From: Oceaniferula flava
GTDB lineage: Bacteria; Verrucomicrobiota; Verrucomicrobiia; Verrucomicrobiales; Akkermansiaceae
Direction of reading: 5' to 3'
DNA length: 64,000 nt
Assembly: GCF_016811075.1 (NCBI RefSeq)
Contig: NZ_JAFBGL010000008.1
Span: 124,001 to 188,000, forward strand
Made by a program: the position numbers and the translations under genes. Numbering within the stretch: the stretch's first letter is position 1; the number at the start of each line of letters is the position of its first letter. Below the pieces are notes generated by a model. The model did not search any database and had not been told where the DNA came from. It saw only the letters and a program-made list of their open reading frames with translations. Shown here in pieces: positions 1-64,000 of this stretch.

Positions 1-551
1 TGGCGCGAGTCACCGTCGCCATTGAGGGCGGTGGCCATGTTCTCGATCGCCTTGAGTTGCTTTTCGGTGGCTTCGCCGGATTGCAAGGCGCCGGACCAGC
101 TGTCACCTGTCTTTGTCAGGATCACCGTTTGCCCGTGCAGAGGGGCGGTTTCCTGCGGCTGAACCTGCGATTGCCCATTCATAACCGTGGAGGTCTTGGA
201 TGTGCTTTGATTGACGACCACCGTGATCTGATCCGCGCTATCAAACGTGGCGGTGCGCTGCTTCATCCCCGTGCGCGTCATCATGCCCTGAATTTTCTGC
301 CCCTGAACCGCCACCGTGAGTTGGCAATCCTTCATGCTCATCGATTCGGTATCCACGATCACGGTGCCAGCGGGCATCACGAGCTTGGCTGGATTAAACA
401 GCACATGCTCGGCGGTCATGGGATCGACCTCCATCGCTTGCGTATCCTGTTCACCGGAGGCCTCATTGGCGCTGCTGGAACTCTCTTTGCAGGAGGTCAG
501 GGCGCAAAAGCCCCCTAGCGCGATCAGAGCCAAGGATGGTTTTAATTTCAT
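1..551 (-). CDS. Secreted lipoprotein, 3' end missing (runs off left edge)
   Basis: An open minus-strand frame of 183 codons begins at ATG 549-551 and has no stop before the window edge, so the C-terminus is missing. The first 19 residues form a hydrophobic signal ending in the lipobox L-T-S-C, predicting a lipid-anchored protein with Cys at about residue 19. A Ser/Ala/Glu-rich linker follows, then a beta-rich region rich in Thr, Val and Gln. I recognise no family, and no catalytic motif is evident. The next gene leftwards cannot be seen; the gene to the right (607-1203) is on the same strand but 55 bp away. The lipobox and clean codon usage make it very likely real; plus-strand frames over the same DNA are shadows. 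Confidence 0.75.
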   Translation of the reverse strand, partial: MKLKPSLALIALGGFCALTSCKESSSSANEASGEQDTQAMEVDPMTAEHVLFNPAKLVMPAGTVIVDTESMSMKDCQLTVAVQGQKIQGMMTRTGMKQRTATFDSADQITVVVNQSTSKTSTVMNGQSQVQPQETAPLHGQTVILTKTGDSWSGALQSGEATEKQLKAIENMATALNGDGDSR

Positions 552-606
552 AGCATCGCCACCCTGAGCAATCGTCACCGCTGGCGCAATGCAAAAGCTG
601 TGTCGA

Positions 607-1203
607 TTATGATGAGGCAGATTGATTCACCGCGTAGCGAATCGCCAGCAAGCGCACGCCGGCTGTGATCGCCACCGCCACAGGGATACTGACAGCGTTC
701 GGCACAGCCAGTGCGTGAAACGCTAGCAAAATCAAAGCTCCGGCAAGTGCCGCGGTGGCATAGATCTCCTTGCGGAAAATCAGAGGAACCTCATTGCGCA
801 AGACATCGCGCATGACCCCGCCGAAGGTAGCGGTAATCACCCCCATTCCTGCCGAAGCCCACCAGCTGAGGCCATGCTGAATGGCCACATCCGTGCCAAT
901 ACAGACAAAGATTCCCAGGCCGAGGGCGTCCAAGACGGAAACCTCACGACTGAACTTCTGCCAAAAGGCGGGAAATAAGGTGGCGCAGGGAGTCGCCACA
1001 ACGGCGGTGGAGACATAGGCCGGATCGACAAAAACATGTGGTGGCACCGTGCCCATCAAAACGGCGCGCAGAATTCCACCGCCAGTGCCCGTGACCAGAG
1101 CCAGCACAAAGGTGCCGAGAAAATCCATCCCGTTCTGACGTCCGGCCAAGGCACCCGAGACACAGAAGAAGAACGTGCCTATGATGTCCCAATAGTAGAG
1201 CAT
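607..1203 (-). CDS. TRIC-type / UPF0126 (YadS/YicG-like) membrane protein
   Basis: This 198-residue protein is almost entirely hydrophobic, with about six or seven membrane segments and no signal peptide. It is an internal duplication: the glycine-rich motif GTGGGILR near residue 40 is echoed by TFGGVMRDVL near residue 126, the hallmark of the two-repeat family PF03458 (bacterial TRIC channel/UPF0126). Some members behave as potassium-selective trimeric channels and others have been linked to glycine transport; the substrate here is not known. Length matches the family (about 200). It lies 12 bp downstream of the SDR gene on the same strand, so the two are probably co-transcribed, with no evident functional link. 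Confidence 0.85.
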   Translation of the reverse strand: MLYYWDIIGTFFFCVSGALAGRQNGMDFLGTFVLALVTGTGGGILRAVLMGTVPPHVFVDPAYVSTAVVATPCATLFPAFWQKFSREVSVLDALGLGIFVCIGTDVAIQHGLSWWASAGMGVITATFGGVMRDVLRNEVPLIFRKEIYATAALAGALILLAFHALAVPNAVSIPVAVAITAGVRLLAIRYAVNQSASS

Positions 1204-1215
1204 GACCGGCTGAGC

Positions 1216-2040
1216 CTAAAGCTTACCGCGCCGACTCACTACCAGCGGTCGCAGCAGGACCATCGGCAATAAAGAAATCCCGGCAGCGAGCAGTGCCACT
1301 TTCCAGCCGGGATAAACACGCGCACGATCGGTGTGCAGCGCGTGGATGGAATCCCGCACCACCTGCTCGGCTTCGACGTAAAATCCATCGCGTGAGGGAA
1401 GACTGGCGCGTTGAACATCGCGCATCGCCACTTTTCCAAAATTGGTATGCACCGGTCCGGGGCAAACCGCGAGCACCGGGATCTGATGCTCTCTCAACTC
1501 GAGGCGAAGTGCCTCGGAAAAGCTGCTGACGTAAGCTTTGGTCGCAGCGTAAACAGCAAAATCAGGGATCGGCAGGGTGCTGGCGAGCGAACTCACATTG
1601 ATAATCGCTCCCCGGCCCGAGGCGATCATCGCCGGAAGGAAACCGTGGCTGAGATGCGTCAGTGCGGTGACGTTGACCTGCAACATCGCATCCAGTTTGG
1701 ACCATTCCGCACCTTCAAAACTACCGTAATCTCCCATGCCAGCGTTGTTTACCAACAGGTCTGGCATGAGTGACATCGATTGGCACCTGGTCATCAGCCC
1801 TGCGCATTCTTCAGCCTGGGTGAGGTCCGCTGTCAGGCAGTGGACTTCGGTTTCAGGTGAAGACACGCCGAGCTCAGTGGCCAGGTTTTCCAGCAATTCA
1901 CCACGACGGGCGACTAGGATCATGGCGTCACACGCCGGAGCGAGCTGACGGGCAAATTCCGCGCCGAGGCCAGACGATGCGCCTGTCACCAGAGCGCAGC
2001 GATATTTCTGACCGGATGGGTGTCGGGTGAATGCGTTCAC
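1216..2040 (-). CDS. Short-chain dehydrogenase/reductase (classical SDR)
   Basis: A 274-residue NAD(P)-dependent oxidoreductase of the classical SDR family. The cofactor-binding motif TGASSGLG is at residues 19-26, NNAG near residue 95, the catalytic serine is in a SSLAS stretch and the catalytic YAATK (Tyr-x-x-x-Lys) follows about 13 residues later. An arginine pair in VARRGE at the end of strand 2 suggests NADP preference (inference). The C-terminal 25 residues are hydrophobic, hinting at peripheral membrane association. The substrate cannot be predicted. The start lies 6 bp after the stop of the 139-residue gene upstream, so these genes probably form one transcript. Confidence 0.9.
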   Translation of the reverse strand: MNAFTRHPSGQKYRCALVTGASSGLGAEFARQLAPACDAMILVARRGELLENLATELGVSSPETEVHCLTADLTQAEECAGLMTRCQSMSLMPDLLVNNAGMGDYGSFEGAEWSKLDAMLQVNVTALTHLSHGFLPAMIASGRGAIINVSSLASTLPIPDFAVYAATKAYVSSFSEALRLELREHQIPVLAVCPGPVHTNFGKVAMRDVQRASLPSRDGFYVEAEQVVRDSIHALHTDRARVYPGWKVALLAAGISLLPMVLLRPLVVSRRGKL

Positions 2041-2046
2041 CGGAAG

Positions 2047-2466
2047 TTAGGCTGGTTGTTGCTGTTCTTTGTCCACCTTGACGATGCGCAGTGGCAGACG
2101 TTGGATCAGCTCGTCATCGATGCTGATATCGATGGAGTAAAAACCAGCGTCTTGGAACTTGAGACCCTGAAGGTTGAGCACCAGGTTGCGGGTCATGAAA
2201 GGCACGTTGTCAGGAAGCTCGACAGGCATGTCGGCATCGATAGGCATTTTGTCATCCAGTGAGTTGCCGTCACTGTCGATGATGTTGACCGAGAACTTGT
2301 GCTGACCGTTGTCTTCTGGAGTGATGCAGAGACGCAGTGCAAGGCAGCACTGAGGGTGAACCACAGGGAGAGCCTGGGCAGCGAGAGTGTCGAAGGTGCC
2401 GGAAAGCACCATTTTACCGTTATAATCAGCGGCAAAGTCACAGAGGGTAGCAATTTGAATATCCAT
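2047..2466 (-). CDS. Conserved small protein, DUF6941-like
   Basis: A 139-residue cytosolic protein with no signal peptide or membrane segment. It opens with a beta strand (MDIQIATLCDFA), then a G-T-F-D-T motif and a V-H-P-Q-C stretch, and continues as a beta-rich domain ending in a charged Gln-rich tail. The pattern matches my memory of the family named DUF6941, whose members start the same way, but I cannot confirm this without a profile search. Function is unknown. It is 6 bp upstream of the SDR gene and so probably heads that transcript; a gap of about 80 bp separates it from lpxD. Confidence 0.7.
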   Translation of the reverse strand: MDIQIATLCDFAADYNGKMVLSGTFDTLAAQALPVVHPQCCLALRLCITPEDNGQHKFSVNIIDSDGNSLDDKMPIDADMPVELPDNVPFMTRNLVLNLQGLKFQDAGFYSIDISIDDELIQRLPLRIVKVDKEQQQPA

Positions 2467-2547
2467 AATAATTATGCCTTATCATAAGGCGCGCCTTGTT
2501 TGCACCTAAATGACCTGCGAGTCCACCCAGAAAAGAGAGGAAATGCG

Positions 2548-3603
2548 TTAGGACTCTGAGGAATCAAGCGCATCCACACGTTTCTGCAGCTCTTTCACCT
2601 GACTAATGAGCTTCGGCAAGCGTGCCACAGCTGCTTTTTTCTTCTGTTCCTCTTGAATCGGGCGCCCCGGCATCCCCATGTATACCGTGTCGCCTTTCAT
2701 ATCTTTGGACGCAACCGCACGGGCGGAAAGAACGGCACGATCGTGGATTTTCAAATGCCCCACCGCACCTGTCTGGGCCGCCATGGTAACGTAATCGCCA
2801 AGGTGGGTGCTGCCAGCCAATCCACTCTGCGCGACGATTAGGCAATGCTTGCCAATGCGGACATTGTGACCGATTTGGACCAGATTATCAATCTTGGAAC
2901 CCTCGCCGACCACAGTTTTACCGAACCTTGCGCGATCGATGGTGCTGTTAGCTCCAACCTCCACACGATCTTCCAACAGCACGATGCCCACCTGATCGAT
3001 GGTTTCATGCCGACCGTCCACCAGCGCGTAGCCGTAGCCGTCCGAGCCGATCACCGCGCCGGGCTGAAGCACGACTTCGTTTTGTAAAATGCAACGTTCT
3101 CGCACAGTTACGTTGGCGTGCAGCAGGCAATTTTCACCGATCGAGACATCGTGACAGATCACCGAGCCGGCACCAATTTCTGTGCCTGCTCCGATGCGAA
3201 CGCCGGACTCGATAATCACACCGGCCTGGATCGATACCTTCTCAGGGTCAAACTGCACCCCCTCGGCGACGATGGCCGACGGATGCACTCCGGGTTGAAA
3301 CTTCCGCTGAGCGGACACGAACTTCTTCACCACCAGACCGAACGCAACGGAGGGATTTTCCACTTCGATCAATGCGGAAGTGGTTTGACCGTCGGGATTC
3401 TCAGGCACCGCAGGCGGGATTAACACCACGCCGGCTGCCGTCTGAAGAAAGTCTTGGTAGTATTTTTCATTGCCTAAAAAAGAAACATCCGTGCTGCCAG
3501 CCTCGTCGAGCGAAGCCACGCCGGTGATCTCTTCGGCCTGACCGGCGCGGAGCAAACGCCCGCCGGTGAGTGAGACGATTTCGTCCAAATTTAATTTTAT
3601 CAT
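2548..3603 (-). CDS. lpxD: UDP-3-O-acylglucosamine N-acyltransferase
   Basis: LpxD adds the second hydroxyacyl chain to UDP-3-O-acylglucosamine from acyl-ACP in lipid A synthesis, in the cytosol. The 351-residue length is typical. The N-terminal uridine-binding domain spans about residues 1-100, followed by a left-handed beta-helix built of hexapeptide repeats (I-G-A-G-T-E-I-G-A-G and similar, about residues 105-310). The catalytic histidine is in IGHNVRIGKH. A charged helical tail (KKKAAVARL...VDAL) forms the C-terminal extension usual in the family. It lies 12 bp downstream of an ompH/skp-type gene, the common ompH-lpxD order. Its presence shows the organism makes an LPS-bearing outer membrane. 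Confidence 0.95.
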   Translation of the reverse strand: MIKLNLDEIVSLTGGRLLRAGQAEEITGVASLDEAGSTDVSFLGNEKYYQDFLQTAAGVVLIPPAVPENPDGQTTSALIEVENPSVAFGLVVKKFVSAQRKFQPGVHPSAIVAEGVQFDPEKVSIQAGVIIESGVRIGAGTEIGAGSVICHDVSIGENCLLHANVTVRERCILQNEVVLQPGAVIGSDGYGYALVDGRHETIDQVGIVLLEDRVEVGANSTIDRARFGKTVVGEGSKIDNLVQIGHNVRIGKHCLIVAQSGLAGSTHLGDYVTMAAQTGAVGHLKIHDRAVLSARAVASKDMKGDTVYMGMPGRPIQEEQKKKAAVARLPKLISQVKELQKRVDALDSSES

Positions 3604-3615
3604 GAATCCGTATGT

Positions 3616-4197
3616 CTATTCCTTGGCATTCAGCTGTTCGATGATGATATCCGTGATATCCTCAGCCCCTTCCAAGTGCACGAAGAACGGCACATTGCGC
3701 GTGGTATGACCGCCAGTTTCAATCACCATGTCATACTCTTCCTTCTCTGCATAAGCTTGCACCGCTTCCGTAATCTGATCGAGAATCAACTTGGAAGTGG
3801 CGGTGACTTCTCGGTCCAGTGATCGCTTGGCTTTGGCGATGAAATCGTTCCGGTCTTGCTCCAAAGCAAAGGCGTCACGTCCCAGAGCCATGAACTTACG
3901 ATCCATCGCCGCCTTGTCCTCGGCAGTGAAGGACCCGGAACTCGCCTGATACTGCTGGCGCATCTTGCTGCGTTCCATCTTGAGCTCGTTGATCACCGCC
4001 AGGCGTTCGTTGCTTTCTCTTTCGAGAGCAATCCGAGCGTCCTCGATTTCCTGCTCTGATTCTTTTGAGAAATCCCACTGATCGAAGATCTTCCGCACAT
4101 CCACCGAAGCCACTTTCATCTGCTGGGCGTGGAGTTGGGAAACGGCAGACAGCAGCGTCATGGCCAGTAAGCATGTGAGGGTAGAGATGTTCATCAT
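3616..4197 (-). CDS. OmpH/Skp-family periplasmic chaperone
   Basis: A 193-residue exported protein. Residues 1-24 are a signal peptide ending near L-H-A-Q. The mature part begins with the family strand (MKVASVDVRKIFDQW), then two long charged helices rich in Glu, Arg and Lys (about residues 45-140) that form the tentacle-like coiled coil of Skp, and a C-terminal strand-helix segment. Skp-type chaperones hold unfolded outer-membrane proteins in the periplasm. It precedes lpxD by 12 bp; bamA, often upstream in other phyla, is absent and mdh stands there instead. Two adjacent ATG codons (4197 and 4194) could serve as start. Confidence 0.85.
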   Translation of the reverse strand: MMNISTLTCLLAMTLLSAVSQLHAQQMKVASVDVRKIFDQWDFSKESEQEIEDARIALERESNERLAVINELKMERSKMRQQYQASSGSFTAEDKAAMDRKFMALGRDAFALEQDRNDFIAKAKRSLDREVTATSKLILDQITEAVQAYAEKEEYDMVIETGGHTTRNVPFFVHLEGAEDITDIIIEQLNAKE

Positions 4198-4246
4198 GTT
4201 GGGAAATTCAGGTCAGTAAGAGTGGAGTGTATGTGCAACGACAAAT

Positions 4247-5233
4247 TTAGCCTAACAAGGAGACCACCGCTTCGCGCTCATCCCGAAGTTCTTGCACCGA
4301 TGCATCCACTTTGGCACGGGAAAATTCATCCAGCTCGACACCTGGCACGATGTCCCAACGCCCTTCCGCGTCCACACGGATCGGCATGGATGCGATCAAG
4401 CCGGCATCAATGCCATAGGATCCGTCTGAGCAGACAGCGACGCTTGTCCAATCGCCAGCAGCCGTGGGTGTGGTAAGGCTGCGCACGGTGTCCACCACCC
4501 CATTGGCAGCCGAAGCCGCAGACGAGGCACCACGAGCGGCAATGATCGCCGCCCCGCGCTGCTGCACGGTGGAGATAAACTCACCCTGGAGCCAGCCGCT
4601 ATCGGTGATCACCTCGCTGACAGGTTGGCCATTGATCTTGGCATTGGTGAAATCGGGATACTGGGTGGCCGAGTGGTTGCCCCAGATACACATGTTAGAA
4701 ACATCACGATTGTGCACACCTGCCTTCGCTGCGAGCTGGGATTTGGCACGATTTTCATCGAGTCGGGTCATGGCGAAGAAGCGATCGTTCGGCACACCCT
4801 CGGCATTATTCATCGCGATCAGGGCATTGGTGTTGCAGGGATTCCCCACCACCAACACACGCACATCGTCGGCGGCATTGGCAGCGATCGCCTTCCCTTG
4901 GCCTGTGAAGATCTGACCATTGATATTGAGCAGGTCAGCGCGTTCCATACCTGCTTTACGCGGCACGGAACCCACTAGCAAAGCCCAGTTCGCGCCCTTG
5001 AATCCTTCGTCGAGATCACTGGTGGCAACAATATCGTTGAGCAGTGGAAAAGCGCAGTCGTCGAGTTCCATGATCACCCCCTGCAAGGCCTTCATTCCAG
5101 GTTCGATTTCGATCAAGCGGAGGTTCACCGGCTGATCCGGGCCGAACATGGCTCCGGATGCGATACGAAAAAGAAGTGCGTAGCCGATCTGTCCGGCGGC
5201 CCCTGTGATGGAAACTGTAATAGGTGGGTTCAT
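4247..5233 (-). CDS. mdh: Malate dehydrogenase
   Basis: NAD-dependent malate/oxaloacetate interconversion in the TCA cycle; cytosolic. At 328 residues it belongs to the larger cytosolic-type MDH group. The Rossmann motif G-A-A-G-Q-I-G lies at residues 10-16 and an acidic residue after strand 2 (LIEIEPG) fits NAD preference. TRLDENRAK carries the substrate-binding arginine region, and [10 protein letters not shown] near residue 190 carries the catalytic histidine. The last codons are TTG-TTA-GGC before the stop, a rare TTA inside the recurrent TGTTAG motif. It sits about 50 bp upstream of ompH on the same strand; no functional tie to lipid A synthesis is apparent. Confidence 0.95.
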
Positions 5234-5314
5234 GATAAAAAATAATTAGTCGCCATCCACTAGCCACAGCATGACGCCGAGGTCAAATGGATATGATCAA
5301 CGATGCGGATGAAT

Positions 5315-6250
5315 TCAATCATTGCAAGCATCGCGGCAGATTTGCACGTCTTTTTGGATTTGCTCCTGCAGCTCGTCCAGAGATCCAAATTTCATTTCCG
5401 GCCGAACGTGGCGGACAAAACGCACCTCGACATCCTGACCGTATAAATCACCGGAGAAGTCGAGCAAATGAATTTCTAACATCCTGCGAGCCTCGCCATG
5501 TTCAACAGTGGGTCGCACGCCCAAGTTCCCTGCTCCACGGTGCACCGCACCACTTTCCAGAGTGACATCCACTGCCCAAACACCATCCGAAGGAAGCTGT
5601 TCGTTGTGAGCGCGCAGGTTGGCGGTGGGAAAGCCTAACTGCCGACCCAGCTTCCGCCCCTCCACCACTGTGCCCAGCACGGTGTATTCACGCCCTAACA
5701 TTGCCGCAGCAGCGCTTAGGTTCCCATCACGAAGCGCCTGGCGAATACGGGTGCTGCTGACACGTTCACCATCTAACATCACCGCACCCATCGCCTCGAC
5801 ATCAATCGAATGCTGCTCGCCAAAACGCTGAAGTAAATCGACATCGCCACCGCGCTGGTGGCCAAATTTCCAATCCTGCCCCATCGCCAAGGTTCGCAGA
5901 TTCTGACAGCTCTGTTGCAGTTCATTTAAAAAATCTTCAGCAGGCACGGTGGCGAAGTCCACAGTGAAGGGAATGACGACCATCAGCTCCACGCCCAGCT
6001 CGGCTAACAGCTCCTTTTTATGCGTCAGTGAAGCCAAAATCCGCTGCGGTGCCACCTGCGGAGCGAGCACCCGGATCGGATGGGGATCGAAGGTTAACAC
6101 CCCCGCCACGCCCTGATCCGCCTTGGCCGCCTGCACCACCGATGCAATCACCGCCTGATGGCCAATGTGCACTCCATCAAAAACCCCCAGAGCCAGATGC
6201 AGTGGCCCTGAGATCGAGCTCAAATCGTTCAAACTGCTGATGATTTTCAT
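5315..6250 (-). CDS. ribF: Bifunctional riboflavin kinase / FAD synthetase
   Basis: RibF phosphorylates riboflavin to FMN and adenylates FMN to FAD. The N-terminal nucleotidyltransferase domain shows F-D-G-V-H-I-G-H-Q (residues 25-33) with the HxGH motif and, later, the STRIRQAL signature. The C-terminal flavokinase domain begins near residue 180 with GRKLGRQLGFPTANL and carries R-P-T-V-E. I chose the ATG at 6250 (protein MKIISSL...) rather than the upstream ATG at 6292, since the first 14 residues of the longer version are not family-like; the result is 311 residues, normal for RibF. It stands alone between mdh and the Cys-rich lipoprotein. Confidence 0.93.
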   Translation of the reverse strand: MKIISSLNDLSSISGPLHLALGVFDGVHIGHQAVIASVVQAAKADQGVAGVLTFDPHPIRVLAPQVAPQRILASLTHKKELLAELGVELMVVIPFTVDFATVPAEDFLNELQQSCQNLRTLAMGQDWKFGHQRGGDVDLLQRFGEQHSIDVEAMGAVMLDGERVSSTRIRQALRDGNLSAAAAMLGREYTVLGTVVEGRKLGRQLGFPTANLRAHNEQLPSDGVWAVDVTLESGAVHRGAGNLGVRPTVEHGEARRMLEIHLLDFSGDLYGQDVEVRFVRHVRPEMKFGSLDELQEQIQKDVQICRDACND

Positions 6251-6419
6251 AATTGAATCGTGGCAACACCCAGTGGCGTCCGCCGCAGTCATCGCGCCTC
6301 GCGCCCGCGATGGAAAGATAAAAAAACACCCACTACCCGACAGGAATTGCCGGACAGCAGGTGCGGTGATCGTTTTTGACTAAAAAATGACTGCTAAGCA
6401 GCATTTTCAGCACCAAGTG

Positions 6420-6641
6420 TTAGGACTTGGCAGAGCAGCAAGCTTTGGTGCAATCCGCTTTGCACTCCTTTTTCTTGGACGCACAATCCGTGCAGCCAGA
6501 ATCGCAGGACTTGGTCGCGCAGCAGGCTTTCTTACAGCCTCCTGCACAGCCAGGACCGGAGGTTGCAGCGCAGGAGCTCAGGGCAAATGCGGAGATAGCA
6601 AGGAGAGGCATGACGGACAGACTTTGGATTACTTTTTTCAT
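6420..6641 (-). CDS. Cysteine-rich (metallothionein-like) small lipoprotein
   Basis: A 73-residue precursor starting at ATG 6641; the longer frame adds 16 unlikely residues. Residues 1-23 are a signal peptide ending in the lipobox L-S-S-C, so the mature 50-residue chain is predicted to be lipid-anchored at Cys24. Twelve of those 50 residues are cysteines, in CxxxC, CC and CxxC spacings interleaved with lysines. That density is typical of metal-thiolate binding, but I cannot assign a named metallothionein family. The next gene upstream (6815-7384) encodes a secreted tandem HMA metal-binding protein, supporting a joint role in binding copper or another soft metal at the cell envelope (inference). 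Confidence 0.75.
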   Translation of the reverse strand: MKKVIQSLSVMPLLAISAFALSSCAATSGPGCAGGCKKACCATKSCDSGCTDCASKKKECKADCTKACCSAKS

Positions 6642-6730
6642 GGTAGTGATGTGTATAGTTCTTGGTTGAGGATGAAACTGATCATCCATCCACCTTAGAG
6701 AATCCCAAGTCTATGTTTATTCCCGGAAAT

Positions 6731-6771
6731 GAAAATAAAAAACCGCCCACGGCAAGAAACCATGGACGGTT
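6731..6771 (-). terminator. Rho-independent terminator after the HMA gene
   Basis: Read on the minus strand, arms 6760-6771 and 6741-6752 form a 12-bp stem (two G-U pairs, otherwise Watson-Crick) with a 7-nt loop, followed by an uninterrupted run of six U and then more U-rich sequence. It lies 44 bp beyond the stop of the tandem HMA gene and before the Cys-rich lipoprotein gene, so the two are likely separate or attenuated transcripts. Confidence 0.85.
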
Positions 6772-6814
6772 GGAGAATTAAGTCAGGATATCAATTGATT
6801 CCTGAAACGATGCA

Positions 6815-7384
6815 TTAGCTGGCTTTGAAACCAGTCGCAGTGATGGCTTTCACCACGGCAGCGCGATTACTCTTACTGGTGTCCACATCGACAACAGCCT
6901 TACCGCTCTCGTGACAGACAGTCTTCACGGTAACGCCTTCGAGGGATCCAAGAGCCTTGGTGACTTTACCGGAGCAGCTGCTGCAGGTCATGCCGGAGAC
7001 TGGCACGGTGAATCGCTCGGCAGTGACAGCGAATTTGCCTTTGGCGATCGCAGCTTGCACGTCGGACGCCTTCACTTTGGACGGATCGAATACCACGGTC
7101 GCGGTGCCAGATTCGTGACAGACTTTCTTCACGGTCACACCTTCCACGGATGCGACGGACTTGGTCACGGCGCCGGAGCAGCCGCCACAGGTCATTCCGG
7201 TCACCACATAGGTGTGGAGCTCTTGCCCCTCAGCCACGGAGGCGACGTCGCATGCGCCAGCTGCGCACTCGGTTTTGTCAGCGCAAGCAGCGGCAGTGGT
7301 ATCGCAGGTAGCACCTCCGGCCATCACAACTTGAGCACATCCCAGCACCATGGTGCCGGCGAAGTATTTGATCATGTTTTTCAT
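6815..7384 (-). CDS. Secreted tandem HMA (heavy-metal-associated) protein
   Basis: A 189-residue protein with a signal peptide (residues 1-22, ending V-M-A-G). The mature N-terminus has a Cys-rich segment (five Cys in about 25 residues) and then two ferredoxin-fold HMA domains, about residues 56-120 and 122-188. Each starts with a metal-binding loop (MTCGGCSG and MTCSSCSG) and each has a second conserved V-C-H-E-S-G motif about 30 residues later. The two halves are clearly an internal duplication. HMA domains normally bind Cu(I) or similar soft metals in cytosolic chaperones or ATPase tails; here the protein appears exported. Its partner may be the Cys-rich lipoprotein just downstream. Confidence 0.85.
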   Translation of the reverse strand: MKNMIKYFAGTMVLGCAQVVMAGGATCDTTAAACADKTECAAGACDVASVAEGQELHTYVVTGMTCGGCSGAVTKSVASVEGVTVKKVCHESGTATVVFDPSKVKASDVQAAIAKGKFAVTAERFTVPVSGMTCSSCSGKVTKALGSLEGVTVKTVCHESGKAVVDVDTSKSNRAAVVKAITATGFKAS

Positions 7385-7619
7385 TTGATTGTATTTGGTT
7401 TTGGTTTTCCACTACCACACCGACCTCACCTTGGTTGCGAGCCCCAGAACAAGCGGTAGTTCATGTATGAGCACTAACACCACTGGATATTCCTTCAACT
7501 TTATTCTATTTCACCATTCACACCAAAAATTCGCGATTTTCGTCGCGCATTGGTCTTGCCCCAGCGCGCCATCCCTCTAGTATCGCCGCTTTCCATCCTC
7601 AGTCACTACCAGCCATACC

Positions 7620-10600
7620 ATGCACCGCGTATTCGTCGAAAAACAGCCCGAGTTCAACGCCCCTGCCCGCGAACTCCTGCACGATCTCCGTGAAAACCTC
7701 AGCCTCGATCACCTGGAGAACGTCCGCGTCATCCAGCGCTACGATGTCGACGGTCTCTCGGATGATGAGTTTGAAAAAACCACCCAACTCATTCTCTCCG
7801 AGCCACAGATCGCGGCCGCCTCTGATGAGATCAGCGTGGCCTCGGACGAAACCAGCTTTGCCGTCGAGTTCCTCCCCGGTCAGTTCGACCAGCGGGCCGA
7901 CTCCGCAGCGCAGTGTGTCCAGATCCTCACCCACGGCGAACGCCCAGCCGTCGCCTCCGCACGCGTGATCGTGCTCAAAGGCGCGCTCAGCGAGCAACAA
8001 GTCGCCGAGGTGAAGCAATACGTCATCAATGCCGTCGACTCCCGCGAGGCGTCGATGGAGAAGCCGGAATCGATCACCATTCAGTCGGACACCCCAGCCG
8101 ACGTCGAGATCCTCGAGTGGTTCACCACCGCCGATGAACACGCCCTGGCTGAAAAACGTCAGGAAATGGGCCTCGCCATGTCGCTGGCCGACATGGTGTT
8201 CACCCAATCCTATTTCCGCGATGAAGAAGGTCGCAACCCCAGCATCACCGAGATCAAGATGCTGGACACCTATTGGTCCGATCACTGTCGCCACACCACC
8301 TTTGCCACCAAGATCAACTCGGTGAAGTTCCAGGACGGCACCGAGGTCGTGGAGCAAGCTTACCAGCGCTACCAGGAAACCCGCGAAGACGTTTACGGGG
8401 AGAAAATCGACACCCGTCCGGAGACGCTGATGGACATCGCCCTGATCGGCATGAAGGAGCTGCGCAAAACCGGAGAACTCGACAACGTGGAAATCTCCGA
8501 GGAGATCAACGCCGCCTCCATCGTCATTCCCGTGGACGTCGATGGCGAGGAGCAGGAGTGGCTGCTGATGTTCAAAAACGAAACCCACAACCACCCGACC
8601 GAGATCGAGCCCTTCGGCGGCGCGGCCACCTGTCTCGGCGGCTGCATTCGCGACCCCCTTTCCGGTCGCTCCTACATTTTCCAGGCGATGCGTGTCACCG
8701 GCGCAGCCGATCCCCGCACGCCCTTCGCCGATACCATTCCCGGCAAACTGCCCCAGCGTAAAATCTGCAAAGGTGCGGCCGATGGATATTCGTCCTACGG
8801 AAACCAGATTGGACTCGCCACAGGTCAGGTCGCCGAGGTCTATCACCCGAACTACGTCGCCAAGCGCATGGAAATCGGTGCCGTGGTCGCCGCCGCGCCG
8901 AAGGAAAACGTCTTCCGCGGCACGCCCGCTGCCGGCGATGTCATCCTGCTGATCGGTGGTCGCACCGGTCGTGATGGCGTTGGTGGTGCCACCGGCTCAT
9001 CCAAAGAACACACCGATACCGCCCTCGATAACTCCGCCGAGGTGCAAAAAGGTGACGCTCCCACCGAGCGCAAAATCCAGCGACTTTTCCGCAAGGCCGA
9101 GCTCGCGAAGAAGATCAAACTCTGTAACGACTTCGGTGCCGGCGGTGTCTCCGTCGCCATCGGTGAGATCGCCCCGTCGCTCGAGATCAACCTCGACGCG
9201 GTGAAGAAGAAATACGACGGACTGGACGGCACCGAGCTCGCCATCTCCGAGTCCCAGGAGCGCATGGCCATCTGTGTCGATCCTTCGGAAATCGCCTATT
9301 TCATGGAGGAATGCGATCAGGAAAACCTCGAGTGCAACCACGTGGCAGACGTCACCGACAGTGGCAGACTCATCATCAAATGGCGCGGCAAGGAAATCGT
9401 CAATTTCTCCCGTGCCTTCCTCGATACCAACGGCGTCACCCTCGATACCCAAATCGAAGTCGCCGCAGCCAGCAGCGAGTGTCCGCTTGGAAAATCTCTG
9501 CCGTCCGTGGCCGCCGCCGACTCCCTCGAGGCCAAGTTCACCACCGCCCTCAGCGATCTGAACTCCTGCGGCCAGAAAGGCCTCGGCGAGCAGTTCGACG
9601 CCTCCGTCGGTGCTGGCACCGTCTTGTGGCCCTTCGGTGGTGCGCAGCAGCTCACGCCGACCGATGCCATGGTCGCCAAGATCCCACTGGTCGATGGCGA
9701 TACCACCACCGCCTCCTTCATGGCCTGGGGGTTCAACCCGAACATCGCCAGCTGGTCGCCTTACCACGGCGCACTCTATGCCGTCACGGAATCGGTCTGC
9801 CGCATCGTCTCCGCCGGTGCCCACCTCAGCGACATCCGACTGACTCTGCAGGAATACTTTGAAAAACTCGGCACCGATCCCACCCGCTGGGGTAAGCCAT
9901 TCGCCGCCCTGTTAGGTGCTTTCACCGCACAAAATGAACTCCGTCTCGGAGCCATCGGCGGTAAGGACTCGATGTCCGGATCATTCAACGACATCGATGT
10001 GCCACCAACGCTGGTATCCTTCGCCGTCGCCCCCGGAAAAACCACCCTCGCGGTGTCACCGGAATTCAAGGCCACCGACAGCGACATCTACCTGGTTTCC
10101 ACCCCGCGCGATGCCAACCAACTGCCCGACTTCGAGAAGTTGAAAGAAATCGCCGACCTGCTCTACGCGACAAACAGCGAAGGCAAAATCCTCGCCATGC
10201 ACTCGCTGGCGGAAGGCGGCATTGCCACCGGCATTTCCAAGATGAGCTTCGGCAACCACATCGGCGCAAGCATCAACAGCGACCAGGATCTCTTCCAAGA
10301 GCGCTACTTCAGCTTCCTCGTCGAGGTCAAAGCCGGCGAGTCCCTGCCAGCGGCATTGAACGCCGAGAAAGTTGGCCAGACGCACAGCGACCACTGCCTC
10401 ACCGTCGGGGAAGAGTCCATCTGTCTGGACAAACTCATCGCCGCTTGGACCGGCACCCTGGAGCCCATCTACCCGAGCCACATCGAGCCGGCGCACAGCG
10501 AGGTTGATACCTTCTCTTACGAGGGCGACAGCGCATCGCGTCAGTCATCGGCCAGCATCCAATCCGGAGCTCGCCCACGCGTGGTGGTGCCTACTTTCCC

Positions 10601-11369
10601 CGGCACCAACTCCGAATACGATTCCGCCAAAGCCTTCAACCAGGCCGGAGCCGATGCCGAAATGCTCGTCTTCCGCAACCTGACCCCACAAGCGGTCGAA
10701 GAATCGCTCGCCGCCTTGGCCGCCAAGATCCGCGAGTCGCAGATCCTGATGATCCCCGGTGGCTTCTCAGCCGGTGACGAGCCAGACGGTTCAGGCAAAT
10801 TCATCGCCACCGTGCTGCGTAACCCGCAGGTATCGGACGCCATCATGGACCTGATCAAGAACCGCGACGGATTGGTGCTCGGCATCTGCAACGGCTTCCA
10901 AGCACTGATCAAAACCGGCCTCGTCCCCTACGGCGAAATCCGCGATCCGCAACCGGGCGCACCGACCCTAACATTCAACGACATCGGTCGTCACATCTCC
11001 ACCTACGCCACCACCCGCATTGCCTCCACCCTCTCCCCGTGGTTGGCCAATACCGAGGTCGGCGATCTCCACAACGTCCCCTTCTCCCACGGCGAAGGAA
11101 AGTTCTACGCCAGCGATGAGGAAATCAAAGCCCTCGCCGCCAACGGCCAGATCGCCACCCAATACACCGACCTGGCAGGTAATCCCTCCATGGCCATCGA
11201 GCACAACCCTAACGGGTCGCTCTACGCCATCGAAGGCATCACCAGCCCATGCGGCCGGGTGTTAGGAAAAATGGGTCACACCGAGCGCCGCGGCGAAAAC
11301 GTCGCCAAGAACATCCCCGGCAACAAACACCAACCACTGTTCAAGGCAGGCGTGGAGTATTTTCTGTAG
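7620..11369 (+). CDS. purL: Phosphoribosylformylglycinamidine synthase, single-chain
   Basis: A 1249-residue enzyme for ATP- and glutamine-dependent conversion of FGAR to FGAM in purine synthesis. It is the fused form: PurS-like N-terminus, linker with the D-T-Y-W-S-D-H-C-R-H-T-T motif (about residues 218-229), two AIRS-type ATP-binding halves with the N-E-T-H-N-H-P motif near residue 320, and a C-terminal glutamine amidotransferase domain from about residue 980. That domain contains the nucleophile in GICNGFQAL (Cys1090) and SHGEGKF. Separate purQ and purS genes are therefore not needed. It is monocistronic and converges on the HEAT-like gene with an 8-bp gap. A long antisense frame (7599-8846) is a codon-bias shadow. 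Confidence 0.97.
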   Translation: MHRVFVEKQPEFNAPARELLHDLRENLSLDHLENVRVIQRYDVDGLSDDEFEKTTQLILSEPQIAAASDEISVASDETSFAVEFLPGQFDQRADSAAQCVQILTHGERPAVASARVIVLKGALSEQQVAEVKQYVINAVDSREASMEKPESITIQSDTPADVEILEWFTTADEHALAEKRQEMGLAMSLADMVFTQSYFRDEEGRNPSITEIKMLDTYWSDHCRHTTFATKINSVKFQDGTEVVEQAYQRYQETREDVYGEKIDTRPETLMDIALIGMKELRKTGELDNVEISEEINAASIVIPVDVDGEEQEWLLMFKNETHNHPTEIEPFGGAATCLGGCIRDPLSGRSYIFQAMRVTGAADPRTPFADTIPGKLPQRKICKGAADGYSSYGNQIGLATGQVAEVYHPNYVAKRMEIGAVVAAAPKENVFRGTPAAGDVILLIGGRTGRDGVGGATGSSKEHTDTALDNSAEVQKGDAPTERKIQRLFRKAELAKKIKLCNDFGAGGVSVAIGEIAPSLEINLDAVKKKYDGLDGTELAISESQERMAICVDPSEIAYFMEECDQENLECNHVADVTDSGRLIIKWRGKEIVNFSRAFLDTNGVTLDTQIEVAAASSECPLGKSLPSVAAADSLEAKFTTALSDLNSCGQKGLGEQFDASVGAGTVLWPFGGAQQLTPTDAMVAKIPLVDGDTTTASFMAWGFNPNIASWSPYHGALYAVTESVCRIVSAGAHLSDIRLTLQEYFEKLGTDPTRWGKPFAALLGAFTAQNELRLGAIGGKDSMSGSFNDIDVPPTLVSFAVAPGKTTLAVSPEFKATDSDIYLVSTPRDANQLPDFEKLKEIADLLYATNSEGKILAMHSLAEGGIATGISKMSFGNHIGASINSDQDLFQERYFSFLVEVKAGESLPAALNAEKVGQTHSDHCLTVGEESICLDKLIAAWTGTLEPIYPSHIEPAHSEVDTFSYEGDSASRQSSASIQSGARPRVVVPTFPGTNSEYDSAKAFNQAGADAEMLVFRNLTPQAVEESLAALAAKIRESQILMIPGGFSAGDEPDGSGKFIATVLRNPQVSDAIMDLIKNRDGLVLGICNGFQALIKTGLVPYGEIRDPQPGAPTLTFNDIGRHISTYATTRIASTLSPWLANTEVGDLHNVPFSHGEGKFYASDEEIKALAANGQIATQYTDLAGNPSMAIEHNPNGSLYAIEGITSPCGRVLGKMGHTERRGENVAKNIPGNKHQPLFKAGVEYFL

Positions 11370-11377
11370 TTTTCAGC

Positions 11378-14341
11378 TCAGACCAACTGTTGCTTCAACT
11401 TCTTCAAGGTGACCTCTGCCGCTTTCGGGAGCGAGACACTCTCGAGCTTGGTAAAATCAAACGATAACGAGGTCGGCACCTCCAAAGATAGATCTAACGC
11501 CAGCTTGATTAACGGGTTAATTTTTTGCAAGACTTCCGAGTCTTGCAAAACCCCATCCTCCAACGCTCCCAGAATCAAATCACGGACACGGGGCCTTAGA
11601 CGTGCATCTAAATCGGCCACAGCCCTCAAGGACGGCACCACTCGGCGCATAGGAAACGCAAAGTCAAACGCACTATTGAGCCCGACTCCCAGTACGAGGC
11701 GGAGATGAGACATCGCAGCATCCATTTGTCCATCCTGCTCAGCAATTAACCAGAGTTCTGGGGCACCTTCTCGTTGCACACGGTCTTCTGCAGCCAACAA
11801 GTATACCATGTGCCGCGCATAACCGACGCCAATTTGTAATCGCCGGTCCGCCAGGGCTTGGACCGTTACCGCCCCCACATTCTGAAATAGAAACAAATTT
11901 AAATATCCAGGAACAGCAGAGAGTGTCCAATTTACCATCGACGGATTCCTCAATTCTTCCGACCTAGCAAAAGGCATGGATATTAACTCAAGAAGGCATG
12001 CATCTTTGCAATCTCGGAAATAAACTCCGTCATTATCCACGAGAGGAGCTGGATCGGCGGGGTCAGGATAAGTTCCGTTATCGTAACTGGACAGTCTGCT
12101 GAAATCACAAAAATTTGACCACTCAGGCACACTCAGCGGCAATAACTCAGCCAGGCCAGCGATTTCGGCTAAGCTGCACATTGGATCTCGCATTCTCGCC
12201 GCAGTAATCCACCACTCGACAGTTTCGACACATCCCAGCAGCACACCATCGACAAGAAATGAAATGACACGAAGTGCCTCAGGATCATCTGGCTTCACTG
12301 GTTTACTTAATTTGGCGTCTCGTCCGTCCCAGCGTGCAAGCCCTTGCACCATGTCAGTAAATCCGACTTCATGCCCATCTGCTATGATGGCACGCACTCT
12401 CAATTCTAGATCCGAGAACGACACAAACCCTAGACCTGTTGAAGGTCTCCCTATGAGAGACCTTGCCTTGCCCTCGAGGAAGATTTCCAAAATTTCCTTC
12501 ACTCTGCATCGCAAGAATCGCATCGTCCCCACAATGTGGTCTCCCTCAAGCGTAGAGTGCCATCCGCTGTTCTGCACTCCGCGAACAGCGATAATCGTCT
12601 GTGCGATAAAAACTCGAACAGGACAATGTTGCCACGGATCTGCGCACAGCTTCTCGGCTCGCTTTTCAAAAACTAGAAAAGCATCTATCAACGTCTGACG
12701 ATCCGAGCGATCGATACGAGCCAAGCCATCTAAGAATAGCTCAAGTTGAATTGAATCCGGTGCCTTTGCGGACAACAGCTCATTGGCAGCATACACCACA
12801 TCATCGATTCCTTTCTGAGGCTTTACAGGCTCCCCGATTGGGAAATCCACCCGTTCGATCACATTCACAACTTCGTTGGAAACAATCTTGTCTTCGGTCC
12901 ATGGCTTGAATTTTTCCTTGAGAGATCCTAAAATTGAATTTTCGAAGGCAGAGATCCGCAACCGAAGCAGCTCATCTCCCTTGTCAGGTTTCTCTCCGAG
13001 CATTTTCAGCACTGCCTTCTGAACATTAGCCGCTTTGAGCTGTAATAGCGGTGCCACCATCTCTATCAGGTGCTCCCTTTGATCTGGCATAGCATCACAC
13101 AGCCGGCAAAGAACTCCGATCGCAAAAACCAGCAAGGGCTTCGACTTCACATGAGTAAACACAGGAACTATTTCATCAGCGATGGATTTAAGATCGTCAG
13201 GCCCAAGTACCACAATAATCTTATCAATTTGCTCTAATGAAAATCGCACTACAGGAGGGAAAGGATTTGCTAGCAACGTTAGCAAATCATCGAAGTAGGG
13301 TAAAATAGCTCCGCTGGCACCGTCTGTGATTAACTCAAACGCTCTCCTCAGATCGCGAGAATAAAATTCCTTTGTTTCACTTGCTATCGTTCCCAATAGC
13401 TCCGTTAGAAATGGCTTTAAATTGATCGAACCCTCGGCACTCAAATGTCGTAAAGCCAATGTCAATTCACTGGGCACCCATGCATCTGGCCGCGGCAGCT
13501 TGCCATTTTGCCAGTAGAGCTCAGCCTCCTTCGACGGGTTCACCCATTCGGGAGCGGGACTTTTGTTCTTCCCCCAAGGTTCACTCAGCGCTTCCGCGTC
13601 ATATCTAGCAAGTTCCGTGTGGTGGCAATCATCAACTTGTAGTAAATAGTTAGAAATGTGAGCCCTCCACGCAAATCCAGCCCATGGCGCATATACCTCG
13701 GAGCCTCGGTTAGACAAACGAACAGATTCAGGTAAATCGTGCTCAACAAATTCCACGTCCTCCAATAAAAAGGCCGCCAACTCGCCGCTTCCGAGTTGAA
13801 AGTGGCTCTGCATATGCAGGGGCAACTGCAGGTAGTAAGGGTGACCTGTTAGTGGTCGAGGATAGACACCGGTGCGAACATATGGAAACAACCCCTGAGC
13901 AACTGAAGCGTAATAATATCTGGCATTTTCCGCGGCGAGATCCAACATTTCAATGAGCCAGCCAGGATTGCTGGACACATAAAACTCAGCCATTTGTGGG
14001 TCATTGAACCATGGTAAACAGGGCCGAATCGCACTTTTGATGACACCAGTTAATTCATCGTGACGAACCCCAGTTACCAGCAGCGACCAAGAGACGGCAT
14101 CTGCCTCCCTTTCAATTCGCCGATCATAATCCGTATAGGACAATGAAAAATTCCATTCATCCCGATTAAGGGCCTCTCGAATCCCCTCACGCTCAGCCTC
14201 TAAAACTTGGTGATGTGTTAGAGCCGCAGCTTCCAATTCTGCGAAATCCGATGGATCAATACCTAACAATAGACCAATCTGCTTCGGCATATCCTCAATC
14301 TCACATAGTTGTTTAAAAACCTTCATCATTTTATCTAGCAT
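11378..14341 (-). CDS. Giant HEAT-like protein (DUF6493-like), partner of the SWIM gene
   Basis: An approximately 987-residue protein with no signal peptide or clear membrane segment. Most of it reads as amphipathic helical pairs, e.g. about residues 300-480 with the recurring pattern L-L-a-N-P-F-P-P-V-V-R-F-S-L-E-Q, suggesting an alpha-solenoid of HEAT type. No catalytic motif is seen. From memory it resembles proteins annotated DUF6493, often beside SWIM zinc-finger genes, but this is unverified. It overlaps the SWIM gene (stop 14331-14333): start candidates are TTG 14344, ATG 14341 and ATG 14329, the last one base past that stop, so translation is coupled. GC and codon use are lower than in neighbours (sampled lines about 45-50%), suggesting acquisition. 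Confidence 0.7.
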   Translation of the reverse strand: MLDKMMKVFKQLCEIEDMPKQIGLLLGIDPSDFAELEAAALTHHQVLEAEREGIREALNRDEWNFSLSYTDYDRRIEREADAVSWSLLVTGVRHDELTGVIKSAIRPCLPWFNDPQMAEFYVSSNPGWLIEMLDLAAENARYYYASVAQGLFPYVRTGVYPRPLTGHPYYLQLPLHMQSHFQLGSGELAAFLLEDVEFVEHDLPESVRLSNRGSEVYAPWAGFAWRAHISNYLLQVDDCHHTELARYDAEALSEPWGKNKSPAPEWVNPSKEAELYWQNGKLPRPDAWVPSELTLALRHLSAEGSINLKPFLTELLGTIASETKEFYSRDLRRAFELITDGASGAILPYFDDLLTLLANPFPPVVRFSLEQIDKIIVVLGPDDLKSIADEIVPVFTHVKSKPLLVFAIGVLCRLCDAMPDQREHLIEMVAPLLQLKAANVQKAVLKMLGEKPDKGDELLRLRISAFENSILGSLKEKFKPWTEDKIVSNEVVNVIERVDFPIGEPVKPQKGIDDVVYAANELLSAKAPDSIQLELFLDGLARIDRSDRQTLIDAFLVFEKRAEKLCADPWQHCPVRVFIAQTIIAVRGVQNSGWHSTLEGDHIVGTMRFLRCRVKEILEIFLEGKARSLIGRPSTGLGFVSFSDLELRVRAIIADGHEVGFTDMVQGLARWDGRDAKLSKPVKPDDPEALRVISFLVDGVLLGCVETVEWWITAARMRDPMCSLAEIAGLAELLPLSVPEWSNFCDFSRLSSYDNGTYPDPADPAPLVDNDGVYFRDCKDACLLELISMPFARSEELRNPSMVNWTLSAVPGYLNLFLFQNVGAVTVQALADRRLQIGVGYARHMVYLLAAEDRVQREGAPELWLIAEQDGQMDAAMSHLRLVLGVGLNSAFDFAFPMRRVVPSLRAVADLDARLRPRVRDLILGALEDGVLQDSEVLQKINPLIKLALDLSLEVPTSLSFDFTKLESVSLPKAAEVTLKKLKQQLV

Positions 14342-15692
14342 CAATCAATAAGTGAACGGCCAATACATGAGCGCAAGGCCCGCGGCTTTCACCGAACTGA
14401 CCACACCAAAAACAACTACACCGGAAGCGTTTCCCTGCGATAGCAACCTGGTAATTACGCCCCTCGCCCAAATCTACGTGAGCATGGATTTCGTCTTCTT
14501 TCTGCCTATCAACTATTACTCGACCATCCTCCAGCCACCTTCGAGCACTCACTAACCGTGGATTCACCTTTTCTACCAACAGTTCGCTCCCAGGCAAAAC
14601 CCGCTCATAGCAACTCCCCGTCATTTGGTCAAAACCCACCAAGCCCTGAGAAGCCAGTCGCGCCAGAACTCGACGAAGTGTCGGTAAATCAATGCCACAA
14701 TGAATCGCCAATACCTCGGGATCAATCAATCCGGTATCCGCCAAGTGTGCACGAACCTCATCAACGCGATCATCTACTTTGACAAGTTCACCCAACGCGG
14801 CTCCTTCTCCCGAAAATCCTCGCCATACTTCCGGTGAAATAAGTATCCCTATTCTGAAACCCTCAAAGCTCAACGTCCAGCTACTCATTGTTCCGTCGTT
14901 GTTCGCGTGGATCGTTAATGAAGCTGCAAAAGGCACCAACTCCTGCAAAGCCAGCAAGCGCCGCCCGCCGGAGAGCTGAATGGCTCCCTGTGTCTGAATG
15001 CGACTTATCCTTGGTCTATTCGGGTCAGGTGAAAGCCAGTGAGTATCCCTGCTATCGCCCACTTGGGGTAACTGGGCGAACAAATCTCTCGCGGCCACTC
15101 CGTCAAGCGACAGCACTTTTCCAAATTCAGAGACGATCGCCTGAACGCTCGCAAAGCCCTTAATCCAGCTCAACGGTAGCTTCACTTTTTTCTCGATCAC
15201 CGTTTCGTCGTCGCGAGTTAACAAAAAATCGTCCCGCGACACACAGACACTCAGGTCCTGGCCTCTCCGAACCCTGCCCAGTGCCCGGCACATCTCTTGA
15301 TTAAAATCGATATTCGTCGTTCCTCGCTTTTCCTGCACCACATTCACACCCTCCGGAAGCACATCAATCCGACCATAAACCGAACGACACGCCGAAAAAC
15401 CTTCAAAGCGTAAATGGCCACATCCAGAAGTGACCACAGGATCCATCTGCCGAGAACGAGCCACCTCAGCTGGGTCAAACCATCGCTCACCGACTACACG
15501 AGCCATAATATTCAAAGCTCGCGCCAATAGCCTTGCATTGCGGAACTGCCCTTGAAAAAACGGAGCATCTTCGCCAGCTGGAACATTTGCCGCCAGAGAG
15601 AGCGTCATGTCAGTTCCAATATTTTCTATACGGGAAGCTCTACTATACCGAAGAACGAGCTGATTATCAGAAGCTGACACAACGCTATTCAA
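14331..15692 (-). CDS. SWIM zinc-finger protein
   Basis: A 453-residue protein whose C-terminus carries a SWIM zinc finger: C-S-C-F-W-C followed by P-C-A-H-V, matching the CxC...CxH pattern at about residues 427-446. SWIM fingers bind DNA, RNA or protein. The N-terminal 150 residues are Arg-rich with short strands; the middle (about 310-360) looks like a winged-helix segment (I-D-L-P-T-L-R-R-V-L-A-R-L-A-S-Q-G-L-V-G), a likely DNA-binding or dimerising module. It is the first gene of a two-gene unit with the HEAT-like protein. There is no MoxR ATPase or VWA gene nearby, although SWIM genes often sit with them elsewhere. Confidence 0.82.
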   Translation of the reverse strand: MNSVVSASDNQLVLRYSRASRIENIGTDMTLSLAANVPAGEDAPFFQGQFRNARLLARALNIMARVVGERWFDPAEVARSRQMDPVVTSGCGHLRFEGFSACRSVYGRIDVLPEGVNVVQEKRGTTNIDFNQEMCRALGRVRRGQDLSVCVSRDDFLLTRDDETVIEKKVKLPLSWIKGFASVQAIVSEFGKVLSLDGVAARDLFAQLPQVGDSRDTHWLSPDPNRPRISRIQTQGAIQLSGGRRLLALQELVPFAASLTIHANNDGTMSSWTLSFEGFRIGILISPEVWRGFSGEGAALGELVKVDDRVDEVRAHLADTGLIDPEVLAIHCGIDLPTLRRVLARLASQGLVGFDQMTGSCYERVLPGSELLVEKVNPRLVSARRWLEDGRVIVDRQKEDEIHAHVDLGEGRNYQVAIAGKRFRCSCFWCGQFGESRGPCAHVLAVHLLIDAR

Positions 15693-15835
15693 TACAGTGA
15701 CACCAAAGTCCGGTCAACGGCGTTATTTCTCCACCTGTCTTATTGAATCACAACATAGAGTAATCACTCAAACAACTTCGTTCACGTGATATCCACCACC
15801 CCCGCTATGCGGGTTCACACCCATCGACGAATTCG

Positions 15836-15849
15836 AGTAGCGCGCTACT
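15836..15849. promoter_or_regulatory. 14-bp perfect palindrome upstream of the SWIM gene
   Basis: AGTAGCGCGCTACT is a perfect 14-bp palindrome about 145 bp upstream of the SWIM start, in the 228-bp gap between the SWIM gene and the esterase gene. A small hairpin (CCCGC-TAT-GCGGG, 15811-15823) lies beside it. Either could be an operator for the SWIM/HEAT unit; nothing else proves it. Confidence 0.3.
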
Positions 15850-15920
15850 TCCTCAGAAACTACTTCGACATCTGCGATCACTAACCGTCCCTGCTAATAG
15901 GCCCACACCGTCTAACCTCC

Positions 15921-16745
15921 TTACTCGGCAGAAGTTCCAGCGGGAGCTTCTGCCGTTTTGGCATGTAGCTTGAGCATAGCTTCGGCGTAACGTTTTCCTA
16001 GCTCCTTGCTGCCTGCGGCATCGAAGTGGGTGTGATCAAAGGTCGTCAATCCCTCCGAGGAAACATAGGCAGTCAAAGGAACTTCCTCCGGCAGCTTGGC
16101 GATCACCTTGTTGATTTTCTCGGTGTTCGGTTTGTTTTTGGCATCGTAGTAAACTTGGCCGGCAATGAACGGAAGCTGCGGGGCATTGAGGTCCTTGCGG
16201 AGGTCGGCAATGAGCTTAGCCAAGCTTTTCAAATAGCTGGACGACCTGCGCGAATCCCCCTCTCCCTGGTGCCAGAGAATACCCATCAACGTGCCGCTTT
16301 TCTGCGCTTCCTTCGCGCGCCGAACAGCCTCGTTGTAGAACTCGGTGCCTTTTCCCCATTGGGAGATCTTGGTGCCCCCCTTGGCATTGACCACGAGACC
16401 AATTCTCACCGAGGGGTCGGCTGCGGTCATCGACTGGGCAAAGCCGTAGCCTGGGTTCATTCTCTGGATTTTCAGACTTTTGCGTATGGTGGAATAGCGG
16501 TTCAAAGGATTCTTTGCGGGCTCCCATTGATCGTCATCGTTGAGGAGAAAACATCGGGGCACCGGGGCTTCGTCCGCCTTATCATAGGTCGCACGACCCG
16601 CCATATTCGACTGCCCGATGAGCAAATAAACGTGACGCTTTTCCTTAGGAACCTCGCTTAGCGTCTCCTTGGCGGATAGCGTCGGTGAAAGTAGGAATCC
16701 GGAACAGAGGGTCAGCGGTAGTAATAGGTGGCGTATTTTCATCAT
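15921..16745 (-). CDS. Secreted carbohydrate esterase, SASA/DUF303 (CE6-like)
   Basis: A 274-residue protein with a signal peptide (about residues 1-25) and an SGNH-like fold. Block I is L-I-G-Q-S-N-M-A-G-R (nucleophile Ser near residue 46), the glycine block is N-A-K-G-G-T, then W-H-Q-G-E-G-D (oxyanion/Gln block), and the catalytic D-H-T-H-F-D lies near the C-terminus. This is the PF03629 family that includes sialate O-acetylesterases and CE6 acetylxylan esterases, removing acetyl groups from glycans outside the cytoplasm. It is not adjacent to the sulfatase locus, but its role in polysaccharide trimming would fit with it. Start could be either of two adjacent ATGs. Confidence 0.88.
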   Translation of the reverse strand: MMKIRHLLLPLTLCSGFLLSPTLSAKETLSEVPKEKRHVYLLIGQSNMAGRATYDKADEAPVPRCFLLNDDDQWEPAKNPLNRYSTIRKSLKIQRMNPGYGFAQSMTAADPSVRIGLVVNAKGGTKISQWGKGTEFYNEAVRRAKEAQKSGTLMGILWHQGEGDSRRSSSYLKSLAKLIADLRKDLNAPQLPFIAGQVYYDAKNKPNTEKINKVIAKLPEEVPLTAYVSSEGLTTFDHTHFDAAGSKELGKRYAEAMLKLHAKTAEAPAGTSAE

Positions 16746-17009
16746 GATGGAGAATGTCCAACTAACAAAACGCCAAATGCACCATCAAACGATCACCAAG
16801 AGAGTCATAACTATGCTCAGGAGTGCATAATTGCCTTCTCAGACATCCGAAAATGCCACCGTGGGGGGCTCGCGCCGAGACTTTTGCAGCCAGTGGTTTG
16901 GATGCTGCTTATCCCCCGCTAACCGCTGACTCAGGCCATGCTCACCAGCGGTCTGATGAGGAAACATTAACGTCCCTCAGCTTTGAGCTATCGGCCCTGA
17001 TACGGCAGG

Positions 17010-17363
17010 CTATTTTTCCTGCTCGGAGACCGCTGCTGCGATCTCGGCATTCGGGTCGACCCAGTCGGCGTCGTATCCCTTGGCGTAACTGAACAGATCG
17101 CGGTGCATGTATTCGTAGTAAGCTTCCTTCTGCTCCTTGTCGAGTCGGTGCCAGATAGCGACGTTGAATGCGCGGGTGACTTTCTGCATCATCTTCAGGG
17201 TCAGTCTGCGTCCCTTGCGCGCCTTTTGCACCTGCTTGTGGGTCAGTTGCTCGGTGGAAACTTCAACCATGTCGTGATTGCCAATGCCCCACTCGTCCAT
17301 CATCCGGTCGAGTGGCTGGGGGCCGAAATCGCGTTGGTCTTGGTCATGTTCGCTGTCGCTCAT
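17010..17363 (-). CDS. Conserved small protein with possible helix-turn-helix
   Basis: A 117-residue protein starting at ATG 17363 (MSDSEHDQ); the longer frame adds six residues. No signal peptide or membrane segment. The centre (about residues 36-70, L-T-H-K-Q-V-Q-K-A-R-K-G-R-R-L-T) is basic and helical and may form a helix-turn-helix related to XRE-type domains. The C-terminal part is rich in Tyr, Asp and Glu. I cannot assign a family. It is transcribed divergently from the ebo-associated genes, across a 62-bp spacer holding two 12-bp AT-rich direct repeats, so it might be their regulator (inference). Confidence 0.65.
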   Translation of the reverse strand: MSDSEHDQDQRDFGPQPLDRMMDEWGIGNHDMVEVSTEQLTHKQVQKARKGRRLTLKMMQKVTRAFNVAIWHRLDKEQKEAYYEYMHRDLFSYAKGYDADWVDPNAEIAAAVSEQEK

Positions 17364-17381
17364 GAAATTGATGTATCTCAA

Positions 17382-17414
17382 AATTTAGAATTTGGAATTT
17401 CGAATTTAGAATTT
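17382..17414. repeat. Two 12-bp AT-rich direct repeats between divergent genes
   Basis: AATTTAGAATTT occurs at 17382-17393 and again at 17403-17414, a 21-bp period close to two helical turns, with GGAATTTCG between. They fill the spacer between the divergent genes at 17363 and 17426. The periodicity is what a dimeric regulator or an UP-type promoter element would need, but it could also be a decayed simple repeat. Confidence 0.45.
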
Positions 17415-17425
17415 ACGTTGTTTTC

Positions 17426-17692
17426 ATGCCCAGCAAGCAAGACATCCTCGATCTCTATTTCATGGACTCTCGATACAAGTTGATCGACATCGCCGCCTTT
17501 TTGGATCGGATCGATCGCCACGAGGGAGAAACTGATTTCCGTTACGACGGATTTCACAAGGCTCTCGAAGCCATGCTCAACCCAGGCGACAAGCCACGCG
17601 CTCAAGCCGTGCTCGAAGCCCTGTCTGATCACTCCGACGAGCCCATTCCAGAGGCCACCATTCAAGGCGCCTTCGGGGCTGCACGCAAGTAG
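17426..17692 (+). CDS. Small conserved protein preceding eboB
   Basis: An 88-residue acidic protein with no signal or membrane segment. It is predicted mostly helical, with a F-M-D-S-R-Y-K-L-I-D-I-A-A-F-L-D-R motif at residues 12-28 and an ending A-F-G-A-A-R-K. It lies 36 bp upstream of the TatD-type hydrolase gene on the same strand and so very probably belongs to the same transcript. I do not recognise a named family; it is too short to be the usual EboA. Association with ebo-type genes is the only functional clue. Confidence 0.7.
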   Translation: MPSKQDILDLYFMDSRYKLIDIAAFLDRIDRHEGETDFRYDGFHKALEAMLNPGDKPRAQAVLEALSDHSDEPIPEATIQGAFGAARK

Positions 17693-17728
17693 GCGACAGC
17701 CACTGACCATCTACCACCCATTACAGAA

Positions 17729-18526
17729 ATGAAGTATATCGAACCACACGCTCACATGGTGAGCCGGACGACTGACGATTACCAAGCGATGGCCATGGCT
17801 GGCTGTGAAGTGATTTGTGAACCTGCCTTTTGGGCGGGTTTTGATCGCTCATCCCCCCAAGGTTTTTACGATTATTACCGCCAACTGACCGAATACGAAC
17901 CAGCGCGAGCGAAGAAGTTCGGCATCGAGCACTACTGCTGGCTCTGCATCAACCCGAAGGAGGCTGAAGATGCCGGATTTGCACGCGAAGTCATGGCGAT
18001 CATCCCCGAGTTCATGGACTGCCCCACCGTGCTCGGCATCGGTGAGATCGGCTTGAACAAGAATACCGTCAGTGAGCTGGCGATTTTCGAAGAACACGTC
18101 GAGATTGCCAAGAAATACGATACTCCGGTGTTAATTCACACACCCCACTTGGAGGACAAACTCAAGGGAACCAAGCTCATCATTGACGCCTTGAAAAACG
18201 CCGATATTGATCCGGGAAAAATCATCATCGACCACGTCGAGGAACACACCGCAGGCCTGGTCCTGGATGCCGGGTTCTGGGCGGGCATGACCCTTTACCC
18301 CGAATCGAAATGCACCCCGGGTCGCGCCATCGATATTCTCGAAAACTTCGGCATGGAAAACATCTGGATGAACTCCGCTTGCGACTGGGGCATCTCCGAT
18401 CCCCTCGCCGTGGCCAAGTGCACCATCGAGATGAAAAAACGCCAGCACAGCGAGGAAATCATCAGCAAGATCGTCTATGACAATCCGGTGAAATTCCTCA
18501 GCCAATCGAAGAACTTCAACCTCTAA
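17729..18526 (+). CDS. eboB: TatD-family metal-dependent hydrolase, EboB type
   Basis: A 265-residue TIM-barrel hydrolase of the TatD group. Metal-ligand motifs are visible: P-H-A-H-M at residues 6-10, the glutamate in G-I-G-E-I-G near 109, V-L-I-H-T-P-H near 138, D-H-V-E-E-H near 171 and the aspartate in N-S-A-C-D-W-G near 217. The E-P-A-F-W-x-G, F-G-I-E-H-Y-C and C-D-W-G-x-S-D-P-L patterns match EboB proteins of the ebo cluster rather than DNase-type TatD. Ebo proteins are linked in cyanobacteria and algal endosymbionts to movement of a metabolite to the periplasm; the substrate is unknown. EboE is three genes downstream. Confidence 0.85.
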   Translation: MKYIEPHAHMVSRTTDDYQAMAMAGCEVICEPAFWAGFDRSSPQGFYDYYRQLTEYEPARAKKFGIEHYCWLCINPKEAEDAGFAREVMAIIPEFMDCPTVLGIGEIGLNKNTVSELAIFEEHVEIAKKYDTPVLIHTPHLEDKLKGTKLIIDALKNADIDPGKIIIDHVEEHTAGLVLDAGFWAGMTLYPESKCTPGRAIDILENFGMENIWMNSACDWGISDPLAVAKCTIEMKKRQHSEEIISKIVYDNPVKFLSQSKNFNL

Positions 18527-18529
18527 ACC

Positions 18530-18739
18530 ATGGATTCCGATCATCTCGAGGAGCTGAAAGCCACGCTGGCGAAACTTCCCCACACGGAACAGGACCACAT
18601 TGCGGGCTTCTTGTTGATGGAGCGGATGAAGCGCAATCAGCTGGTGATGCCCGTCATGCACCAACGCATCGACGACGCAGAACCTGAAAACTGGAAGACC
18701 TGGGAAAAAACCAAGCAGTCACTAGGTGACAACCGGTAG
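18530..18739 (+). CDS. Antitoxin-like small protein
   Basis: A 69-residue helical protein starting 3 bp after eboB. The layout, an N-terminal L-K-A-T-L-A-K-L-P segment followed by E-Q-D-H-I-A-G-F-L-L and a C-terminal W-K-T-W-E-K-T, resembles small antitoxin subunits of RelE/ParE-type modules. Its TAG stop (18737-18739) lies inside the GTAG foot of the REPIN-like element, so the insertion may have set or altered its C-terminus. A RelE-like gene begins 135 bp downstream. The pairing is inferred from order and size; neither gene has been matched by search. Confidence 0.55.
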   Translation: MDSDHLEELKATLAKLPHTEQDHIAGFLLMERMKRNQLVMPVMHQRIDDAEPENWKTWEKTKQSLGDNR

Positions 18740-18866
18740 GGCAGATTGGCCTCAATCTGCCGGATCGGAGCAATTCATGCCCTATCACCAACACGCTTCA
18801 ACCAGCTCAAAGAGCCCTCCCAATATTTCACGCACCACCCGGCGGCATGAGGCCATGCCGCCCTAC
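18736..18866. repeat. REPIN-like pair of inverted palindromes
   Basis: Two hairpins face each other. Left: GTAG (18736-18739), stem 18740-18748 with 18753-18761 (9 bp), loop GCCT. Right: stem 18841-18849 with 18854-18862 (9 bp), loop AGGC, then CTAC (18863-18866). Reverse-complementing the right unit gives the same design as the left, GTAGGGC-R-G...GGCC...GCCGG. Outer GTAG tetranucleotides at the foot of each hairpin and inverted pairing are the defining geometry of REP/REPIN elements mobilised by RAYT (TnpA-REP) transposases. No RAYT gene lies in the window. Confidence 0.75.
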
Positions 18867-18874
18867 CTCGTCCA

Positions 18875-19126
18875 ATGAACACCCTCGTCTACATCCACAG
18901 TCACGCTGCCGATCATCTCGCAGGGCTCGGAAAGCCTGAACCGGTAGCCGAGTTCATCTCGCAGCTGGAACGCAATCCGGAAACCGTGGGCGACTACCGC
19001 CAGCCTGATCCCCGAGGACGCATGATCGAAGTGAAGATTCTCGGTCGCCAAGCGGTGCTCTTTTTCAAAGACCCGTTTGCCGGATTGGTGAAAATTCTCG
19101 AGATCCGCAACGTAGAGGGCGTGTAA
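18875..19126 (+). CDS. RelE-like toxin candidate
   Basis: An 83-residue protein with a pattern seen in a RelE-type family: an N-terminal V-Y-I-H-S-H-A strand, a helix (V-A-E-F-I-S-Q-L-E-R-N-P), then G-D-Y-R-Q-P-D-P-R-G-R, a V-K-I-L-G-R-Q-A-V-L-F-F strand pair and a final V-K-I-L-E-I-R strand. This strand-helix-strand order is that of the RelE/ParE fold, whose members cleave mRNA on the ribosome or poison gyrase. Catalytic residues cannot be fixed by eye. The presumed antitoxin gene (18530-18739) is separated from it by the REPIN-like element. It sits between eboB and eboE. Confidence 0.6.
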   Translation: MNTLVYIHSHAADHLAGLGKPEPVAEFISQLERNPETVGDYRQPDPRGRMIEVKILGRQAVLFFKDPFAGLVKILEIRNVEGV

Positions 19127-19156
19127 GTTTTAATCTCTAACACTGAACACCAAGTT

Positions 19157-20311
19157 TTGAAAATCGCGAACGCTCATCTGGCCTATTGCACCAATATTCA
19201 CCCCGCTGAAAGCTGGGAAGAAACCCTAACAGCACTGAAGGAACATACGCTGACCGTTAGAGACAAGGTCGCTCCATCGGCACCTGCGCCCGGCTACGCC
19301 ATCGGCCTCCGTCTTTCCGCACGCGCTGCTGATGAATTGTTAGAAGGCAGCAACCTCGCCGATTTCAAACAATGGCTGGAGCAAGAAAACTGCTACGTGT
19401 TTACCATCAACGGCTTCCCCTACGGCAGCTTCCACGGCACTCGCGTGAAAGAGCAGGTTTTCCTGCCCGATTGGACCAGCGACGAACGACTCGACTACAC
19501 CATCAAGCTCTTCTCCATCATCGCCCAGCTGGTGCCGGAAGGCATCGATGGCTCGGTCTCCACCCTCCCTGGCTCGCACAAACAATTCGAAGCCGACGAC
19601 GCCCCGATTTTCAAAAACTTGGAAATCTGCGCGGAGAAAATAGAGGAATTCTCACAGCAGTATAATAGAGACTTACACCTCGGCCTCGAGCCGGAGCCTC
19701 TGGGGCATTTTGAAAATACCGAGGAGTCGTTGGCGTTTTTCGATCGATTCCTCAAGGTCGCGTCCAACCCGGACCTGATCAAACGCAGAGTCGGTATTAA
19801 CTACGACACCTGCCACTTCGCGCTTGAGTTCAACGACTGCCGCCAGTCGCTCGACGCCCTCAGAGCCGCAGGCATCCGCATTTCCAAAGTCCACCTCTCC
19901 AGCGCCTTGGAATTCGATCCCCTTTCACAAGAATCTCTGGAATCCATCCGCAGCTTCGACGAACCCACCTACTTCCACCAGGTGATTGTGTTGGACTCCG
20001 ACGGTCACCTCACAAGACACCGTGACCTCCCCGACTTCTTCGCCTCGATAGAAAACACCCAACCCACTCCGCCCGACCCAGTAGCGGGGCGGATCCATTT
20101 CCACATCCCCCTCTACGCCGAACCGGGAGCTCCGCTGCGCTCGACGCAATCGCACGCCGTGGATGCGCTGGAATACTTCGCAGAGCACCCTGATTTCTGC
20201 ACCCATTTCGAGATTGAAACCTACACCTGGGGCGTGCTCCCCGGCGACCTTCAGATCACCATCGAAGATCAAATCGCCAAGGAATACCAGTGGGTGTTAG
20301 AGCGTTGCTAG
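19157..20311 (+). CDS. eboE: Metabolite traffic protein EboE (xylose isomerase-like TIM barrel)
   Basis: A 384-residue protein beginning with the EboE signature A-H-L-A-Y-C-T-N-I-H-P-A-E-S-W (residues 6-20). It has the xylose isomerase-like TIM-barrel pattern with conserved acids and histidines: L-G-L-E-P-E-P, N-Y-D-T-C-H-F-A, K-V-H-L-S-S-A, F-H-I-P-L and F-E-I-E-T-Y-T-W. The start codon is TTG at 19157, because the conserved N-terminus begins there and no in-frame ATG or GTG precedes it. EboE acts with EboA-D and F, proposed to move or process a metabolite towards the periplasm. Only EboB and EboE are present here, so the set is partial or split. Confidence 0.88.
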   Translation: MKIANAHLAYCTNIHPAESWEETLTALKEHTLTVRDKVAPSAPAPGYAIGLRLSARAADELLEGSNLADFKQWLEQENCYVFTINGFPYGSFHGTRVKEQVFLPDWTSDERLDYTIKLFSIIAQLVPEGIDGSVSTLPGSHKQFEADDAPIFKNLEICAEKIEEFSQQYNRDLHLGLEPEPLGHFENTEESLAFFDRFLKVASNPDLIKRRVGINYDTCHFALEFNDCRQSLDALRAAGIRISKVHLSSALEFDPLSQESLESIRSFDEPTYFHQVIVLDSDGHLTRHRDLPDFFASIENTQPTPPDPVAGRIHFHIPLYAEPGAPLRSTQSHAVDALEYFAEHPDFCTHFEIETYTWGVLPGDLQITIEDQIAKEYQWVLERC

Positions 20312-20752
20312 ATAGCGCAACTCGTCAGAACGCATTCTAAATGATTGACCAAACGCTCAATTTATGGTCATTTGCATGCGTCTAACGTAACCCAACTGGC
20401 TTATGTGTTATTTCTTCCCCATCTTCCGAAAGCCCGGCTTTCGCGGCTGAACCCAACATCCCCCTGATCACAGTTTTTGATCAGGGCGTCTGGAGTTCCG
20501 GATCGATGATTCCCATCGCGGAATCAATGTGCACGCGCATGATCTGCCTGCACCGTTGTCACCTCGGTCACGACCGTTCTTGGCCCCTTGTGTCCAGAGG
20601 CACTGGATAGAGTCATCCGTCCGAGCGCCGCCCGCTTCGTACACCCTATTCTAAGTTCGCCGGTAAAAAATACCCGAACCTAACACCTGGCACCACTGTG
20701 CCCCGATCCAGCCGACCTGGATCGACAACCTAACACATATCTATTTCATCCT
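20312..20752. other. 441-bp gene-free region with several hairpins
   Basis: No convincing reading frame is present. Perfect inverted repeats occur at 20427-20433/20437-20443 (7 bp, 3-nt loop) and 20462-20470/20478-20486 (9 bp, 7-nt loop), and a cluster of three more lies at 20655-20723 (separate entry). The middle part (20490-20650) shows nothing I recognise. It may be the leader of the downstream gene, an independent small RNA, or decayed sequence. Confidence 0.5.
20655..20736 (+). promoter_or_regulatory. Structured leader with three tandem hairpins and a 10-bp direct repeat
   Basis: Three hairpins follow each other: 20655-20679 (GTTCG and GGTA paired with TACC and CGAAC, 2-nt bulge, A5 loop), 20689-20702 (5 bp, CACT loop) and 20705-20723 (7 bp, CCGAC loop). 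The last two are bracketed by AACCTAACAC at 20677-20686 and 20727-20736, exactly 50 bp apart. The block ends 16 nt before the ATG of the 298-residue gene, so it would be in its 5' leader. A cis-regulatory RNA or a protein-binding array are both possible. Confidence 0.4.
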
Positions 20753-21649
20753 ATGAAACCTGAACATGCCCGTGAAATCATCGAGTGTCTGCCACGTGGA
20801 CGCACCTTGTTTCCCTACGGCAAAGACCTCTACGCTTTCCAACTGCTGCAAAAGGCCGTGGGAGAAAGTCGTAGCATCCAGAACCTCAAGCAGTCTCCAT
20901 TTGGCAGGCTGTTAGAAAAACCGGCGGTGCGTAATATCGTCGGCCGACTCGGAAAGCCTACCCTCTCGGCCTCCGATCTAGCCTGGTATGAGCCATCCAA
21001 CCCGGAAGTCTACCGGCTGTCGCTCGCTACCTACGACGGCCACGATCAGAAAAGTCGCAAGGGAGTGAACCTCGTGCTTCAGCTGAACCTGAACGAGCGC
21101 GATGCACGCTTCGTTGAAAAACACATCCCCGAGCGCGCCAATGATCCATTCGAGTATTACTGCCACCCAGTGAGCCAGGGCCGTCACCGGACCTTGGCGT
21201 GGTCGCGCATTGATCTGGACCTGGATCGAGGCGAAGCCTTGATTGAAGAGATCCAGAACGATCGCATCCGCGACACCCAGTGGGCGGTCAATCGCTTGAT
21301 GCGCAACAAAGGTGCCAAGAGCATCCGCTGGGGCGGAGTCACCTTAACGCGGGAATTCCTGATCCATTACTGGGAGGATATTCTGGCGGCATCTCGCGTG
21401 ATGTGGGACGAGGCGATGCTGGCAGCCACCCTGCGTTTACTGATCGACGAGATTGGTATCCAAACCATCTACTACCATACGCCGGAGAGTGGTATTTGCT
21501 ACAAAGGCAACGACTGCAAGACCGCACCAACGTCGCTTTATACCCAGCTGCCGCGCAAGTTCTGCTTCAGCCGAACGAATGAACTGCCATCGTTTCTGAA
21601 AAAACGACGCAGGCCAGCTCCGTTCATGCGACTGAAAATGGGAGCCTAA
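20753..21649 (+). CDS. Unrecognised 298-residue protein
   Basis: A soluble-looking protein with no signal peptide or membrane segment, rich in Arg, Leu, Tyr and Trp. Notable patterns are W-Y-E-P-S-N-P near residue 79, R-T-L-A-W-S-R-I-D-L-D near 145, an E-E-I-Q-N-D-R segment near 163, Y-Y-H-T-P-E-S near 241 and a basic K-K-R-R-R-P tail. The E-x-Q/N-x-D motif after a W-S-R-I-D-L strand could be part of an active site, but I cannot place it in a family. It has a hairpin-rich leader upstream and a strong hairpin just after the stop, so it is probably transcribed alone. Codon use resembles the neighbours. Confidence 0.75.
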   Translation: MKPEHAREIIECLPRGRTLFPYGKDLYAFQLLQKAVGESRSIQNLKQSPFGRLLEKPAVRNIVGRLGKPTLSASDLAWYEPSNPEVYRLSLATYDGHDQKSRKGVNLVLQLNLNERDARFVEKHIPERANDPFEYYCHPVSQGRHRTLAWSRIDLDLDRGEALIEEIQNDRIRDTQWAVNRLMRNKGAKSIRWGGVTLTREFLIHYWEDILAASRVMWDEAMLAATLRLLIDEIGIQTIYYHTPESGICYKGNDCKTAPTSLYTQLPRKFCFSRTNELPSFLKKRRRPAPFMRLKMGA

Positions 21650-21652
21650 AAG

Positions 21653-21683
21653 CCTGGCCCCACCCAAGCGAGGTGGGGCCAGG
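21653..21683 (+). terminator. Strong hairpin after the 298-residue gene
   Basis: Arms 21653-21664 and 21672-21683 form a perfect 12-bp GC-rich stem with a 7-nt loop, starting 4 bp past the stop codon. No T-run follows, so it is either a rho-assisted terminator or an mRNA 3'-end stabiliser. Confidence 0.55.
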
Positions 21684-21774
21684 TTCATCCCCCGTCCTAT
21701 CAGTGACCGTTTCTTCGCGCTAAAAGGCTGATTCGAGATTGCCAAGCGTTAGTTTCCCCGCTAAAGCCACGCGC

Positions 21775-22188
21775 ATGGAAACTTCATTGATCCTTTTCAA
21801 ACCAGACGCCGTTGAAAACAAAAACGTCGGCTCCGTGCTGGCCCGCTTCGAAGCCGAAGGCTTTAACATCCGTGGCATCAAGATGATGCAACTGGACGAC
21901 GCCATCCTCACCGAGCACTACGCCCACGTCGCGGACAAGCCGTTTTTCCCTGAGATCGCCGCCTTCATGAGCAAGTCCCCCGTGATTGCTCTCGCACTTT
22001 CCGGTGACAACGTCATCGACCGCGTGCGTGACCTACTCGGACCAACCAACTCCAAGGAAGCTCCTGAAGGAACCATCCGTGGTGACTTTGGCACCGACAT
22101 GATGATCAACGTCTGTCACGCCTCCGATGGTCCTGAAACAGCCGCCGCCGAGCTGGAGCGATTCTTCAACGACGGTGAACTTTTCTAA
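21775..22188 (+). CDS. ndk: Nucleoside diphosphate kinase
   Basis: Transfers the gamma phosphate of ATP to NDPs through a phosphohistidine. Starting at ATG 21775 gives 137 residues, the usual length; a TTG 36 nt upstream adds a non-homologous stretch. It opens with METSLILFKPDAV. The active-site histidine is His115 in N-V-C-H-A-S-D, and R-G-D-F-G near residue 102 is the nucleotide-binding loop. The canonical HGSDS is HASDG here, a minor variation. It is followed by a strong terminator, so it is monocistronic and separate from sdhCAB. Confidence 0.96.
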   Translation: METSLILFKPDAVENKNVGSVLARFEAEGFNIRGIKMMQLDDAILTEHYAHVADKPFFPEIAAFMSKSPVIALALSGDNVIDRVRDLLGPTNSKEAPEGTIRGDFGTDMMINVCHASDGPETAAAELERFFNDGELF

Positions 22189-22213
22189 CCTCTCATAAGT
22201 TGAACCACCTTTC

Positions 22214-22251
22214 GAAGCCTGGCAGGAATCACCTGTCGGGCTTCATTTTTT
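22214..22251 (+). terminator. Rho-independent terminator after ndk
   Basis: Arms 22214-22226 and 22232-22244 pair over 13 bp with two G-U pairs and a 5-nt loop, followed by six T. It lies 25 bp past the ndk stop. Confidence 0.9.
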
Positions 22252-22347
22252 GCGAATTCCTGTGCAGATATTGATTCCACCTTGGTTGGTTCTTGATTTC
22301 CACAGTAATTCTATTAAGCATTCGCGCGTCTACTTTCCAATCACTCC

Positions 22348-23112
22348 ATGAGTCAATCCACCTGCTCTCTCTGCCGTTTCTGGCACTCGTCCATCGGCAA
22401 GAAACTTGTCGTCGCTCTCACCGGACTTTTTCTGGTCTTATTCCTCGCTGGTCACCTGGTTGGCAACTTGCTGATCTTCCAAGGTTCCGCCGACTTTAAC
22501 GAATACGCCCACTTTTTGCATCACATGATGCACGGCTGGGGAATCTGGGTCTTCCGGATTCTGATGCTGGTCTCCCTGGTGCTCCACATCTTGGCCACCG
22601 TCCAGCTGGTAGCGCTGAACCGCGCGGCCCGCACCACCCGTTACCAGAAAGAAGCCACCATGGTCGCGTCCCGTTCGTCGCGAATCATGATCTGGAGTGG
22701 ATTGACCATCCTGGTGTTCTTCATCTTCCACATTCTGCACTACACCGTGCGTGTTTCCCCTGATCTTCGCGAACTCGCCGAGTTCGGCCAGAGCTGGGCC
22801 ATGACCGTGAAAGGTTTCCAGAACTTCTTCGTCTCCATTTTCTACATCATCGCCATGGGGCTGCTCTGCTCCCACCTGAGCCACGGTGTTGGATCGATCT
22901 TCCAGACCCTCGGTCTGCGCACCCGCAAGACGGCTGGCCCAATCAACCTGCTCTCGAAGGCCTACGCCCTTATCATCTTCGTTGGTTTCATCTCCATTCC
23001 GGTGAGCATCTGCTTCTTCGGATACGGTAAAGAGGAACTGCAACAAACCGAACAAGCCGTCAAAGACGCCAAAGCACTGGGTCTCGAAGGCATCCTCAAG
23101 GACGCACACTAA
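22348..23112 (+). CDS. sdhC: Succinate dehydrogenase cytochrome b558 subunit
   Basis: The membrane anchor of complex II: 254 residues with five hydrophobic segments (about residues 20-40, 65-85, 112-132, 155-175 and 205-228). Histidines sit in or near the helices (H-L-V-G-N, H-H-M-M-H, L-H-I-L, F-H-I-L-H, S-H-L-S-H-G), as expected for the di-heme b558 type found in Bacillus, Bacteroidetes and many PVC bacteria. There is no separate SdhD, which fits this single-subunit anchor. It is the first gene of sdhCAB and the ATG at 22348 aligns with the family start. The order C-A-B with short gaps (45 and 66 bp) indicates one transcript. Confidence 0.95.
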   Translation: MSQSTCSLCRFWHSSIGKKLVVALTGLFLVLFLAGHLVGNLLIFQGSADFNEYAHFLHHMMHGWGIWVFRILMLVSLVLHILATVQLVALNRAARTTRYQKEATMVASRSSRIMIWSGLTILVFFIFHILHYTVRVSPDLRELAEFGQSWAMTVKGFQNFFVSIFYIIAMGLLCSHLSHGVGSIFQTLGLRTRKTAGPINLLSKAYALIIFVGFISIPVSICFFGYGKEELQQTEQAVKDAKALGLEGILKDAH

Positions 23113-23157
23113 GCGATCTGATCACTGAATATTTCAAACCGAACACTTTCCCACACC

Positions 23158-25128
23158 ATGTCACTCGATAGCAAAATTCCAGAAGGTCCCATTGAACAAA
23201 AATGGACCAAACACAAGATGGACTCCAAGCTCATCAACCCGGCGAACAAGCGGAAATACACCGTGATCGTCGTGGGCTCAGGTCTCGCCGGTGGTGCCGC
23301 CGCCGCTTCACTTGCCGAGATGGGCTACAAGGTGAAATGCTTCTGCTATCAGGATAGCCCACGCCGCGCCCACTCCATTGCTGCCCAGGGCGGTATCAAC
23401 GCCGCGAAGAACTACCAGAACGATGGCGACTCCGTTTACCGTCTGTTCTATGACACCGTCAAAGGTGGCGACTTCCGCGCTCGCGAAGCCAACGTTTATC
23501 GTCTGGCCGAAGTTTCCAACAACATCATCGACCAGTGCACCGCCCAAGGCGTGCCCTTCGCCCGCGAATACGGTGGCCTGCTCGACAACCGTTCCTTCGG
23601 TGGCGCTCAGGTGTCCCGCACCTTCTACGCACGTGGCCAGACCGGCCAGCAGCTGTTGATCGGTTGCTACCAGGCACTGGAAAAGGAAATCGGCAAAGGT
23701 GGCGTCACCATGTATCCCCGCACCGAGATGATGGATGTGGTCAAGGTGGACGGACACGCCAAAGGCATCGTCGTCCGCGACATGGTCACCGGTGAGATTT
23801 CCTCCCACGCTGGAGATGCTGTCATCCTCGCCACCGGCGGATACGGCAACGTCTTCTTCCTTTCCACCAATGCCATGGGTTGCAACGTTTCCGCCGCCAT
23901 GCGTGCGCACAAACGTGGCGCCTACTTCGCCAACCCCTGCTACACACAGATTCACCCCACCTGCATCCCAGTGAGTGGTGATTATCAATCGAAGCTCACC
24001 CTGATGTCCGAGTCGCTGCGAAACGACGGCCGGATCTGGGTGCCCAAGACCAAGGAGGACGCCAAGGCGATCCGCGAAGGCAAGAAGACCGCTGCTGACA
24101 TCGCCGAAGAAGATCGCGATTACTACCTGGAGCGCAAATACCCATCCTTCGGAAACCTCGCACCGCGTGACGTTTCCTCCCGTGCCGCCAAGGAAGCCTG
24201 TGACGATGGTCGCGGTGTTGCTCCTACCGGACTCGGCGTATTCCTCGATTTCAAAGATGCCATCGCCCGCCTCGGCGAGGACACCATCCGCGCTCGTTAC
24301 GGCAACCTTTTCCAAATGTATGAAAAGATCACCGGTGACGATCCCTACTCCACCCCAATGCAGATCTACCCAGCGGTGCACTACACCATGGGCGGACTTT
24401 GGGTCGACTACAACCTTCAGACCAGCGTCCCGGGTCTGCACTGCCTCGGCGAAGCCAACTTCTCCGATCACGGTGCCAACCGCCTGGGTGCTTCCGCACT
24501 GATGCAGGGTCTGGCCGATGGATACTTCGTCATTCCGACCACGATCGCCGTCTACCTCGCCAACGAAACTCCAGGCTCCATCACCACGGACATGGATCAA
24601 TTCAAGCGCGCGGAAAGCGAAGTCAAGGATCGCATGAACGCCCTGCTCTCGGTCAATGGCAACCGCACTGTCGACAGCTTCCACCGCGAGCTCGGTCTCG
24701 TCATGTGGAACCACTGCGGCATGGCCCGCACCAAGGAGAGCCTAGAGGAAGCACTGCGCCTGATCCCACAAATCCGCGACGAGTTCTGGAAAAACGTTCG
24801 CGTGCCTGGCACCAACGACAGCCTGAACTCCGAGCTCGAGAAAGCCTGCCGCGTCGCCGACTTCCTCGAATTCGCCGAAACCATGTGCTACGACGCCCTG
24901 CAGCGCGAAGAGTCCTGCGGCGGTCACTTCCGTCTGGAATACCAGTTCACCGAAGACTCACCGGAGGTCAAGGAAGGCAAAACCCAGCCAGGTGAAGCCC
25001 AGCGCCGCGATGAGGAGTTCGCCTACGTCGCCGCTTGGGAATTCAATGGAGTGGGTAAAGAGCCGACCCTGCACCGTGAAGACCTCAACTTCGAGAACAT
25101 CCACCTCGCCATCCGTAGCTACGCCTAG
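23158..25128 (+). CDS. sdhA: Succinate dehydrogenase/fumarate reductase flavoprotein subunit
   Basis: A 656-residue flavoprotein. The FAD-binding Rossmann motif V-G-S-G-L-A-G-G lies near residue 39, and the covalent-FAD region [13 protein letters not shown] near residue 66. Catalytic-domain motifs H-P-T-C-I-P near residue 267 and [15 protein letters not shown] near residue 431 follow. Length and motifs fit the b558-type SdhA group. It oxidises succinate to fumarate on the cytoplasmic side of the membrane. A 468-codon minus-strand frame over it is a GC-skewed shadow. Confidence 0.97.
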
Positions 25129-25194
25129 TGATTCAGCCGCCATCTGGCAGCTTCTACCCTATTTCCCAATTCCAATTTCCTAATTCCGATTACC

Positions 25195-25950
25195 ATGTTA
25201 AATCTGAAACTCAAAGTCTGGCGTCAGAATAATGCTAACGATGAAGGTGTCATCGAAACCTACGACGCCCACGACATCCCCGAGTCTGCTTCCTTCTTGG
25301 AAATGTTGGACATCGTGAACGAGCGCATCCTCAACGACGGCGGCAACCCGATCCACTTCGACCACGACTGTCGCGAAGGTATCTGCGGTCAGTGCTCACT
25401 GACTATCAACGGCATCCCTCACTCGAAAGAGCGCGGCATCACCGCCTGTCAGCTGCACATGCGCAAATTCAAAGACGGCGAGACCATCTGGATCGAACCG
25501 TTCCGCGCCAAGGCATTCCCGCTTCTGCGTGACTTGATTGTCGATCGCTCCGCCTTTGACCGTATCATCGCCGCTGGCGGTTATGTCTCCGTCCGCACCG
25601 GCTCTGCCCAGGATGCGAACAACCTTCCTGTGGCCAAAACCAAAGCGGACGCAGCGATGGACGCAGCAGCTTGCATCGGTTGTGGTGCTTGTGTCGCGGC
25701 CTGTAAGAATGCCAGCGCCATGCTCTTCGTATCCGCCAAGGCAGCGCACCTCAATTTGCTGCCACAAGGTGCACCCGAGAAGAACAAACGCGTGCTCGGC
25801 ATGGTCCGTCAAATGGACAGTGAAGGCTTCGGCAACTGCACCAACCAGTATGAGTGCGAAGCCGTTTGTCCGAAAGAAATCAGCGTTGATAACATCGCTC
25901 GCTTGAACCGCGACTACGCCATTGCCATCGCTGACGAAGCAGCGGTCTAA
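25195..25950 (+). CDS. sdhB: Succinate dehydrogenase iron-sulfur subunit
   Basis: A 251-residue electron-transfer subunit. The plant-ferredoxin-like domain has C-R-E-G-I-C-G-Q-C for the [2Fe-2S] centre (about residues 60-68). The C-terminal part has [11 protein letters not shown] (about 159-169) for [4Fe-4S], and [12 protein letters not shown] (about 212-223) completes the cluster ligands including [3Fe-4S]. It links SdhA's flavin to the heme/quinone in SdhC. A terminator hairpin follows directly, closing the sdhCAB operon. Confidence 0.97.
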
Positions 25951-25958
25951 CATTCTCA

Positions 25959-26009
25959 CTGACATCGCAGCTCCGCTTTATGGAGCTGCGGTCAGTTTCT
26001 CTCTTTTAT
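25959..26009 (+). terminator. Terminator after sdhB
   Basis: CTGAC (25959-25963) plus a 9-bp arm (25966-25974) pair with 25982-25990 and GTCAG (25991-25995), with a 2-nt bulge and a 7-nt loop, then a T/C-rich tract. It separates sdhB from the convergent thioredoxin-like gene. Confidence 0.8.
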
Positions 26010-26539
26010 TTTTCCACATGAATGCCCTCTGGCAGGCCATTCATCGGTTGAGGTCTGCTCAATGTTGAGGACCTCCAATTGCGCAGCATAAATTCGATTG
26101 CTTCGATCACTTGCTCATCAACAATTGGCGCATCGAAGCTACGCGTTAACTGACCTTCGCGATAAATACGAATCGCAGGAAGATTGCGAATTTTCAAACG
26201 ATCCAGCAACGCTCGGTTCTCATTGCCCTGAACCTTAGCGAGCAACACCTTGGCCGGCAGTTCACTCAGCTTCTGGTCCAAACCTACCGACTGGGATTTC
26301 CCCACGGAGGTCAGGTCCTTCACAAAGTAAGCGACCACCAGCCGACCTGGCTCTTGGACGACATCATCGTAGCTATCTTCATCCACAATTCGTGTTTCCA
26401 CGTGATTGCCTCGAAAAATCAAGCGGTCTAAACCGTTGATCACTACGGTCACTGATCGTAGTGTCTTTTTCCTGATGTCCTCCGAACTCACCAAGGCCAC
26501 GGCAAACGCGATGAGAACGAGATAGATGATTTTTTTCAT
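26006..26539 (-). CDS. Envelope thioredoxin-fold protein without CxxC
   Basis: A 177-residue protein starting at ATG 26539 (MKKIIYLV); the upstream frame extension is not convincing. Residues 1-19 are a hydrophobic signal or anchor. From about residue 65 it follows a thioredoxin-like order: a L-V-V-A-Y-F-V strand, a helix, a V-L-L-A-K-V-Q-G strand, then R-N-L-P-A-I-R-I-Y with the cis-proline, and a final helix. The active-site CxxC is missing; the equivalent position reads V-K-D-L-T-S. It is therefore unlikely to be a redox enzyme and may be a scaffold or chaperone-like domain. It converges on sdhB. I do not recognise a named family. Confidence 0.6.
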   Translation of the reverse strand: MKKIIYLVLIAFAVALVSSEDIRKKTLRSVTVVINGLDRLIFRGNHVETRIVDEDSYDDVVQEPGRLVVAYFVKDLTSVGKSQSVGLDQKLSELPAKVLLAKVQGNENRALLDRLKIRNLPAIRIYREGQLTRSFDAPIVDEQVIEAIEFMLRNWRSSTLSRPQPMNGLPEGIHVEK

Positions 26540-26754
26540 TCCCTGTGATGTGTGGTTTGGCGAGCGAAACAAACGAAACGACTCACGCTAGACACTGATA
26601 TTAAATAACATCCGCATAATCACAAGAACCGAATCACTCACTGCACTCAGGTGCATATCAGCTCCTTTAGGGAATCTCCCACAGCCCAATCAAGTCCGGC
26701 TTTTACCCCATTTCGCTTGATTATAGGGGCAGCTTGTGCCATTTCCGCGCCCAC

Positions 26755-28044
26755 ATGGCCGACAAACAATTTCAGTCCCTGCCCGGATTCCGGGATTTCA
26801 CGCCACGCGATTGTGCGGTGCGCAATTATTTGTTTTCTGTATGGCGCGATGTGGCGCATCGCTACGGCTTCAGTGAATACGAAGCTCCCATCGTGGAATC
26901 GACCGATCTGTATCTGAAAAAATCCGGCGGCGAACTGACCACCCAGCTGTTCCGCTTCGAGGACCAAGGCGGTCGCGACATCACCCTGCGCCCCGAGCTG
27001 ACCGCCTCTCTTGCAAGGATCGTTGGTGCCAACCAGCGCGACTTCCCCAAGCCGCTGAAGTGGTTCGAAATCGGCCCCTGTTTCCGTTATGAGAAACCGC
27101 AAAAAGGACGCGGCCGCGAATTCATCCAGTTCAATGCCGACATTCTCGGCGAAGGGTCAGCTAGCGCCGATGCCGAACTGATTGCCATGGCCATCGATAC
27201 CATGCTCAGCCTCGGCTTCCGCGAAGGCGACTTTGTCATCCGGGCGTCCGACCGCGAAAGCTGGTTGTTCTTCTGTGAGACGCACCAGATTTCCGATCCG
27301 GCCGCTTTCCTTCCCATCATCGATCGCCTCGAGAAGCTCAAGCCTGAAGCCGTCGATGCGCAGCTGGAGCCTTTCGGTGTCACGCGTAAACAGGTGGACG
27401 CCTTCATCAACGATCCGGAAAATGCCTCCCCGGCCTTCCGTGAGATCCAAAACAACTTGGAAGCCCGCGGCCTTGGTAAATACCTTGAGCTTGATCTCAC
27501 CATCGTGCGTGGCCTCGCCTACTACACTGGCGCCGTTTTCGAAATCTTCGACACCCACAAATCTATGCGTGCCGTCGCTGGCGGTGGTCGCTACGACGGA
27601 CTCCTCTCTACCCTCTCCAACGGCTCGGCCGATCTCCCGGCCACCGGCTTTGCCATGGGCGACATGGTGATCCGCAACTTCATCGAGGAGACCCCCAACG
27701 CGCTGCTGGAAATGGAAGCCTGGATGGCTCGCAACCCAGCCTGTGATGTCTACGTGGTCATTGCCGATGAGAGCAAACGCAACGAAGCCCTAGGCATCAT
27801 CGCCAAGCTGCGCACCGCCGGGATCTCGGTCGATTTCGGAATGTCACAGCTCAACGTTGGCAAACAATTCAAAAAAGCCCAACAATCCGGCGCCCGCTTC
27901 GCCCTCGTCATCGGAGCCGAATACCCGGAGATGCAGCTGAAGATCCTCAGCTCCCGCACCGAAGCCACCATTCACCCCAACACCGACATCGTCGAAGCTA
28001 TCCAAGACCACCTCAATTCCCCCGACGGTCCACTGATCGCGTAG
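26755..28044 (+). CDS. hisS: Histidyl-tRNA synthetase
   Basis: A class II aminoacyl-tRNA synthetase of 429 residues from ATG 26755; an earlier in-frame start adds seven unlikely residues. Motif 1 is in the N-terminal third, motif 2 is F-E-I-G-P-C-F-R-Y-E (about residue 102) and motif 3 lies in A-T-G-F-A-M-G-D. The histidine-specific segments are L-D-L-T-I-V-R-G-L-A-Y-Y-T-G and G-G-G-R-Y-D-G-L. The C-terminal anticodon-binding domain starts near residue 330. aspS follows 43 bp downstream on the same strand, so the two are probably co-transcribed. No T-box leader is seen. Confidence 0.96.
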   Translation: MADKQFQSLPGFRDFTPRDCAVRNYLFSVWRDVAHRYGFSEYEAPIVESTDLYLKKSGGELTTQLFRFEDQGGRDITLRPELTASLARIVGANQRDFPKPLKWFEIGPCFRYEKPQKGRGREFIQFNADILGEGSASADAELIAMAIDTMLSLGFREGDFVIRASDRESWLFFCETHQISDPAAFLPIIDRLEKLKPEAVDAQLEPFGVTRKQVDAFINDPENASPAFREIQNNLEARGLGKYLELDLTIVRGLAYYTGAVFEIFDTHKSMRAVAGGGRYDGLLSTLSNGSADLPATGFAMGDMVIRNFIEETPNALLEMEAWMARNPACDVYVVIADESKRNEALGIIAKLRTAGISVDFGMSQLNVGKQFKKAQQSGARFALVIGAEYPEMQLKILSSRTEATIHPNTDIVEAIQDHLNSPDGPLIA

Positions 28045-28087
28045 CGGTCACACCAACAATTCTGAAACATTCTGTCTAAAAAAAATC

Positions 28088-29920
28088 ATGCGAACCCACC
28101 ACTGCAACCAACTCCATCATTCTAACATCGGCGAAACTGTTACCCTCATCGGCTGGGTGAATTCGAATCGCGACCACGGTGGTGTTAGCTTTATCGACCT
28201 CCGCGACCGCGAAGGCATGACCCAATGTGTCTTCCGCCCCGAGGAAAACTCCGCGGCGGCCGAGCTGGCGAAATCGCTCCGTAGCGAGGACATGATCCAA
28301 GTCACCGGCAAGGTTGAAGAACGCCCCGAAGTGGATGGTGTTTCCACCGTCAACCCGGACATGGCCACCGGCTCTATCGAAGTGTCCGCCACCGAGCTCA
28401 ACATCATCAACAAGTCCGAGGTGCTTCCTTTCCAGCTGGACAAGGAACTTTCCAACGAGGACATGCGGATGAAGTATCGTTACCTCGATCTTCGCCGCAC
28501 CCGCATGACGCGCAATCTGCGCCTGCGCCACCGCATCACCAAGTCCACCCGCGACTTTCTCGACGAAGACGGTTTCTGCGAAATCGAAACCCCGATCCTT
28601 TCCAAGTCCACTCCTGAAGGTGCTCGTGATTTCCTCGTGCCATCGCGCATGCACCCCGGTAGCTTCTACGCCCTGCCCCAGGCTCCACAGCAATACAAAC
28701 AGCTGCTGATGTGTGGTGGTATTGAAAAGTATTTCCAAATCGCCCGCTGCTTCCGCGATGAAGATCTGCGCGCCGATCGCCAACCGGAATTCAGCCAGAT
28801 CGATATCGAATCCTCCTTCGTCAATCCCGACGACATGCACGCTCTCGTGGAAGGTCTGTTAGGGCGTGTGTTCAAGGACACACTCGATGCGGAGATCCCA
28901 GCGAGCTTCGATCGCATGACCTGGCACGATGCCATGAACACCTACGGATCTGACAAGCCGGACCGTCGTTTCGGCTACGAGCTGAAAGACCTCACCGAAG
29001 AACTGAAAGAATGTGAATTCCGCGTGTTCTCCGGAGCCGTGGCCAACGGTGGCGTGGTGAAGGCATTCAACGCCAAGGGATTTGCCGGCGCCACTCAAGG
29101 CCAGATTGAAAAGCTCACCCAAACCGCGATTGAAGCTGGCTCCAAAGGCCTGGCCTACATTCAGGTGCGCGATGAAGATCGCTCCACCTGGCGTTCACCA
29201 TTCGTCAAGCGCATGACCGATGCCGAAGTGGAAGCCCTGCGCGAGAAGCTCGATATCGAACCAGGCGACCTCATCCTCTTCGGAGCCGGTGAGTGGGAAA
29301 CTGTTTGCGAAGTGTTGGGCCGAATCCGTCTCTGCTGTGCCGACCTGCAAGAGGTCCTCAAAGACAACGACGAGCTCAATTTCCTCTGGGTCACTGAATT
29401 CCCACTTCTCGGCTACGACGAAGAGGAAGACAAGTGGAACGCCGTGCACCACCCCTTCACTCGCCCCATCCCCGAAGACGTGCCCAAACTGATCGAAGCC
29501 AGCAAGGCTGATCTGGAAGACGAGAGCCAGCGCTACGCCGGCCTCCGCGCCCAGGCCTACGATGTGGTGCTCAATGGTTACGAACTCGGTGGTGGATCCA
29601 TCCGGATTCACGAAGCCGAGCTTCAGTCCGCCATGTTCACCGCCCTCGGTGTCACCGAGGAGGAAAAGGAAAGCATGTTCGGCCACATCCTCGAGGCCTT
29701 CAAATACGGAGCCCCACCACACGGCGGCATCGCGCTCGGTCTCGATCGTCTGGCCATGCTGGTCTGCGGTGAAAGCTCCATCCGCGAAGTGATTGCCTTC
29801 CCTAAAAATAACAAGGGCATGGATATCATGTCGGCTTCACCAGCTAAAGTTGATCCTCTCCAGCTGCGCGACCTGCGCATCCAGAGCACGGTGAAGGAGA
29901 AAACTCCGGAAAGCGTCTAA
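28088..29920 (+). CDS. aspS: Aspartyl-tRNA synthetase
   Basis: A 610-residue bacterial-type enzyme. The N-terminal OB-fold (F-I-D-L-R-D-R-E-G) binds the anticodon. Motif 1 lies around F-C-E-I-E-T-P-I-L-S-K-S-T-P-E-G-A-R-D-F, motif 2 is A-R-C-F-R-D-E-D-L-R-A-D-R-Q-P-E-F (about residues 218-234) and motif 3 is G-L-D-R-L-A-M-L. A GAD-type insert occupies about residues 290-410, as expected for the long bacterial form. Whether it is discriminating (Asp only) or also charges tRNA-Asn cannot be told here. A terminator follows. Confidence 0.97.
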   Translation: MRTHHCNQLHHSNIGETVTLIGWVNSNRDHGGVSFIDLRDREGMTQCVFRPEENSAAAELAKSLRSEDMIQVTGKVEERPEVDGVSTVNPDMATGSIEVSATELNIINKSEVLPFQLDKELSNEDMRMKYRYLDLRRTRMTRNLRLRHRITKSTRDFLDEDGFCEIETPILSKSTPEGARDFLVPSRMHPGSFYALPQAPQQYKQLLMCGGIEKYFQIARCFRDEDLRADRQPEFSQIDIESSFVNPDDMHALVEGLLGRVFKDTLDAEIPASFDRMTWHDAMNTYGSDKPDRRFGYELKDLTEELKECEFRVFSGAVANGGVVKAFNAKGFAGATQGQIEKLTQTAIEAGSKGLAYIQVRDEDRSTWRSPFVKRMTDAEVEALREKLDIEPGDLILFGAGEWETVCEVLGRIRLCCADLQEVLKDNDELNFLWVTEFPLLGYDEEEDKWNAVHHPFTRPIPEDVPKLIEASKADLEDESQRYAGLRAQAYDVVLNGYELGGGSIRIHEAELQSAMFTALGVTEEEKESMFGHILEAFKYGAPPHGGIALGLDRLAMLVCGESSIREVIAFPKNNKGMDIMSASPAKVDPLQLRDLRIQSTVKEKTPESV

Positions 29921-29944
29921 CACGCCGCACTTTCAATTCAAATC

Positions 29945-29981
29945 AACCCATGGTCACGCTCTGCGTTTCCATGGGTTTTTT
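29945..29981 (+). terminator. Rho-independent terminator after aspS
   Basis: AACCCATGG (29945-29953) pairs with CCATGGGTT (29969-29977) in a perfect 9-bp stem with a 15-nt loop, running straight into a T6 tract. It is 24 bp past the aspS stop. Confidence 0.9.
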
Positions 29982-30044
29982 GTTGGGCTTCCCAAAAAAT
30001 TGACACTCGTTTTAAAGCCCTTCTTTCCCCAACGGGGAATCTTA

Positions 30045-31058
30045 CTAGCGATGATTCGCTACGGTTGGCGGCACAACATTTCCAGACGCCTGAACTTGGA
30101 GTGCTTCAGGGTGTTTTTGATAGAAACCACGCACAGCCTGGGCGAGATCCAGGCGAGCCTCGTTGGTGACTTCCCCGTTGTCAGGAATGGCATCGACAAT
30201 GGCCTGTAACAACCCCTTTTGCACCTCTGGGACTTTCTCAACCCACGATTGCAACAGCGGCTTATTCACTCTGGATGGAAGAGAGCCCATGATTCCGAGG
30301 TCGTTCTGGTCATGAACTAACAGACCGGAGGTTGTGCCCCGGTCAAGGGTGAGCACCTGGAGCAAGTAAAGCGAGTGATAGGCGAGCTGAGTTTCGCGGT
30401 CGGCATCGCTGAAACCCTCGTTCAATCGTTTCCCTAACAGCTCAACATAGCGTTGGATGACGGCGTAACCAAAACGAGTGGCCATTTCCAGATCCTGTTC
30501 GGCATTTCCAGTCTGATATTGCTCAAGGTAAAAATGCACAACACCACGATGGCGGCCCAATGCTGGGATGTAGAAATACTTATCGCCCTGCGCGAGGCCT
30601 TCTTCCAATTGCTCGGGAGCCGACTGTTCAAAAGCATCGCGGAAAGCTGCGGTGTCTTCGTCCTTAGCGATGGCAGGGTTCAAGTCCGCCATGACCCGCC
30701 AGTATCCTCCGCTACCTTTCATCTCGGTCCAGCTGATGTGGATGTGCACCGATGGAGCCTGAGGGTTCTGCGGATGGATGATGGTGGAGATCGCCGTGGC
30801 TGATGCCAATTTTTTACTCGGATCGTCTTCGTAGTGGATGTGGGAAACATTGACCGAGGCCCGATTGAAAACTGCATTGTCGGCGCAGCCATAGCGTGAG
30901 CCTCCACCGTGCTTTCCTCCATCGCGCTGCCATTCGACTAATTCGAACTCCACGGGAGTTCCTGCGTCTTGGCAACATTGTGTGAGACCCTCGACAAAGG
31001 AGGTCTGAAGTCCGGTGACGAGTTCGTAGGCTTGCTGGGCAGATGCGATCGGTTTCAT
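30045..31058 (-). CDS. hemF: Coproporphyrinogen III oxidase, oxygen-dependent type (divergent)
   Basis: A 337-residue protein from ATG 31058. The two HemF signatures are recognisable: G-G-G-S-R with N-R-A-S-V-N-V-S (about residues 50-75), and S-T-I-I-H-P-Q-N-P-Q-A-P-S-V-H-I-H (about 90-106), including the conserved histidine-rich strand. A third motif, Y-I-P-A-L-G-R-H-R-G, corresponds to the usual K-H-R-x-E-x-R-G-x-G block but is altered. The family converts coproporphyrinogen III to protoporphyrinogen IX using O2, implying an aerobic heme pathway. The deviations leave some doubt about the exact activity. It is transcribed alone, towards aspS. Confidence 0.78.
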   Translation of the reverse strand: MKPIASAQQAYELVTGLQTSFVEGLTQCCQDAGTPVEFELVEWQRDGGKHGGGSRYGCADNAVFNRASVNVSHIHYEDDPSKKLASATAISTIIHPQNPQAPSVHIHISWTEMKGSGGYWRVMADLNPAIAKDEDTAAFRDAFEQSAPEQLEEGLAQGDKYFYIPALGRHRGVVHFYLEQYQTGNAEQDLEMATRFGYAVIQRYVELLGKRLNEGFSDADRETQLAYHSLYLLQVLTLDRGTTSGLLVHDQNDLGIMGSLPSRVNKPLLQSWVEKVPEVQKGLLQAIVDAIPDNGEVTNEARLDLAQAVRGFYQKHPEALQVQASGNVVPPTVANHR

Positions 31059-31137
31059 GCCTGCGACGATAGTCTCCCGCCGGCTTTCAAGCAACGCATT
31101 ACCCGCTCATCGCTGCGCAGATTGTATCGTCTCCAGA

Positions 31138-33693
31138 TCAAGGCTCATCCTGACCGACATTGATGAGAATTTCGCGCGGCTTGGCTCCTTCTCCTGGTCC
31201 GATGATGCCACGCTCTTCGAGGATGTCCATCATCCGGGCGGCGCGGGTGTAGCCGAGTCGGAGTCGGCGCTGCAGCAGTGATGTGCTGGCCTTTTTCTCC
31301 TGACGAATCACCTCCATGCACTTCTGCACGATCTCCTCGTCGGCGTCCGAAACGTCGTTGGCTTCGTCGCCGCCAGAGCCTCCTTTTTCGATACTCTCCT
31401 GCACGGTTTTCTCGAACACCTGCTCCACCTGGTTGGAGCAGAATTTGACGAGGTCCTCGACTTCCTCATCGGAAATAAAGGCCCCCTGAGCACGCTCGAG
31501 TTTGGCGGATCCGGGTGGCAGATAGAGCATATCTCCTTTACCGACGAGTTTATCCGCACCTGAGACATCGAGGATGACCCGGCTATCGAGCTTCGAGGAC
31601 ACCTGGAAAGCAATCCGGCTTGGGATATTTGCCTTAATGATCCCGGTGACCACATCCGCACGCGGTGTCTGAGTGGCAACAATCAGGTGAATCCCAGCCG
31701 CACGCGCCTTCTGGGCGATACGGGCAATATTCATCTCCATGTCCGCAGGAGCGGTCTGCATGAGGTCGGCCAGCTCATCAATAATCACCACGATGTATGG
31801 AATGCGATCGGGGATCTCCTCCTCTTCGTCATCGTCATCATCGGAGCCGTCCATAGCAGGTGGCCCGAGCTCTCCGTCGGTCAGGGCACGGGCGATGGAA
31901 TCGATGTGCTCCGGATCATACTCCTCTTCAGCTTCCGGCTCGGCGCCTTCCACCTCTTCCGGTTCTTCCGGCTCTTCTTTTTCAGGCAGCTCACGGGAGT
32001 TAAAGCTATCGAAGTTCCGCACGCCACACTCGGCAAACATGCGGTAGCGGCGTTCCATTTCATTGACCACCCAGCGCAGGGCGGCAATGACTTTGTTAGG
32101 ATCGGTCACCACCGGCACGGCAAGGTGCGGCAGTGAGTTATACATCTGCATTTCCACCACTTTGGGGTCGACCATGATGAAGCGCAGCTCGTTCGGGCTG
32201 AACTTGAACAGGATACTGGAAATGATGGAGTTGATACACACCGACTTACCAGAGCCGGTGGCACCAGCCACTAACAGGTGGGGCATGGCGGCGAGGTCGC
32301 CGATGACGGTGTTACCGTAGACATCCTTACCCAGAGCCAGAGGAATCTTCTTCTTGGCGCTGGCGAAGGCGGGATCGGAAAGCAGTTCGTGCAGCGGCAC
32401 GGCGACCTTTTCGTTGTTAGCAATTTCAATCCCCACGGTGTCGGAACCAGGAACGGGAGCGAGGATGTTGATGCTTTCCGCCTTGGTGGCACGTGCCAAA
32501 TCGGCCTCTAACTGAGTGATACGGCTGACACGCAAACCGAGACTTGGATAGACCTCGTAACGCGTGATGGTCGGGCCACGGGTGATATTTCCGGCAGTGA
32601 CCTCCACGCCAAAGGCATTGAGGGTATCGATGATGGTTTTCTGAATGGCAACTAACTCATCGGTATCGGCTTCCTTCTCCGGCTCTTCGTGCTCGGGGAT
32701 ATTGAGCAAATCGAAACCCGGGAGTTCGTAGTTCTCATACTCGTCGGTGCTAAGATCGACTGTCTCCTCACGCTTCTTCTGGAAGGGCTTGGCATTGGGG
32801 TCGGCATTGGGCTTACGGCGCAGTGAGGAATCGATGATTTGCGGTTTGGGCACCTCCTTGAGCGGGAGCTGGGCTTGGGGGTCCGCAGGTTCTTCGATCT
32901 CCTCCGGCTTGGTCTTTGCCTTTTTCGCAGCAGGCTTCTTGCGGGCCGGTGCGGGGTCCGCTGGTTTGGGGTCGGAGGCGACTGTGCTTGGGGACGGGCC
33001 ACTCGCCAGACGGTTGTCGCGTTCCAGTCTGCGACGCTCGCGTGCAGATGCCTTCTCTGCCTCAGCGAGCTGACGCTCCTTGCGTTGCTGAATCCAGTTT
33101 TTCACATAACTATATGCCGCCTTACTGAAAGCGACAGGATGAAGTCCGGTGAGTAGAATGAGGCTCACGAGATAGACACATAGCAGGACCAGAATGGCAC
33201 CCGGTTTATTCAGCAATGCCTCCAGGCATTTTGTTCCCAGTCCGTATCCTGCGTAGCCACCGGCACCAATCAAACCATTGGCATCGGCCCAGTTCTGCAG
33301 CATGAGATTCTGAACACCCATGAGAGCGGCGGCACTGAGGACGAAGACACCGCAACCGATCCAGGTGCGCACGGACGGTCGGGCATCGAATGCCAGCTTG
33401 GCCACACCTAGCCAAATCATGGTCAAGGGTAACAAATAGGCTGCCGATCCGAAGGTGATTAAAAATACATAGCCCAAGAACGCCCCCACCGGGCCGATCC
33501 AGTTGACGCTGCCCGCTTCAGGGGTGGCATCACCGCCGATGAATGGCAGATGCACCAGATCCGCCGGGGAGTAGGAAACCAAGGAAAGAAGGAGTAAGAT
33601 ACCTCCGCCGCATAATAAAATTCCTAACACCTCATTGGGCCAGGGTTGGCGGTCTTTTTTCTGGTTCTTCAGTTTGTTTTTTGGGGAGGCCAT
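31138..33693 (-). CDS. ftsK: DNA translocase FtsK
   Basis: An 851-residue FtsK/SpoIIIE protein from ATG 33693 (MASPKNKL). Four or five membrane helices occupy about residues 20-200, followed by a basic/proline-rich linker. The motor domain has Walker A V-A-G-A-T-G-S-G-K-S and Walker B Y-I-V-V-I-I-D-E-L-A-D, and the gamma winged-helix domain (E-E-I-V-Q-K-C-M-E-V-I) closes the protein; it pumps DNA at the septum and reads KOPS through gamma. Between Walker A and B there is an unusual insertion of roughly 60 residues, highly acidic (runs of Glu and Asp), encoded at about 31812-31995. hemF lies 79 bp downstream on the same strand. Confidence 0.95.
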   Translation of the reverse strand: MASPKNKLKNQKKDRQPWPNEVLGILLCGGGILLLLSLVSYSPADLVHLPFIGGDATPEAGSVNWIGPVGAFLGYVFLITFGSAAYLLPLTMIWLGVAKLAFDARPSVRTWIGCGVFVLSAAALMGVQNLMLQNWADANGLIGAGGYAGYGLGTKCLEALLNKPGAILVLLCVYLVSLILLTGLHPVAFSKAAYSYVKNWIQQRKERQLAEAEKASARERRRLERDNRLASGPSPSTVASDPKPADPAPARKKPAAKKAKTKPEEIEEPADPQAQLPLKEVPKPQIIDSSLRRKPNADPNAKPFQKKREETVDLSTDEYENYELPGFDLLNIPEHEEPEKEADTDELVAIQKTIIDTLNAFGVEVTAGNITRGPTITRYEVYPSLGLRVSRITQLEADLARATKAESINILAPVPGSDTVGIEIANNEKVAVPLHELLSDPAFASAKKKIPLALGKDVYGNTVIGDLAAMPHLLVAGATGSGKSVCINSIISSILFKFSPNELRFIMVDPKVVEMQMYNSLPHLAVPVVTDPNKVIAALRWVVNEMERRYRMFAECGVRNFDSFNSRELPEKEEPEEPEEVEGAEPEAEEEYDPEHIDSIARALTDGELGPPAMDGSDDDDDEEEEIPDRIPYIVVIIDELADLMQTAPADMEMNIARIAQKARAAGIHLIVATQTPRADVVTGIIKANIPSRIAFQVSSKLDSRVILDVSGADKLVGKGDMLYLPPGSAKLERAQGAFISDEEVEDLVKFCSNQVEQVFEKTVQESIEKGGSGGDEANDVSDADEEIVQKCMEVIRQEKKASTSLLQRRLRLGYTRAARMMDILEERGIIGPGEGAKPREILINVGQDEP

Positions 33694-33918
33694 CGCGATG
33701 TAATAATGCCGGCAAGGCTGTTGAGCCATCCATCTGACCTTTGGGAAATCAGGTGGCTCGCTGACTATAAGGCTGGCAGCGAATCGACTCTATGCCGTGA
33801 GAATCCCCCATTCTACGGGCTCTGGCAAGATAAATAACGCTAAATGGATAATCAAGAAATCTTAAGTATTTGGCGATTTTGCCTTTGGCGATTGCCCTCA
33901 TACCGATTACAGAAAGTC

Positions 33919-34650
33919 ATGCGCTTGTTACTCGTCTTTCTCAAAGAACCCCTGCCCGGAAAAGTCAAAACGCGTCTCGCCCAAGACGTCGGTCACGAAG
34001 AGGCCGCCCGATACTATCGGGCTTTGGTGGAAGTGCTCTTGAAACAACTTCAGGGGCTGGAGAAATGTCGGATCCGCTTTTGCTACGCACCCGACGACGC
34101 CAACGATGCGATTCGTTTCTGGCTGCTCCCACTGATGAACGGCAGCAGCGGCGAGGAAGAAGGAGTCTACCTCTCCCCCACTGCCCTCGGTGAAAAATAC
34201 CGCCAGGAAATCGACTTCCGACCCCAGGGTGAAGGTGACTTGGGTGAGCGCATGGCCAGAGCTTTTGACGATGGCTTCGCCGATGGTTATCAGCATATTT
34301 CCATCATTGGCACTGATTGCCCCGACTGTGGGGCCCGCTGGATCAATGCCGGTTTTTCCCGCATGGCGAGCCCCCAACGTGACGGCATCATCGGACCCAG
34401 CACCGACGGAGGCTACTACCTGCTAGGCCTAAAGTCCCCATGCCCAGAACTTTTCCAAAACATCCCATGGAGTCAGGCCGATGTGCTCGCCAAAACGCTC
34501 GTAGCGGCTGGCGACACGAACCTAACACTGGAACAACTTCCGCCACTCACTGACATCGATCATATTGACGACTGGAACCGAGCCATGGCAGGTCCACTGG
34601 GAGCGTCCTTGAAAAAAGCGCTGGGTGAGGAACTCGATGAAACGATCTAA
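33919..34650 (+). CDS. TIGR04282/DUF2064-type nucleotidyl- or glycosyltransferase
   Basis: A 243-residue protein with the GT-A fold seen in CofC/MobA-like enzymes. The start at ATG 33919 (MRLLLVFLKEPLPGK) fits the family; the longer frame from 33844 adds 25 unrelated residues. Motifs: P-L-P-G-K-V-K-T-R-L (nucleotide binding), G-T-D-C-P-D-C (metal-binding acids) and G-P-S-T-D-G-G-Y-Y-L-L-G-L. The reaction is unknown for this group; members often accompany arsenosugar or glycolipid genes, but none is here. It converges on the response-regulator gene with a 17-bp gap. Confidence 0.83.
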   Translation: MRLLLVFLKEPLPGKVKTRLAQDVGHEEAARYYRALVEVLLKQLQGLEKCRIRFCYAPDDANDAIRFWLLPLMNGSSGEEEGVYLSPTALGEKYRQEIDFRPQGEGDLGERMARAFDDGFADGYQHISIIGTDCPDCGARWINAGFSRMASPQRDGIIGPSTDGGYYLLGLKSPCPELFQNIPWSQADVLAKTLVAAGDTNLTLEQLPPLTDIDHIDDWNRAMAGPLGASLKKALGEELDETI

Positions 34651-34667
34651 CGAGAAGCTGCTCAGAC

Positions 34668-35321
34668 TCAGAGCAAACCTGACCGGTAACCTTTCGCCAC
34701 TGCCGAAGGAGCATTCTGAACCTCGAGTTTTTGATAGATGTGTTTGATGTGATACGCCACGGTGGTCACGCTGATACCCAACTGTTCAGCGATCTCCTTT
34801 TTCACCAAACCATCGCCTAACAGAGCTAAAATTTCCAACTCTCGCCCCGACAGTTCCTTTTTCGGTTCCTCATCGGGCTGCCGTTGTTGCATCGTTTTGA
34901 GAATAAACTTGGCCACGCTGGGGTCCAGCGATGCGCCCCCGCCGGCTACAATCTGGATTCCTTCGATCACCTGCTTGGCCGTTGAGGACTTCAGCAAATA
35001 CCCGGATGCTCCCAGTGCAATGGCATCGAGAACATCCTGCTCCTGATCCGATTGAGTGAGGATGATGACATTCGCCTCCGGAAGGTATTTCTTAAACCAT
35101 GGGATTGCCTCGATCCCCGACATGCCCGGCAAATTCAGATCGAGCAGAATCACATCGGGTGTCTTCTGCGGACCCACACATTGAATCTCACGCAGGGCAA
35201 TTTCCGCCGTGCCGAACTGCTTGAGCAATTCGACCTGATCAGCAGCTTGAATCGTGCGACTGATCACCTCGCGGTAACCTGCATGATCTTCAACGAGCAG
35301 GACTTGGATAGGAGTATTCAT
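34668..35321 (-). CDS. NarL/FixJ-type response regulator
   Basis: A 217-residue DNA-binding response regulator. The receiver domain (residues 5-122) has the acidic pair near V-E-D-H-A, the phospho-accepting aspartate in V-I-L-L-D-L-N-L-P-G-M-S-G and the lysine in L-L-K-S-S-T. A linker leads to a LuxR-type helix-turn-helix (about residues 150-210) with L-S-G-R-E-L-E-I-L-A-L-L and K-E-I-A-E-Q-L-G-I-S-V-T-T-V. Its ATG overlaps the stop of the sensor kinase by 4 bp (35318-35321), so the pair is co-translated. It stands next to the sulfatase operon and probably controls it. Confidence 0.93.
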   Translation of the reverse strand: MNTPIQVLLVEDHAGYREVISRTIQAADQVELLKQFGTAEIALREIQCVGPQKTPDVILLDLNLPGMSGIEAIPWFKKYLPEANVIILTQSDQEQDVLDAIALGASGYLLKSSTAKQVIEGIQIVAGGGASLDPSVAKFILKTMQQRQPDEEPKKELSGRELEILALLGDGLVKKEIAEQLGISVTTVAYHIKHIYQKLEVQNAPSAVAKGYRSGLL

Positions 35322-37318
35322 GAATCGAGTGGGATGAATTTAGCAGGGATCAAGGAGGGAAAAAGACGGTAGCGAGACAGCTTGAGCTCCAGGGTGATGT
35401 TTGTTCCATTTTCCGAGCAACTCATCGACCTGACTTTACCACCTAACAATCTCGCGCGCCGTTTTAATGACGACGGAACCTCGCCGTCCAGCCCCAGACC
35501 ATTGTCGGAGATCGATAAGACAAGCGACTTCGGCCCCACGCTCAACCGGGTCTCTACGCGTGTGGCTCCGGAATGGCGGATAATATTGGTCAGGCATTCC
35601 TTGTAAAACAGGAAGATGTAGATGCGCTGCCGGGCTTTCAGTTTGTGCAAATTTTCTTCACCTTCGACCGACCATTGATGATCCAGATCCGCCAACAAAC
35701 TCTCGGCCGAGCGCTCCATTTCCTGAACAAGATCCTCGCAGAGACCACGGGATTCAAGCCGCTGGCTCCAACTCCGGATGGTGCTGCCACTGCGCTCGGT
35801 GTAGACTCTTGATCGATCTAACAATTCGATAAGTTCCTCGCGCGTTTCCGCCTCCCGGGCCAGATCTCCCAGCAGTCCGATGGTGTGGATGTTCGCTCCC
35901 AGCTCATCATGCAAGTCCGCCGCAAAACGCTCACGCATCTGGTTCACCTGCCGTAGTCGCACATTGCGGGAGATCAAGATCGACGCCCCGACGCCAGCCG
36001 CCAACAAGGCGGCAAGCCAACTCATCAGCTGCAGATTGCTTTTCTGGCGCGCGTAACGTTGATTCAGTGCCGCGACAACTAATGGCCTCTCTTTTTCTAA
36101 CATATGGCGTCGAGCCAGTTGGCCCATCCACTGTTTGACGGGCAAAATATGACCATACAAGTTCCTCCCGTCTGTCAGAGCTGCCAGCGTGCGGTTCTTT
36201 GGAACAAGCTTCCTGGGGTCCTGCTCCTGAGCCTGGACGGGTCGACCCAAAGCGACATTATTCCCCTGGGAAATCACCTCGATTTCGGCGAATCCGAAGC
36301 GCGCATTGCTCTCGGCGCTCGGGCTGCTGATCCGCAGGTAACGGCACCCCTTTTCCGCCACCGCCCACATCATGACCGGACCGATGTCGGTGAAGCCTTT
36401 GAGCGACGCATCGATCAAGGTGACCGCATCGGAGAAGTCGGGCTGCGTTGCCCCCTCGATGAGTAACATATTCGGCACCCCCACTCGTCCCGCATACGCT
36501 TGTGGCACAGTCGCACTCTGATCCACGGCGTGAAGGTGGATGGCCGAAATCGGATACACCGCCCCGAGATCGAGAGAAAAGCTACGGTGTTTGGTCACCG
36601 ATCCAATATAGGCCAAGCTGGGTTCTCCATGAGCGGCGTCCATCAGGTAGGGCATGTGACCATCGACGAGGAAACGGATGTCCCAGGCATGCACCAGGTC
36701 GCGCGGATGCACCGAAGACGCACTAACAGGTCGCTGCAGGGCGACATTTCGATCACCACTGAACACCATGAGCTCCGAGAGCTGGAAAACGTAACGATGG
36801 TCGAAGGCCCGCTGCGAGAGTCCCGTGGCTTCGATCCGCACCCAGGTGGCGGATCTGCCATCGACCGGGATAATCAACGGGGCAATACGTGGCATCAGAG
36901 CATCGGACTCATCGTAGGACGCGATCACCACACCTTCATCCTCGTGCCCATTGCCCAGCAGCACACGAAACGACGTGGGAAATCCATCGGCCCGAAAGCC
37001 GTCCTTGGAGTCTCGCCACAGTGTGGGCACCAGCACGATTTCATCCACCGCATAAGCCCGATCCAGAGTCACCTCCACCCACTCGCCGGACTTGTCTTTG
37101 GCATGGGAGACGGAGCGAAAACCGATCCCCCCGACACCACTGCGCAGACTGTAACGCGCCAGCTGCTCCAGCTCGCCATCGATTTCCCCCAAGCGCCGCT
37201 CCAACTGCGGCAGTGAGAGTTCTGCAAGATCCGCACCCTGCGCCCAGTCCGCAGAGGAAGCCACAAGGAGCCCCAGCCAGCCAGTGAGTAGCGATCGGAA
37301 GAGAGGAAAAAAGAACAC
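35318..37318 (-). CDS. Sensor histidine kinase with two discoidin-like sensor domains
   Basis: A protein of about 666 residues. A signal peptide (residues 1-28, from GTG 37318) is followed by a long extracytoplasmic region with two jelly-roll, F5/8-type-C-like repeats (W-V-E-V-T-L-D-R-A-Y near residue 75; F-S-L-D-L-G-A-V-Y near 245). A membrane helix lies near residue 435, and the kinase core has D-L-H-D-E-L-G-A-N (HisKA_3, His near 468) and an N-box (K-E-C-L-T-N-I-I-R-H-S-G) with ATP lid D-N-G-L-G-L. The frame stays open to ATG 37426, but the 37396 start lies inside a perfect inverted repeat and the longer N-termini are not signal-like, so GTG is preferred. Carbohydrate sensing is inferred. 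Confidence 0.85.
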   Translation of the reverse strand: MFFFPLFRSLLTGWLGLLVASSADWAQGADLAELSLPQLERRLGEIDGELEQLARYSLRSGVGGIGFRSVSHAKDKSGEWVEVTLDRAYAVDEIVLVPTLWRDSKDGFRADGFPTSFRVLLGNGHEDEGVVIASYDESDALMPRIAPLIIPVDGRSATWVRIEATGLSQRAFDHRYVFQLSELMVFSGDRNVALQRPVSASSVHPRDLVHAWDIRFLVDGHMPYLMDAAHGEPSLAYIGSVTKHRSFSLDLGAVYPISAIHLHAVDQSATVPQAYAGRVGVPNMLLIEGATQPDFSDAVTLIDASLKGFTDIGPVMMWAVAEKGCRYLRISSPSAESNARFGFAEIEVISQGNNVALGRPVQAQEQDPRKLVPKNRTLAALTDGRNLYGHILPVKQWMGQLARRHMLEKERPLVVAALNQRYARQKSNLQLMSWLAALLAAGVGASILISRNVRLRQVNQMRERFAADLHDELGANIHTIGLLGDLAREAETREELIELLDRSRVYTERSGSTIRSWSQRLESRGLCEDLVQEMERSAESLLADLDHQWSVEGEENLHKLKARQRIYIFLFYKECLTNIIRHSGATRVETRLSVGPKSLVLSISDNGLGLDGEVPSSLKRRARLLGGKVRSMSCSENGTNITLELKLSRYRLFPSLIPAKFIPLDS

Positions 37319-37365
37319 GAAAGAAAGCGGCGAAGGTGTATGATATCGTCCTCTACCTGCGTAGG

Positions 37366-37397
37366 GATGTCTACCCTGTAAACGAAGGGTAGACATC
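37366..37397. promoter_or_regulatory. Perfect 12-bp inverted repeat between kinase and sulfatase operon
   Basis: GATGTCTACCCT (37366-37377) and AGGGTAGACATC (37386-37397) are exact inverted copies with an 8-bp spacer. They lie in the gap between the divergent sensor kinase and first sulfatase, 44 bp before the sulfatase ATG. A GTAG precedes the left arm. It may be the operator for the two-component regulator, or an unrelated mobile palindrome. Confidence 0.5.
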
Positions 37398-37440
37398 ACC
37401 GCCCCGTTCGATAGTTTTTGGATCATCGTATATCGCAGCT

Positions 37441-38967
37441 ATGAAATCAACTGAGTCCCCACAGCGCCACCGCCGTCTTTGTCATGGCATCAAATCTTCG
37501 TTCACGCTTTGTGCCAGCGTGCTGGTGTCATTCGGTGCCGCAAGCATTGCCGAGGCCAAACCGCTGGCCGGCACGAAACCCAACATCATCATGGTGATCA
37601 CTGATGACCAGGGCATGGGTGACCTTTCCTGCATGGGCAATGAGGTGGTGCGCACTCCGGCGATCGATCGCTTTTACCAAAAATCCACCCGCTTCACCGA
37701 TTTTCAAGTCAGTCCCACCTGCGCTCCCACCCGGGCGGCGATCATGAGTGGTCGAGCTCCCTTCAAAAATGGAGTCACCCACACGATCTTTCAACGTGAA
37801 AGAATGGCACTCAGCACCTTCACCCTGCCCCAAGCACTGCAAAGTGCCGGCTACCAAACGGGGATCTTTGGCAAATGGCATCTGGGTGATGAAGAGGCCT
37901 ACCTGCCGGGCAACCGAGGCTTCAACGAGTCGCTCATCCACGGCGCCGGAGGCATCGGCCAAGTGACCTTGGGCGATTTCCCCCCGAACAAACAGAATGT
38001 CTACTTCGACAACGTCCTGCTGTACAACGACACCATCGTAAAGACCCAAGGTTACTGCACCGATGTGTTTTTCCAATCGGCACTCGCATGGATCAAAAAG
38101 CAGCACCAGGCCGAGCACCCCTACTTCGCCTACATCGCGCTCAATGCCCCCCATGCGCCACTGGTCGCCCCAAAAAAATACACCCAGCGATTCATCGACC
38201 TCGGATACGACCAAGGCACAGCCGGTCGCTACGGTATGATCGAGAACATCGACAGCAACTTTGCTCTGCTGATGAAAAAACTCAACGCATGGCAAGCGCT
38301 GGACAACACACTCGTTGTTTTCATGACCGACAACGGCGGCACCCACCTGAGAGGAAAACTCAACGGGCAGCGCGTGGTGCATCACAACGCGGGATTACGA
38401 GGCGGCAAGAACTCGCCTTACGAGGGAGGCACCCACGTGCCAGCCTTCTGGCAGTGGCGCGGCGTGCTTGGAGAAGGGGTTGATATCGACGGCCTCACCG
38501 CCCATATTGATCTCTACAAAACCTTCAGCGATCTCGCCGGAGCCAAGCTACCTAACGACATGCAGGCCATCGATGGAAAAACTCTGCTTCCTCTGCTCGA
38601 AGACCCGAAAGCCGAATGGCCGGATCGTGAGTTATTCTTCCACTGCGGTCGCTGGAACACGGGCCAACACGAGGCGGCGAAATACAAAAAATGCGCTGTC
38701 CGCACCCAGCGTTGGCGCCTGGTGAACCACAAGGAACTTTACGACATCGCCAACGACCCAGGCGAGACCACCGACGTCTCCGAAGCTCATCCGGAGGTGG
38801 TGCAGCGACTGAGAAAATCTTTCGACGCCTGGTGGCAGTCCACCCTTCCCCTCATGGTCAATGAAGGCCTGCCGAAAGTCCCCGCCAAAGAACAACCACT
38901 CGCCATCCGCTACCACAAACAACTTCAGGAAAAAGGCATCCCTGATTGGGCGCCCGACGCTCTCTAA
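37441..38967 (+). CDS. Secreted sulfatase (S1, formylglycine type)
   Basis: A 508-residue arylsulfatase-family enzyme. A signal peptide occupies about residues 15-40. Metal-binding aspartates lie in I-T-D-D-Q-G (about 54-58). The sulfatase signature is [12 protein letters not shown] with Cys94, the residue oxidised to formylglycine. G-K-W-H-L-G supplies catalytic Lys/His, and M-T-D-N-G-G the second metal pair. It hydrolyses sulfate esters outside the cytoplasm, probably on glycans. First gene of the 37441-49224 operon, divergent from the sensor kinase; next gene 40 bp on. Confidence 0.95.
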
Positions 38968-39007
38968 ATCCGTATTTCCCCAACTCACAGAATCAATCCA
39001 ACATCCG

Positions 39008-40861
39008 ATGAATCTTATCAAACAGCTGCTCCCCATCGCAGCCCTCTCCTCCACGCTGCTCTCTCCCACCCTGACCCACGGGGCGGACAAACCCAACGTG
39101 GTGGTGGTCATCACCGATGACCAAGGCTACGGCGACCTGGCCTTCAACGGCAACACGATGATCAAAACACCGAACATCGACAAACTGCGGACCCAAGGCA
39201 CGCTGCTCGACAACTTCCACGTCGATCCCACCTGCGCTCCCACCCGCTCAGCCTTGATGACCGGTCGCTACTCGAACCGCGTGGGTGTCTGGCACACCGT
39301 CCAGGGCCGCAGCATGTTGCGCCGTCGCGAAACCACCATGGCGGATGTGTTTGGTCAAAATGGCTACGCCACCGGAATGTTTGGAAAATGGCACCTCGGC
39401 GATTGCTACCCCTATCGTCCGGAAGATCGAGGTTTCCAACACGTCGTTTACCACCAGGCGGGCGGCGTCGGTCAGGCCCCCGATTACTGGGGCAATGATT
39501 ACTTCGATGACACCTACGTCGTGAATGGCGAGCTGAAGCAGTTTGAAGGGTTTTGCACGGATGTTTGGTTCGACGAAGGGATGAAGTTCATCAAGGAGAA
39601 CAAGGACAAACCCTTCTTCGCCTACATCGCCACCAATGCACCACACAGCCCGTATTACTGCCCCACGGAATACACCGAGCTCTACGACGATGTGCCCAAC
39701 GTGCCAAACAGCGCCTTCTACGGCATGATCACCAACATCGATGACAACATGGCCAAGCTCATGAAAATGCTCGATGAGGAAGGCCTCGCTGAGAACACCA
39801 TCCTGATTTTCATGACCGACAACGGCACTGCGGCCATGGGCTTGAAAGATGGTCGTGGCTACGATGGCAACATGCGCGGCTACAAAAACTCGGAATACGA
39901 AGGTGGTCACCGCGTTCCCTTCATCATCCGCTGGCCGAACGGCAAGATCGAAGCCGGCAAATCGATCGAACAACTCACCGCCCACATCGACATCCTCCCG
40001 ACCTTTATCGAACTCTGCGGACTGGAAACGCCGGAGGTCAAATACGATGGAAGCAGCATCAAAGAACTCCTCTACACCGACGGAGAACAATGGCCGGCAC
40101 GCACGCTGGTGGTGGAAACCCAGCGGGTGGTCACTCCGGAAAAATGGCGCCACTGCGCAGTCATGACCGATCAATGGCGACTGGTGAACGGCAAGGAACT
40201 TTACGACATCCGCAAGGACCCGAAGCAGGCCAATGACATCGCCGCCCAGCACCCTGAAGTGGTTGCCAAACTGCGCGCCGACTACGATGTCTTCTGGAAC
40301 GACGTTTCCAAGGAACACGATCTCACCAGCTACATGGTCATCGGCTCGGACCACTCGCCACTGGTGGCACTTTCCTCGCACGATTGGCTGATCAACAAGC
40401 TCCCGCCATGGCACCAGAACCACATCAGAAACGGCTCGGTCGCTGAGGAGTCCTACTGGGCGATCGAGGTGGAACGCGCCGGCGATTACGAGATCTCGCT
40501 GCGCCGCTGGCCGGTGGAAGCGGACAAGGCGATCAACGACGGCACCTACGGCAAAGCATTCGACTACAAACAAGCCCGTCTACGCATCGGCAACATCGAT
40601 CAGACCCAAGACATCCCAGCCGGAGCGAAGGAAGTGACCTTCAAAGTCCGCTTGGAAAAAGGGATCACCAAGTTTTCGCCACTTTTCATTAGCCCTGACG
40701 TAACGGCCACGCCTTACTATGCGTATGTGACTCACCAGCCTAAACCAGGCTGGCAGACACCTCAGGGCATGGGCATCCCCGTCTACGATCCAAGTCACGG
40801 ACGCATCCCACCTCAAGTCAAAGCCAAGAGAGCGAAAAAGAACGCATCCAAATCCAAATGA
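39008..40861 (+). CDS. Secreted sulfatase with C-terminal beta domain
   Basis: A 617-residue protein from ATG 39008, where the signal peptide starts; the open frame upstream to 38861 overlaps the previous gene and is not real. The catalytic domain (about residues 29-470) has I-T-D-D-Q-G-Y-G-D, the formylglycine site [12 protein letters not shown] (Cys76), G-K-W-H-L-G and M-T-D-N-G-T. After it comes an extra domain of about 130 residues ([18 protein letters not shown]) of beta character, shared with the sulfatase at 44896. The last residues are lysine-rich. Its stop overlaps the next start (ATGA). Confidence 0.95.
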
Positions 40862-42363
40862 AACCAATCCATTTCATCGCCGCCACCCTGATCTCGGCCA
40901 GCGCCAGTCAGGCCGCCAGCAAGCCGAATATCGTCTACCTGATGTCGGACGACCAAAGCACCTACAGCCTGGGCTGCTACGGCAACACCGACGTCAAGAC
41001 CCCGAACATTGACCGACTGGGAGCCGACGGCATCGTTTTCGATCGTCACTACAACACCACCGCCATCTGCATGGCATCGCGTGCCAGTGTGATGACCGGC
41101 ATGTATGAGTACAAGACCGGCTGCAACTTCTCCCACGGTGACATGCTAACCTCCACCTGGAAGAAATCCTACCCGATTCTGCTGAGAAAAGCCGGCTACA
41201 GGACCGCCTTTGCTGGCAAATTCGGCTTCGAGCTCAAGGAGACTCCGGAAGGCGAAAAACTGCCCTTGCCGGCTGAGGATTTTGACATGTGGGGCGGCGG
41301 ACCGCAGCAGACGCAGTATGCCACCAAGCACAACAAATCCATGGCAGCCTATGCGAAGAAATACCCGCACTCCACCCTCTCCTACGGAGCATTCGGCCGG
41401 GATTTCATCGCCAAAGCAGCTCAGGCGGGCAAGCCCTTCTGCCTCTCGATCAGTTTCAAAGCACCTCACAAACCCGCGACCCCCGACCCCAAATTCGACC
41501 ACGTTTACGCCGGTAAAACGTTCAAGAAACCCGTGAACTACGGACGTGAACACGGTGAACACTTTTCCAAGCAAAGTAAAACGGACCGCCAATATGAGCG
41601 TTTCCACAGCTGGAACTATTCCGATCAATACGATCAGGTCATGGCGACCTACCACCAGCAGATCTACGCCATCGACGTGGCCGTCGGCATGATCCGGAAA
41701 GCGCTCGATGACCACAAGGTCGCGGATAACACGGTGATCATTTACACCTCGGACAATGGCTTCTTCTGCGGCTCTCACGGTTATGGTTCGAAGGTGCTTC
41801 CCTATGAGGAATCGGCAGGCGCCCCGCTGATTGTCTTCGATCCACGTCACAAAAACTCAGGGAAACAACTGCGTTCGAAGGCACTCACTGCGAACATCGA
41901 CTTCGCCCCAACCATCCTCCAGCTCGCCGGACTTTCGGTGCCTGACAATATGGACGGCGCCAATCTGATGGAACTCTATGACAAACAGGACGCGGAAATC
42001 CATCAGTCGATCGCCCTGATCAACGTCTGGGGTCGATACCCCACCCATGCGCTGAGCGTGGTGACCAAGGACATGAAATACATCCACTGGGGATATGCGG
42101 CGGAGGGATTCGAAGTCACCGAGGAACTCTATCACATCAGTAAGGATCGCCACGAACTGACCAATCAGGTGCGCAACCCTGAATACTCGACCGCCCTCAA
42201 CGACCTCCGCAAGGCTTACGACCAACATTTGGCGCATTGGAAAGCGGAAGCGGTTCCCTACAACCGCTACCAACAATACGGCACCGTCTTCGATCGCAAA
42301 CTACCGTGGGAAGAACGCGCCAAAGCTCTGCACAAGCGGAAGAAAAAAGCCAAGACCAAGTAA
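40858..42363 (+). CDS. Secreted sulfatase with CxAxR signature
   Basis: A 501-residue sulfatase starting 4 bp inside the previous gene. Signal peptide residues 1-21. The core shows [10 protein letters not shown] and the modification site [11 protein letters not shown] (Cys71), a CxAxR rather than CxPxR signature; such variants exist in S1 sulfatases and are still modified. [13 protein letters not shown] supplies the second metal site. The F-K-A-P-H-K-P block resembles choline-sulfatase/heparan-type S1 subfamilies more than the other sulfatases here. The tail [10 protein letters not shown] is strongly basic. Confidence 0.93.
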
Positions 42364-42400
42364 ACCAGCCAACTCATCAATCCACCAATTCATCCCCCCC

Positions 42401-43411
42401 ATGAAAACCCTCCTCAAATCCTCCTGTGTGCTCTTGCTCAGCTCGCTGACCTGGGCCGTAGCAGCCCCCGATACCACTTCCGACGCCGACCCCAAGACAC
42501 CAAGGAAAGTCAAAAAACGCACGCCGTATTTAGAAACCGGAGCGGAGAGAAAACTTGATGTGGTGTATAAAAAAGTGGGGAAGAAAGAACTCCAGCTCGA
42601 CCTCTACTACCCCACCGCCAAGCAGAGCGCCACGCCCCCGGTGATCATCTACACCCACGGTGGAGGATGGGCCGCCGGCAGTCGGCGCGGAATCACCAGC
42701 GGGAGATTTGCCAAGGTGTTCACCCAACTTCTGGCCGAGGGCTTCTGCGTCGCCACCGTCGATTATCGGCTCTACAGCAAGGACGGCGATGTCTTGATGC
42801 GCGATTGCGTCATCGATAGCAAAGACGCCCTGCGCTACCTCAGCCAACACAGCAAGACGCTGAAAATCGACCCCACCCGCTTCCATGTCATGGGAGATTC
42901 CGCAGGTGGCCAGATTGCCCAGATGCTGCTTCTCAGCAAGCCGGAAAGCCTGCCCGGCGATCCATCACTGGCGGAGGCCGATTACCACGTCGTCTCAGGT
43001 GTCTCTTGGTATGGACCCTGCGATTTTGAAAAAACGGAGCTGTTCAACCACGACGACCGACCCAATTTCCGCGACCGTTTCGGCCCGCGCATCATCAAGC
43101 CTGGCACCGACCCCAAGGAGAAGCTCCAGCTCTACCGCGAGATGAGCCCCATCAATTATCTCAAAAAAGACAGCCCTCCACTGCTGATGATTCAGGGCGA
43201 TAAGGACACCACCATTCCGGTGAAACATGCTTACTACATGAAGAAAAAAGCAGAGCAACTGCAGGCGCCTGTCGAAATCATGATCATCCAGAACGCCGGC
43301 CACAACTGGCGCAAAGTCGACGCCGAGATCGAACCCGGCGTGAACGACATCATCCAGAAAACCGTACAATTCTTCCTCGAGGCCAAACCATCTCACTCCA
43401 CATCCAAATGA
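42401..43411 (+). CDS. Secreted alpha/beta-hydrolase esterase
   Basis: A 336-residue exported protein (signal residues 1-22). A short basic linker (P-R-K-V-K-K-R, about 34-40) precedes the catalytic domain. The oxyanion loop is T-H-G-G-G-W (85-90), the nucleophile elbow G-D-S-A-G-G (Ser167), the acid is in G-D-K-D-T-T-I-P and the histidine in N-A-G-H-N-W near residue 307. The pattern fits the bifunctional feruloyl/acetyl esterase-like and HSL-type groups. Between sulfatases, a role in removing acyl groups from the same polysaccharide is likely. Its stop overlaps the next start by 4 bp. Confidence 0.88.
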
Positions 43412-44871
43412 AACCAGCTACGAAACTCCTAACCGCCCTGCTCTGCTGCGCGAGCCCTCTTCTTCATGCCGCGAAACCTAACATCGTCTACGTCATGTGC
43501 GATGATCTGGGCTACGGCGACATCCAAATCCTCAACCCGGAGCGGGGAAAAATCGCCACGCCTCACGTGGACAAACTCGCCAAGGCCGGCATGATTTTCA
43601 CCGATGCCCATTCTGGATCGTCGGTCTGCACCCCTACTCGCTATGGCTTACTAACAGGACGCTACAGCTGGCGCACCCATTTGCAAAAAGGTGTGGTACA
43701 AGGCTTCGCCCCCTGCCTCATCGCTCCAAAACGCCCCACGGTGGCCAGTTTTCTCAAGTCGAACGGCTACCACACCGCCATCGTGGGCAAGTGGCACCTC
43801 AACTTCCGCTACCAAGACCCGAAATCTGGAGAAAATCTGAAGAGGAAGAAGAAAAAATCCCCGGCACCCGTCGGCAGTAAAATCCCTGACGGCCCGGTGC
43901 ATCGTGGCTTCGATTACTTTCATGGCTTCCACCACGCTGGCGACATGCAATGTGTGGTCGAGAACGATGAAGTCATCGCCCATGATCCGGAGATCAACAT
44001 GCTGCCACGCATCAAGGAAAAGGCCGTGGCCTACATCGATGAGCGGGCCAAAACCGACCCCGACCAACCGTTCTTCCTCTACGTTCCCTTCGGATCGCCA
44101 CACACCCCCATCCTGCCCACCAAAGCATGGCAGGGAAAAAGCGGACTGGGTGCCTACGCGGACTTTGTCATGGAAACGGATGATGCCTTCGGTGCCATCC
44201 TAACAGCGCTCGATCGAAATGGCTTCGCCGATAACACCCTGGTGATTTTCACCTCCGACAACGGCTGCTCCAAGGCCGCGAAAATCCCCGACCTTCAGAA
44301 GCAGGGTCACTTCCCCAGCGCCCACCTGCGTGGCTCGAAGGCAGACATCTGGGACGGCGGTCACCGAGTGCCGTTCATCGCCCGCTGGCCTGGGAAGATC
44401 AAGGCAGCCAGCACCAGCGATCAGTTGCTCTGCATGACTGATGTCTTTGCCACTTGCGCAGACCTGTTAGGCAAAGAGTTACCTGCTGACTCAGCCGAGG
44501 ACAGTGTCAGTTTCCTCCCTGCCTTCAAGGGGGAAGCCATCAGCTCCACGCGTGAAGGAGTCGTCCACCACTCGATCAGCGGTCACTTTGCTTACCGGAT
44601 GGGCAAATGGAAACTCTGCTTGGCGAAAGCCTCTGGTGGCTGGTCCGCCCCGAAAGAAAACCAAGCGCCGCAAGGCAGCCCGAAAGGACAGCTCTACGAC
44701 ATGGACGCGGACCCTGGGGAAACAAACAACCTCTACACCTCCAAGCCGGAGGTCGTCCAACAGCTTCTCAAGCAGCTGACCGTTGATGTCACCAGCGGTC
44801 GCAGTACCAACGGGCCGAAGTCAGACAATGATTTCGAACCCATCAAACTCTGGAAAACCAAAAAGAAGTAA
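43408..44871 (+). CDS. Secreted sulfatase with lysine-rich insert
   Basis: A 487-residue sulfatase, signal residues 1-21. Motifs: C-D-D-L-G-Y-G-D, formylglycine site [12 protein letters not shown] (Cys74), G-K-W-H-L-N and T-S-D-N-G-C-S. Between G-K-W-H and F-H-H-A-G there is a polybasic insert, [10 protein letters not shown], near residue 147, and the C-terminus ends W-K-T-K-K-K. The [16 protein letters not shown] block resembles N-acetylgalactosamine-6-sulfatase or heparan-type subfamilies, but specificity cannot be assigned. Translationally coupled to the esterase. Confidence 0.94.
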
Positions 44872-44895
44872 CGCCCAGTTCTCACCCAATCGATC

Positions 44896-46635
44896 ATGCC
44901 AGGCCTACTGCATCGACTCTCGCTTCTGGGAGGCATTGCCGCACTTTTCCTCCTCCCCGCGCAGGCGGAAAAGCGCCCCAATGTCATCCTGATCATGACC
45001 GATGACCAAGGCTACGGTGACATCGGTGCCCACGGAAACCCGCAGCTAAAAACGCCGGCACTGGATCAACTCCATGCGGAGTCGCTGCGCTTGACCAATT
45101 TCCACTCCAGCCCCTTCTGCACGCCCACGCGGGCCGCGCTGATGACGGGTCGGTTCCCCGCACGCACCGGTGCTTACCGCACCAGTTCCGGACGCACCAT
45201 GATGCACACCGATGAGAGAACCATCGGCCATGTCTTCGCAGAAAATGGTTACGCCACCGGCATGGTGGGCAAATGGCACTTGGGCGATAACGCACCGCAC
45301 CGCCCCCAGGACCGTGGCTTCCAGGATGTCGTTTGGCACCGCTGCGGCGGCATCGGTCAGGCATCGGACTACTGGGGCAACGATTACTTCGACGATACCT
45401 ACGAGCGCAACGGCAAGTTCGAAAAGTTCGAGGGATACTGCACCGATGTTTGGTTCGAGGAGGCGAAGCGCTTCATCCGTGAGCGTAAAGACGAGGCATT
45501 CTTCCTCTACCTTGCCCTCAACGCACCGCACGGCCCTTATTTCGTGCCTGAGCAATGGGCCGCTCCTTATAAGAACCATCCAGCGACCAAAGCCTTTGCC
45601 AATTTTTACGGCATGATCGCCAACATCGATCACAACGTGGACTTGCTGCGCAAGGAGTTAGACCGACTGGAACTCAGTGAAAATACCATCTTGATTTTCA
45701 TGACCGATAACGGCACCGCCGCGGGTGCCAAATTCAAGGGGCTCGACTCCGAGGCCGTCAAGGGATTCAACGCAGGCATGCGCGGTAAAAAATCTTCCAT
45801 CTACGAGGGTGGGCACCGTGTTCCGTTTTTCATCCATTGGCCGAAAGGTGGACTGGAAGGAGGCCGCGACATCTCCGCGCTAACAGCCCACATCGATGTG
45901 CTGCCAACGCTCGCCGCCCTCTGTGGCATCGAGCTTCAGGAGTCGCACCAGCCCGATGGTATTTCCTTCGACAATCTCTTGAAAGACCCTCAAGCTACAC
46001 CACGCCGTGATCACCTGGTCGTCCAGTTCCAAGGCGGGGCCTATTTCAATGCCCAGCCACAGAAGTGGCAAGACAGCTGTGTGGTGAAAGACCGCTGGCG
46101 CCTGATCAATGGCAAAGAGCTCTATGATCTGGAGGCCGACCTCGCCCAGCGCAATGACGTCGCTGCCGAGCACCCGGAAGTGCTTGCCGAGCTACGGGCA
46201 CTCTACACCCCATTCTGGAAATCTGTCGCCCCGCGCATGACGCCGGTCTCGATCGATCTCGGCAACCCGACCGATAACCCCACCGTGCTGTGCTCGCAGG
46301 ATTGGTACATGGCCAAGGGCAATCCACCGTGGAATTTCCGCCACATCCAAAAACTTCCGCGCGTCACCGGACCATGGATGGTGGATGTCAAAAAGGCAGG
46401 AATCTACCGCATCACCCTGCGCCAGCTGCCCAAGGAGGCCAAGGCGACCGTCAATGCCGTGCGAGCACGTCTGACGATTGCCGGCATCGAAAAAGAGGCC
46501 GTCGTCGAAAAAGGCAGCCGGGGCGTTGTCTTCGAACTCAGCCTCCCTGCCGGCAAAACCCAACTCACCACCTACCTGTATGATGCGCAGGGCAAAGCTG
46601 GTGGCGCCTATTTCACCGAAGTCGAAGCTCTCTAA
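44896..46635 (+). CDS. Secreted sulfatase with C-terminal beta domain (paralogue of 39008)
   Basis: A 579-residue sulfatase, signal residues 1-24. Motifs: M-T-D-D-Q-G-Y-G-D, formylglycine site C-T-P-T-R-A-A-L-M-T-G-R (Cys75), G-K-W-H-L-G-D and M-T-D-N-G-T-A. It is close to the 39008 gene product across the core (shared [12 protein letters not shown] and C-T-D-V-W-F). It also carries the same extra C-terminal beta domain (G-P-W-M-V-D-V-K-K-A-G-I-Y-R-I-T-L-R) but lacks the lysine-rich tail. Probably a tandem duplicate that diverged. Next gene 18 bp downstream. Confidence 0.95.
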   Translation: MPGLLHRLSLLGGIAALFLLPAQAEKRPNVILIMTDDQGYGDIGAHGNPQLKTPALDQLHAESLRLTNFHSSPFCTPTRAALMTGRFPARTGAYRTSSGRTMMHTDERTIGHVFAENGYATGMVGKWHLGDNAPHRPQDRGFQDVVWHRCGGIGQASDYWGNDYFDDTYERNGKFEKFEGYCTDVWFEEAKRFIRERKDEAFFLYLALNAPHGPYFVPEQWAAPYKNHPATKAFANFYGMIANIDHNVDLLRKELDRLELSENTILIFMTDNGTAAGAKFKGLDSEAVKGFNAGMRGKKSSIYEGGHRVPFFIHWPKGGLEGGRDISALTAHIDVLPTLAALCGIELQESHQPDGISFDNLLKDPQATPRRDHLVVQFQGGAYFNAQPQKWQDSCVVKDRWRLINGKELYDLEADLAQRNDVAAEHPEVLAELRALYTPFWKSVAPRMTPVSIDLGNPTDNPTVLCSQDWYMAKGNPPWNFRHIQKLPRVTGPWMVDVKKAGIYRITLRQLPKEAKATVNAVRARLTIAGIEKEAVVEKGSRGVVFELSLPAGKTQLTTYLYDAQGKAGGAYFTEVEAL

Positions 46636-46653
46636 CTCCAACCCTACAAGCCT

Positions 46654-48030
46654 ATGAAAACCCCTCAAAAAAACATCGCTCGCATCGTCGGTGCGATCCT
46701 CACCCTGCCGCTTCTGTGCACTCATGTGGTCGCTCAGGAAAAACCCAACATCGTCGTGGTGCTTGCCGACGACATGGGTTGGGGCGACTCCGAAACCTAC
46801 GGTCACAAACTGATCAAGACCCCCAACATGAACCGGATGGCGGCCGAGGGCGTGAAGTTCAATCAGTTCTACTCCGCCTGCGGTGTCTGCTCACCGTCAA
46901 GGTCCGCAATCCTCACAGGCCGCACACCCTACCGCAATGGCGTCTGGCGACACCTGTCCGGCGTGCATGAAGCCCATCTGCGCGCCAGCGAGATCACATA
47001 TCCGGAGCTGCTGAAAAAAGAAGGCTACGAGACCTGCCACGTTGGAAAATGGCATCTGCTCTCGAGGCAGCAGTTCAACAAACCCGAATTCCCGCAACCT
47101 GGCGACCATGGATACGACCACTGGATGTACACGCAGAACAACGCGGTCCCCAGCCACAAGAACCCTAACAATTTCGTCTTAAACGGCAAACCTGTGGGAC
47201 CGACCGAAGGCTACTCCGCCCAACTGGTCGCCGCCGAAGCAAACCGATGGCTGAAAGACATCCGCAATCCTAAAAAGCCCTTTCTGATGTCCGTCTGGTT
47301 CCACGAACCCCACTCACCTATCGCCACCGATTCCAGGTTTCAAGAGCTCTACAAAGACCACAAAAACAGCAAATATATGGGCAACATCACCCAGCTGGAT
47401 CATGCTCTCGGCATGGTGTTAGATGCCTTGGAAGAACAAGGTGTCAGCGATAACACCCTGGTCTTCTTCACCTCCGACAATGGTCCGGTGCCAGCCTACG
47501 GCGGCACCACAGGAGGCCTGCGCGGCAACAAACGCAGTGAGTATGAAGGCGGCATCCGCGTGCCTGGGCTGGTGCGTTGGCCCGGAAAAATCAAACCCGG
47601 CACCGTGAGTGATGTTCCCGTCGTGGGCACCGACATCTTTTCCACCGTGCTCGATATCGTGGGAGTTCCCCTCCCGGACAACCGCACCATCGATGGCGTC
47701 AGCATGGTCCCCGCCTTCGCCGGCAAACCGGTCGAGCGCAAGATCCCGCTATTCTGGCGCACCCACGTTTCCGCGCCCCAAGCACGGGTCGCCATGCGCA
47801 TCGGCGATTGGAAAATCGTCGGCGACGAAACCCTCACCAAGTTCCAGCTCTTCGAGGTTCAGAAAGATTGGAAGGAAGAGCATGACCTCGCCGCGAAAAT
47901 GCCGGAGAAAACCGAGAAGATGAAAAAGAAACTACTCGCCGTCTGGGCCGACATCAAAGAGGAAGGCCCCAACGAATGGTGGGAAAACGCACGCCAAAAA
48001 CCCGTCAAAGGCGGAACGATCAACTACTAA
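46654..48030 (+). CDS. Secreted sulfatase
   Basis: A 458-residue sulfatase with a signal peptide (residues 1-28). Metal-binding L-A-D-D-M-G-W-G-D, formylglycine site C-S-P-S-R-S-A-I-L-T-G-R (Cys79), G-K-W-H-L and T-S-D-N-G-P-V are present, then Y-E-G-G-I-R-V-P-G-L-V-R-W-P-G, typical of arylsulfatase A-like S1 members. It lacks the extra C-terminal domain and the basic tail. Located 12 bp upstream of the GHL15-like gene in the same operon. Confidence 0.95.
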   Translation: MKTPQKNIARIVGAILTLPLLCTHVVAQEKPNIVVVLADDMGWGDSETYGHKLIKTPNMNRMAAEGVKFNQFYSACGVCSPSRSAILTGRTPYRNGVWRHLSGVHEAHLRASEITYPELLKKEGYETCHVGKWHLLSRQQFNKPEFPQPGDHGYDHWMYTQNNAVPSHKNPNNFVLNGKPVGPTEGYSAQLVAAEANRWLKDIRNPKKPFLMSVWFHEPHSPIATDSRFQELYKDHKNSKYMGNITQLDHALGMVLDALEEQGVSDNTLVFFTSDNGPVPAYGGTTGGLRGNKRSEYEGGIRVPGLVRWPGKIKPGTVSDVPVVGTDIFSTVLDIVGVPLPDNRTIDGVSMVPAFAGKPVERKIPLFWRTHVSAPQARVAMRIGDWKIVGDETLTKFQLFEVQKDWKEEHDLAAKMPEKTEKMKKKLLAVWADIKEEGPNEWWENARQKPVKGGTINY

Positions 48031-48042
48031 ACGCCACGACCG

Positions 48043-49224
48043 ATGATCCGTAAAACCGCCCTCGTCATCAGCCTGCTGAGCGCCACACTCACCCTGGCGG
48101 CCACCGCGGAGAACCGACTCCCGGAGTTTAGCTGGGACACCGTGCCGCGCTACATGCACGTGCGGAAATACACCGCCTTCACCCCGGACGAGATCAAGTA
48201 TCTCGCCAAGTTCCCACTGATCACGTTGGAAAAAACCACCGGGTCGCGAGACTCCGGCAGCACTGAGGCAGGCACCCTGAAAGCGGCGAAGGCGATTAAG
48301 CAGGTGAACCCTGACAGCAAGATCCTTTACTACCGAAATATCATCGTGCACTACGGCTCCTACGCCGCCGATTCCCAGCTGAAAAAAATCGATCAACCGT
48401 TTTTGAGCGACCCACAAGGCGGCACCAATCTGGTGCGCGGCAAAGTCCCAGCCTACGATCTCACCCAGCCCAAGGTCCAGCAATGGTGGCTCGATCACGC
48501 CCGCGAGGTTTGTGCCTCTGACTCCATCGACGGCCTCTTTGTCGATGGCAATATCAAGGCGCTCGAGGAACGTTACCTGCTGCGCCAGATTGGCAAGGAC
48601 AAGCGCAGCGCACTCACTGCGGCCTATCACCAGATGATGAAGCAGCTGCCGGAAAAGTTAGGCAAGGACAAGCTGGTGATCGCCAACATCATCCGAGCAC
48701 GCTTCCCCCGTGCGGGTGTCGAGTATCTCGATTATTTTGACGGCTCATACATCGAAGGATTTGAGCACGCTGTCGGGCGCAGCAAGCGCGAGGACTACAT
48801 GGCCAAGGGGATCGCCGCCATCCAGAAAGCCGCCCGCAGCGGCAAGATCATCGCATTCACCATCGGCCTCGGTCCCTACACAGACACCGACATGGATGCG
48901 CAAAAGGCGAAGACATCGAACAAAACATTCAAATCGGCCCACGATCGCTTTCTCTATACCTTGGCGCTGTTCCTCGTTTGCGCGGAACCACATAGCTACT
49001 TCATGCTCGCGGATGGTTACGGTGTGGACAATGGTCGCAGCAGGCTCTGGATGAAGGACTACCCCGAATATTCCTACCCTCTCGGTGCGCCGAAAGGCCC
49101 CGCGCAGCGTGACGGCTACAGCTACCGTCGCGACTTCGAACACGCATCGGTCACAGTCGATATCGAATCCGAAACGGCTGAGATTCTCTGGAAAAAGAAA
49201 CCCAAGCCGTCATCGCAGCGATAA
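48043..49224 (+). CDS. Secreted TIM-barrel protein, putative glycoside hydrolase (GHL15-like)
   Basis: A 393-residue exported protein, signal about residues 1-23. Short strands with acidic ends suggest a TIM barrel: I-T-L-E-K-T-T near 64, I-L-Y-Y-R-N near 97, A-Y-D-L-T-Q near 148 and the motif I-D-G-L-F-V-D-G-N near 165, where Asp and Glu could be catalytic. The layout matches hypothetical glycosyl hydrolase family GHL15 (PF14885) in my memory; activity is not established. A paralogue (61612-62817) ends the second operon, sharing the final Y-S-Y-F/S-Y-F-M and F-E-H-A-S-V blocks. The tail is basic. Only 4 bp separate it from the convergent heme protein gene. Confidence 0.7.
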   Translation: MIRKTALVISLLSATLTLAATAENRLPEFSWDTVPRYMHVRKYTAFTPDEIKYLAKFPLITLEKTTGSRDSGSTEAGTLKAAKAIKQVNPDSKILYYRNIIVHYGSYAADSQLKKIDQPFLSDPQGGTNLVRGKVPAYDLTQPKVQQWWLDHAREVCASDSIDGLFVDGNIKALEERYLLRQIGKDKRSALTAAYHQMMKQLPEKLGKDKLVIANIIRARFPRAGVEYLDYFDGSYIEGFEHAVGRSKREDYMAKGIAAIQKAARSGKIIAFTIGLGPYTDTDMDAQKAKTSNKTFKSAHDRFLYTLALFLVCAEPHSYFMLADGYGVDNGRSRLWMKDYPEYSYPLGAPKGPAQRDGYSYRRDFEHASVTVDIESETAEILWKKKPKPSSQR

Positions 49225-49228
49225 GAAA

Positions 49229-51835
49229 TCAGTTGCCGTAGATCTCGATTTCGTGGATCGACCAAAATAAGTTTTTGATCTTACCGGTCTGAGTGATCCT
49301 CACAAATCGCCCCTTGGTGCCTGCCGGCAGAGAGATGTTAGTGATGGGATTTTTTCCAGTGCCGCTGGCCAGCGCTTGACTCCATTGGCGACCGTTCGCC
49401 GAGACCTGCACCTGATAGCCACGTGGAAAATCTCGGGCGGACCTTTGCGAGTCGAGCACAATGGCATCGAGTTCGGTTTCCTTGGGAAACTCAATCTGAA
49501 TCCACATGCCGGGTTCTTGCCCCGCTCCTGTGGTGTAGCGGCTTTTGGGGTTGCCATCGACGGCGAGCTTAAGGTCCTTGCTTTTGTGGCTGGCGCTCAG
49601 TTTCCACTTCTTCTTGTTCGTCAGCGGTTGTGGTTCGAGGGCTTCCAGCTCTTTTTGCGTCCATGGCTTTTTCCTCGACGAGTGCTCTTTGCGCAGAACG
49701 GCGACGTTTTCGGCACGGACAAAGTCCGCCTGATTGCCGAAGCTGTTGCGGATGTAGTTGGCCACATCGGCAATCCATAGGTCGTCATTGTTCGCCATCG
49801 CCACCATCAACCCTTCATATTCACGACCATCCAAGTCGCCGGTCAGTCCGTGCAGTAGCGTGCGGATGGTGCTCTCCCCGCCACGACCTAACACCCGTGC
49901 TGAACCGACAAACGACGGGGCTAACTTCTCACCTTCCTGACCTGGCATCGGAGTGCCTTTGCCGTCGTTCCCGTGGCATGAGAAACACAACTGCTGATAG
50001 ATCACCTTGCCCCGCTTCATACTTTTGGAGAAGGCAGCTCCGAGTTTCTTTTGTTTCAACTCGGCCTGCTTATCGGCGAATTCGGAACGCTGCGCTTGCG
50101 CCAGGGCGGAGATGGTTTCGTTGTCTTGGAAGTGCTCGGCAATCTTGTCACGGAACCCTAACAAAACTGGTGAGACCGTTCCACTGGTGTTGATGGAGTT
50201 GAATGTTTGAATCACCATCTCGATATCCGACTTCATCGCAGGAGAGCTGGTCAGGGCCTTGATGACTTCGGGTTTTTCACTGAGTAAATAGGGCTCGGCA
50301 CAACGCACGGCAGAGCTTCGCACCAGGGACGATGTATCCTTGAGGGCGGTGACAACGTTCTCTGGGCTCAGTTTTCCCATGCCCTCCAGCGTCCACAGAG
50401 CATGCAACCGACCCAGATCGCTCTGGCCATCAGAGAGCAGCTTTTCCAGGGCTGGAACCACACTTTCTCGGTCGGAGCGCAGGATGATCAGCTTCTGCGC
50501 GGTATCGCGCCACCAGCCGTTCGGGTGAGAAAGATGCGCGACCAGCTCGGCCGTGCTTTCTTCTAACATGCGAGGTTGACGATCCGGCTTATAGGAATCG
50601 TGAACCAGTTGGTAGAGCCGTCCTTTGCCAATATTTTTATCCAGCCCCCACTTGTCAATGATACCACGCAGGTAGCTTTTCGGTCGTGTCCAATTCCCCT
50701 GCTGGATGATGCCCCGGTGCATATCGAGGATCATCAGGGCTCCATCCGGAGAAGTCGCCGTCCACACCGGGCGGAAATTGATATCGCGTGAGCGGATGAA
50801 CTCTGACTTCGGGTGGACATTTCTCAGCACGCTTTTGCCGTTCTCACGGTCCACTTCCACCTGGCGAATCAAGCGACCGACTGGCTCGGGGATCAACAAG
50901 TCGCCCTTGAGATCAGCCGGCAAGCGATCGCCCCGGTAAATGCTCTGCCCGGCGACACCGGTGAAGTTGTTCAGTCCCCCATTCGGTCCAACGCGGCGTT
51001 TCCCACCCTGCACATCGGGCACTTCCGCGATCGGATACACGGTGCGGAAGCCGGGTTCTTCTTGACCACTCAAGTTCAGCGCGCCGTAAGCGATCGGTTG
51101 CTGAAAATAAAGTGCCGGTTTTTCGCCTCCGGCGGTCGAGTAGTACAAACGTCCGGCGTCGTCTTGGCTGAGCCCCCACTGGCCACCACCACGTGGCAGT
51201 TTCTGCACCTCTAACTTGCCATCGGTGAAGCGGTAGCGCTTGGCCTCGTAGGTGAGATAGATCCAGTTATCCAGATTCCACACCAGGCCGCTCGGTTGGT
51301 GTTCCATATTCCCACCACGCCGGCCGCCTTCGTAGATTTTGACTTTTTCATCCGCAACCCCATCGCCATCTGTGTCGCGATAGTTCCAGAGATCGAGCGT
51401 ATCGGTAACACCCACCATCACGCGGTCATCGAGTGGCAGCACCATCCGGGGCAATTTCAAGTTATCAATGAACACGCTGTGTTGGTCGTAAACTCCGTCG
51501 CCATCGGTATCTTCGTGACGGGAGATTAGGCTCTCTGGTTTCTTTTCGCCCGTAGCATCCGCATCTTGCATGTAGGTGCGCATCTGCACCACATAGAGCA
51601 CGCCATTGCCATCCCATGCCATCGCGACCGGTTCATGAATGTGGGGCTCGCTGAGCACGAGCTCCAGGCGATATCCATCCTTCAGTTCAATGGATTTCAG
51701 CGCCTCATCTTTTGATAGAAACCCTTTCTGATAGATCTTATCTCCAGGTTCGGCGGTCAAAGGGCTGATGCATAGGAGCGATAGAGCTAAAAAGCTCAGT
51801 TTGGTTTTGCGGTGAGTGGGGGCTAATGAGTTCAT
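49229..51835 (-). CDS. PVC-type heme-binding CxxCH protein with beta-propeller and discoidin domains
   Basis: An 868-residue exported protein from ATG 51835. After the signal (residues 1-28) comes a glucose-dehydrogenase-like propeller (about 40-400) containing two calcium-type loops D-T-D-G-D-G-V. Then a HEAT-like helical region (about 410-600), a cytochrome c domain with C-F-S-C-H near residue 635, and a C-terminal discoidin-like F5/8-C domain (about 740-868). This multi-domain form is typical of Planctomycetes and Verrucomicrobia and is annotated PVC-type heme-binding protein; the electron partner is unknown. It lies on the opposite strand inside the sulfatase locus. Confidence 0.9.
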   Translation of the reverse strand: MNSLAPTHRKTKLSFLALSLLCISPLTAEPGDKIYQKGFLSKDEALKSIELKDGYRLELVLSEPHIHEPVAMAWDGNGVLYVVQMRTYMQDADATGEKKPESLISRHEDTDGDGVYDQHSVFIDNLKLPRMVLPLDDRVMVGVTDTLDLWNYRDTDGDGVADEKVKIYEGGRRGGNMEHQPSGLVWNLDNWIYLTYEAKRYRFTDGKLEVQKLPRGGGQWGLSQDDAGRLYYSTAGGEKPALYFQQPIAYGALNLSGQEEPGFRTVYPIAEVPDVQGGKRRVGPNGGLNNFTGVAGQSIYRGDRLPADLKGDLLIPEPVGRLIRQVEVDRENGKSVLRNVHPKSEFIRSRDINFRPVWTATSPDGALMILDMHRGIIQQGNWTRPKSYLRGIIDKWGLDKNIGKGRLYQLVHDSYKPDRQPRMLEESTAELVAHLSHPNGWWRDTAQKLIILRSDRESVVPALEKLLSDGQSDLGRLHALWTLEGMGKLSPENVVTALKDTSSLVRSSAVRCAEPYLLSEKPEVIKALTSSPAMKSDIEMVIQTFNSINTSGTVSPVLLGFRDKIAEHFQDNETISALAQAQRSEFADKQAELKQKKLGAAFSKSMKRGKVIYQQLCFSCHGNDGKGTPMPGQEGEKLAPSFVGSARVLGRGGESTIRTLLHGLTGDLDGREYEGLMVAMANNDDLWIADVANYIRNSFGNQADFVRAENVAVLRKEHSSRKKPWTQKELEALEPQPLTNKKKWKLSASHKSKDLKLAVDGNPKSRYTTGAGQEPGMWIQIEFPKETELDAIVLDSQRSARDFPRGYQVQVSANGRQWSQALASGTGKNPITNISLPAGTKGRFVRITQTGKIKNLFWSIHEIEIYGN

Positions 51836-51869
51836 GATAAAATCTGGCGACAGGCATCCCCACCAGAAC

Positions 51870-51888
51870 ATCGTTGTGATAACAATGA
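51870..51888. promoter_or_regulatory. 19-bp imperfect palindrome upstream of the divergent heme-protein and glycosidase genes
   Basis: CATCGTT-GTGAT-AACAATG (51870-51888) is a near-perfect palindrome (6 of 7 arm positions) in the 261-bp divergent gap. Its centre resembles LacI/GntR-type operators. It lies 35 bp from the heme protein start and about 210 bp from the glycosidase start. No regulator gene of those families is in the window. Confidence 0.3.
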
Positions 51889-52096
51889 GAATACCAGTTT
51901 TGGAGGTATCTTAAACCTCGGTAATTCCCTGTATGTGTCAAGAGCTCAGTCTGGCTTACCATGTTGCCCCATGCGCTTGGTAGAACACTCTAACTGTGAC
52001 ACATTTAACCCTTGTATTGAGATCGCCTCCGCCCGATTTTATACCTCTCATTATCGGCGAATTGCCGCATGTTTATTATCTCATCCTACATCTCTC

Positions 52097-53644
52097 ATGA
52101 ACCGACTCAAGCGTCTACCATTCAACTCAAAAACTCGATGCCTGCTCGCCTGTGGCGCCCTGATTCCTCTGGCCCACGCGCAGTCCACTTGGAGCATCGA
52201 CAGCCAGGCCGAATGGCAGTCGGCCACCGCCCAGCAAAACAACCTCGAGTTCAAGGACGGTATGGCCACCCCCACGGCAAAAACAGCCACCTTCCTCAGC
52301 AAGCTGAAAACTTTCGATACCAAGCAATCCGCCAGCTCCTTGGTGATTTCGCAGTCGCCTGTTTGGGAAAATTGGGAACCGACCACTAACATCGGCCCGA
52401 CCAACCTCAGAGACGCCCCCGTTTTCCTCAGTCTTGGCCCAGACAATTACTGGATGTTCGGTCGCTATGGTGGAGCCACCAAGAAAGCGGCAAAAAAAGG
52501 AAAAAGCACCACCGCTCCTGCCCCATTCGAAGCGAAGGCGGCCGAGCTCGAAGGTTTCGATATCCCTCTGCAAACCACCCCCTTTGCCAATCAGTTCAAC
52601 GCCCCCGGCGGATTGAAGCCAGGCCAGGGCGGATACCACGCATGGCAAAGCCGCGATATGAAAAATTGGGTGCACCACGGGCCGATCACCAACCAAAAGG
52701 CGAAGTGGATGACCACCGCGGAATTCGTCGATGGCAAAGCGTATTTCTACTACGATTACCCGAACGATCAGGACCCGCACCTGTTTATCGATGCCGATCT
52801 CACCGATGGCGAAATTGGCAAAGACATGGGCTTGGCCTTTGATGATCCCACGGACGGTTCCGACTGTGCATTCATCCGCGATCTGGAAGGAAACTTCCAC
52901 GTCATCGCGGAGGACTGGAGCCCGATCAAGGCCAAAACCCACGCGTGGGACTCACCGCTCGCCACTCACGCGGTCAGCCCGGACGGCATCAAGGACTTCA
53001 AGATTCTCGCTCCCCCTGTCGATCACCGCACCGAGCCCACCGGCAAGAAGGCCACTTACAAACATCCGCATTGGAAAAAGGAACATCCTGAGAAATTCCC
53101 CACCGGCATAGCTGAGTATGAAATCCACGAACCGGAACAAAATGCCTACGGCGACTGGGCTGCGATCTCCATCGGCGGCCAATACTACCTCTTCGCGGAC
53201 TACGATCCTGCCGGCGGCCACCAGATGAGTGTCGGTCGCTTCACCTCCTCCGACATCAACGGTCCCTACACCTGGTGTGGCCATTTGGGGAAAGGTCACC
53301 CCGATCCGGATGTCATGTTTGCCGAAGGGAAATTCTGGCTCGCTACCCAACAGAAAAGCGACTTCGTCAGCCCTGGCCCCTGGGTGGAATCTGTCGAGGT
53401 GCGCGTCGGTGTGGATACCGACAACGATGGTAAAAGCGACCAGTGGAGCAAGTGGCAAACAGTCAAGGAGAGCTACGATTACACCCCAGGCTTTGCCAAA
53501 CAGATCGCCAAGAAACCTGCAGCTTTGGATCTCTCCGACTTAGCGGATGGTTACGGGTTTCAATTTGAAATCAAACTCAGCGACAGCACGGAAAATGCCT
53601 CCAAGCCGATCTTGGACAAGGTGGAGTTGAGTTTCTCCAAGTGA
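52097..53644 (+). CDS. Secreted beta-propeller glycosidase candidate (GH43/GH117-like)
   Basis: A 515-residue exported protein from ATG 52097, signal residues 1-28; the open frame upstream to 51935 is not signal-like. From residue 100 on it shows repeated four-stranded patterns typical of five-bladed propeller glycosidases: D-A-P-V-F-L-S-L-G near 112, W-Q-S-R-D-M-K-N-W near 182, T-A-E-F-V-D-G-K-A-Y-F-Y-Y near 203 and D-W-A-A-I-S-I-G-G-Q-Y-Y-L-F near 350. Buried Asp and Glu at these turns are plausible catalytic residues, as in GH43 and GH117, but assignment is tentative. A polybasic insert (K-K-A-A-K-K-G-K) lies near residue 131. First gene of the second operon. Confidence 0.72.
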   Translation: MNRLKRLPFNSKTRCLLACGALIPLAHAQSTWSIDSQAEWQSATAQQNNLEFKDGMATPTAKTATFLSKLKTFDTKQSASSLVISQSPVWENWEPTTNIGPTNLRDAPVFLSLGPDNYWMFGRYGGATKKAAKKGKSTTAPAPFEAKAAELEGFDIPLQTTPFANQFNAPGGLKPGQGGYHAWQSRDMKNWVHHGPITNQKAKWMTTAEFVDGKAYFYYDYPNDQDPHLFIDADLTDGEIGKDMGLAFDDPTDGSDCAFIRDLEGNFHVIAEDWSPIKAKTHAWDSPLATHAVSPDGIKDFKILAPPVDHRTEPTGKKATYKHPHWKKEHPEKFPTGIAEYEIHEPEQNAYGDWAAISIGGQYYLFADYDPAGGHQMSVGRFTSSDINGPYTWCGHLGKGHPDPDVMFAEGKFWLATQQKSDFVSPGPWVESVEVRVGVDTDNDGKSDQWSKWQTVKESYDYTPGFAKQIAKKPAALDLSDLADGYGFQFEIKLSDSTENASKPILDKVELSFSK

Positions 53645-53667
53645 GCCTAACCCCGCCCTAACCGATT

Positions 53668-55896
53668 GTGCCCACCTTATTGCTATTCTCTGTGACCGCA
53701 CGCTTCCGGGCGGCGGTCGCTGCAGCCCTCTTCCATGGCGTCCTATTCGCCTCGGCAACCGCTGCCACCTACTACGTTTCCCCCGATGGAAACGACAGCC
53801 ATTCCGGCAAGTCGGAAGCCCAGGCGTGGAAGAAGGTGCAGAATGCGGTCGACCAAATGAGCGCCGGCGACACCTTGGTTGTGTTAGAGGGTATTTACAC
53901 CGGCAGGCTGAAGATCAAATCGGGTATCACCATCAAGGCGAAGAACCCGCGCCAAGTCATCTTCAGCGGTGCGGAGCCCCTGACTGCACCTTTTGAAAAA
54001 CACGCGGGAAACATCTACAAAACCCAAGTCAATACGGAGGTGAAGCAGCTGTTCCACCAGATGAAACCGATGACTTGGGCCACTTGGCCGAACATCCAAT
54101 GGTCGGAAAACTGGGACGCTGACAAGAAGTGGCTGCAGGCCTCCACGGGCACCGGACCGGGTGTATTGAAATCGGAGGCGTTCCGTCAAATTCAAGACCT
54201 TGATCTCACAGGTGCCTACTGTTTTTTACGTTACTCCAAAGGCAACAGCTGTTTCAGCAGAAGGGTCAAATCCTTCGATGGCAGCACCCTGCACTGGGAT
54301 GATCAGGATTTCTACTCGGTGCGCTTCACCGGTGAAGACGGCCGCAAGGGGTCGCCAGCGGCCATCAAGAAGGGCAAGGCGAAGCCAAATGTGCGCGCCA
54401 AGTTTTTCATCTCCGGCGCACTGGATTTACTCGATCACGATGGCGAATGGTTTGCCCATGACGGGACGCTCTATTTCCAATCGCCCGATGGCAAAGCCCC
54501 CCACCCGTCCGACGTGTGGGTCAAGACCAGCGACTACGCGCTCTACGAAACCGAAGCACTGCGTCAGGTGTCGATCGAGGGCATCGATTTCTTTGCCACT
54601 TCGGTGAAGTTATCGCACCCCGAGAACCGCGAGATCAGCTTTGCCAACTGCCACTTCAACTACATCAGCTCCGAGCTACTCTTCGTCGATAACGTGCGTG
54701 GCCCGCTCGCGGACAAGCCCATCGAAGTCCACGGCAACTCGCTCCGCTTGACCCGCTGCCTGTTCGCCGGAGCCCAGAACACCGGGCTGAAATTGGTCGG
54801 TTCCGAGATCTCAGTGAGCCATTCGGTCTTTGCGGAAAACAATCGCCACGCCACCTTTGCGGGTCGAGCTCTCGCGCTCCATCCCAGCGGCACGTTTTCG
54901 ATCCTGCGGAATACCTTTTTCAACAATTGCTCGGACGCCATTCTCATCACTCCCAATGCCACCTATCGGGAATCCACGCCACCTCAGATCGCCTATAATC
55001 ACATCTTCAATGCCGGCATTTACAACAGTGATGTCTCGGGCGTCTACATGCCGAACCTTTCCCAGCATTACACCGAGTTCCACCACAACTGGGTGCACAA
55101 TGTGAAGGGCAATGGTTTGCGACTCGATCAGGCTGGCGAAAAACTTAGCGTGCACCACAACGTCTTCTGGGCGTCGAAACGCGGCATGAACATCGAGGGC
55201 TTTGGCAATTTCAACATCTACAACAACACCTCCGTGCACAACCACGAGCCGTGCATGATCACCCGCAATGTGGTGGCGAAGAGAAAAGGCACCGGCGATG
55301 CCTACGTCAGCAACGACACCTCCTTCCCCCCGATCACCGACTGGAATGTGCTGAACAATCTCGTGCAGCACTTTGTCGATCGAGTCGGCCCCAGCGAGAA
55401 AGGCCCGTTTGCGGAGTCGAAGGCCCAGGGAAAACTGCACCCCGAACGAGCCAAAAGCATCGCACTGCCGGTGCAAGATCGAGGAGCTGTCCGAGGCAAC
55501 CTCACCGGCTTCAAGCTGGATATCTTTGCCAATGGTTCCCTCGACCAGCTCAATCTCATCCCCACCGACCCGGCCGTCAAACATGAAGTCGCTCCCACGC
55601 CGGCGCTGAAAAAACAGCAGGTCAACGATCTCGATCCATTCCGTGGTGCCTACGATGTCGGCGATCTAGGTTGGGCAGTCGGCAGCGGGTGGATGCCCTA
55701 CGGCTTGCCACATCCCACCACGATGGCCGAGGCGGAAAAATGGGCCAAAACCTACCATCAACTCTCCGTCGTCCCGCAGGTGGCCGAGGCCAAGCTGCCG
55801 CTGGAAAAACTGAGCCCCGCCCCCTTTGTCGCCCCTCCGGTGGATCTCCCCGAACGTCCGGCCAAGAAGCCGAAAAAGGCCAGGGCGAAGAAGTGA
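53668..55896 (+). CDS. Secreted right-handed parallel beta-helix protein, polysaccharide-active candidate
   Basis: A 742-residue protein starting at GTG 53668, 23 bp after the previous gene. Signal residues 1-33. The mature part opens with Y-Y-V-S-P-D-G-N-D-S-H-S-G, the common lead-in of beta-helix enzymes, and then has many short repeats with N and S/T ladders (e.g. N-I-Y-N-N-T-S-V-H-N). Such proteins include polysaccharide lyases and glycoside hydrolases; the overall shape reminds me of GH141-type enzymes, which act on fucose- or xylose-containing glycans, but I cannot prove it. The C-terminus is rich in Pro and Lys (K-K-P-K-K-A-R-A-K-K), and another basic insert is near residue 232. Confidence 0.75.
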   Translation: MPTLLLFSVTARFRAAVAAALFHGVLFASATAATYYVSPDGNDSHSGKSEAQAWKKVQNAVDQMSAGDTLVVLEGIYTGRLKIKSGITIKAKNPRQVIFSGAEPLTAPFEKHAGNIYKTQVNTEVKQLFHQMKPMTWATWPNIQWSENWDADKKWLQASTGTGPGVLKSEAFRQIQDLDLTGAYCFLRYSKGNSCFSRRVKSFDGSTLHWDDQDFYSVRFTGEDGRKGSPAAIKKGKAKPNVRAKFFISGALDLLDHDGEWFAHDGTLYFQSPDGKAPHPSDVWVKTSDYALYETEALRQVSIEGIDFFATSVKLSHPENREISFANCHFNYISSELLFVDNVRGPLADKPIEVHGNSLRLTRCLFAGAQNTGLKLVGSEISVSHSVFAENNRHATFAGRALALHPSGTFSILRNTFFNNCSDAILITPNATYRESTPPQIAYNHIFNAGIYNSDVSGVYMPNLSQHYTEFHHNWVHNVKGNGLRLDQAGEKLSVHHNVFWASKRGMNIEGFGNFNIYNNTSVHNHEPCMITRNVVAKRKGTGDAYVSNDTSFPPITDWNVLNNLVQHFVDRVGPSEKGPFAESKAQGKLHPERAKSIALPVQDRGAVRGNLTGFKLDIFANGSLDQLNLIPTDPAVKHEVAPTPALKKQQVNDLDPFRGAYDVGDLGWAVGSGWMPYGLPHPTTMAEAEKWAKTYHQLSVVPQVAEAKLPLEKLSPAPFVAPPVDLPERPAKKPKKARAKK

Positions 55897-56070
55897 TCCG
55901 CTCTGCGGTTAGGGGCATGCCGCCGCAGCTTGGCAGGTTGTTTTTTGTCCCCTCCGAGTTCAAGATAAGCGATTCCATCGACTGAAATCGCTGGTGAAAT
56001 CGTGGCAATCGTGAAACGTTCTAGGCCATCGTTCCATATCAGAACAATCACGAGACCGCGACAAACCATC

Positions 56071-58575
56071 ATGACCCACCGAAACCTTTTTCTAACGCTC
56101 AGCCTGTGCACTGGACTCTTGGGAACCACCCACGGCGACGAGCAATCACCTGCCGGCGAGGAGGCCAAGAAACCTTCCATCTATGGCACCATCACCGAGA
56201 GCACGCCGTCGATTCCCGAGTATTTCTCATGGATCAACAACACCAACGAGGGAGCTACCGAAGCCCAAACCATCACCAATCTGGAGTTCTTCAAATGGCT
56301 GCACGATGAATACGGCATGCAGCTCGGCATCTACGCGTGGGATGCGGGCAATATCGACAGTGCCCAGTATTACGGCAGCATGGACACCGAGAAGTTCAAA
56401 ACGCAGTTCCCCAATGGCTGGAGCGGCATCGCAGACCTGGCGAAGTCCTTTTCGTGTCGTATGGGTCTCTGGGGCGGGCCGGATGGTTTCGGTGATACGC
56501 CCGAGGAAGAACAAGCACGTATCGACCTCTTAGTCAGCCTCTGCCGCGACTACGAACTTCAGCTGTTCAAATTTGATGCCGTCGGCACCCAGCTGCGCAC
56601 CGAAAAGCAGGACGCCTTTGCCAAGGCGATGATGGAGTGCCGCAAGTATGCGCCGGATCTCGTGGTGCTGAACCACCGCCTCAACCTCGGCCATGCCAAA
56701 CCCCACGCCACCACCTTCCTCTGGGGTGGACAGGAAACCTACATCGATGTGCATATCAAAAACACCATCACCGCGCCCCACAATCGCGCCGGTGCGATGT
56801 CGCGCGGGCTTCCTCCGGAGCTAAAACGCCTCACCGAGGACCACGGTGTCTGCATTTCCTCCTGCTTGGATAACTGGGAAGACGACCTCATCCTCCAAGC
56901 TTTCAACCGGAATCTGATTCTCGCTCCGCAAATTTATGGCAACCCGTGGCTGCTGCGCGACGATGAGTTGGCAAAAATGAGCCGCATTTTCAACCTCCAC
57001 TACCGCAGCCGCGACATCCTGGTGAAGGGCATGGTTTTGCCCGAGGAACATTACGGCCCTCATGCGGTCGCCCGCGGCGATGGCGCTACCCGTTACTTGG
57101 CACTGCGCAACCTGACATGGCAGCCCGTGAAGTATCAGATCACCTTGAACGAGGAAATTGGCCTGACCGAAAAAGGCAGCGTCGAAGTCAGACGTTATCA
57201 CCCGTCCGAGAGCATTCTCGGCGAGTTCGATTACGGCAAAACCATCGAAGTCGAGGTGCAGCCGTTCAGATCCTACCTGCTGATGGCCAGTGCCAAAGAT
57301 GTCGGTGAGATCGGTGTGACCGGTGCCGACTACGAAGTGGTGCGCGACACCGCAGACAAACCAGCCATCGTGAAAGTCCTCGGCCTGCCGGGCAGCACCG
57401 CGAAGGTGTCCTTGAAAACTGGTGACCGCCAATTCACCAAGGCCTTTCTCAACGACCAGCCGATCAACAGTCTCCTGAACGGCGACGCTGAGATCAAGTT
57501 CCCGGGTGAACCCGTCGCCCTGCCTGCTCACAAAAAGCTGGCCGACCTGAAACCGGTCGCCGTGCCAGCCGATGCCGAGCAGCTCTATGAAGCCATTTGC
57601 TACACCGCCGAGAACAATGCGCTGGAAGTCCAGTCGCTGAAGCGCTCCGGAGTCACCCAGGTGCCTCAGGTGCAAAAAGCACGCGATGCCTTCTTCGAGC
57701 AAGAACTATTCTGGCGCCGTGGCATTTGGGACAAATACATGTTCGATGGCAAGCTGGATACCTTCTTCAGCACCCTCCACTACGGTCGCGACAAACGTCT
57801 CGACGGCGGTGCCCTGCGCATCGATTTCGGACAGGTGGAAACGGTCGACAGCATCACCATGCAGTCGCTCTGGCAGAGTGATAAGAAAGAGCAACCCGCC
57901 ACCACCCTCACCGCCGAGGTTTCACAAGATCTGAAGACTTGGAAAACGGTCACCTTCACCAGAACGGAGAAATCCGGAGACAAGATCAAGGTGGCTAACA
58001 TTGGCAAAAACGGTGGCACCTCCACACTTTTCGATACCGATGTCTACACCTGGAAGCTGGCGCTGGAAGCTCCGCAAAGCTTCCGCTACATGCGTGTGTT
58101 CAGCGCACCGGATCGCGTGGCCGAGATGAACGTCGCCCATGGAGGAAAGGCCTTGGACAGCTCAAACTGGCACGTCACCCACCTCTTTGCGCCCTTCTCC
58201 GCCGCCAAGCCCATCGCGGCCTGGGAAGCTCAGGTGGAGATCGAAAGCAATGCCGCCGAAGGTAGCTACATCTGCGTAGGTATCGAAGGTGTGCACGGTC
58301 AGAACAAAGCCTTTGCCGCACTCCGCGTCGATGGCCAGTGGGTCGGAGCGCCTCAGCGCGCCCCCTCATTCCCCTGTGTCGCCTGGGAATACCCGGTCGG
58401 CCGTCACAACAAGAACAACACCTACTTCTTCCCTGTGACCGACGACCTGCGCGGCAAAAAAGTGGAGGTCGTGGTTCTCAGCCTGACCGGTGGCGGCACC
58501 GATCTGAAACCGCACGCTTGGGTCACCACCCACCAAGCACCACGCGAGGCTGTGATCTTGCGTTTGGAAAAGTAA
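56071..58575 (+). CDS. Secreted GH-D-like TIM-barrel protein with discoidin-like domain
   Basis: An 834-residue exported protein from ATG 56071 (signal about residues 1-22). The first 340 residues look like a TIM barrel of the melibiase type (clan GH-D): L-G-I-Y-A-W-D near 85, M-G-L-W-G-G-P-D near 131 and the key strand L-F-K-F-D (K167-F-D169), equivalent to the K-x-D nucleophile motif of GH27/GH36. The acid residue cannot be fixed. A beta domain (about 340-560) and a discoidin-like F5/8-C region (about 590-700) follow. This may be an alpha-galactosidase relative or a new family. A 174-bp gap separates it from the beta-helix gene. Confidence 0.72.
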   Translation: MTHRNLFLTLSLCTGLLGTTHGDEQSPAGEEAKKPSIYGTITESTPSIPEYFSWINNTNEGATEAQTITNLEFFKWLHDEYGMQLGIYAWDAGNIDSAQYYGSMDTEKFKTQFPNGWSGIADLAKSFSCRMGLWGGPDGFGDTPEEEQARIDLLVSLCRDYELQLFKFDAVGTQLRTEKQDAFAKAMMECRKYAPDLVVLNHRLNLGHAKPHATTFLWGGQETYIDVHIKNTITAPHNRAGAMSRGLPPELKRLTEDHGVCISSCLDNWEDDLILQAFNRNLILAPQIYGNPWLLRDDELAKMSRIFNLHYRSRDILVKGMVLPEEHYGPHAVARGDGATRYLALRNLTWQPVKYQITLNEEIGLTEKGSVEVRRYHPSESILGEFDYGKTIEVEVQPFRSYLLMASAKDVGEIGVTGADYEVVRDTADKPAIVKVLGLPGSTAKVSLKTGDRQFTKAFLNDQPINSLLNGDAEIKFPGEPVALPAHKKLADLKPVAVPADAEQLYEAICYTAENNALEVQSLKRSGVTQVPQVQKARDAFFEQELFWRRGIWDKYMFDGKLDTFFSTLHYGRDKRLDGGALRIDFGQVETVDSITMQSLWQSDKKEQPATTLTAEVSQDLKTWKTVTFTRTEKSGDKIKVANIGKNGGTSTLFDTDVYTWKLALEAPQSFRYMRVFSAPDRVAEMNVAHGGKALDSSNWHVTHLFAPFSAAKPIAAWEAQVEIESNAAEGSYICVGIEGVHGQNKAFAALRVDGQWVGAPQRAPSFPCVAWEYPVGRHNKNNTYFFPVTDDLRGKKVEVVVLSLTGGGTDLKPHAWVTTHQAPREAVILRLEK

Positions 58576-58746
58576 ACATCGAATACGCCGGGTCTGATGG
58601 GTGTCAATCGATCAGACTCGGAAAAGCCCCAGCGTCGGAAGCTCGCAAGATTTTCTTTTCCTGCTGCGTATCGACCTGACACCGGACAATCATTCAGTCG
58701 CCCAGGCTGAATGATTTTCTGCTTCTACACCTCATCACCATCTTCC

Positions 58747-60114
58747 ATGCATCCGTTTTTCAAAAGCCTACTGATCACGTGCCACGCCGCGGCACTCTGT
58801 CTGAGCGCAGCCCGGGCAGAACAGCCGAACTTCATCATCATCCTCAGCGACGACCAAGGCTACAACGACCTAGGCTGTTTTGGCTCGCCTAACATCAAGA
58901 CCCCGAACATCGACCAGATGGCGAAGGAAGGTCGCAAGTTCACCTCCTTCTACGTGCCGAGCCCTGTTTGCTCGCCATCGCGTGCCGGCTTATTGACCGG
59001 CTGCTACCCGAAACGCATCGGCATGGAGAAACATGTGCTTTTCCCCAAAGACAACAAAGGCCTGCACCCTGAGGAAGTCACCATCGCAGACATGCTGAAG
59101 GCCCGAGGTTACGCCACTGCTTGCATCGGTAAATGGCACGTTGGCCACCGCAAACCCTTCCTCCCTACTAATCAAGGATTCGATTCCTACTACGGCATTC
59201 CCTACTCCAACGACATGGTCCATCCGGACAACAAGGGGAAATACCGAGGGTCTCAAGACAAGCTGTGGCTCAATCAGGACGAAATGGTCAAACTCTGGAA
59301 CACACCACTGATGCAGGATGAAGAAATCATCGAACTCCCGGTGAACCAACGCACGATCACCCGGCGATACACCGACAAAGCGATCGAATTCATCACCGCG
59401 AACAAGGAAAAGCCCTTCTTCCTCTACCTGCCTCACAGCATGCCTCATATCCCCCTCTTCGTGCCGGAGGATGCCTACGATCCAGATCCGAAAAATGCTT
59501 ACAAAGCAGTGATCGAACACATCGATGCTGAAGTCGGTCGCGTGGTCGACACCGTGAAACAACTCGGTCTCAGTGAGAATACCTACATCATTTACACCTC
59601 CGACAACGGCCCTTGGCTGTGGTTCAAAAACCATGGAGGCAAGGCAGATCCCCTGCGCGAAGGCAAAGGCACCACCTACGAAGGTGGTCAGCGCGTTCCC
59701 TGCGTGATGTGGGCCCCGGGCCGCATCCCCGCCGGCACGGAAACGGATGCCATTGCCAGCACTATCGATCTGTTACCGACCCTGGCCCAACTGACCGGAT
59801 CCCCTGCGAAAACACGGGGCGAGATCGACGGCACCGACATCTCCCCCTTACTGCTCGGCACCGAGAAGTCGGTGCGCGATGAGTTCCTCTTCTACACCAG
59901 CAACGGCAAGTTGGAAGGTTTGCGCCAGGGCGACTGGAAACTTCTGATGAAAAAAGGCAAGGCCGAGCTATTCAACCTCGCCAAGGACATCGGCGAGCAG
60001 CAGAACCAAGCCAAAGAGATGCCGGAAAAGGTTTCCCATCTGCTGAACCGCATGCGCAAACTGGACGAGCAAATCAACCATCAGATCCGCCCCCAAGGGA
60101 AGATCGCTGGCTGA
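58747..60114 (+). CDS. Secreted sulfatase
   Basis: A 455-residue sulfatase from ATG 58747; the frame upstream to 58711 is not signal-like. Signal residues 1-24. Motifs: L-S-D-D-Q-G-Y-N-D, formylglycine site C-S-P-S-R-A-G-L-L-T-G (Cys75), G-K-W-H-V-G-H and T-S-D-N-G-P-W. The H-S-M-P-H-I-P-L-F-V block matches the arylsulfatase A/GALNS-like S1 group. It lies 171 bp after the GH-D-like gene, a gap large enough for its own promoter, and 45 bp before the next sulfatase. Confidence 0.95.
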   Translation: MHPFFKSLLITCHAAALCLSAARAEQPNFIIILSDDQGYNDLGCFGSPNIKTPNIDQMAKEGRKFTSFYVPSPVCSPSRAGLLTGCYPKRIGMEKHVLFPKDNKGLHPEEVTIADMLKARGYATACIGKWHVGHRKPFLPTNQGFDSYYGIPYSNDMVHPDNKGKYRGSQDKLWLNQDEMVKLWNTPLMQDEEIIELPVNQRTITRRYTDKAIEFITANKEKPFFLYLPHSMPHIPLFVPEDAYDPDPKNAYKAVIEHIDAEVGRVVDTVKQLGLSENTYIIYTSDNGPWLWFKNHGGKADPLREGKGTTYEGGQRVPCVMWAPGRIPAGTETDAIASTIDLLPTLAQLTGSPAKTRGEIDGTDISPLLLGTEKSVRDEFLFYTSNGKLEGLRQGDWKLLMKKGKAELFNLAKDIGEQQNQAKEMPEKVSHLLNRMRKLDEQINHQIRPQGKIAG

Positions 60115-60159
60115 GTCATCCTTGAAAGATCTATCCATCATCCACGGTAATTTTCCACC

Positions 60160-61545
60160 ATGAAACTCATTCTCCGCACTCTTGTTTTCACCGTCTTTTC
60201 GGCAGCGACAGCCTTCGCGGCGGCTCCACAAAAACCCAACATCGTGTTCATCATCACCGATGATCTCGGCTACGGAGACATCTCCAGCTACGGGCAGAAA
60301 AACTTCACCACACCGAACATCGACAAGCTGGCCGAGACCGGCATGCGTTTCACCCGTCACTACTCCGGCGCCACCGTCTGTTCGCCATCGCGCTGCTCGC
60401 TGATGACCGGTCGTGACGGAGGTCACTGCTCGGTTCGCGGCAATGGCCCCTTCACCATCTTGCCGGAAGAAACCACCGTGGCCGAAGTCGCCAAGGCCGC
60501 CGGCTACCACACCGCGATGATTGGGAAATCCTGCGTCACCGGCAACACCCAAACGCCCGAGGTGGTGCTCTCTAACGGATTCGATTACTTTTACGGCACC
60601 ACCGACCACCGCGACGGCCACTTCCGCTACCCGAAGTTTGTCTACCGCAACACCGAGCGCATCGAATTTCCCGAAAACAAGCTGCACAGCGGCACGCACT
60701 ACGATGGCAATCTCTACACCGAGGAAGCGCTGAAATACATCGCCAAGCAAAGCCCGGACCAACCGTTCCTGCTGATGCTCTCCTACCCGATGCCCCATGC
60801 CTCCACCCTGGCACCGGAAAAAGACCGCGCAGAAGCCCGCGCTTTGGTCAAAAACGAAGTTGCCCACCATGGCAAGCATTACACCAAAACTCCCGAGGTG
60901 AAGGCCAACTACATCGCCATGATCACCATCATGGACAAGGCCGTGGGAGCCATCGTCAAGCAGCTGGAATCCCAACAGCTTCTGGAGAACACCCTGGTCA
61001 TCTTCACCAGCGATAACGGACCGTCGTTCGAAGGTGGCATGAAACCACAGCTTCTCGATTCCAATGGCCCGCTGCGCGGCGGCAAGCGCGATCTCTACGA
61101 GGGCGGCGTGCGCGTCCCCTTCATCGCCTCCTGGCCCGCCGCCATCAAAGCGGGTCAGACCACCGACCACACCTCCGCCTTCTGGGACTTCCTCCCCACC
61201 GTCTGCGAACTGACCAAGCAGCCGGTGCCTGCCGACATCCAAGGCGTCTCCTTCGTCCCCACCCTGACCGGTGACAAACCACAGGCCGCCCACAAGTCAC
61301 TTTACTGGGAGTTCCACGAAAAAGGTGGCCGTCGCGCCATCATGAAGGGCGACTGGAAACTGGTGCAGTATCAGCTGAAAAACCCCGCAAAAACCACCAC
61401 CCAGCTGTTCAACCTCGCCAAGGACATCGGTGAGCAAAAAGACCTTTCCAAAGCGCACCCGGAAAAGCTTTCCGAGCTCATGAAGCTGATGGAAAAAGCC
61501 CGCGTGCCCAGCAAAACCTTCCCAATGGAAGCGCTGGACAAATAA
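60160..61545 (+). CDS. Secreted sulfatase
   Basis: A 461-residue sulfatase with a signal peptide (residues 1-21). Motifs: I-T-D-D-L-G-Y-G-D, formylglycine site C-S-P-S-R-C-S-L-M-T-G-R (Cys74) and F-T-S-D-N-G-P-S; the usual G-K-W-H is replaced by G-K-S-C-V, so the lysine is kept but the neighbouring histidine is not. The region after it (F-D-Y-F-Y-G-T-T-D-H-R-D) is shorter than in neighbours. It may represent a different S1 subfamily. A 441-codon antisense frame over it is a shadow. It lies 66 bp upstream of the second GHL15-like gene. Confidence 0.93.
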   Translation: MKLILRTLVFTVFSAATAFAAAPQKPNIVFIITDDLGYGDISSYGQKNFTTPNIDKLAETGMRFTRHYSGATVCSPSRCSLMTGRDGGHCSVRGNGPFTILPEETTVAEVAKAAGYHTAMIGKSCVTGNTQTPEVVLSNGFDYFYGTTDHRDGHFRYPKFVYRNTERIEFPENKLHSGTHYDGNLYTEEALKYIAKQSPDQPFLLMLSYPMPHASTLAPEKDRAEARALVKNEVAHHGKHYTKTPEVKANYIAMITIMDKAVGAIVKQLESQQLLENTLVIFTSDNGPSFEGGMKPQLLDSNGPLRGGKRDLYEGGVRVPFIASWPAAIKAGQTTDHTSAFWDFLPTVCELTKQPVPADIQGVSFVPTLTGDKPQAAHKSLYWEFHEKGGRRAIMKGDWKLVQYQLKNPAKTTTQLFNLAKDIGEQKDLSKAHPEKLSELMKLMEKARVPSKTFPMEALDK

Positions 61546-61611
61546 ACGCTGCAGTCGCCCCCTCCAAAGACAGGGTAGCCATGCCCGCAGAACGCGCTAA
61601 CTTGTTGTTCC

Positions 61612-62817
61612 ATGATCATGCACCACGGAACATCGTCTCGCTGGCTCGGCCTCACAGCAGCCGTGGCGATGGCTTATCCCCTGCTGGCTGGAGCGCAAGA
61701 AAGCAAGGACTCGCCCGACCCGGCCACGCTGCGCATCAGCGATGGCAGCCAGTTTGAGCCCAAGGATTTCTATCCGAAATTCAGCTGGGAGCGCACGCCG
61801 CGCTACTTCATGTTTGGCGATAAAAACCGTCTACTCAAGCCCGCCCAAGTGCGCTTCATTGCCGAACGCAGCGATTTTGTCTGCATTGAAAAATCGCACG
61901 GGCTGAAACAGCTCGGAGCCGCTGAGCTAGGGGCCAAACACGAGGCGACGGCACTGAAAAAGGTCAACCCCGATATCAAGGTGTTGTTTTACTTCAACGC
62001 CGCCTACGCCTGGACCTACACCTCCTACAACCAGGACTTCACCGAAGCCGGCCTGAAGAAGAACCCCGCGCTGAAAAAGTTCCTGCTCACCCACCCAAAG
62101 ACCGGCGAACTGGCCGATCGCTACGGGGCCTACTGCTACGATGTGCTGAACCCGGAGTTCCGCGACTGGTGGGTGAAAACCGTGGCCAAGGGAGTGCGCG
62201 AGACAGGCTGCGACGGCGCCTTCATCGATCAAATGCACGGCTCGGTCGGTCTGCGTAAGGACCGCAAGGATGAGGTGGAGCAAGCCATGGGCACGATGAT
62301 GGCCGACCTCAAAAAAGCCCTCGGTCCCGACCGCATCCTCCTCGCAAACAACGCCTACAATCCCGACGCCAAACACGTCTATCCGGTGAGCGATGCCATC
62401 ATGTTTGAGAACTACGCCACGGTCAAATCCAGCAAAGAAAGCCTGCTTGCGGAATGGGGCCACATGCTGCAACACGCCAAGGATGGTAAGATTTCAGTCT
62501 TCCGACTGGGAGTGGATGGCACCGGCCGTAAGAACCTGAAACCCAACATGCCGGAGCTTTCCAAGGAAAAGGCCGAGTTTGCCCTCGCCTGTTATCTCAT
62601 CGGCGCCCAGCCCTATTCGTATTTCATGTACAGTTGGGGATGGAAACTCGGCACCGGCACCCTGATCGATTATCCGGAATTCAACAAACCCCTCGGCCCG
62701 CCCAAGGGAGCCTACCAGCGGAGCACCCCTCATGGCTGGGAGTTCACCCGCGAGTTCGAACACGCCAGTGTCTGGGTGAATACCGACACCCGAAAGGCCA
62801 AGATCACTTGGAAGTGA
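61612..62817 (+). CDS. Secreted TIM-barrel protein, GHL15-like paralogue
   Basis: A 401-residue exported protein (signal about residues 1-29). It is a paralogue of 48043-49224: shared blocks are F-S-W-x-R/V-T/P-P-R-Y near residue 55, the V-L-F-Y-F-N strand near 124, the acid strand D-G-A-F-I-D-Q-M near 203, Y-S-Y-F-M near 335, P-L-G-P-P-K-G and F-E-H-A-S-V near the end. Asp or Glu on strand D-G-A-F-I-D is the best catalytic candidate. Activity unknown. Last gene of the second operon; a short hairpin with a T5 tract follows about 17 bp downstream. Confidence 0.72.
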   Translation: MIMHHGTSSRWLGLTAAVAMAYPLLAGAQESKDSPDPATLRISDGSQFEPKDFYPKFSWERTPRYFMFGDKNRLLKPAQVRFIAERSDFVCIEKSHGLKQLGAAELGAKHEATALKKVNPDIKVLFYFNAAYAWTYTSYNQDFTEAGLKKNPALKKFLLTHPKTGELADRYGAYCYDVLNPEFRDWWVKTVAKGVRETGCDGAFIDQMHGSVGLRKDRKDEVEQAMGTMMADLKKALGPDRILLANNAYNPDAKHVYPVSDAIMFENYATVKSSKESLLAEWGHMLQHAKDGKISVFRLGVDGTGRKNLKPNMPELSKEKAEFALACYLIGAQPYSYFMYSWGWKLGTGTLIDYPEFNKPLGPPKGAYQRSTPHGWEFTREFEHASVWVNTDTRKAKITWK

Positions 62818-62833
62818 GATTCTCGGGCACTCT

Positions 62834-62858
62834 TCTGAGCGCTCAGATATCACCTTTT
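62834..62858 (+). terminator. Weak terminator candidate closing the second operon
   Basis: TCTGA-GCGC-TCAGA (62834-62847) forms a perfect 14-bp palindrome with a short possible stem, followed 6 nt later by T5. It is 17 bp past the final GHL15-like stop. The stem is short, so termination here is only a suggestion. Confidence 0.35.
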
Positions 62859-63011
62859 TCTAACAGAGAAGATTGATCAAAAACATCCAACCGTTTCACG
62901 CCGATAGGATGACGTCAGATCATGCCGTTCCAGCTTCTCGATCTCCGCACAGCTTATCGCCCTTTTGTTTATTGATAGACAGGACTGCGATCATCAGTAA
63001 GCTATTGTGTG

Positions 63012-63737
63012 ATGAATCATCAACCGCCTGTTTGGACTTTTCTCCCCGGATTACACGGCTCTTCGGAGCTGTTCGCCGGCGTTCAAGCGATGGTCCCTTC
63101 CGGCGTGGACTCCGAGTGGGTCGAACTCCCAAGCGCAGGCGATCAGCATTATGCACAGCTCAGCCAATGGCTCGACGAGCATCTGGCCTCCGGCCGACCT
63201 CGCCTGCTCATCGCGGAGTCGTTCAGTGCCCCCATCGCACTGCGGCTGGCAGCGAGTCGACCGGAAGAAATCTGCGGCATCGTCCTGGCGGCGGGTTTTT
63301 GTGACGCCCCGGTGAACCCCGGCATCGCCCTCCTGCCACTGCGCCCCCTGTTCATGGTGAAACCACCGAAGGCGGCGCTACGTCACTACCTCATCGGCGA
63401 TGACGCCGGAGAAGAACAAGTCAGCGCCTTGCGCTCCGTGATCAAGAAACTCCCCTCAAGCACTCTGGCCGACCGAGTTCGCACCGTCTTGGAGCTTCAG
63501 GAAAGGGATAACCCGGGCATCCCTGAGATTCCGATGATGCTGCTTCAGGCGCAGAGCGATAACTTGGTGCCTTGGGAGGCGCAGCAGCGCTTGGAAGCCT
63601 GCTACCCTCACGCTCACGTGCACTGGATCGAGTCGCCACACCTGATCCTGCAACGTCATCCGAAACAATGCATGCAGCACATCCGCGACTTTGCTGAGTC
63701 GATCTCCCAAGCGCCGGAAACCACTGCACTGACATAG
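63012..63737 (+). CDS. Alpha/beta-fold hydrolase
   Basis: A 241-residue cytosolic protein from ATG 63012; a GTG one codon earlier is possible. The fold is recognisable by L-P-G-L-H-G-S near residue 11 (oxyanion loop), the nucleophile elbow A-E-S-F-S near 69 with Ser71 (the glycine before the elbow is Ala here), the acid in A-Q-S-D-N-L-V-P-W near 183 and the histidine in S-P-H-L-I-L near 214. A broad family of esterases and related hydrolases, with no clue to the substrate. It is outside the sulfatase operons and lacks a signal peptide. Confidence 0.85.
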   Translation: MNHQPPVWTFLPGLHGSSELFAGVQAMVPSGVDSEWVELPSAGDQHYAQLSQWLDEHLASGRPRLLIAESFSAPIALRLAASRPEEICGIVLAAGFCDAPVNPGIALLPLRPLFMVKPPKAALRHYLIGDDAGEEQVSALRSVIKKLPSSTLADRVRTVLELQERDNPGIPEIPMMLLQAQSDNLVPWEAQQRLEACYPHAHVHWIESPHLILQRHPKQCMQHIRDFAESISQAPETTALT

Positions 63738-63750
63738 ACCGGCAGCGATT

Positions 63751-64000
63751 TTAAGAGATCAACTTGGCCGACACCTTACGGGCTTCGATTTCCCACTCGG
63801 CATCGTGGTAGCCCACCAATAGGCACTGGTAAACATACTCAACCATGAACCTCCAGATGGATCCCACCTGCTGATACTGCCACACATGCACCAGCTCATG
63901 AGCGATCAAGGCTGGGCTCGGCTGGCTCTCGTGAGTGACGTAAATCCCCTGCCCCAGCGTAATTCCGGCGACGTTGCTGATCCAATGAACGCCGCAGCGT
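63751..64000 (-). CDS. HExxH-containing protein, 5' end missing (runs off right edge)
   Basis: An open minus-strand frame of 83 codons enters from the right edge and ends at TAA 63751-63753. It contains the metal-binding motif A-H-E-L-V-H-V-W-Q-Y (HExxH), followed after a W-R-F spacer by Y-H-D-A-E-W-E-I-E-A-R, an E-x-x-x-R segment seen after the third ligand in many small zinc metallopeptidase-like proteins. The N-terminal part is missing, so the signal and full domain are unknown. It converges on the alpha/beta hydrolase with a 13-bp gap. Confidence 0.7.
   Translation of the reverse strand, partial: RCGVHWISNVAGITLGQGIYVTHESQPSPALIAHELVHVWQYQQVGSIWRFMVEYVYQCLLVGYHDAEWEIEARKVSAKLIS

Follow-up and report, generated by a model that had tools for sequence, protein, structure and literature searches.

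A divergent SWIM-DUF6493 gene pair, probably acquired by transfer and with a predicted clamp fold, in Oceaniferula flava

The locus considered here lies in a 64,000-nt stretch of Oceaniferula flava DNA (hereafter, the window) and consists of two overlapping genes with the following features:

14331..15692, minus strand: SWIM protein gene, 453 aa, TTG start (ORF; PADLOC SWIM_XIII match; plasmid homologues)
14826..15557, minus strand: predicted two-domain PCNA-like sliding-clamp fold, residues 46-289 (AlphaFold2, Foldseek, VIA-align, viral library)
14604..14771, minus strand: probable winged-helix domain, residues about 308-363 (weak HTH matches; helix/strand pattern of the model)
14367..14420, minus strand: SWIM zinc finger CxC...CxH, residues 425-442 (four ligands invariant in 67/67 aligned proteins)
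14331..14344, minus strand: 14-nt overlap of the SWIM and helical genes (ORF coordinates)
11378..14344, minus strand: DUF6493-family HEAT/ARM-like partner gene, 988 aa (ORF; partner HMM; helical model; ARM/HEAT structural matches)

The first-pass annotation had described a translationally coupled pair, and the overlap of the two genes agrees with this. With translation starting at the second codon, an ATG, it would be 11 nt; among 80 relatives, 13 have an overlap of 4 nt (by first start codon). The ORFs scanned near the pair were purL, an acetylesterase gene, a 123-aa ORF without family, a TatD-like gene and eboE. A promoter and terminator scan gave results close to chance level. Lower GC and deviant codon use had been noticed as well, and the comparison with the genome bears this out. 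The GC content is 0.512 in the SWIM gene and 0.486 in the helical gene, values as low being found in 13 and 10, respectively, of 163 ORFs taken from 331 kb of this genome, each 250 aa or longer. Either gene has a GC3 of 0.48, compared with 0.666 +/- 0.094, and in each case 13/163 ORFs go as low. Both genes are atypical in codon use: the distance of the SWIM gene, 0.555, was reached by none of 50 length-matched ORFs, and that of the helical gene, 0.525, by one of 15.

Along with this atypical codon use, the SWIM protein is missing from every other genome sampled in the genus (13, not all of them complete), and relatives of the pair are mobile. SWIM protein relatives occur on plasmids, and in two Sphingomonas a 4,660-nt segment around the pair alone is 97.6% identical, with no other match in 21 kb. 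Taken together, these three lines make transfer likely, as had been proposed, and we conclude that the pair probably came from another bacterium. In all seven congeners compared, the far side of purL is unlike the window across more than the pair; thus, no clean empty site was seen. Some close relatives of the pair have flanks in common. Vertical inheritance, which the first-pass annotation had set against transfer, is made less likely by the codon use and by the mobile relatives, while the Actinomycetota relatives, whose single clade is what vertical descent would give, speak in its favor. A phage origin of the pair was rejected: a search of 50,697 phage records was negative, and no match was confirmed in viral contigs.

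By sequence homology, the pair belongs, as a very divergent member, to a two-gene module composed of a SWIM protein and a partner of the DUF6493 (PF20103)/DUF7824/DUF7825 type. Relatives of the SWIM protein number at least 587 in a scan of species genomes, with a very wide taxonomic spread, and homology extends over the full length (~450 aa) in alignments of 5 and 67 proteins. The neighborhood analysis across genomes that had been suggested revealed a nearly constant two-gene form: a DUF6493-type gene adjoins the SWIM gene in 79 of the 80 relatives kept, scored directly downstream in 74 of them, and no third partner recurring at a fixed position was found around the relatives' pairs. The window pair conforms to the common arrangement of SWIM gene, then partner, on the same strand with short spacing or overlap. 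On plasmids, tblastn with the SWIM protein gave E 2e-64 with 97% covered, and four proteins from plasmids, 33-35% identical to it, carry the annotation 'SWIM zinc finger family protein'; in two of eight plasmid relatives, no DUF6493 gene is next to the SWIM gene. One plasmid with the pair is pASDW145_1 of Asticcacaulis, where the genes stand in the same order, overlap and have similar lengths (449 + 980 aa), the SWIM proteins being 35% identical. The window pair differs from such pairs in that its HEAT protein falls below Pfam detection and its SWIM branch is the longest of 67 in our tree (2.2 changes per column, the next being 1.27). Its support there is 55/91, and the row is too long-branched to be placed; therefore, we name no donor. 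Among 387 genomes of the phylum, the SWIM profile was matched in 13: the window's protein scored 491 bits, a SWIM_XIII protein and one other about 146 bits, and the remaining ten 28.3 bits or less. Scanning the genome contigs with the window protein alone was unproductive.

Of the profile checks proposed earlier, the direct Pfam scan of the helical protein gave no DUF6493 match up to E 0.1, whereas an HMM of 71 SWIM-adjacent partners, built without the window protein, matched it at 126.8 bits (E 3.9e-38); none of 21 shuffled or reversed copies was listed up to E 10. Five plasmid partners aligned with it in hhalign (E 4.3e-6, prob 86.7), and BLASTP against one annotated DUF6493 protein gave E 0.14. 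Searched in 387 genomes of the phylum, the helical protein matched itself alone, and in plasmids it had no match. Its AlphaFold2 model (mean pLDDT 78.6) consists almost wholly of helix, in line with the roughly 987 residues of helical repeat described before, and its top structural matches are ARM/HEAT structures, so that the partner is predicted with high confidence to be a HEAT/ARM-like superhelix. A 66-row HEAT alignment reached a best E of 0.042 against PDB sequences, mostly AP-1/AP-2 beta and thymidine phosphorylase. In the annotated records examined, the partner is named only by domains of unknown function.

The predicted fold of the SWIM protein provides a structural lead to the role of such pairs. 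The CxC...CxH motif reported earlier was recovered as C425-x-C427 and C440-x-H442; what that reading overlooked was a predicted clamp fold and homology, along the whole chain, with the retron type XIII SWIM protein (see below). The AlphaFold2 model (mean pLDDT 89.4, pTM 0.85) matched the PDB in Foldseek with a best E of 7.1e-10, the 50 matches listed being clamp entries. It aligned with a PCNA clamp in VIA-align over 215 residues (Z 17.1, rmsd 3.0; folds missing from the VIA-align lists were not counted as evidence), and its top match in a viral structure library was a PCNA. The region that follows gave weak HTH matches (GntR E 0.02, Csa3 E 0.008, CasR E 0.004) and matched PDB HTH proteins at E 0.12 and up. 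Hence, a PCNA-like clamp-fold domain, then a probable winged helix and then the zinc finger are predicted with high confidence for this protein. Despite the predicted likeness in fold, it has no detectable sequence similarity to clamps (PDB sequences; E. coli DnaN) and differs from them by the probable winged helix and the finger. The four helices supposed to line a PCNA-like ring are weakly basic, the family mean net charge per helix lying between 0.25 and 1.48 (in the window protein, the first helix has +3), and the second clamp domain seemingly has fewer strands than PCNA, judging by secondary structure. For these two reasons, ring formation is doubtful, and the ring remains putative.

In PADLOC, 'XIII' presumably stands for retron type XIII, which includes a HEAT and a SWIM protein, and the loci fit this. 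The paper on this type is Mestre 2020. The window SWIM protein matched SWIM_XIII at 158 bits over the whole protein (E 7.5e-47), while in 14 further genomes of the order the top matches scored 375-774 bits; therefore, it is a SWIM_XIII homologue outside the main group. Our family profile aligned with 12 retron XIII SWIM proteins over 442 columns (prob 100, E 1.1e-50). Since the SWIM proteins are homologous end to end, the clamp fold probably extends to that of retron type XIII. In both cases, a large helical-repeat gene adjoins the SWIM gene. However, the one retron XIII partner scanned carries WGR + HEAT, whereas the window partner lacks WGR and is unrelated by sequence; the gene order is upstream ORF-SWIM-RT in the retron and SWIM-HEAT in the window; and no RT gene was found among the nearby ORFs scanned. 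Assignment to retron type XIII from the PADLOC name was thus rejected: the RT is missing, the partner is unrelated and the closer relatives are RT-free pairs. Most plausibly, the pair is an RT-free sister of the HEAT/SWIM pair of type XIII and would act on DNA.

Among the papers searched, we found no report on DUF6493, on a link between SWIM proteins and retrons or on a sliding clamp in this connection, and no title on the pair; the fold may still be reported elsewhere. PMC12548924, PMC12262390, PMC13405049 and PMC8867640, where searched by word, do not mention SWIM or XIII; neither SWIM nor retron appears in the text searched of PMC7159879, and SWIM, PCNA, clamp and retron are all unmentioned in that of PMC12839542. 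The SWIM-DUF6493 pair is widespread and seems unstudied, and the predicted clamp fold of its SWIM protein is new here.

In a scan of 195 of 279 nearest neighbors from 66 relatives' loci, a known multi-gene defense system was found at two loci, with a few single-gene matches; a small random control set (102 genes) yielded no such system and about four single-gene matches. Zorya III genes adjoin one relative and Septu adjoins another. Pfam families of 102 neighbors (among the matches listed, 25 of 112) were mostly metabolic or regulatory. The 'possibly defensive' label is consequently unproven; a defense role for the pair is plausible, and the linkage is weak.

Overall, we favor, at even odds (probability about 0.5), a horizontally acquired, very divergent SWIM-DUF6493 copy whose two proteins would form one complex engaging DNA without a reverse transcriptase. 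The clamp-fold, winged-helix and zinc-finger parts would contact nucleic acid, or else a partner bound to DNA, with the HEAT superhelix serving as a scaffold, loader or sensor arm. Given the accessory, mobile distribution and the homology with the SWIM protein of retron type XIII, the pair would most likely serve to protect against foreign DNA or DNA damage. This raises a testable idea, namely a HEAT/clamp-fold pair sensing or gripping DNA in phage attack or damage, with or without reverse transcriptase. It is tempting, though distinctly speculative, to suppose that these clamp-winged helix-SWIM proteins are true bacterial PCNA-like clamps loaded onto DNA with help from the HEAT partner in place of an AAA+ loader, retron XIII being the RT-gaining branch of an older DNA-sensing module and SWIM-DUF6493 its RT-free branch.

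A possible, if less probable, alternative is genome maintenance, with the pair as a DNA-repair or replication-stress accessory whose clamp-fold protein would tether itself to damaged DNA while its HEAT protein recruits repair enzymes. The predicted fold, the very wide spread, the lack of relatives in the phage records and viral contigs and the largely metabolic or regulatory neighbors would suit such a role; the pair's patchy, mobile distribution and the homology with a PADLOC defense-model protein would not. We find it rather improbable that the pair is a self-contained killer and restrainer (toxin-antitoxin-like) or a selfish unit in which one protein keeps the other inactive: the genes overlap, the unit is mobile and, in two records, plasmid copies have VapBC and Fic toxin genes close by, but both proteins are large and neither matches a toxin or antitoxin family (Pfam, NCBIfam, PADLOC).

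A broken or split retron type XIII, its RT lost or an orphan RT used in trans, is very unlikely. The SWIM homology fits it, and the genome has two RT matches, one on contig C10 and one on C13, the window itself being part of C8. The one on C10, which would be the orphan acting in trans, is a lone 521-aa retron-like RT, scoring 318 bits with RT_XIII, though better with RT_other (412) and RT_outgroup (391). However, the helical protein has no BLAST relative in any of 14 retron XIII loci, the ORFs upstream of SWIM there reach at most 12.4 bits (best domain) with the partner HMM, and the gene order differs. Moreover, among 50 pair-bearing genomes, the RT_XIII profile found no RT in 25 and scored at least 500 bits in four. 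An Rfam scan of the window for msr/msd RNA gave no match, although type XIII RNA may be outside Rfam.

Finally, a stripped-down relative of E. coli yehL-yehM-yehP-yehQ (MoxR, YehM, VWA, SWIM) is hardly credible and was rejected: both share the SWIM finger, one MoxR-like ORF occurred in the flanks of 86 sets and, among the Pfam families listed for 102 neighbors, AAA_3 was found in one, AAA_5 in two and VWA_2 in two, yet YehQ aligned with our family profile around the finger only (hhalign prob 3.6) and two genes are the normal family form. The first-pass annotation was right that the MoxR/VWA partners are absent and the system independent, with no such gene among the nearby ORFs scanned and no MoxR BLAST match in the window; its 'stripped-down' is not supported for a module that keeps both genes in nearly every locus.

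The two genes are minus-strand ORFs that overlap by 14 nt, and the convergent purL lies 8 nt from the end of the partner gene:

14331-15692, minus strand: ORF, SWIM protein gene, 453 aa
11378-14344, minus strand: ORF, helical partner gene, 988 aa

The first-pass annotation described them as a two-gene, low-GC unit with deviant codon use, and such a unit is indeed real and beyond chance, since its GC3 is low and its codon-use distances are outlying. Both genes have a GC3 of 0.48, against a background of 0.666 ± 0.094 (163 ORFs of at least 250 aa, out of 331 kb of the same genome), yet 13 of these 163 ORFs have a GC3 as low. The codon-use distance of the SWIM gene exceeds that of 50 out of 50 length-matched ORFs, while that of the partner gene is matched by one out of 15. 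Elsewhere in the window, a TatD-like gene and eboE (17729-20311, plus strand; NCBIfam EboE, 419 bits) look like a piece of an Ebo metabolite-traffic cluster. In the right half (about 39000-61500), eight ORFs belong to a single cluster, sulfatase-like by eye, as would be expected of a polysaccharide-degrading region.

Pfam and NCBIfam scans of the pair gave nothing firm; in PADLOC, the SWIM protein matched the retron type XIII profile SWIM_XIII at 158 bits. Eight plasmid records carried relatives of the SWIM protein (five at 33-36% identity, three at 26-31%), which are better relatives than those of retron XIII. The next gene was annotated as DUF6493 in three of the eight records and was of DUF7824 type in a fourth, and a 1,042-aa ORF stood next to the SWIM gene in a fifth. 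One further relative was unannotated, with a broken or partial frame; one, on a Streptomyces cadmiisoli plasmid (L049, about 8812-11096, 27% identity), had no DUF6493 gene next to it and was followed by a GntR-type gene; and one was followed by an ORF whose start, by eye, resembles a retron XIII reverse transcriptase (RT). Therefore, SWIM relatives without a DUF6493 partner exist.

When a five-row alignment was scanned against one genome per species, at least 587 of 596 pattern matches were confirmed as SWIM relatives; the best 80 were retained, and further examination of the relatives covered these. A DUF6493-type gene adjoins the SWIM gene in 79 of these best 80 of at least 587, a figure that is partly circular, since the partner HMM was built from 71 partners of at least 780 aa out of 85 loci, largely the same as those scored. 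The partner was scored directly downstream in 74 of the 80 loci and in a different arrangement or frame in L054, L067, L070, L124 and L126; the HMM found none in L086. The window partner, left out of the HMM, matched it at 126.8 bits (E 3.9e-38), and none of 21 shuffled or reversed copies was listed up to E 10. Among the flanking ORFs of 86 sets (the 80 loci, five plasmid loci and the window), no third gene recurred at a fixed position, and the next largest clusters, covering 11 and 9 loci, stood at scattered distances. BLAST queries with three retron-type RTs had no match among these ORFs, and a query with one MoxR matched a single ORF, in L084. Three loci (L044:8995-15328, L082 and L088) have a single SWIM gene followed by two tandem DUF6493-type genes. 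Overall, the window pair is a highly divergent representative of a known gene pair, uncharacterised within the searches made, and its function is something we can only infer.

Within 21 kb, the only match between two Sphingomonas genomes is one block of 4,660 nt (97.6% identity), which spans both genes plus some hundreds of bases beyond them. Between L078 and L084, a match of 85-86% is confined to the pair; in L053/L054, L071/L077 and L117/L130, the flanks are common too. The SWIM protein had no match in any of the 13 other genomes of the genus (76-98% complete), and in a phylum sample the family profile matched 13 of 387 genomes, scoring 491 bits for that of the window, about 146 bits for two more and no more than 28.3 bits for the other ten. 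The pair sits at a variable boundary, because the flanks of purL vary across the seven congeners compared. On the ribF/mdh side, the genes are kept in three congeners, partly in another and not in a further two, and the contig of the seventh begins at this point; on the opposite side, the window ORFs had no match in any of the seven, two of which have one gene of their own in common. No clean empty site for the pair was seen among them.

The AlphaFold2 model of the SWIM protein, built on an alignment of 67 proteins (the window's and those of the 66 loci, among the 80, whose SWIM ORFs measure 430-495 aa), had a mean pLDDT of 89.4 and a pTM of 0.85. Foldseek against the PDB placed PCNA on top (best E 7.1e-10), and the best 50 of the 458 rows at or below 0.001 were all clamp entries. 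VIA-align gave residues 46-289 a Z of 17.1 (rmsd 3.0, 215 residues), far above the 7-8 that its guide calls typical for unmatched models. In a viral structure library, the best row was again PCNA, and most named rows were clamps. Since a sequence search of the SWIM family for clamps found none, the PCNA-like clamp fold of residues 46-289 is a claim from predicted structure, and a surprising one. A winged helix probably lies between the clamp region and the SWIM finger, the HTH matches being weak. As read from secondary structure, the second clamp domain would have fewer strands than PCNA, which may remove its ring interface. The four finger ligands are the same in all 67 aligned proteins. Another invariant set, made up of D84, R95, E97, C102, R108, D110, N127, D129 and W176, with R291-G292-F293, G295 and G297, falls within the clamp region and directly behind it.

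The model of the partner is helical almost throughout, with disordered stretches (mean pLDDT 78.6). ARM/HEAT proteins were its best structural matches, at a Z of 11.8, under the value of about 13 that the tool advises for repeats; Foldseek returned no row at or below E 0.001.

The best SWIM_XIII matches from 14 further genomes of the order reached 557-774 bits over the whole length (n = 11) or 375-443 bits as partial matches (n = 3), and in the same search the window protein matched in two segments, at 78 and 67 bits. An RT relative follows the SWIM gene in 13 of these 14 retron XIII loci, the fourteenth contig ending inside the SWIM gene, and upstream of the SWIM gene all 14 have a long ORF of 458 to 2,094 aa; the one scanned carries WGR and HEAT domains. 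The 2,094-aa gene, in L034 (9611-15895), is roughly double the size of the next largest. BLAST found relatives of the window HEAT protein in none of the 14 loci. A profile built from the 67 SWIM proteins aligned end-to-end with that of 12 of the 14 retron XIII SWIM proteins (L030 and L040 left out) at a probability of 100 (E 1.1e-50, 442 columns); therefore, on this profile alignment, the retron proteins probably share the clamp fold.

The window's genome also encodes an orphan, retron-like RT of 521 aa on contig C10 (about 50033-51598; L009:778-2343, L041:8034-9599), which PADLOC scored as RT_other (412 bits), RT_outgroup (391) and RT_XIII (318). By eye, its flanks are 6-phosphogluconate-dehydrogenase-like and RecQ-like genes; the surrounding 18 kb held no relative of the window SWIM or HEAT protein. 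A second RT, on contig C13, looks group-II-intron-like by eye. The RT_XIII profile found no RT in 25 of 50 pair-holding genomes (50 of the 80 loci, many of them drafts) and reached at least 500 bits in four.

As for the defensive role that had been thought possible, the neighbours provide suggestive evidence, not proof. A scan of 195 of 279 listed nearest-neighbour proteins from 66 loci, at mixed thresholds of 1e-10 and 1e-20, found Septu PtuA/PtuB adjoining L088 and Zorya ZorB/ZorF adjoining L074; single-gene matches, among those listed (in part from a listing of 25 of 81 families), include AbiEi, ShosA, PsyrA, mad3 and a CARF-AAA regulator. At 1e-10, 102 genes drawn at random from the window's genome, a poor control as it is one genome, gave no multi-gene defence system but hits to 24 families, which probably come from about four proteins (RT, REase_II, mad2, PbeA).

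Finally, E. coli YehQ, the SWIM protein of a MoxR/VWA-type set, differs from the family in that it aligns with the profile only around the finger. In the K-12 yeh region (L180), yehF is annotated as PF05406, the WGR family, yehI as DUF4132 and yehQ as SWIM. WGR or helical-repeat genes are found near a SWIM gene in three settings that otherwise differ, namely retron XIII (L027-L039), the yeh region and the SWIM-DUF6493 pair.
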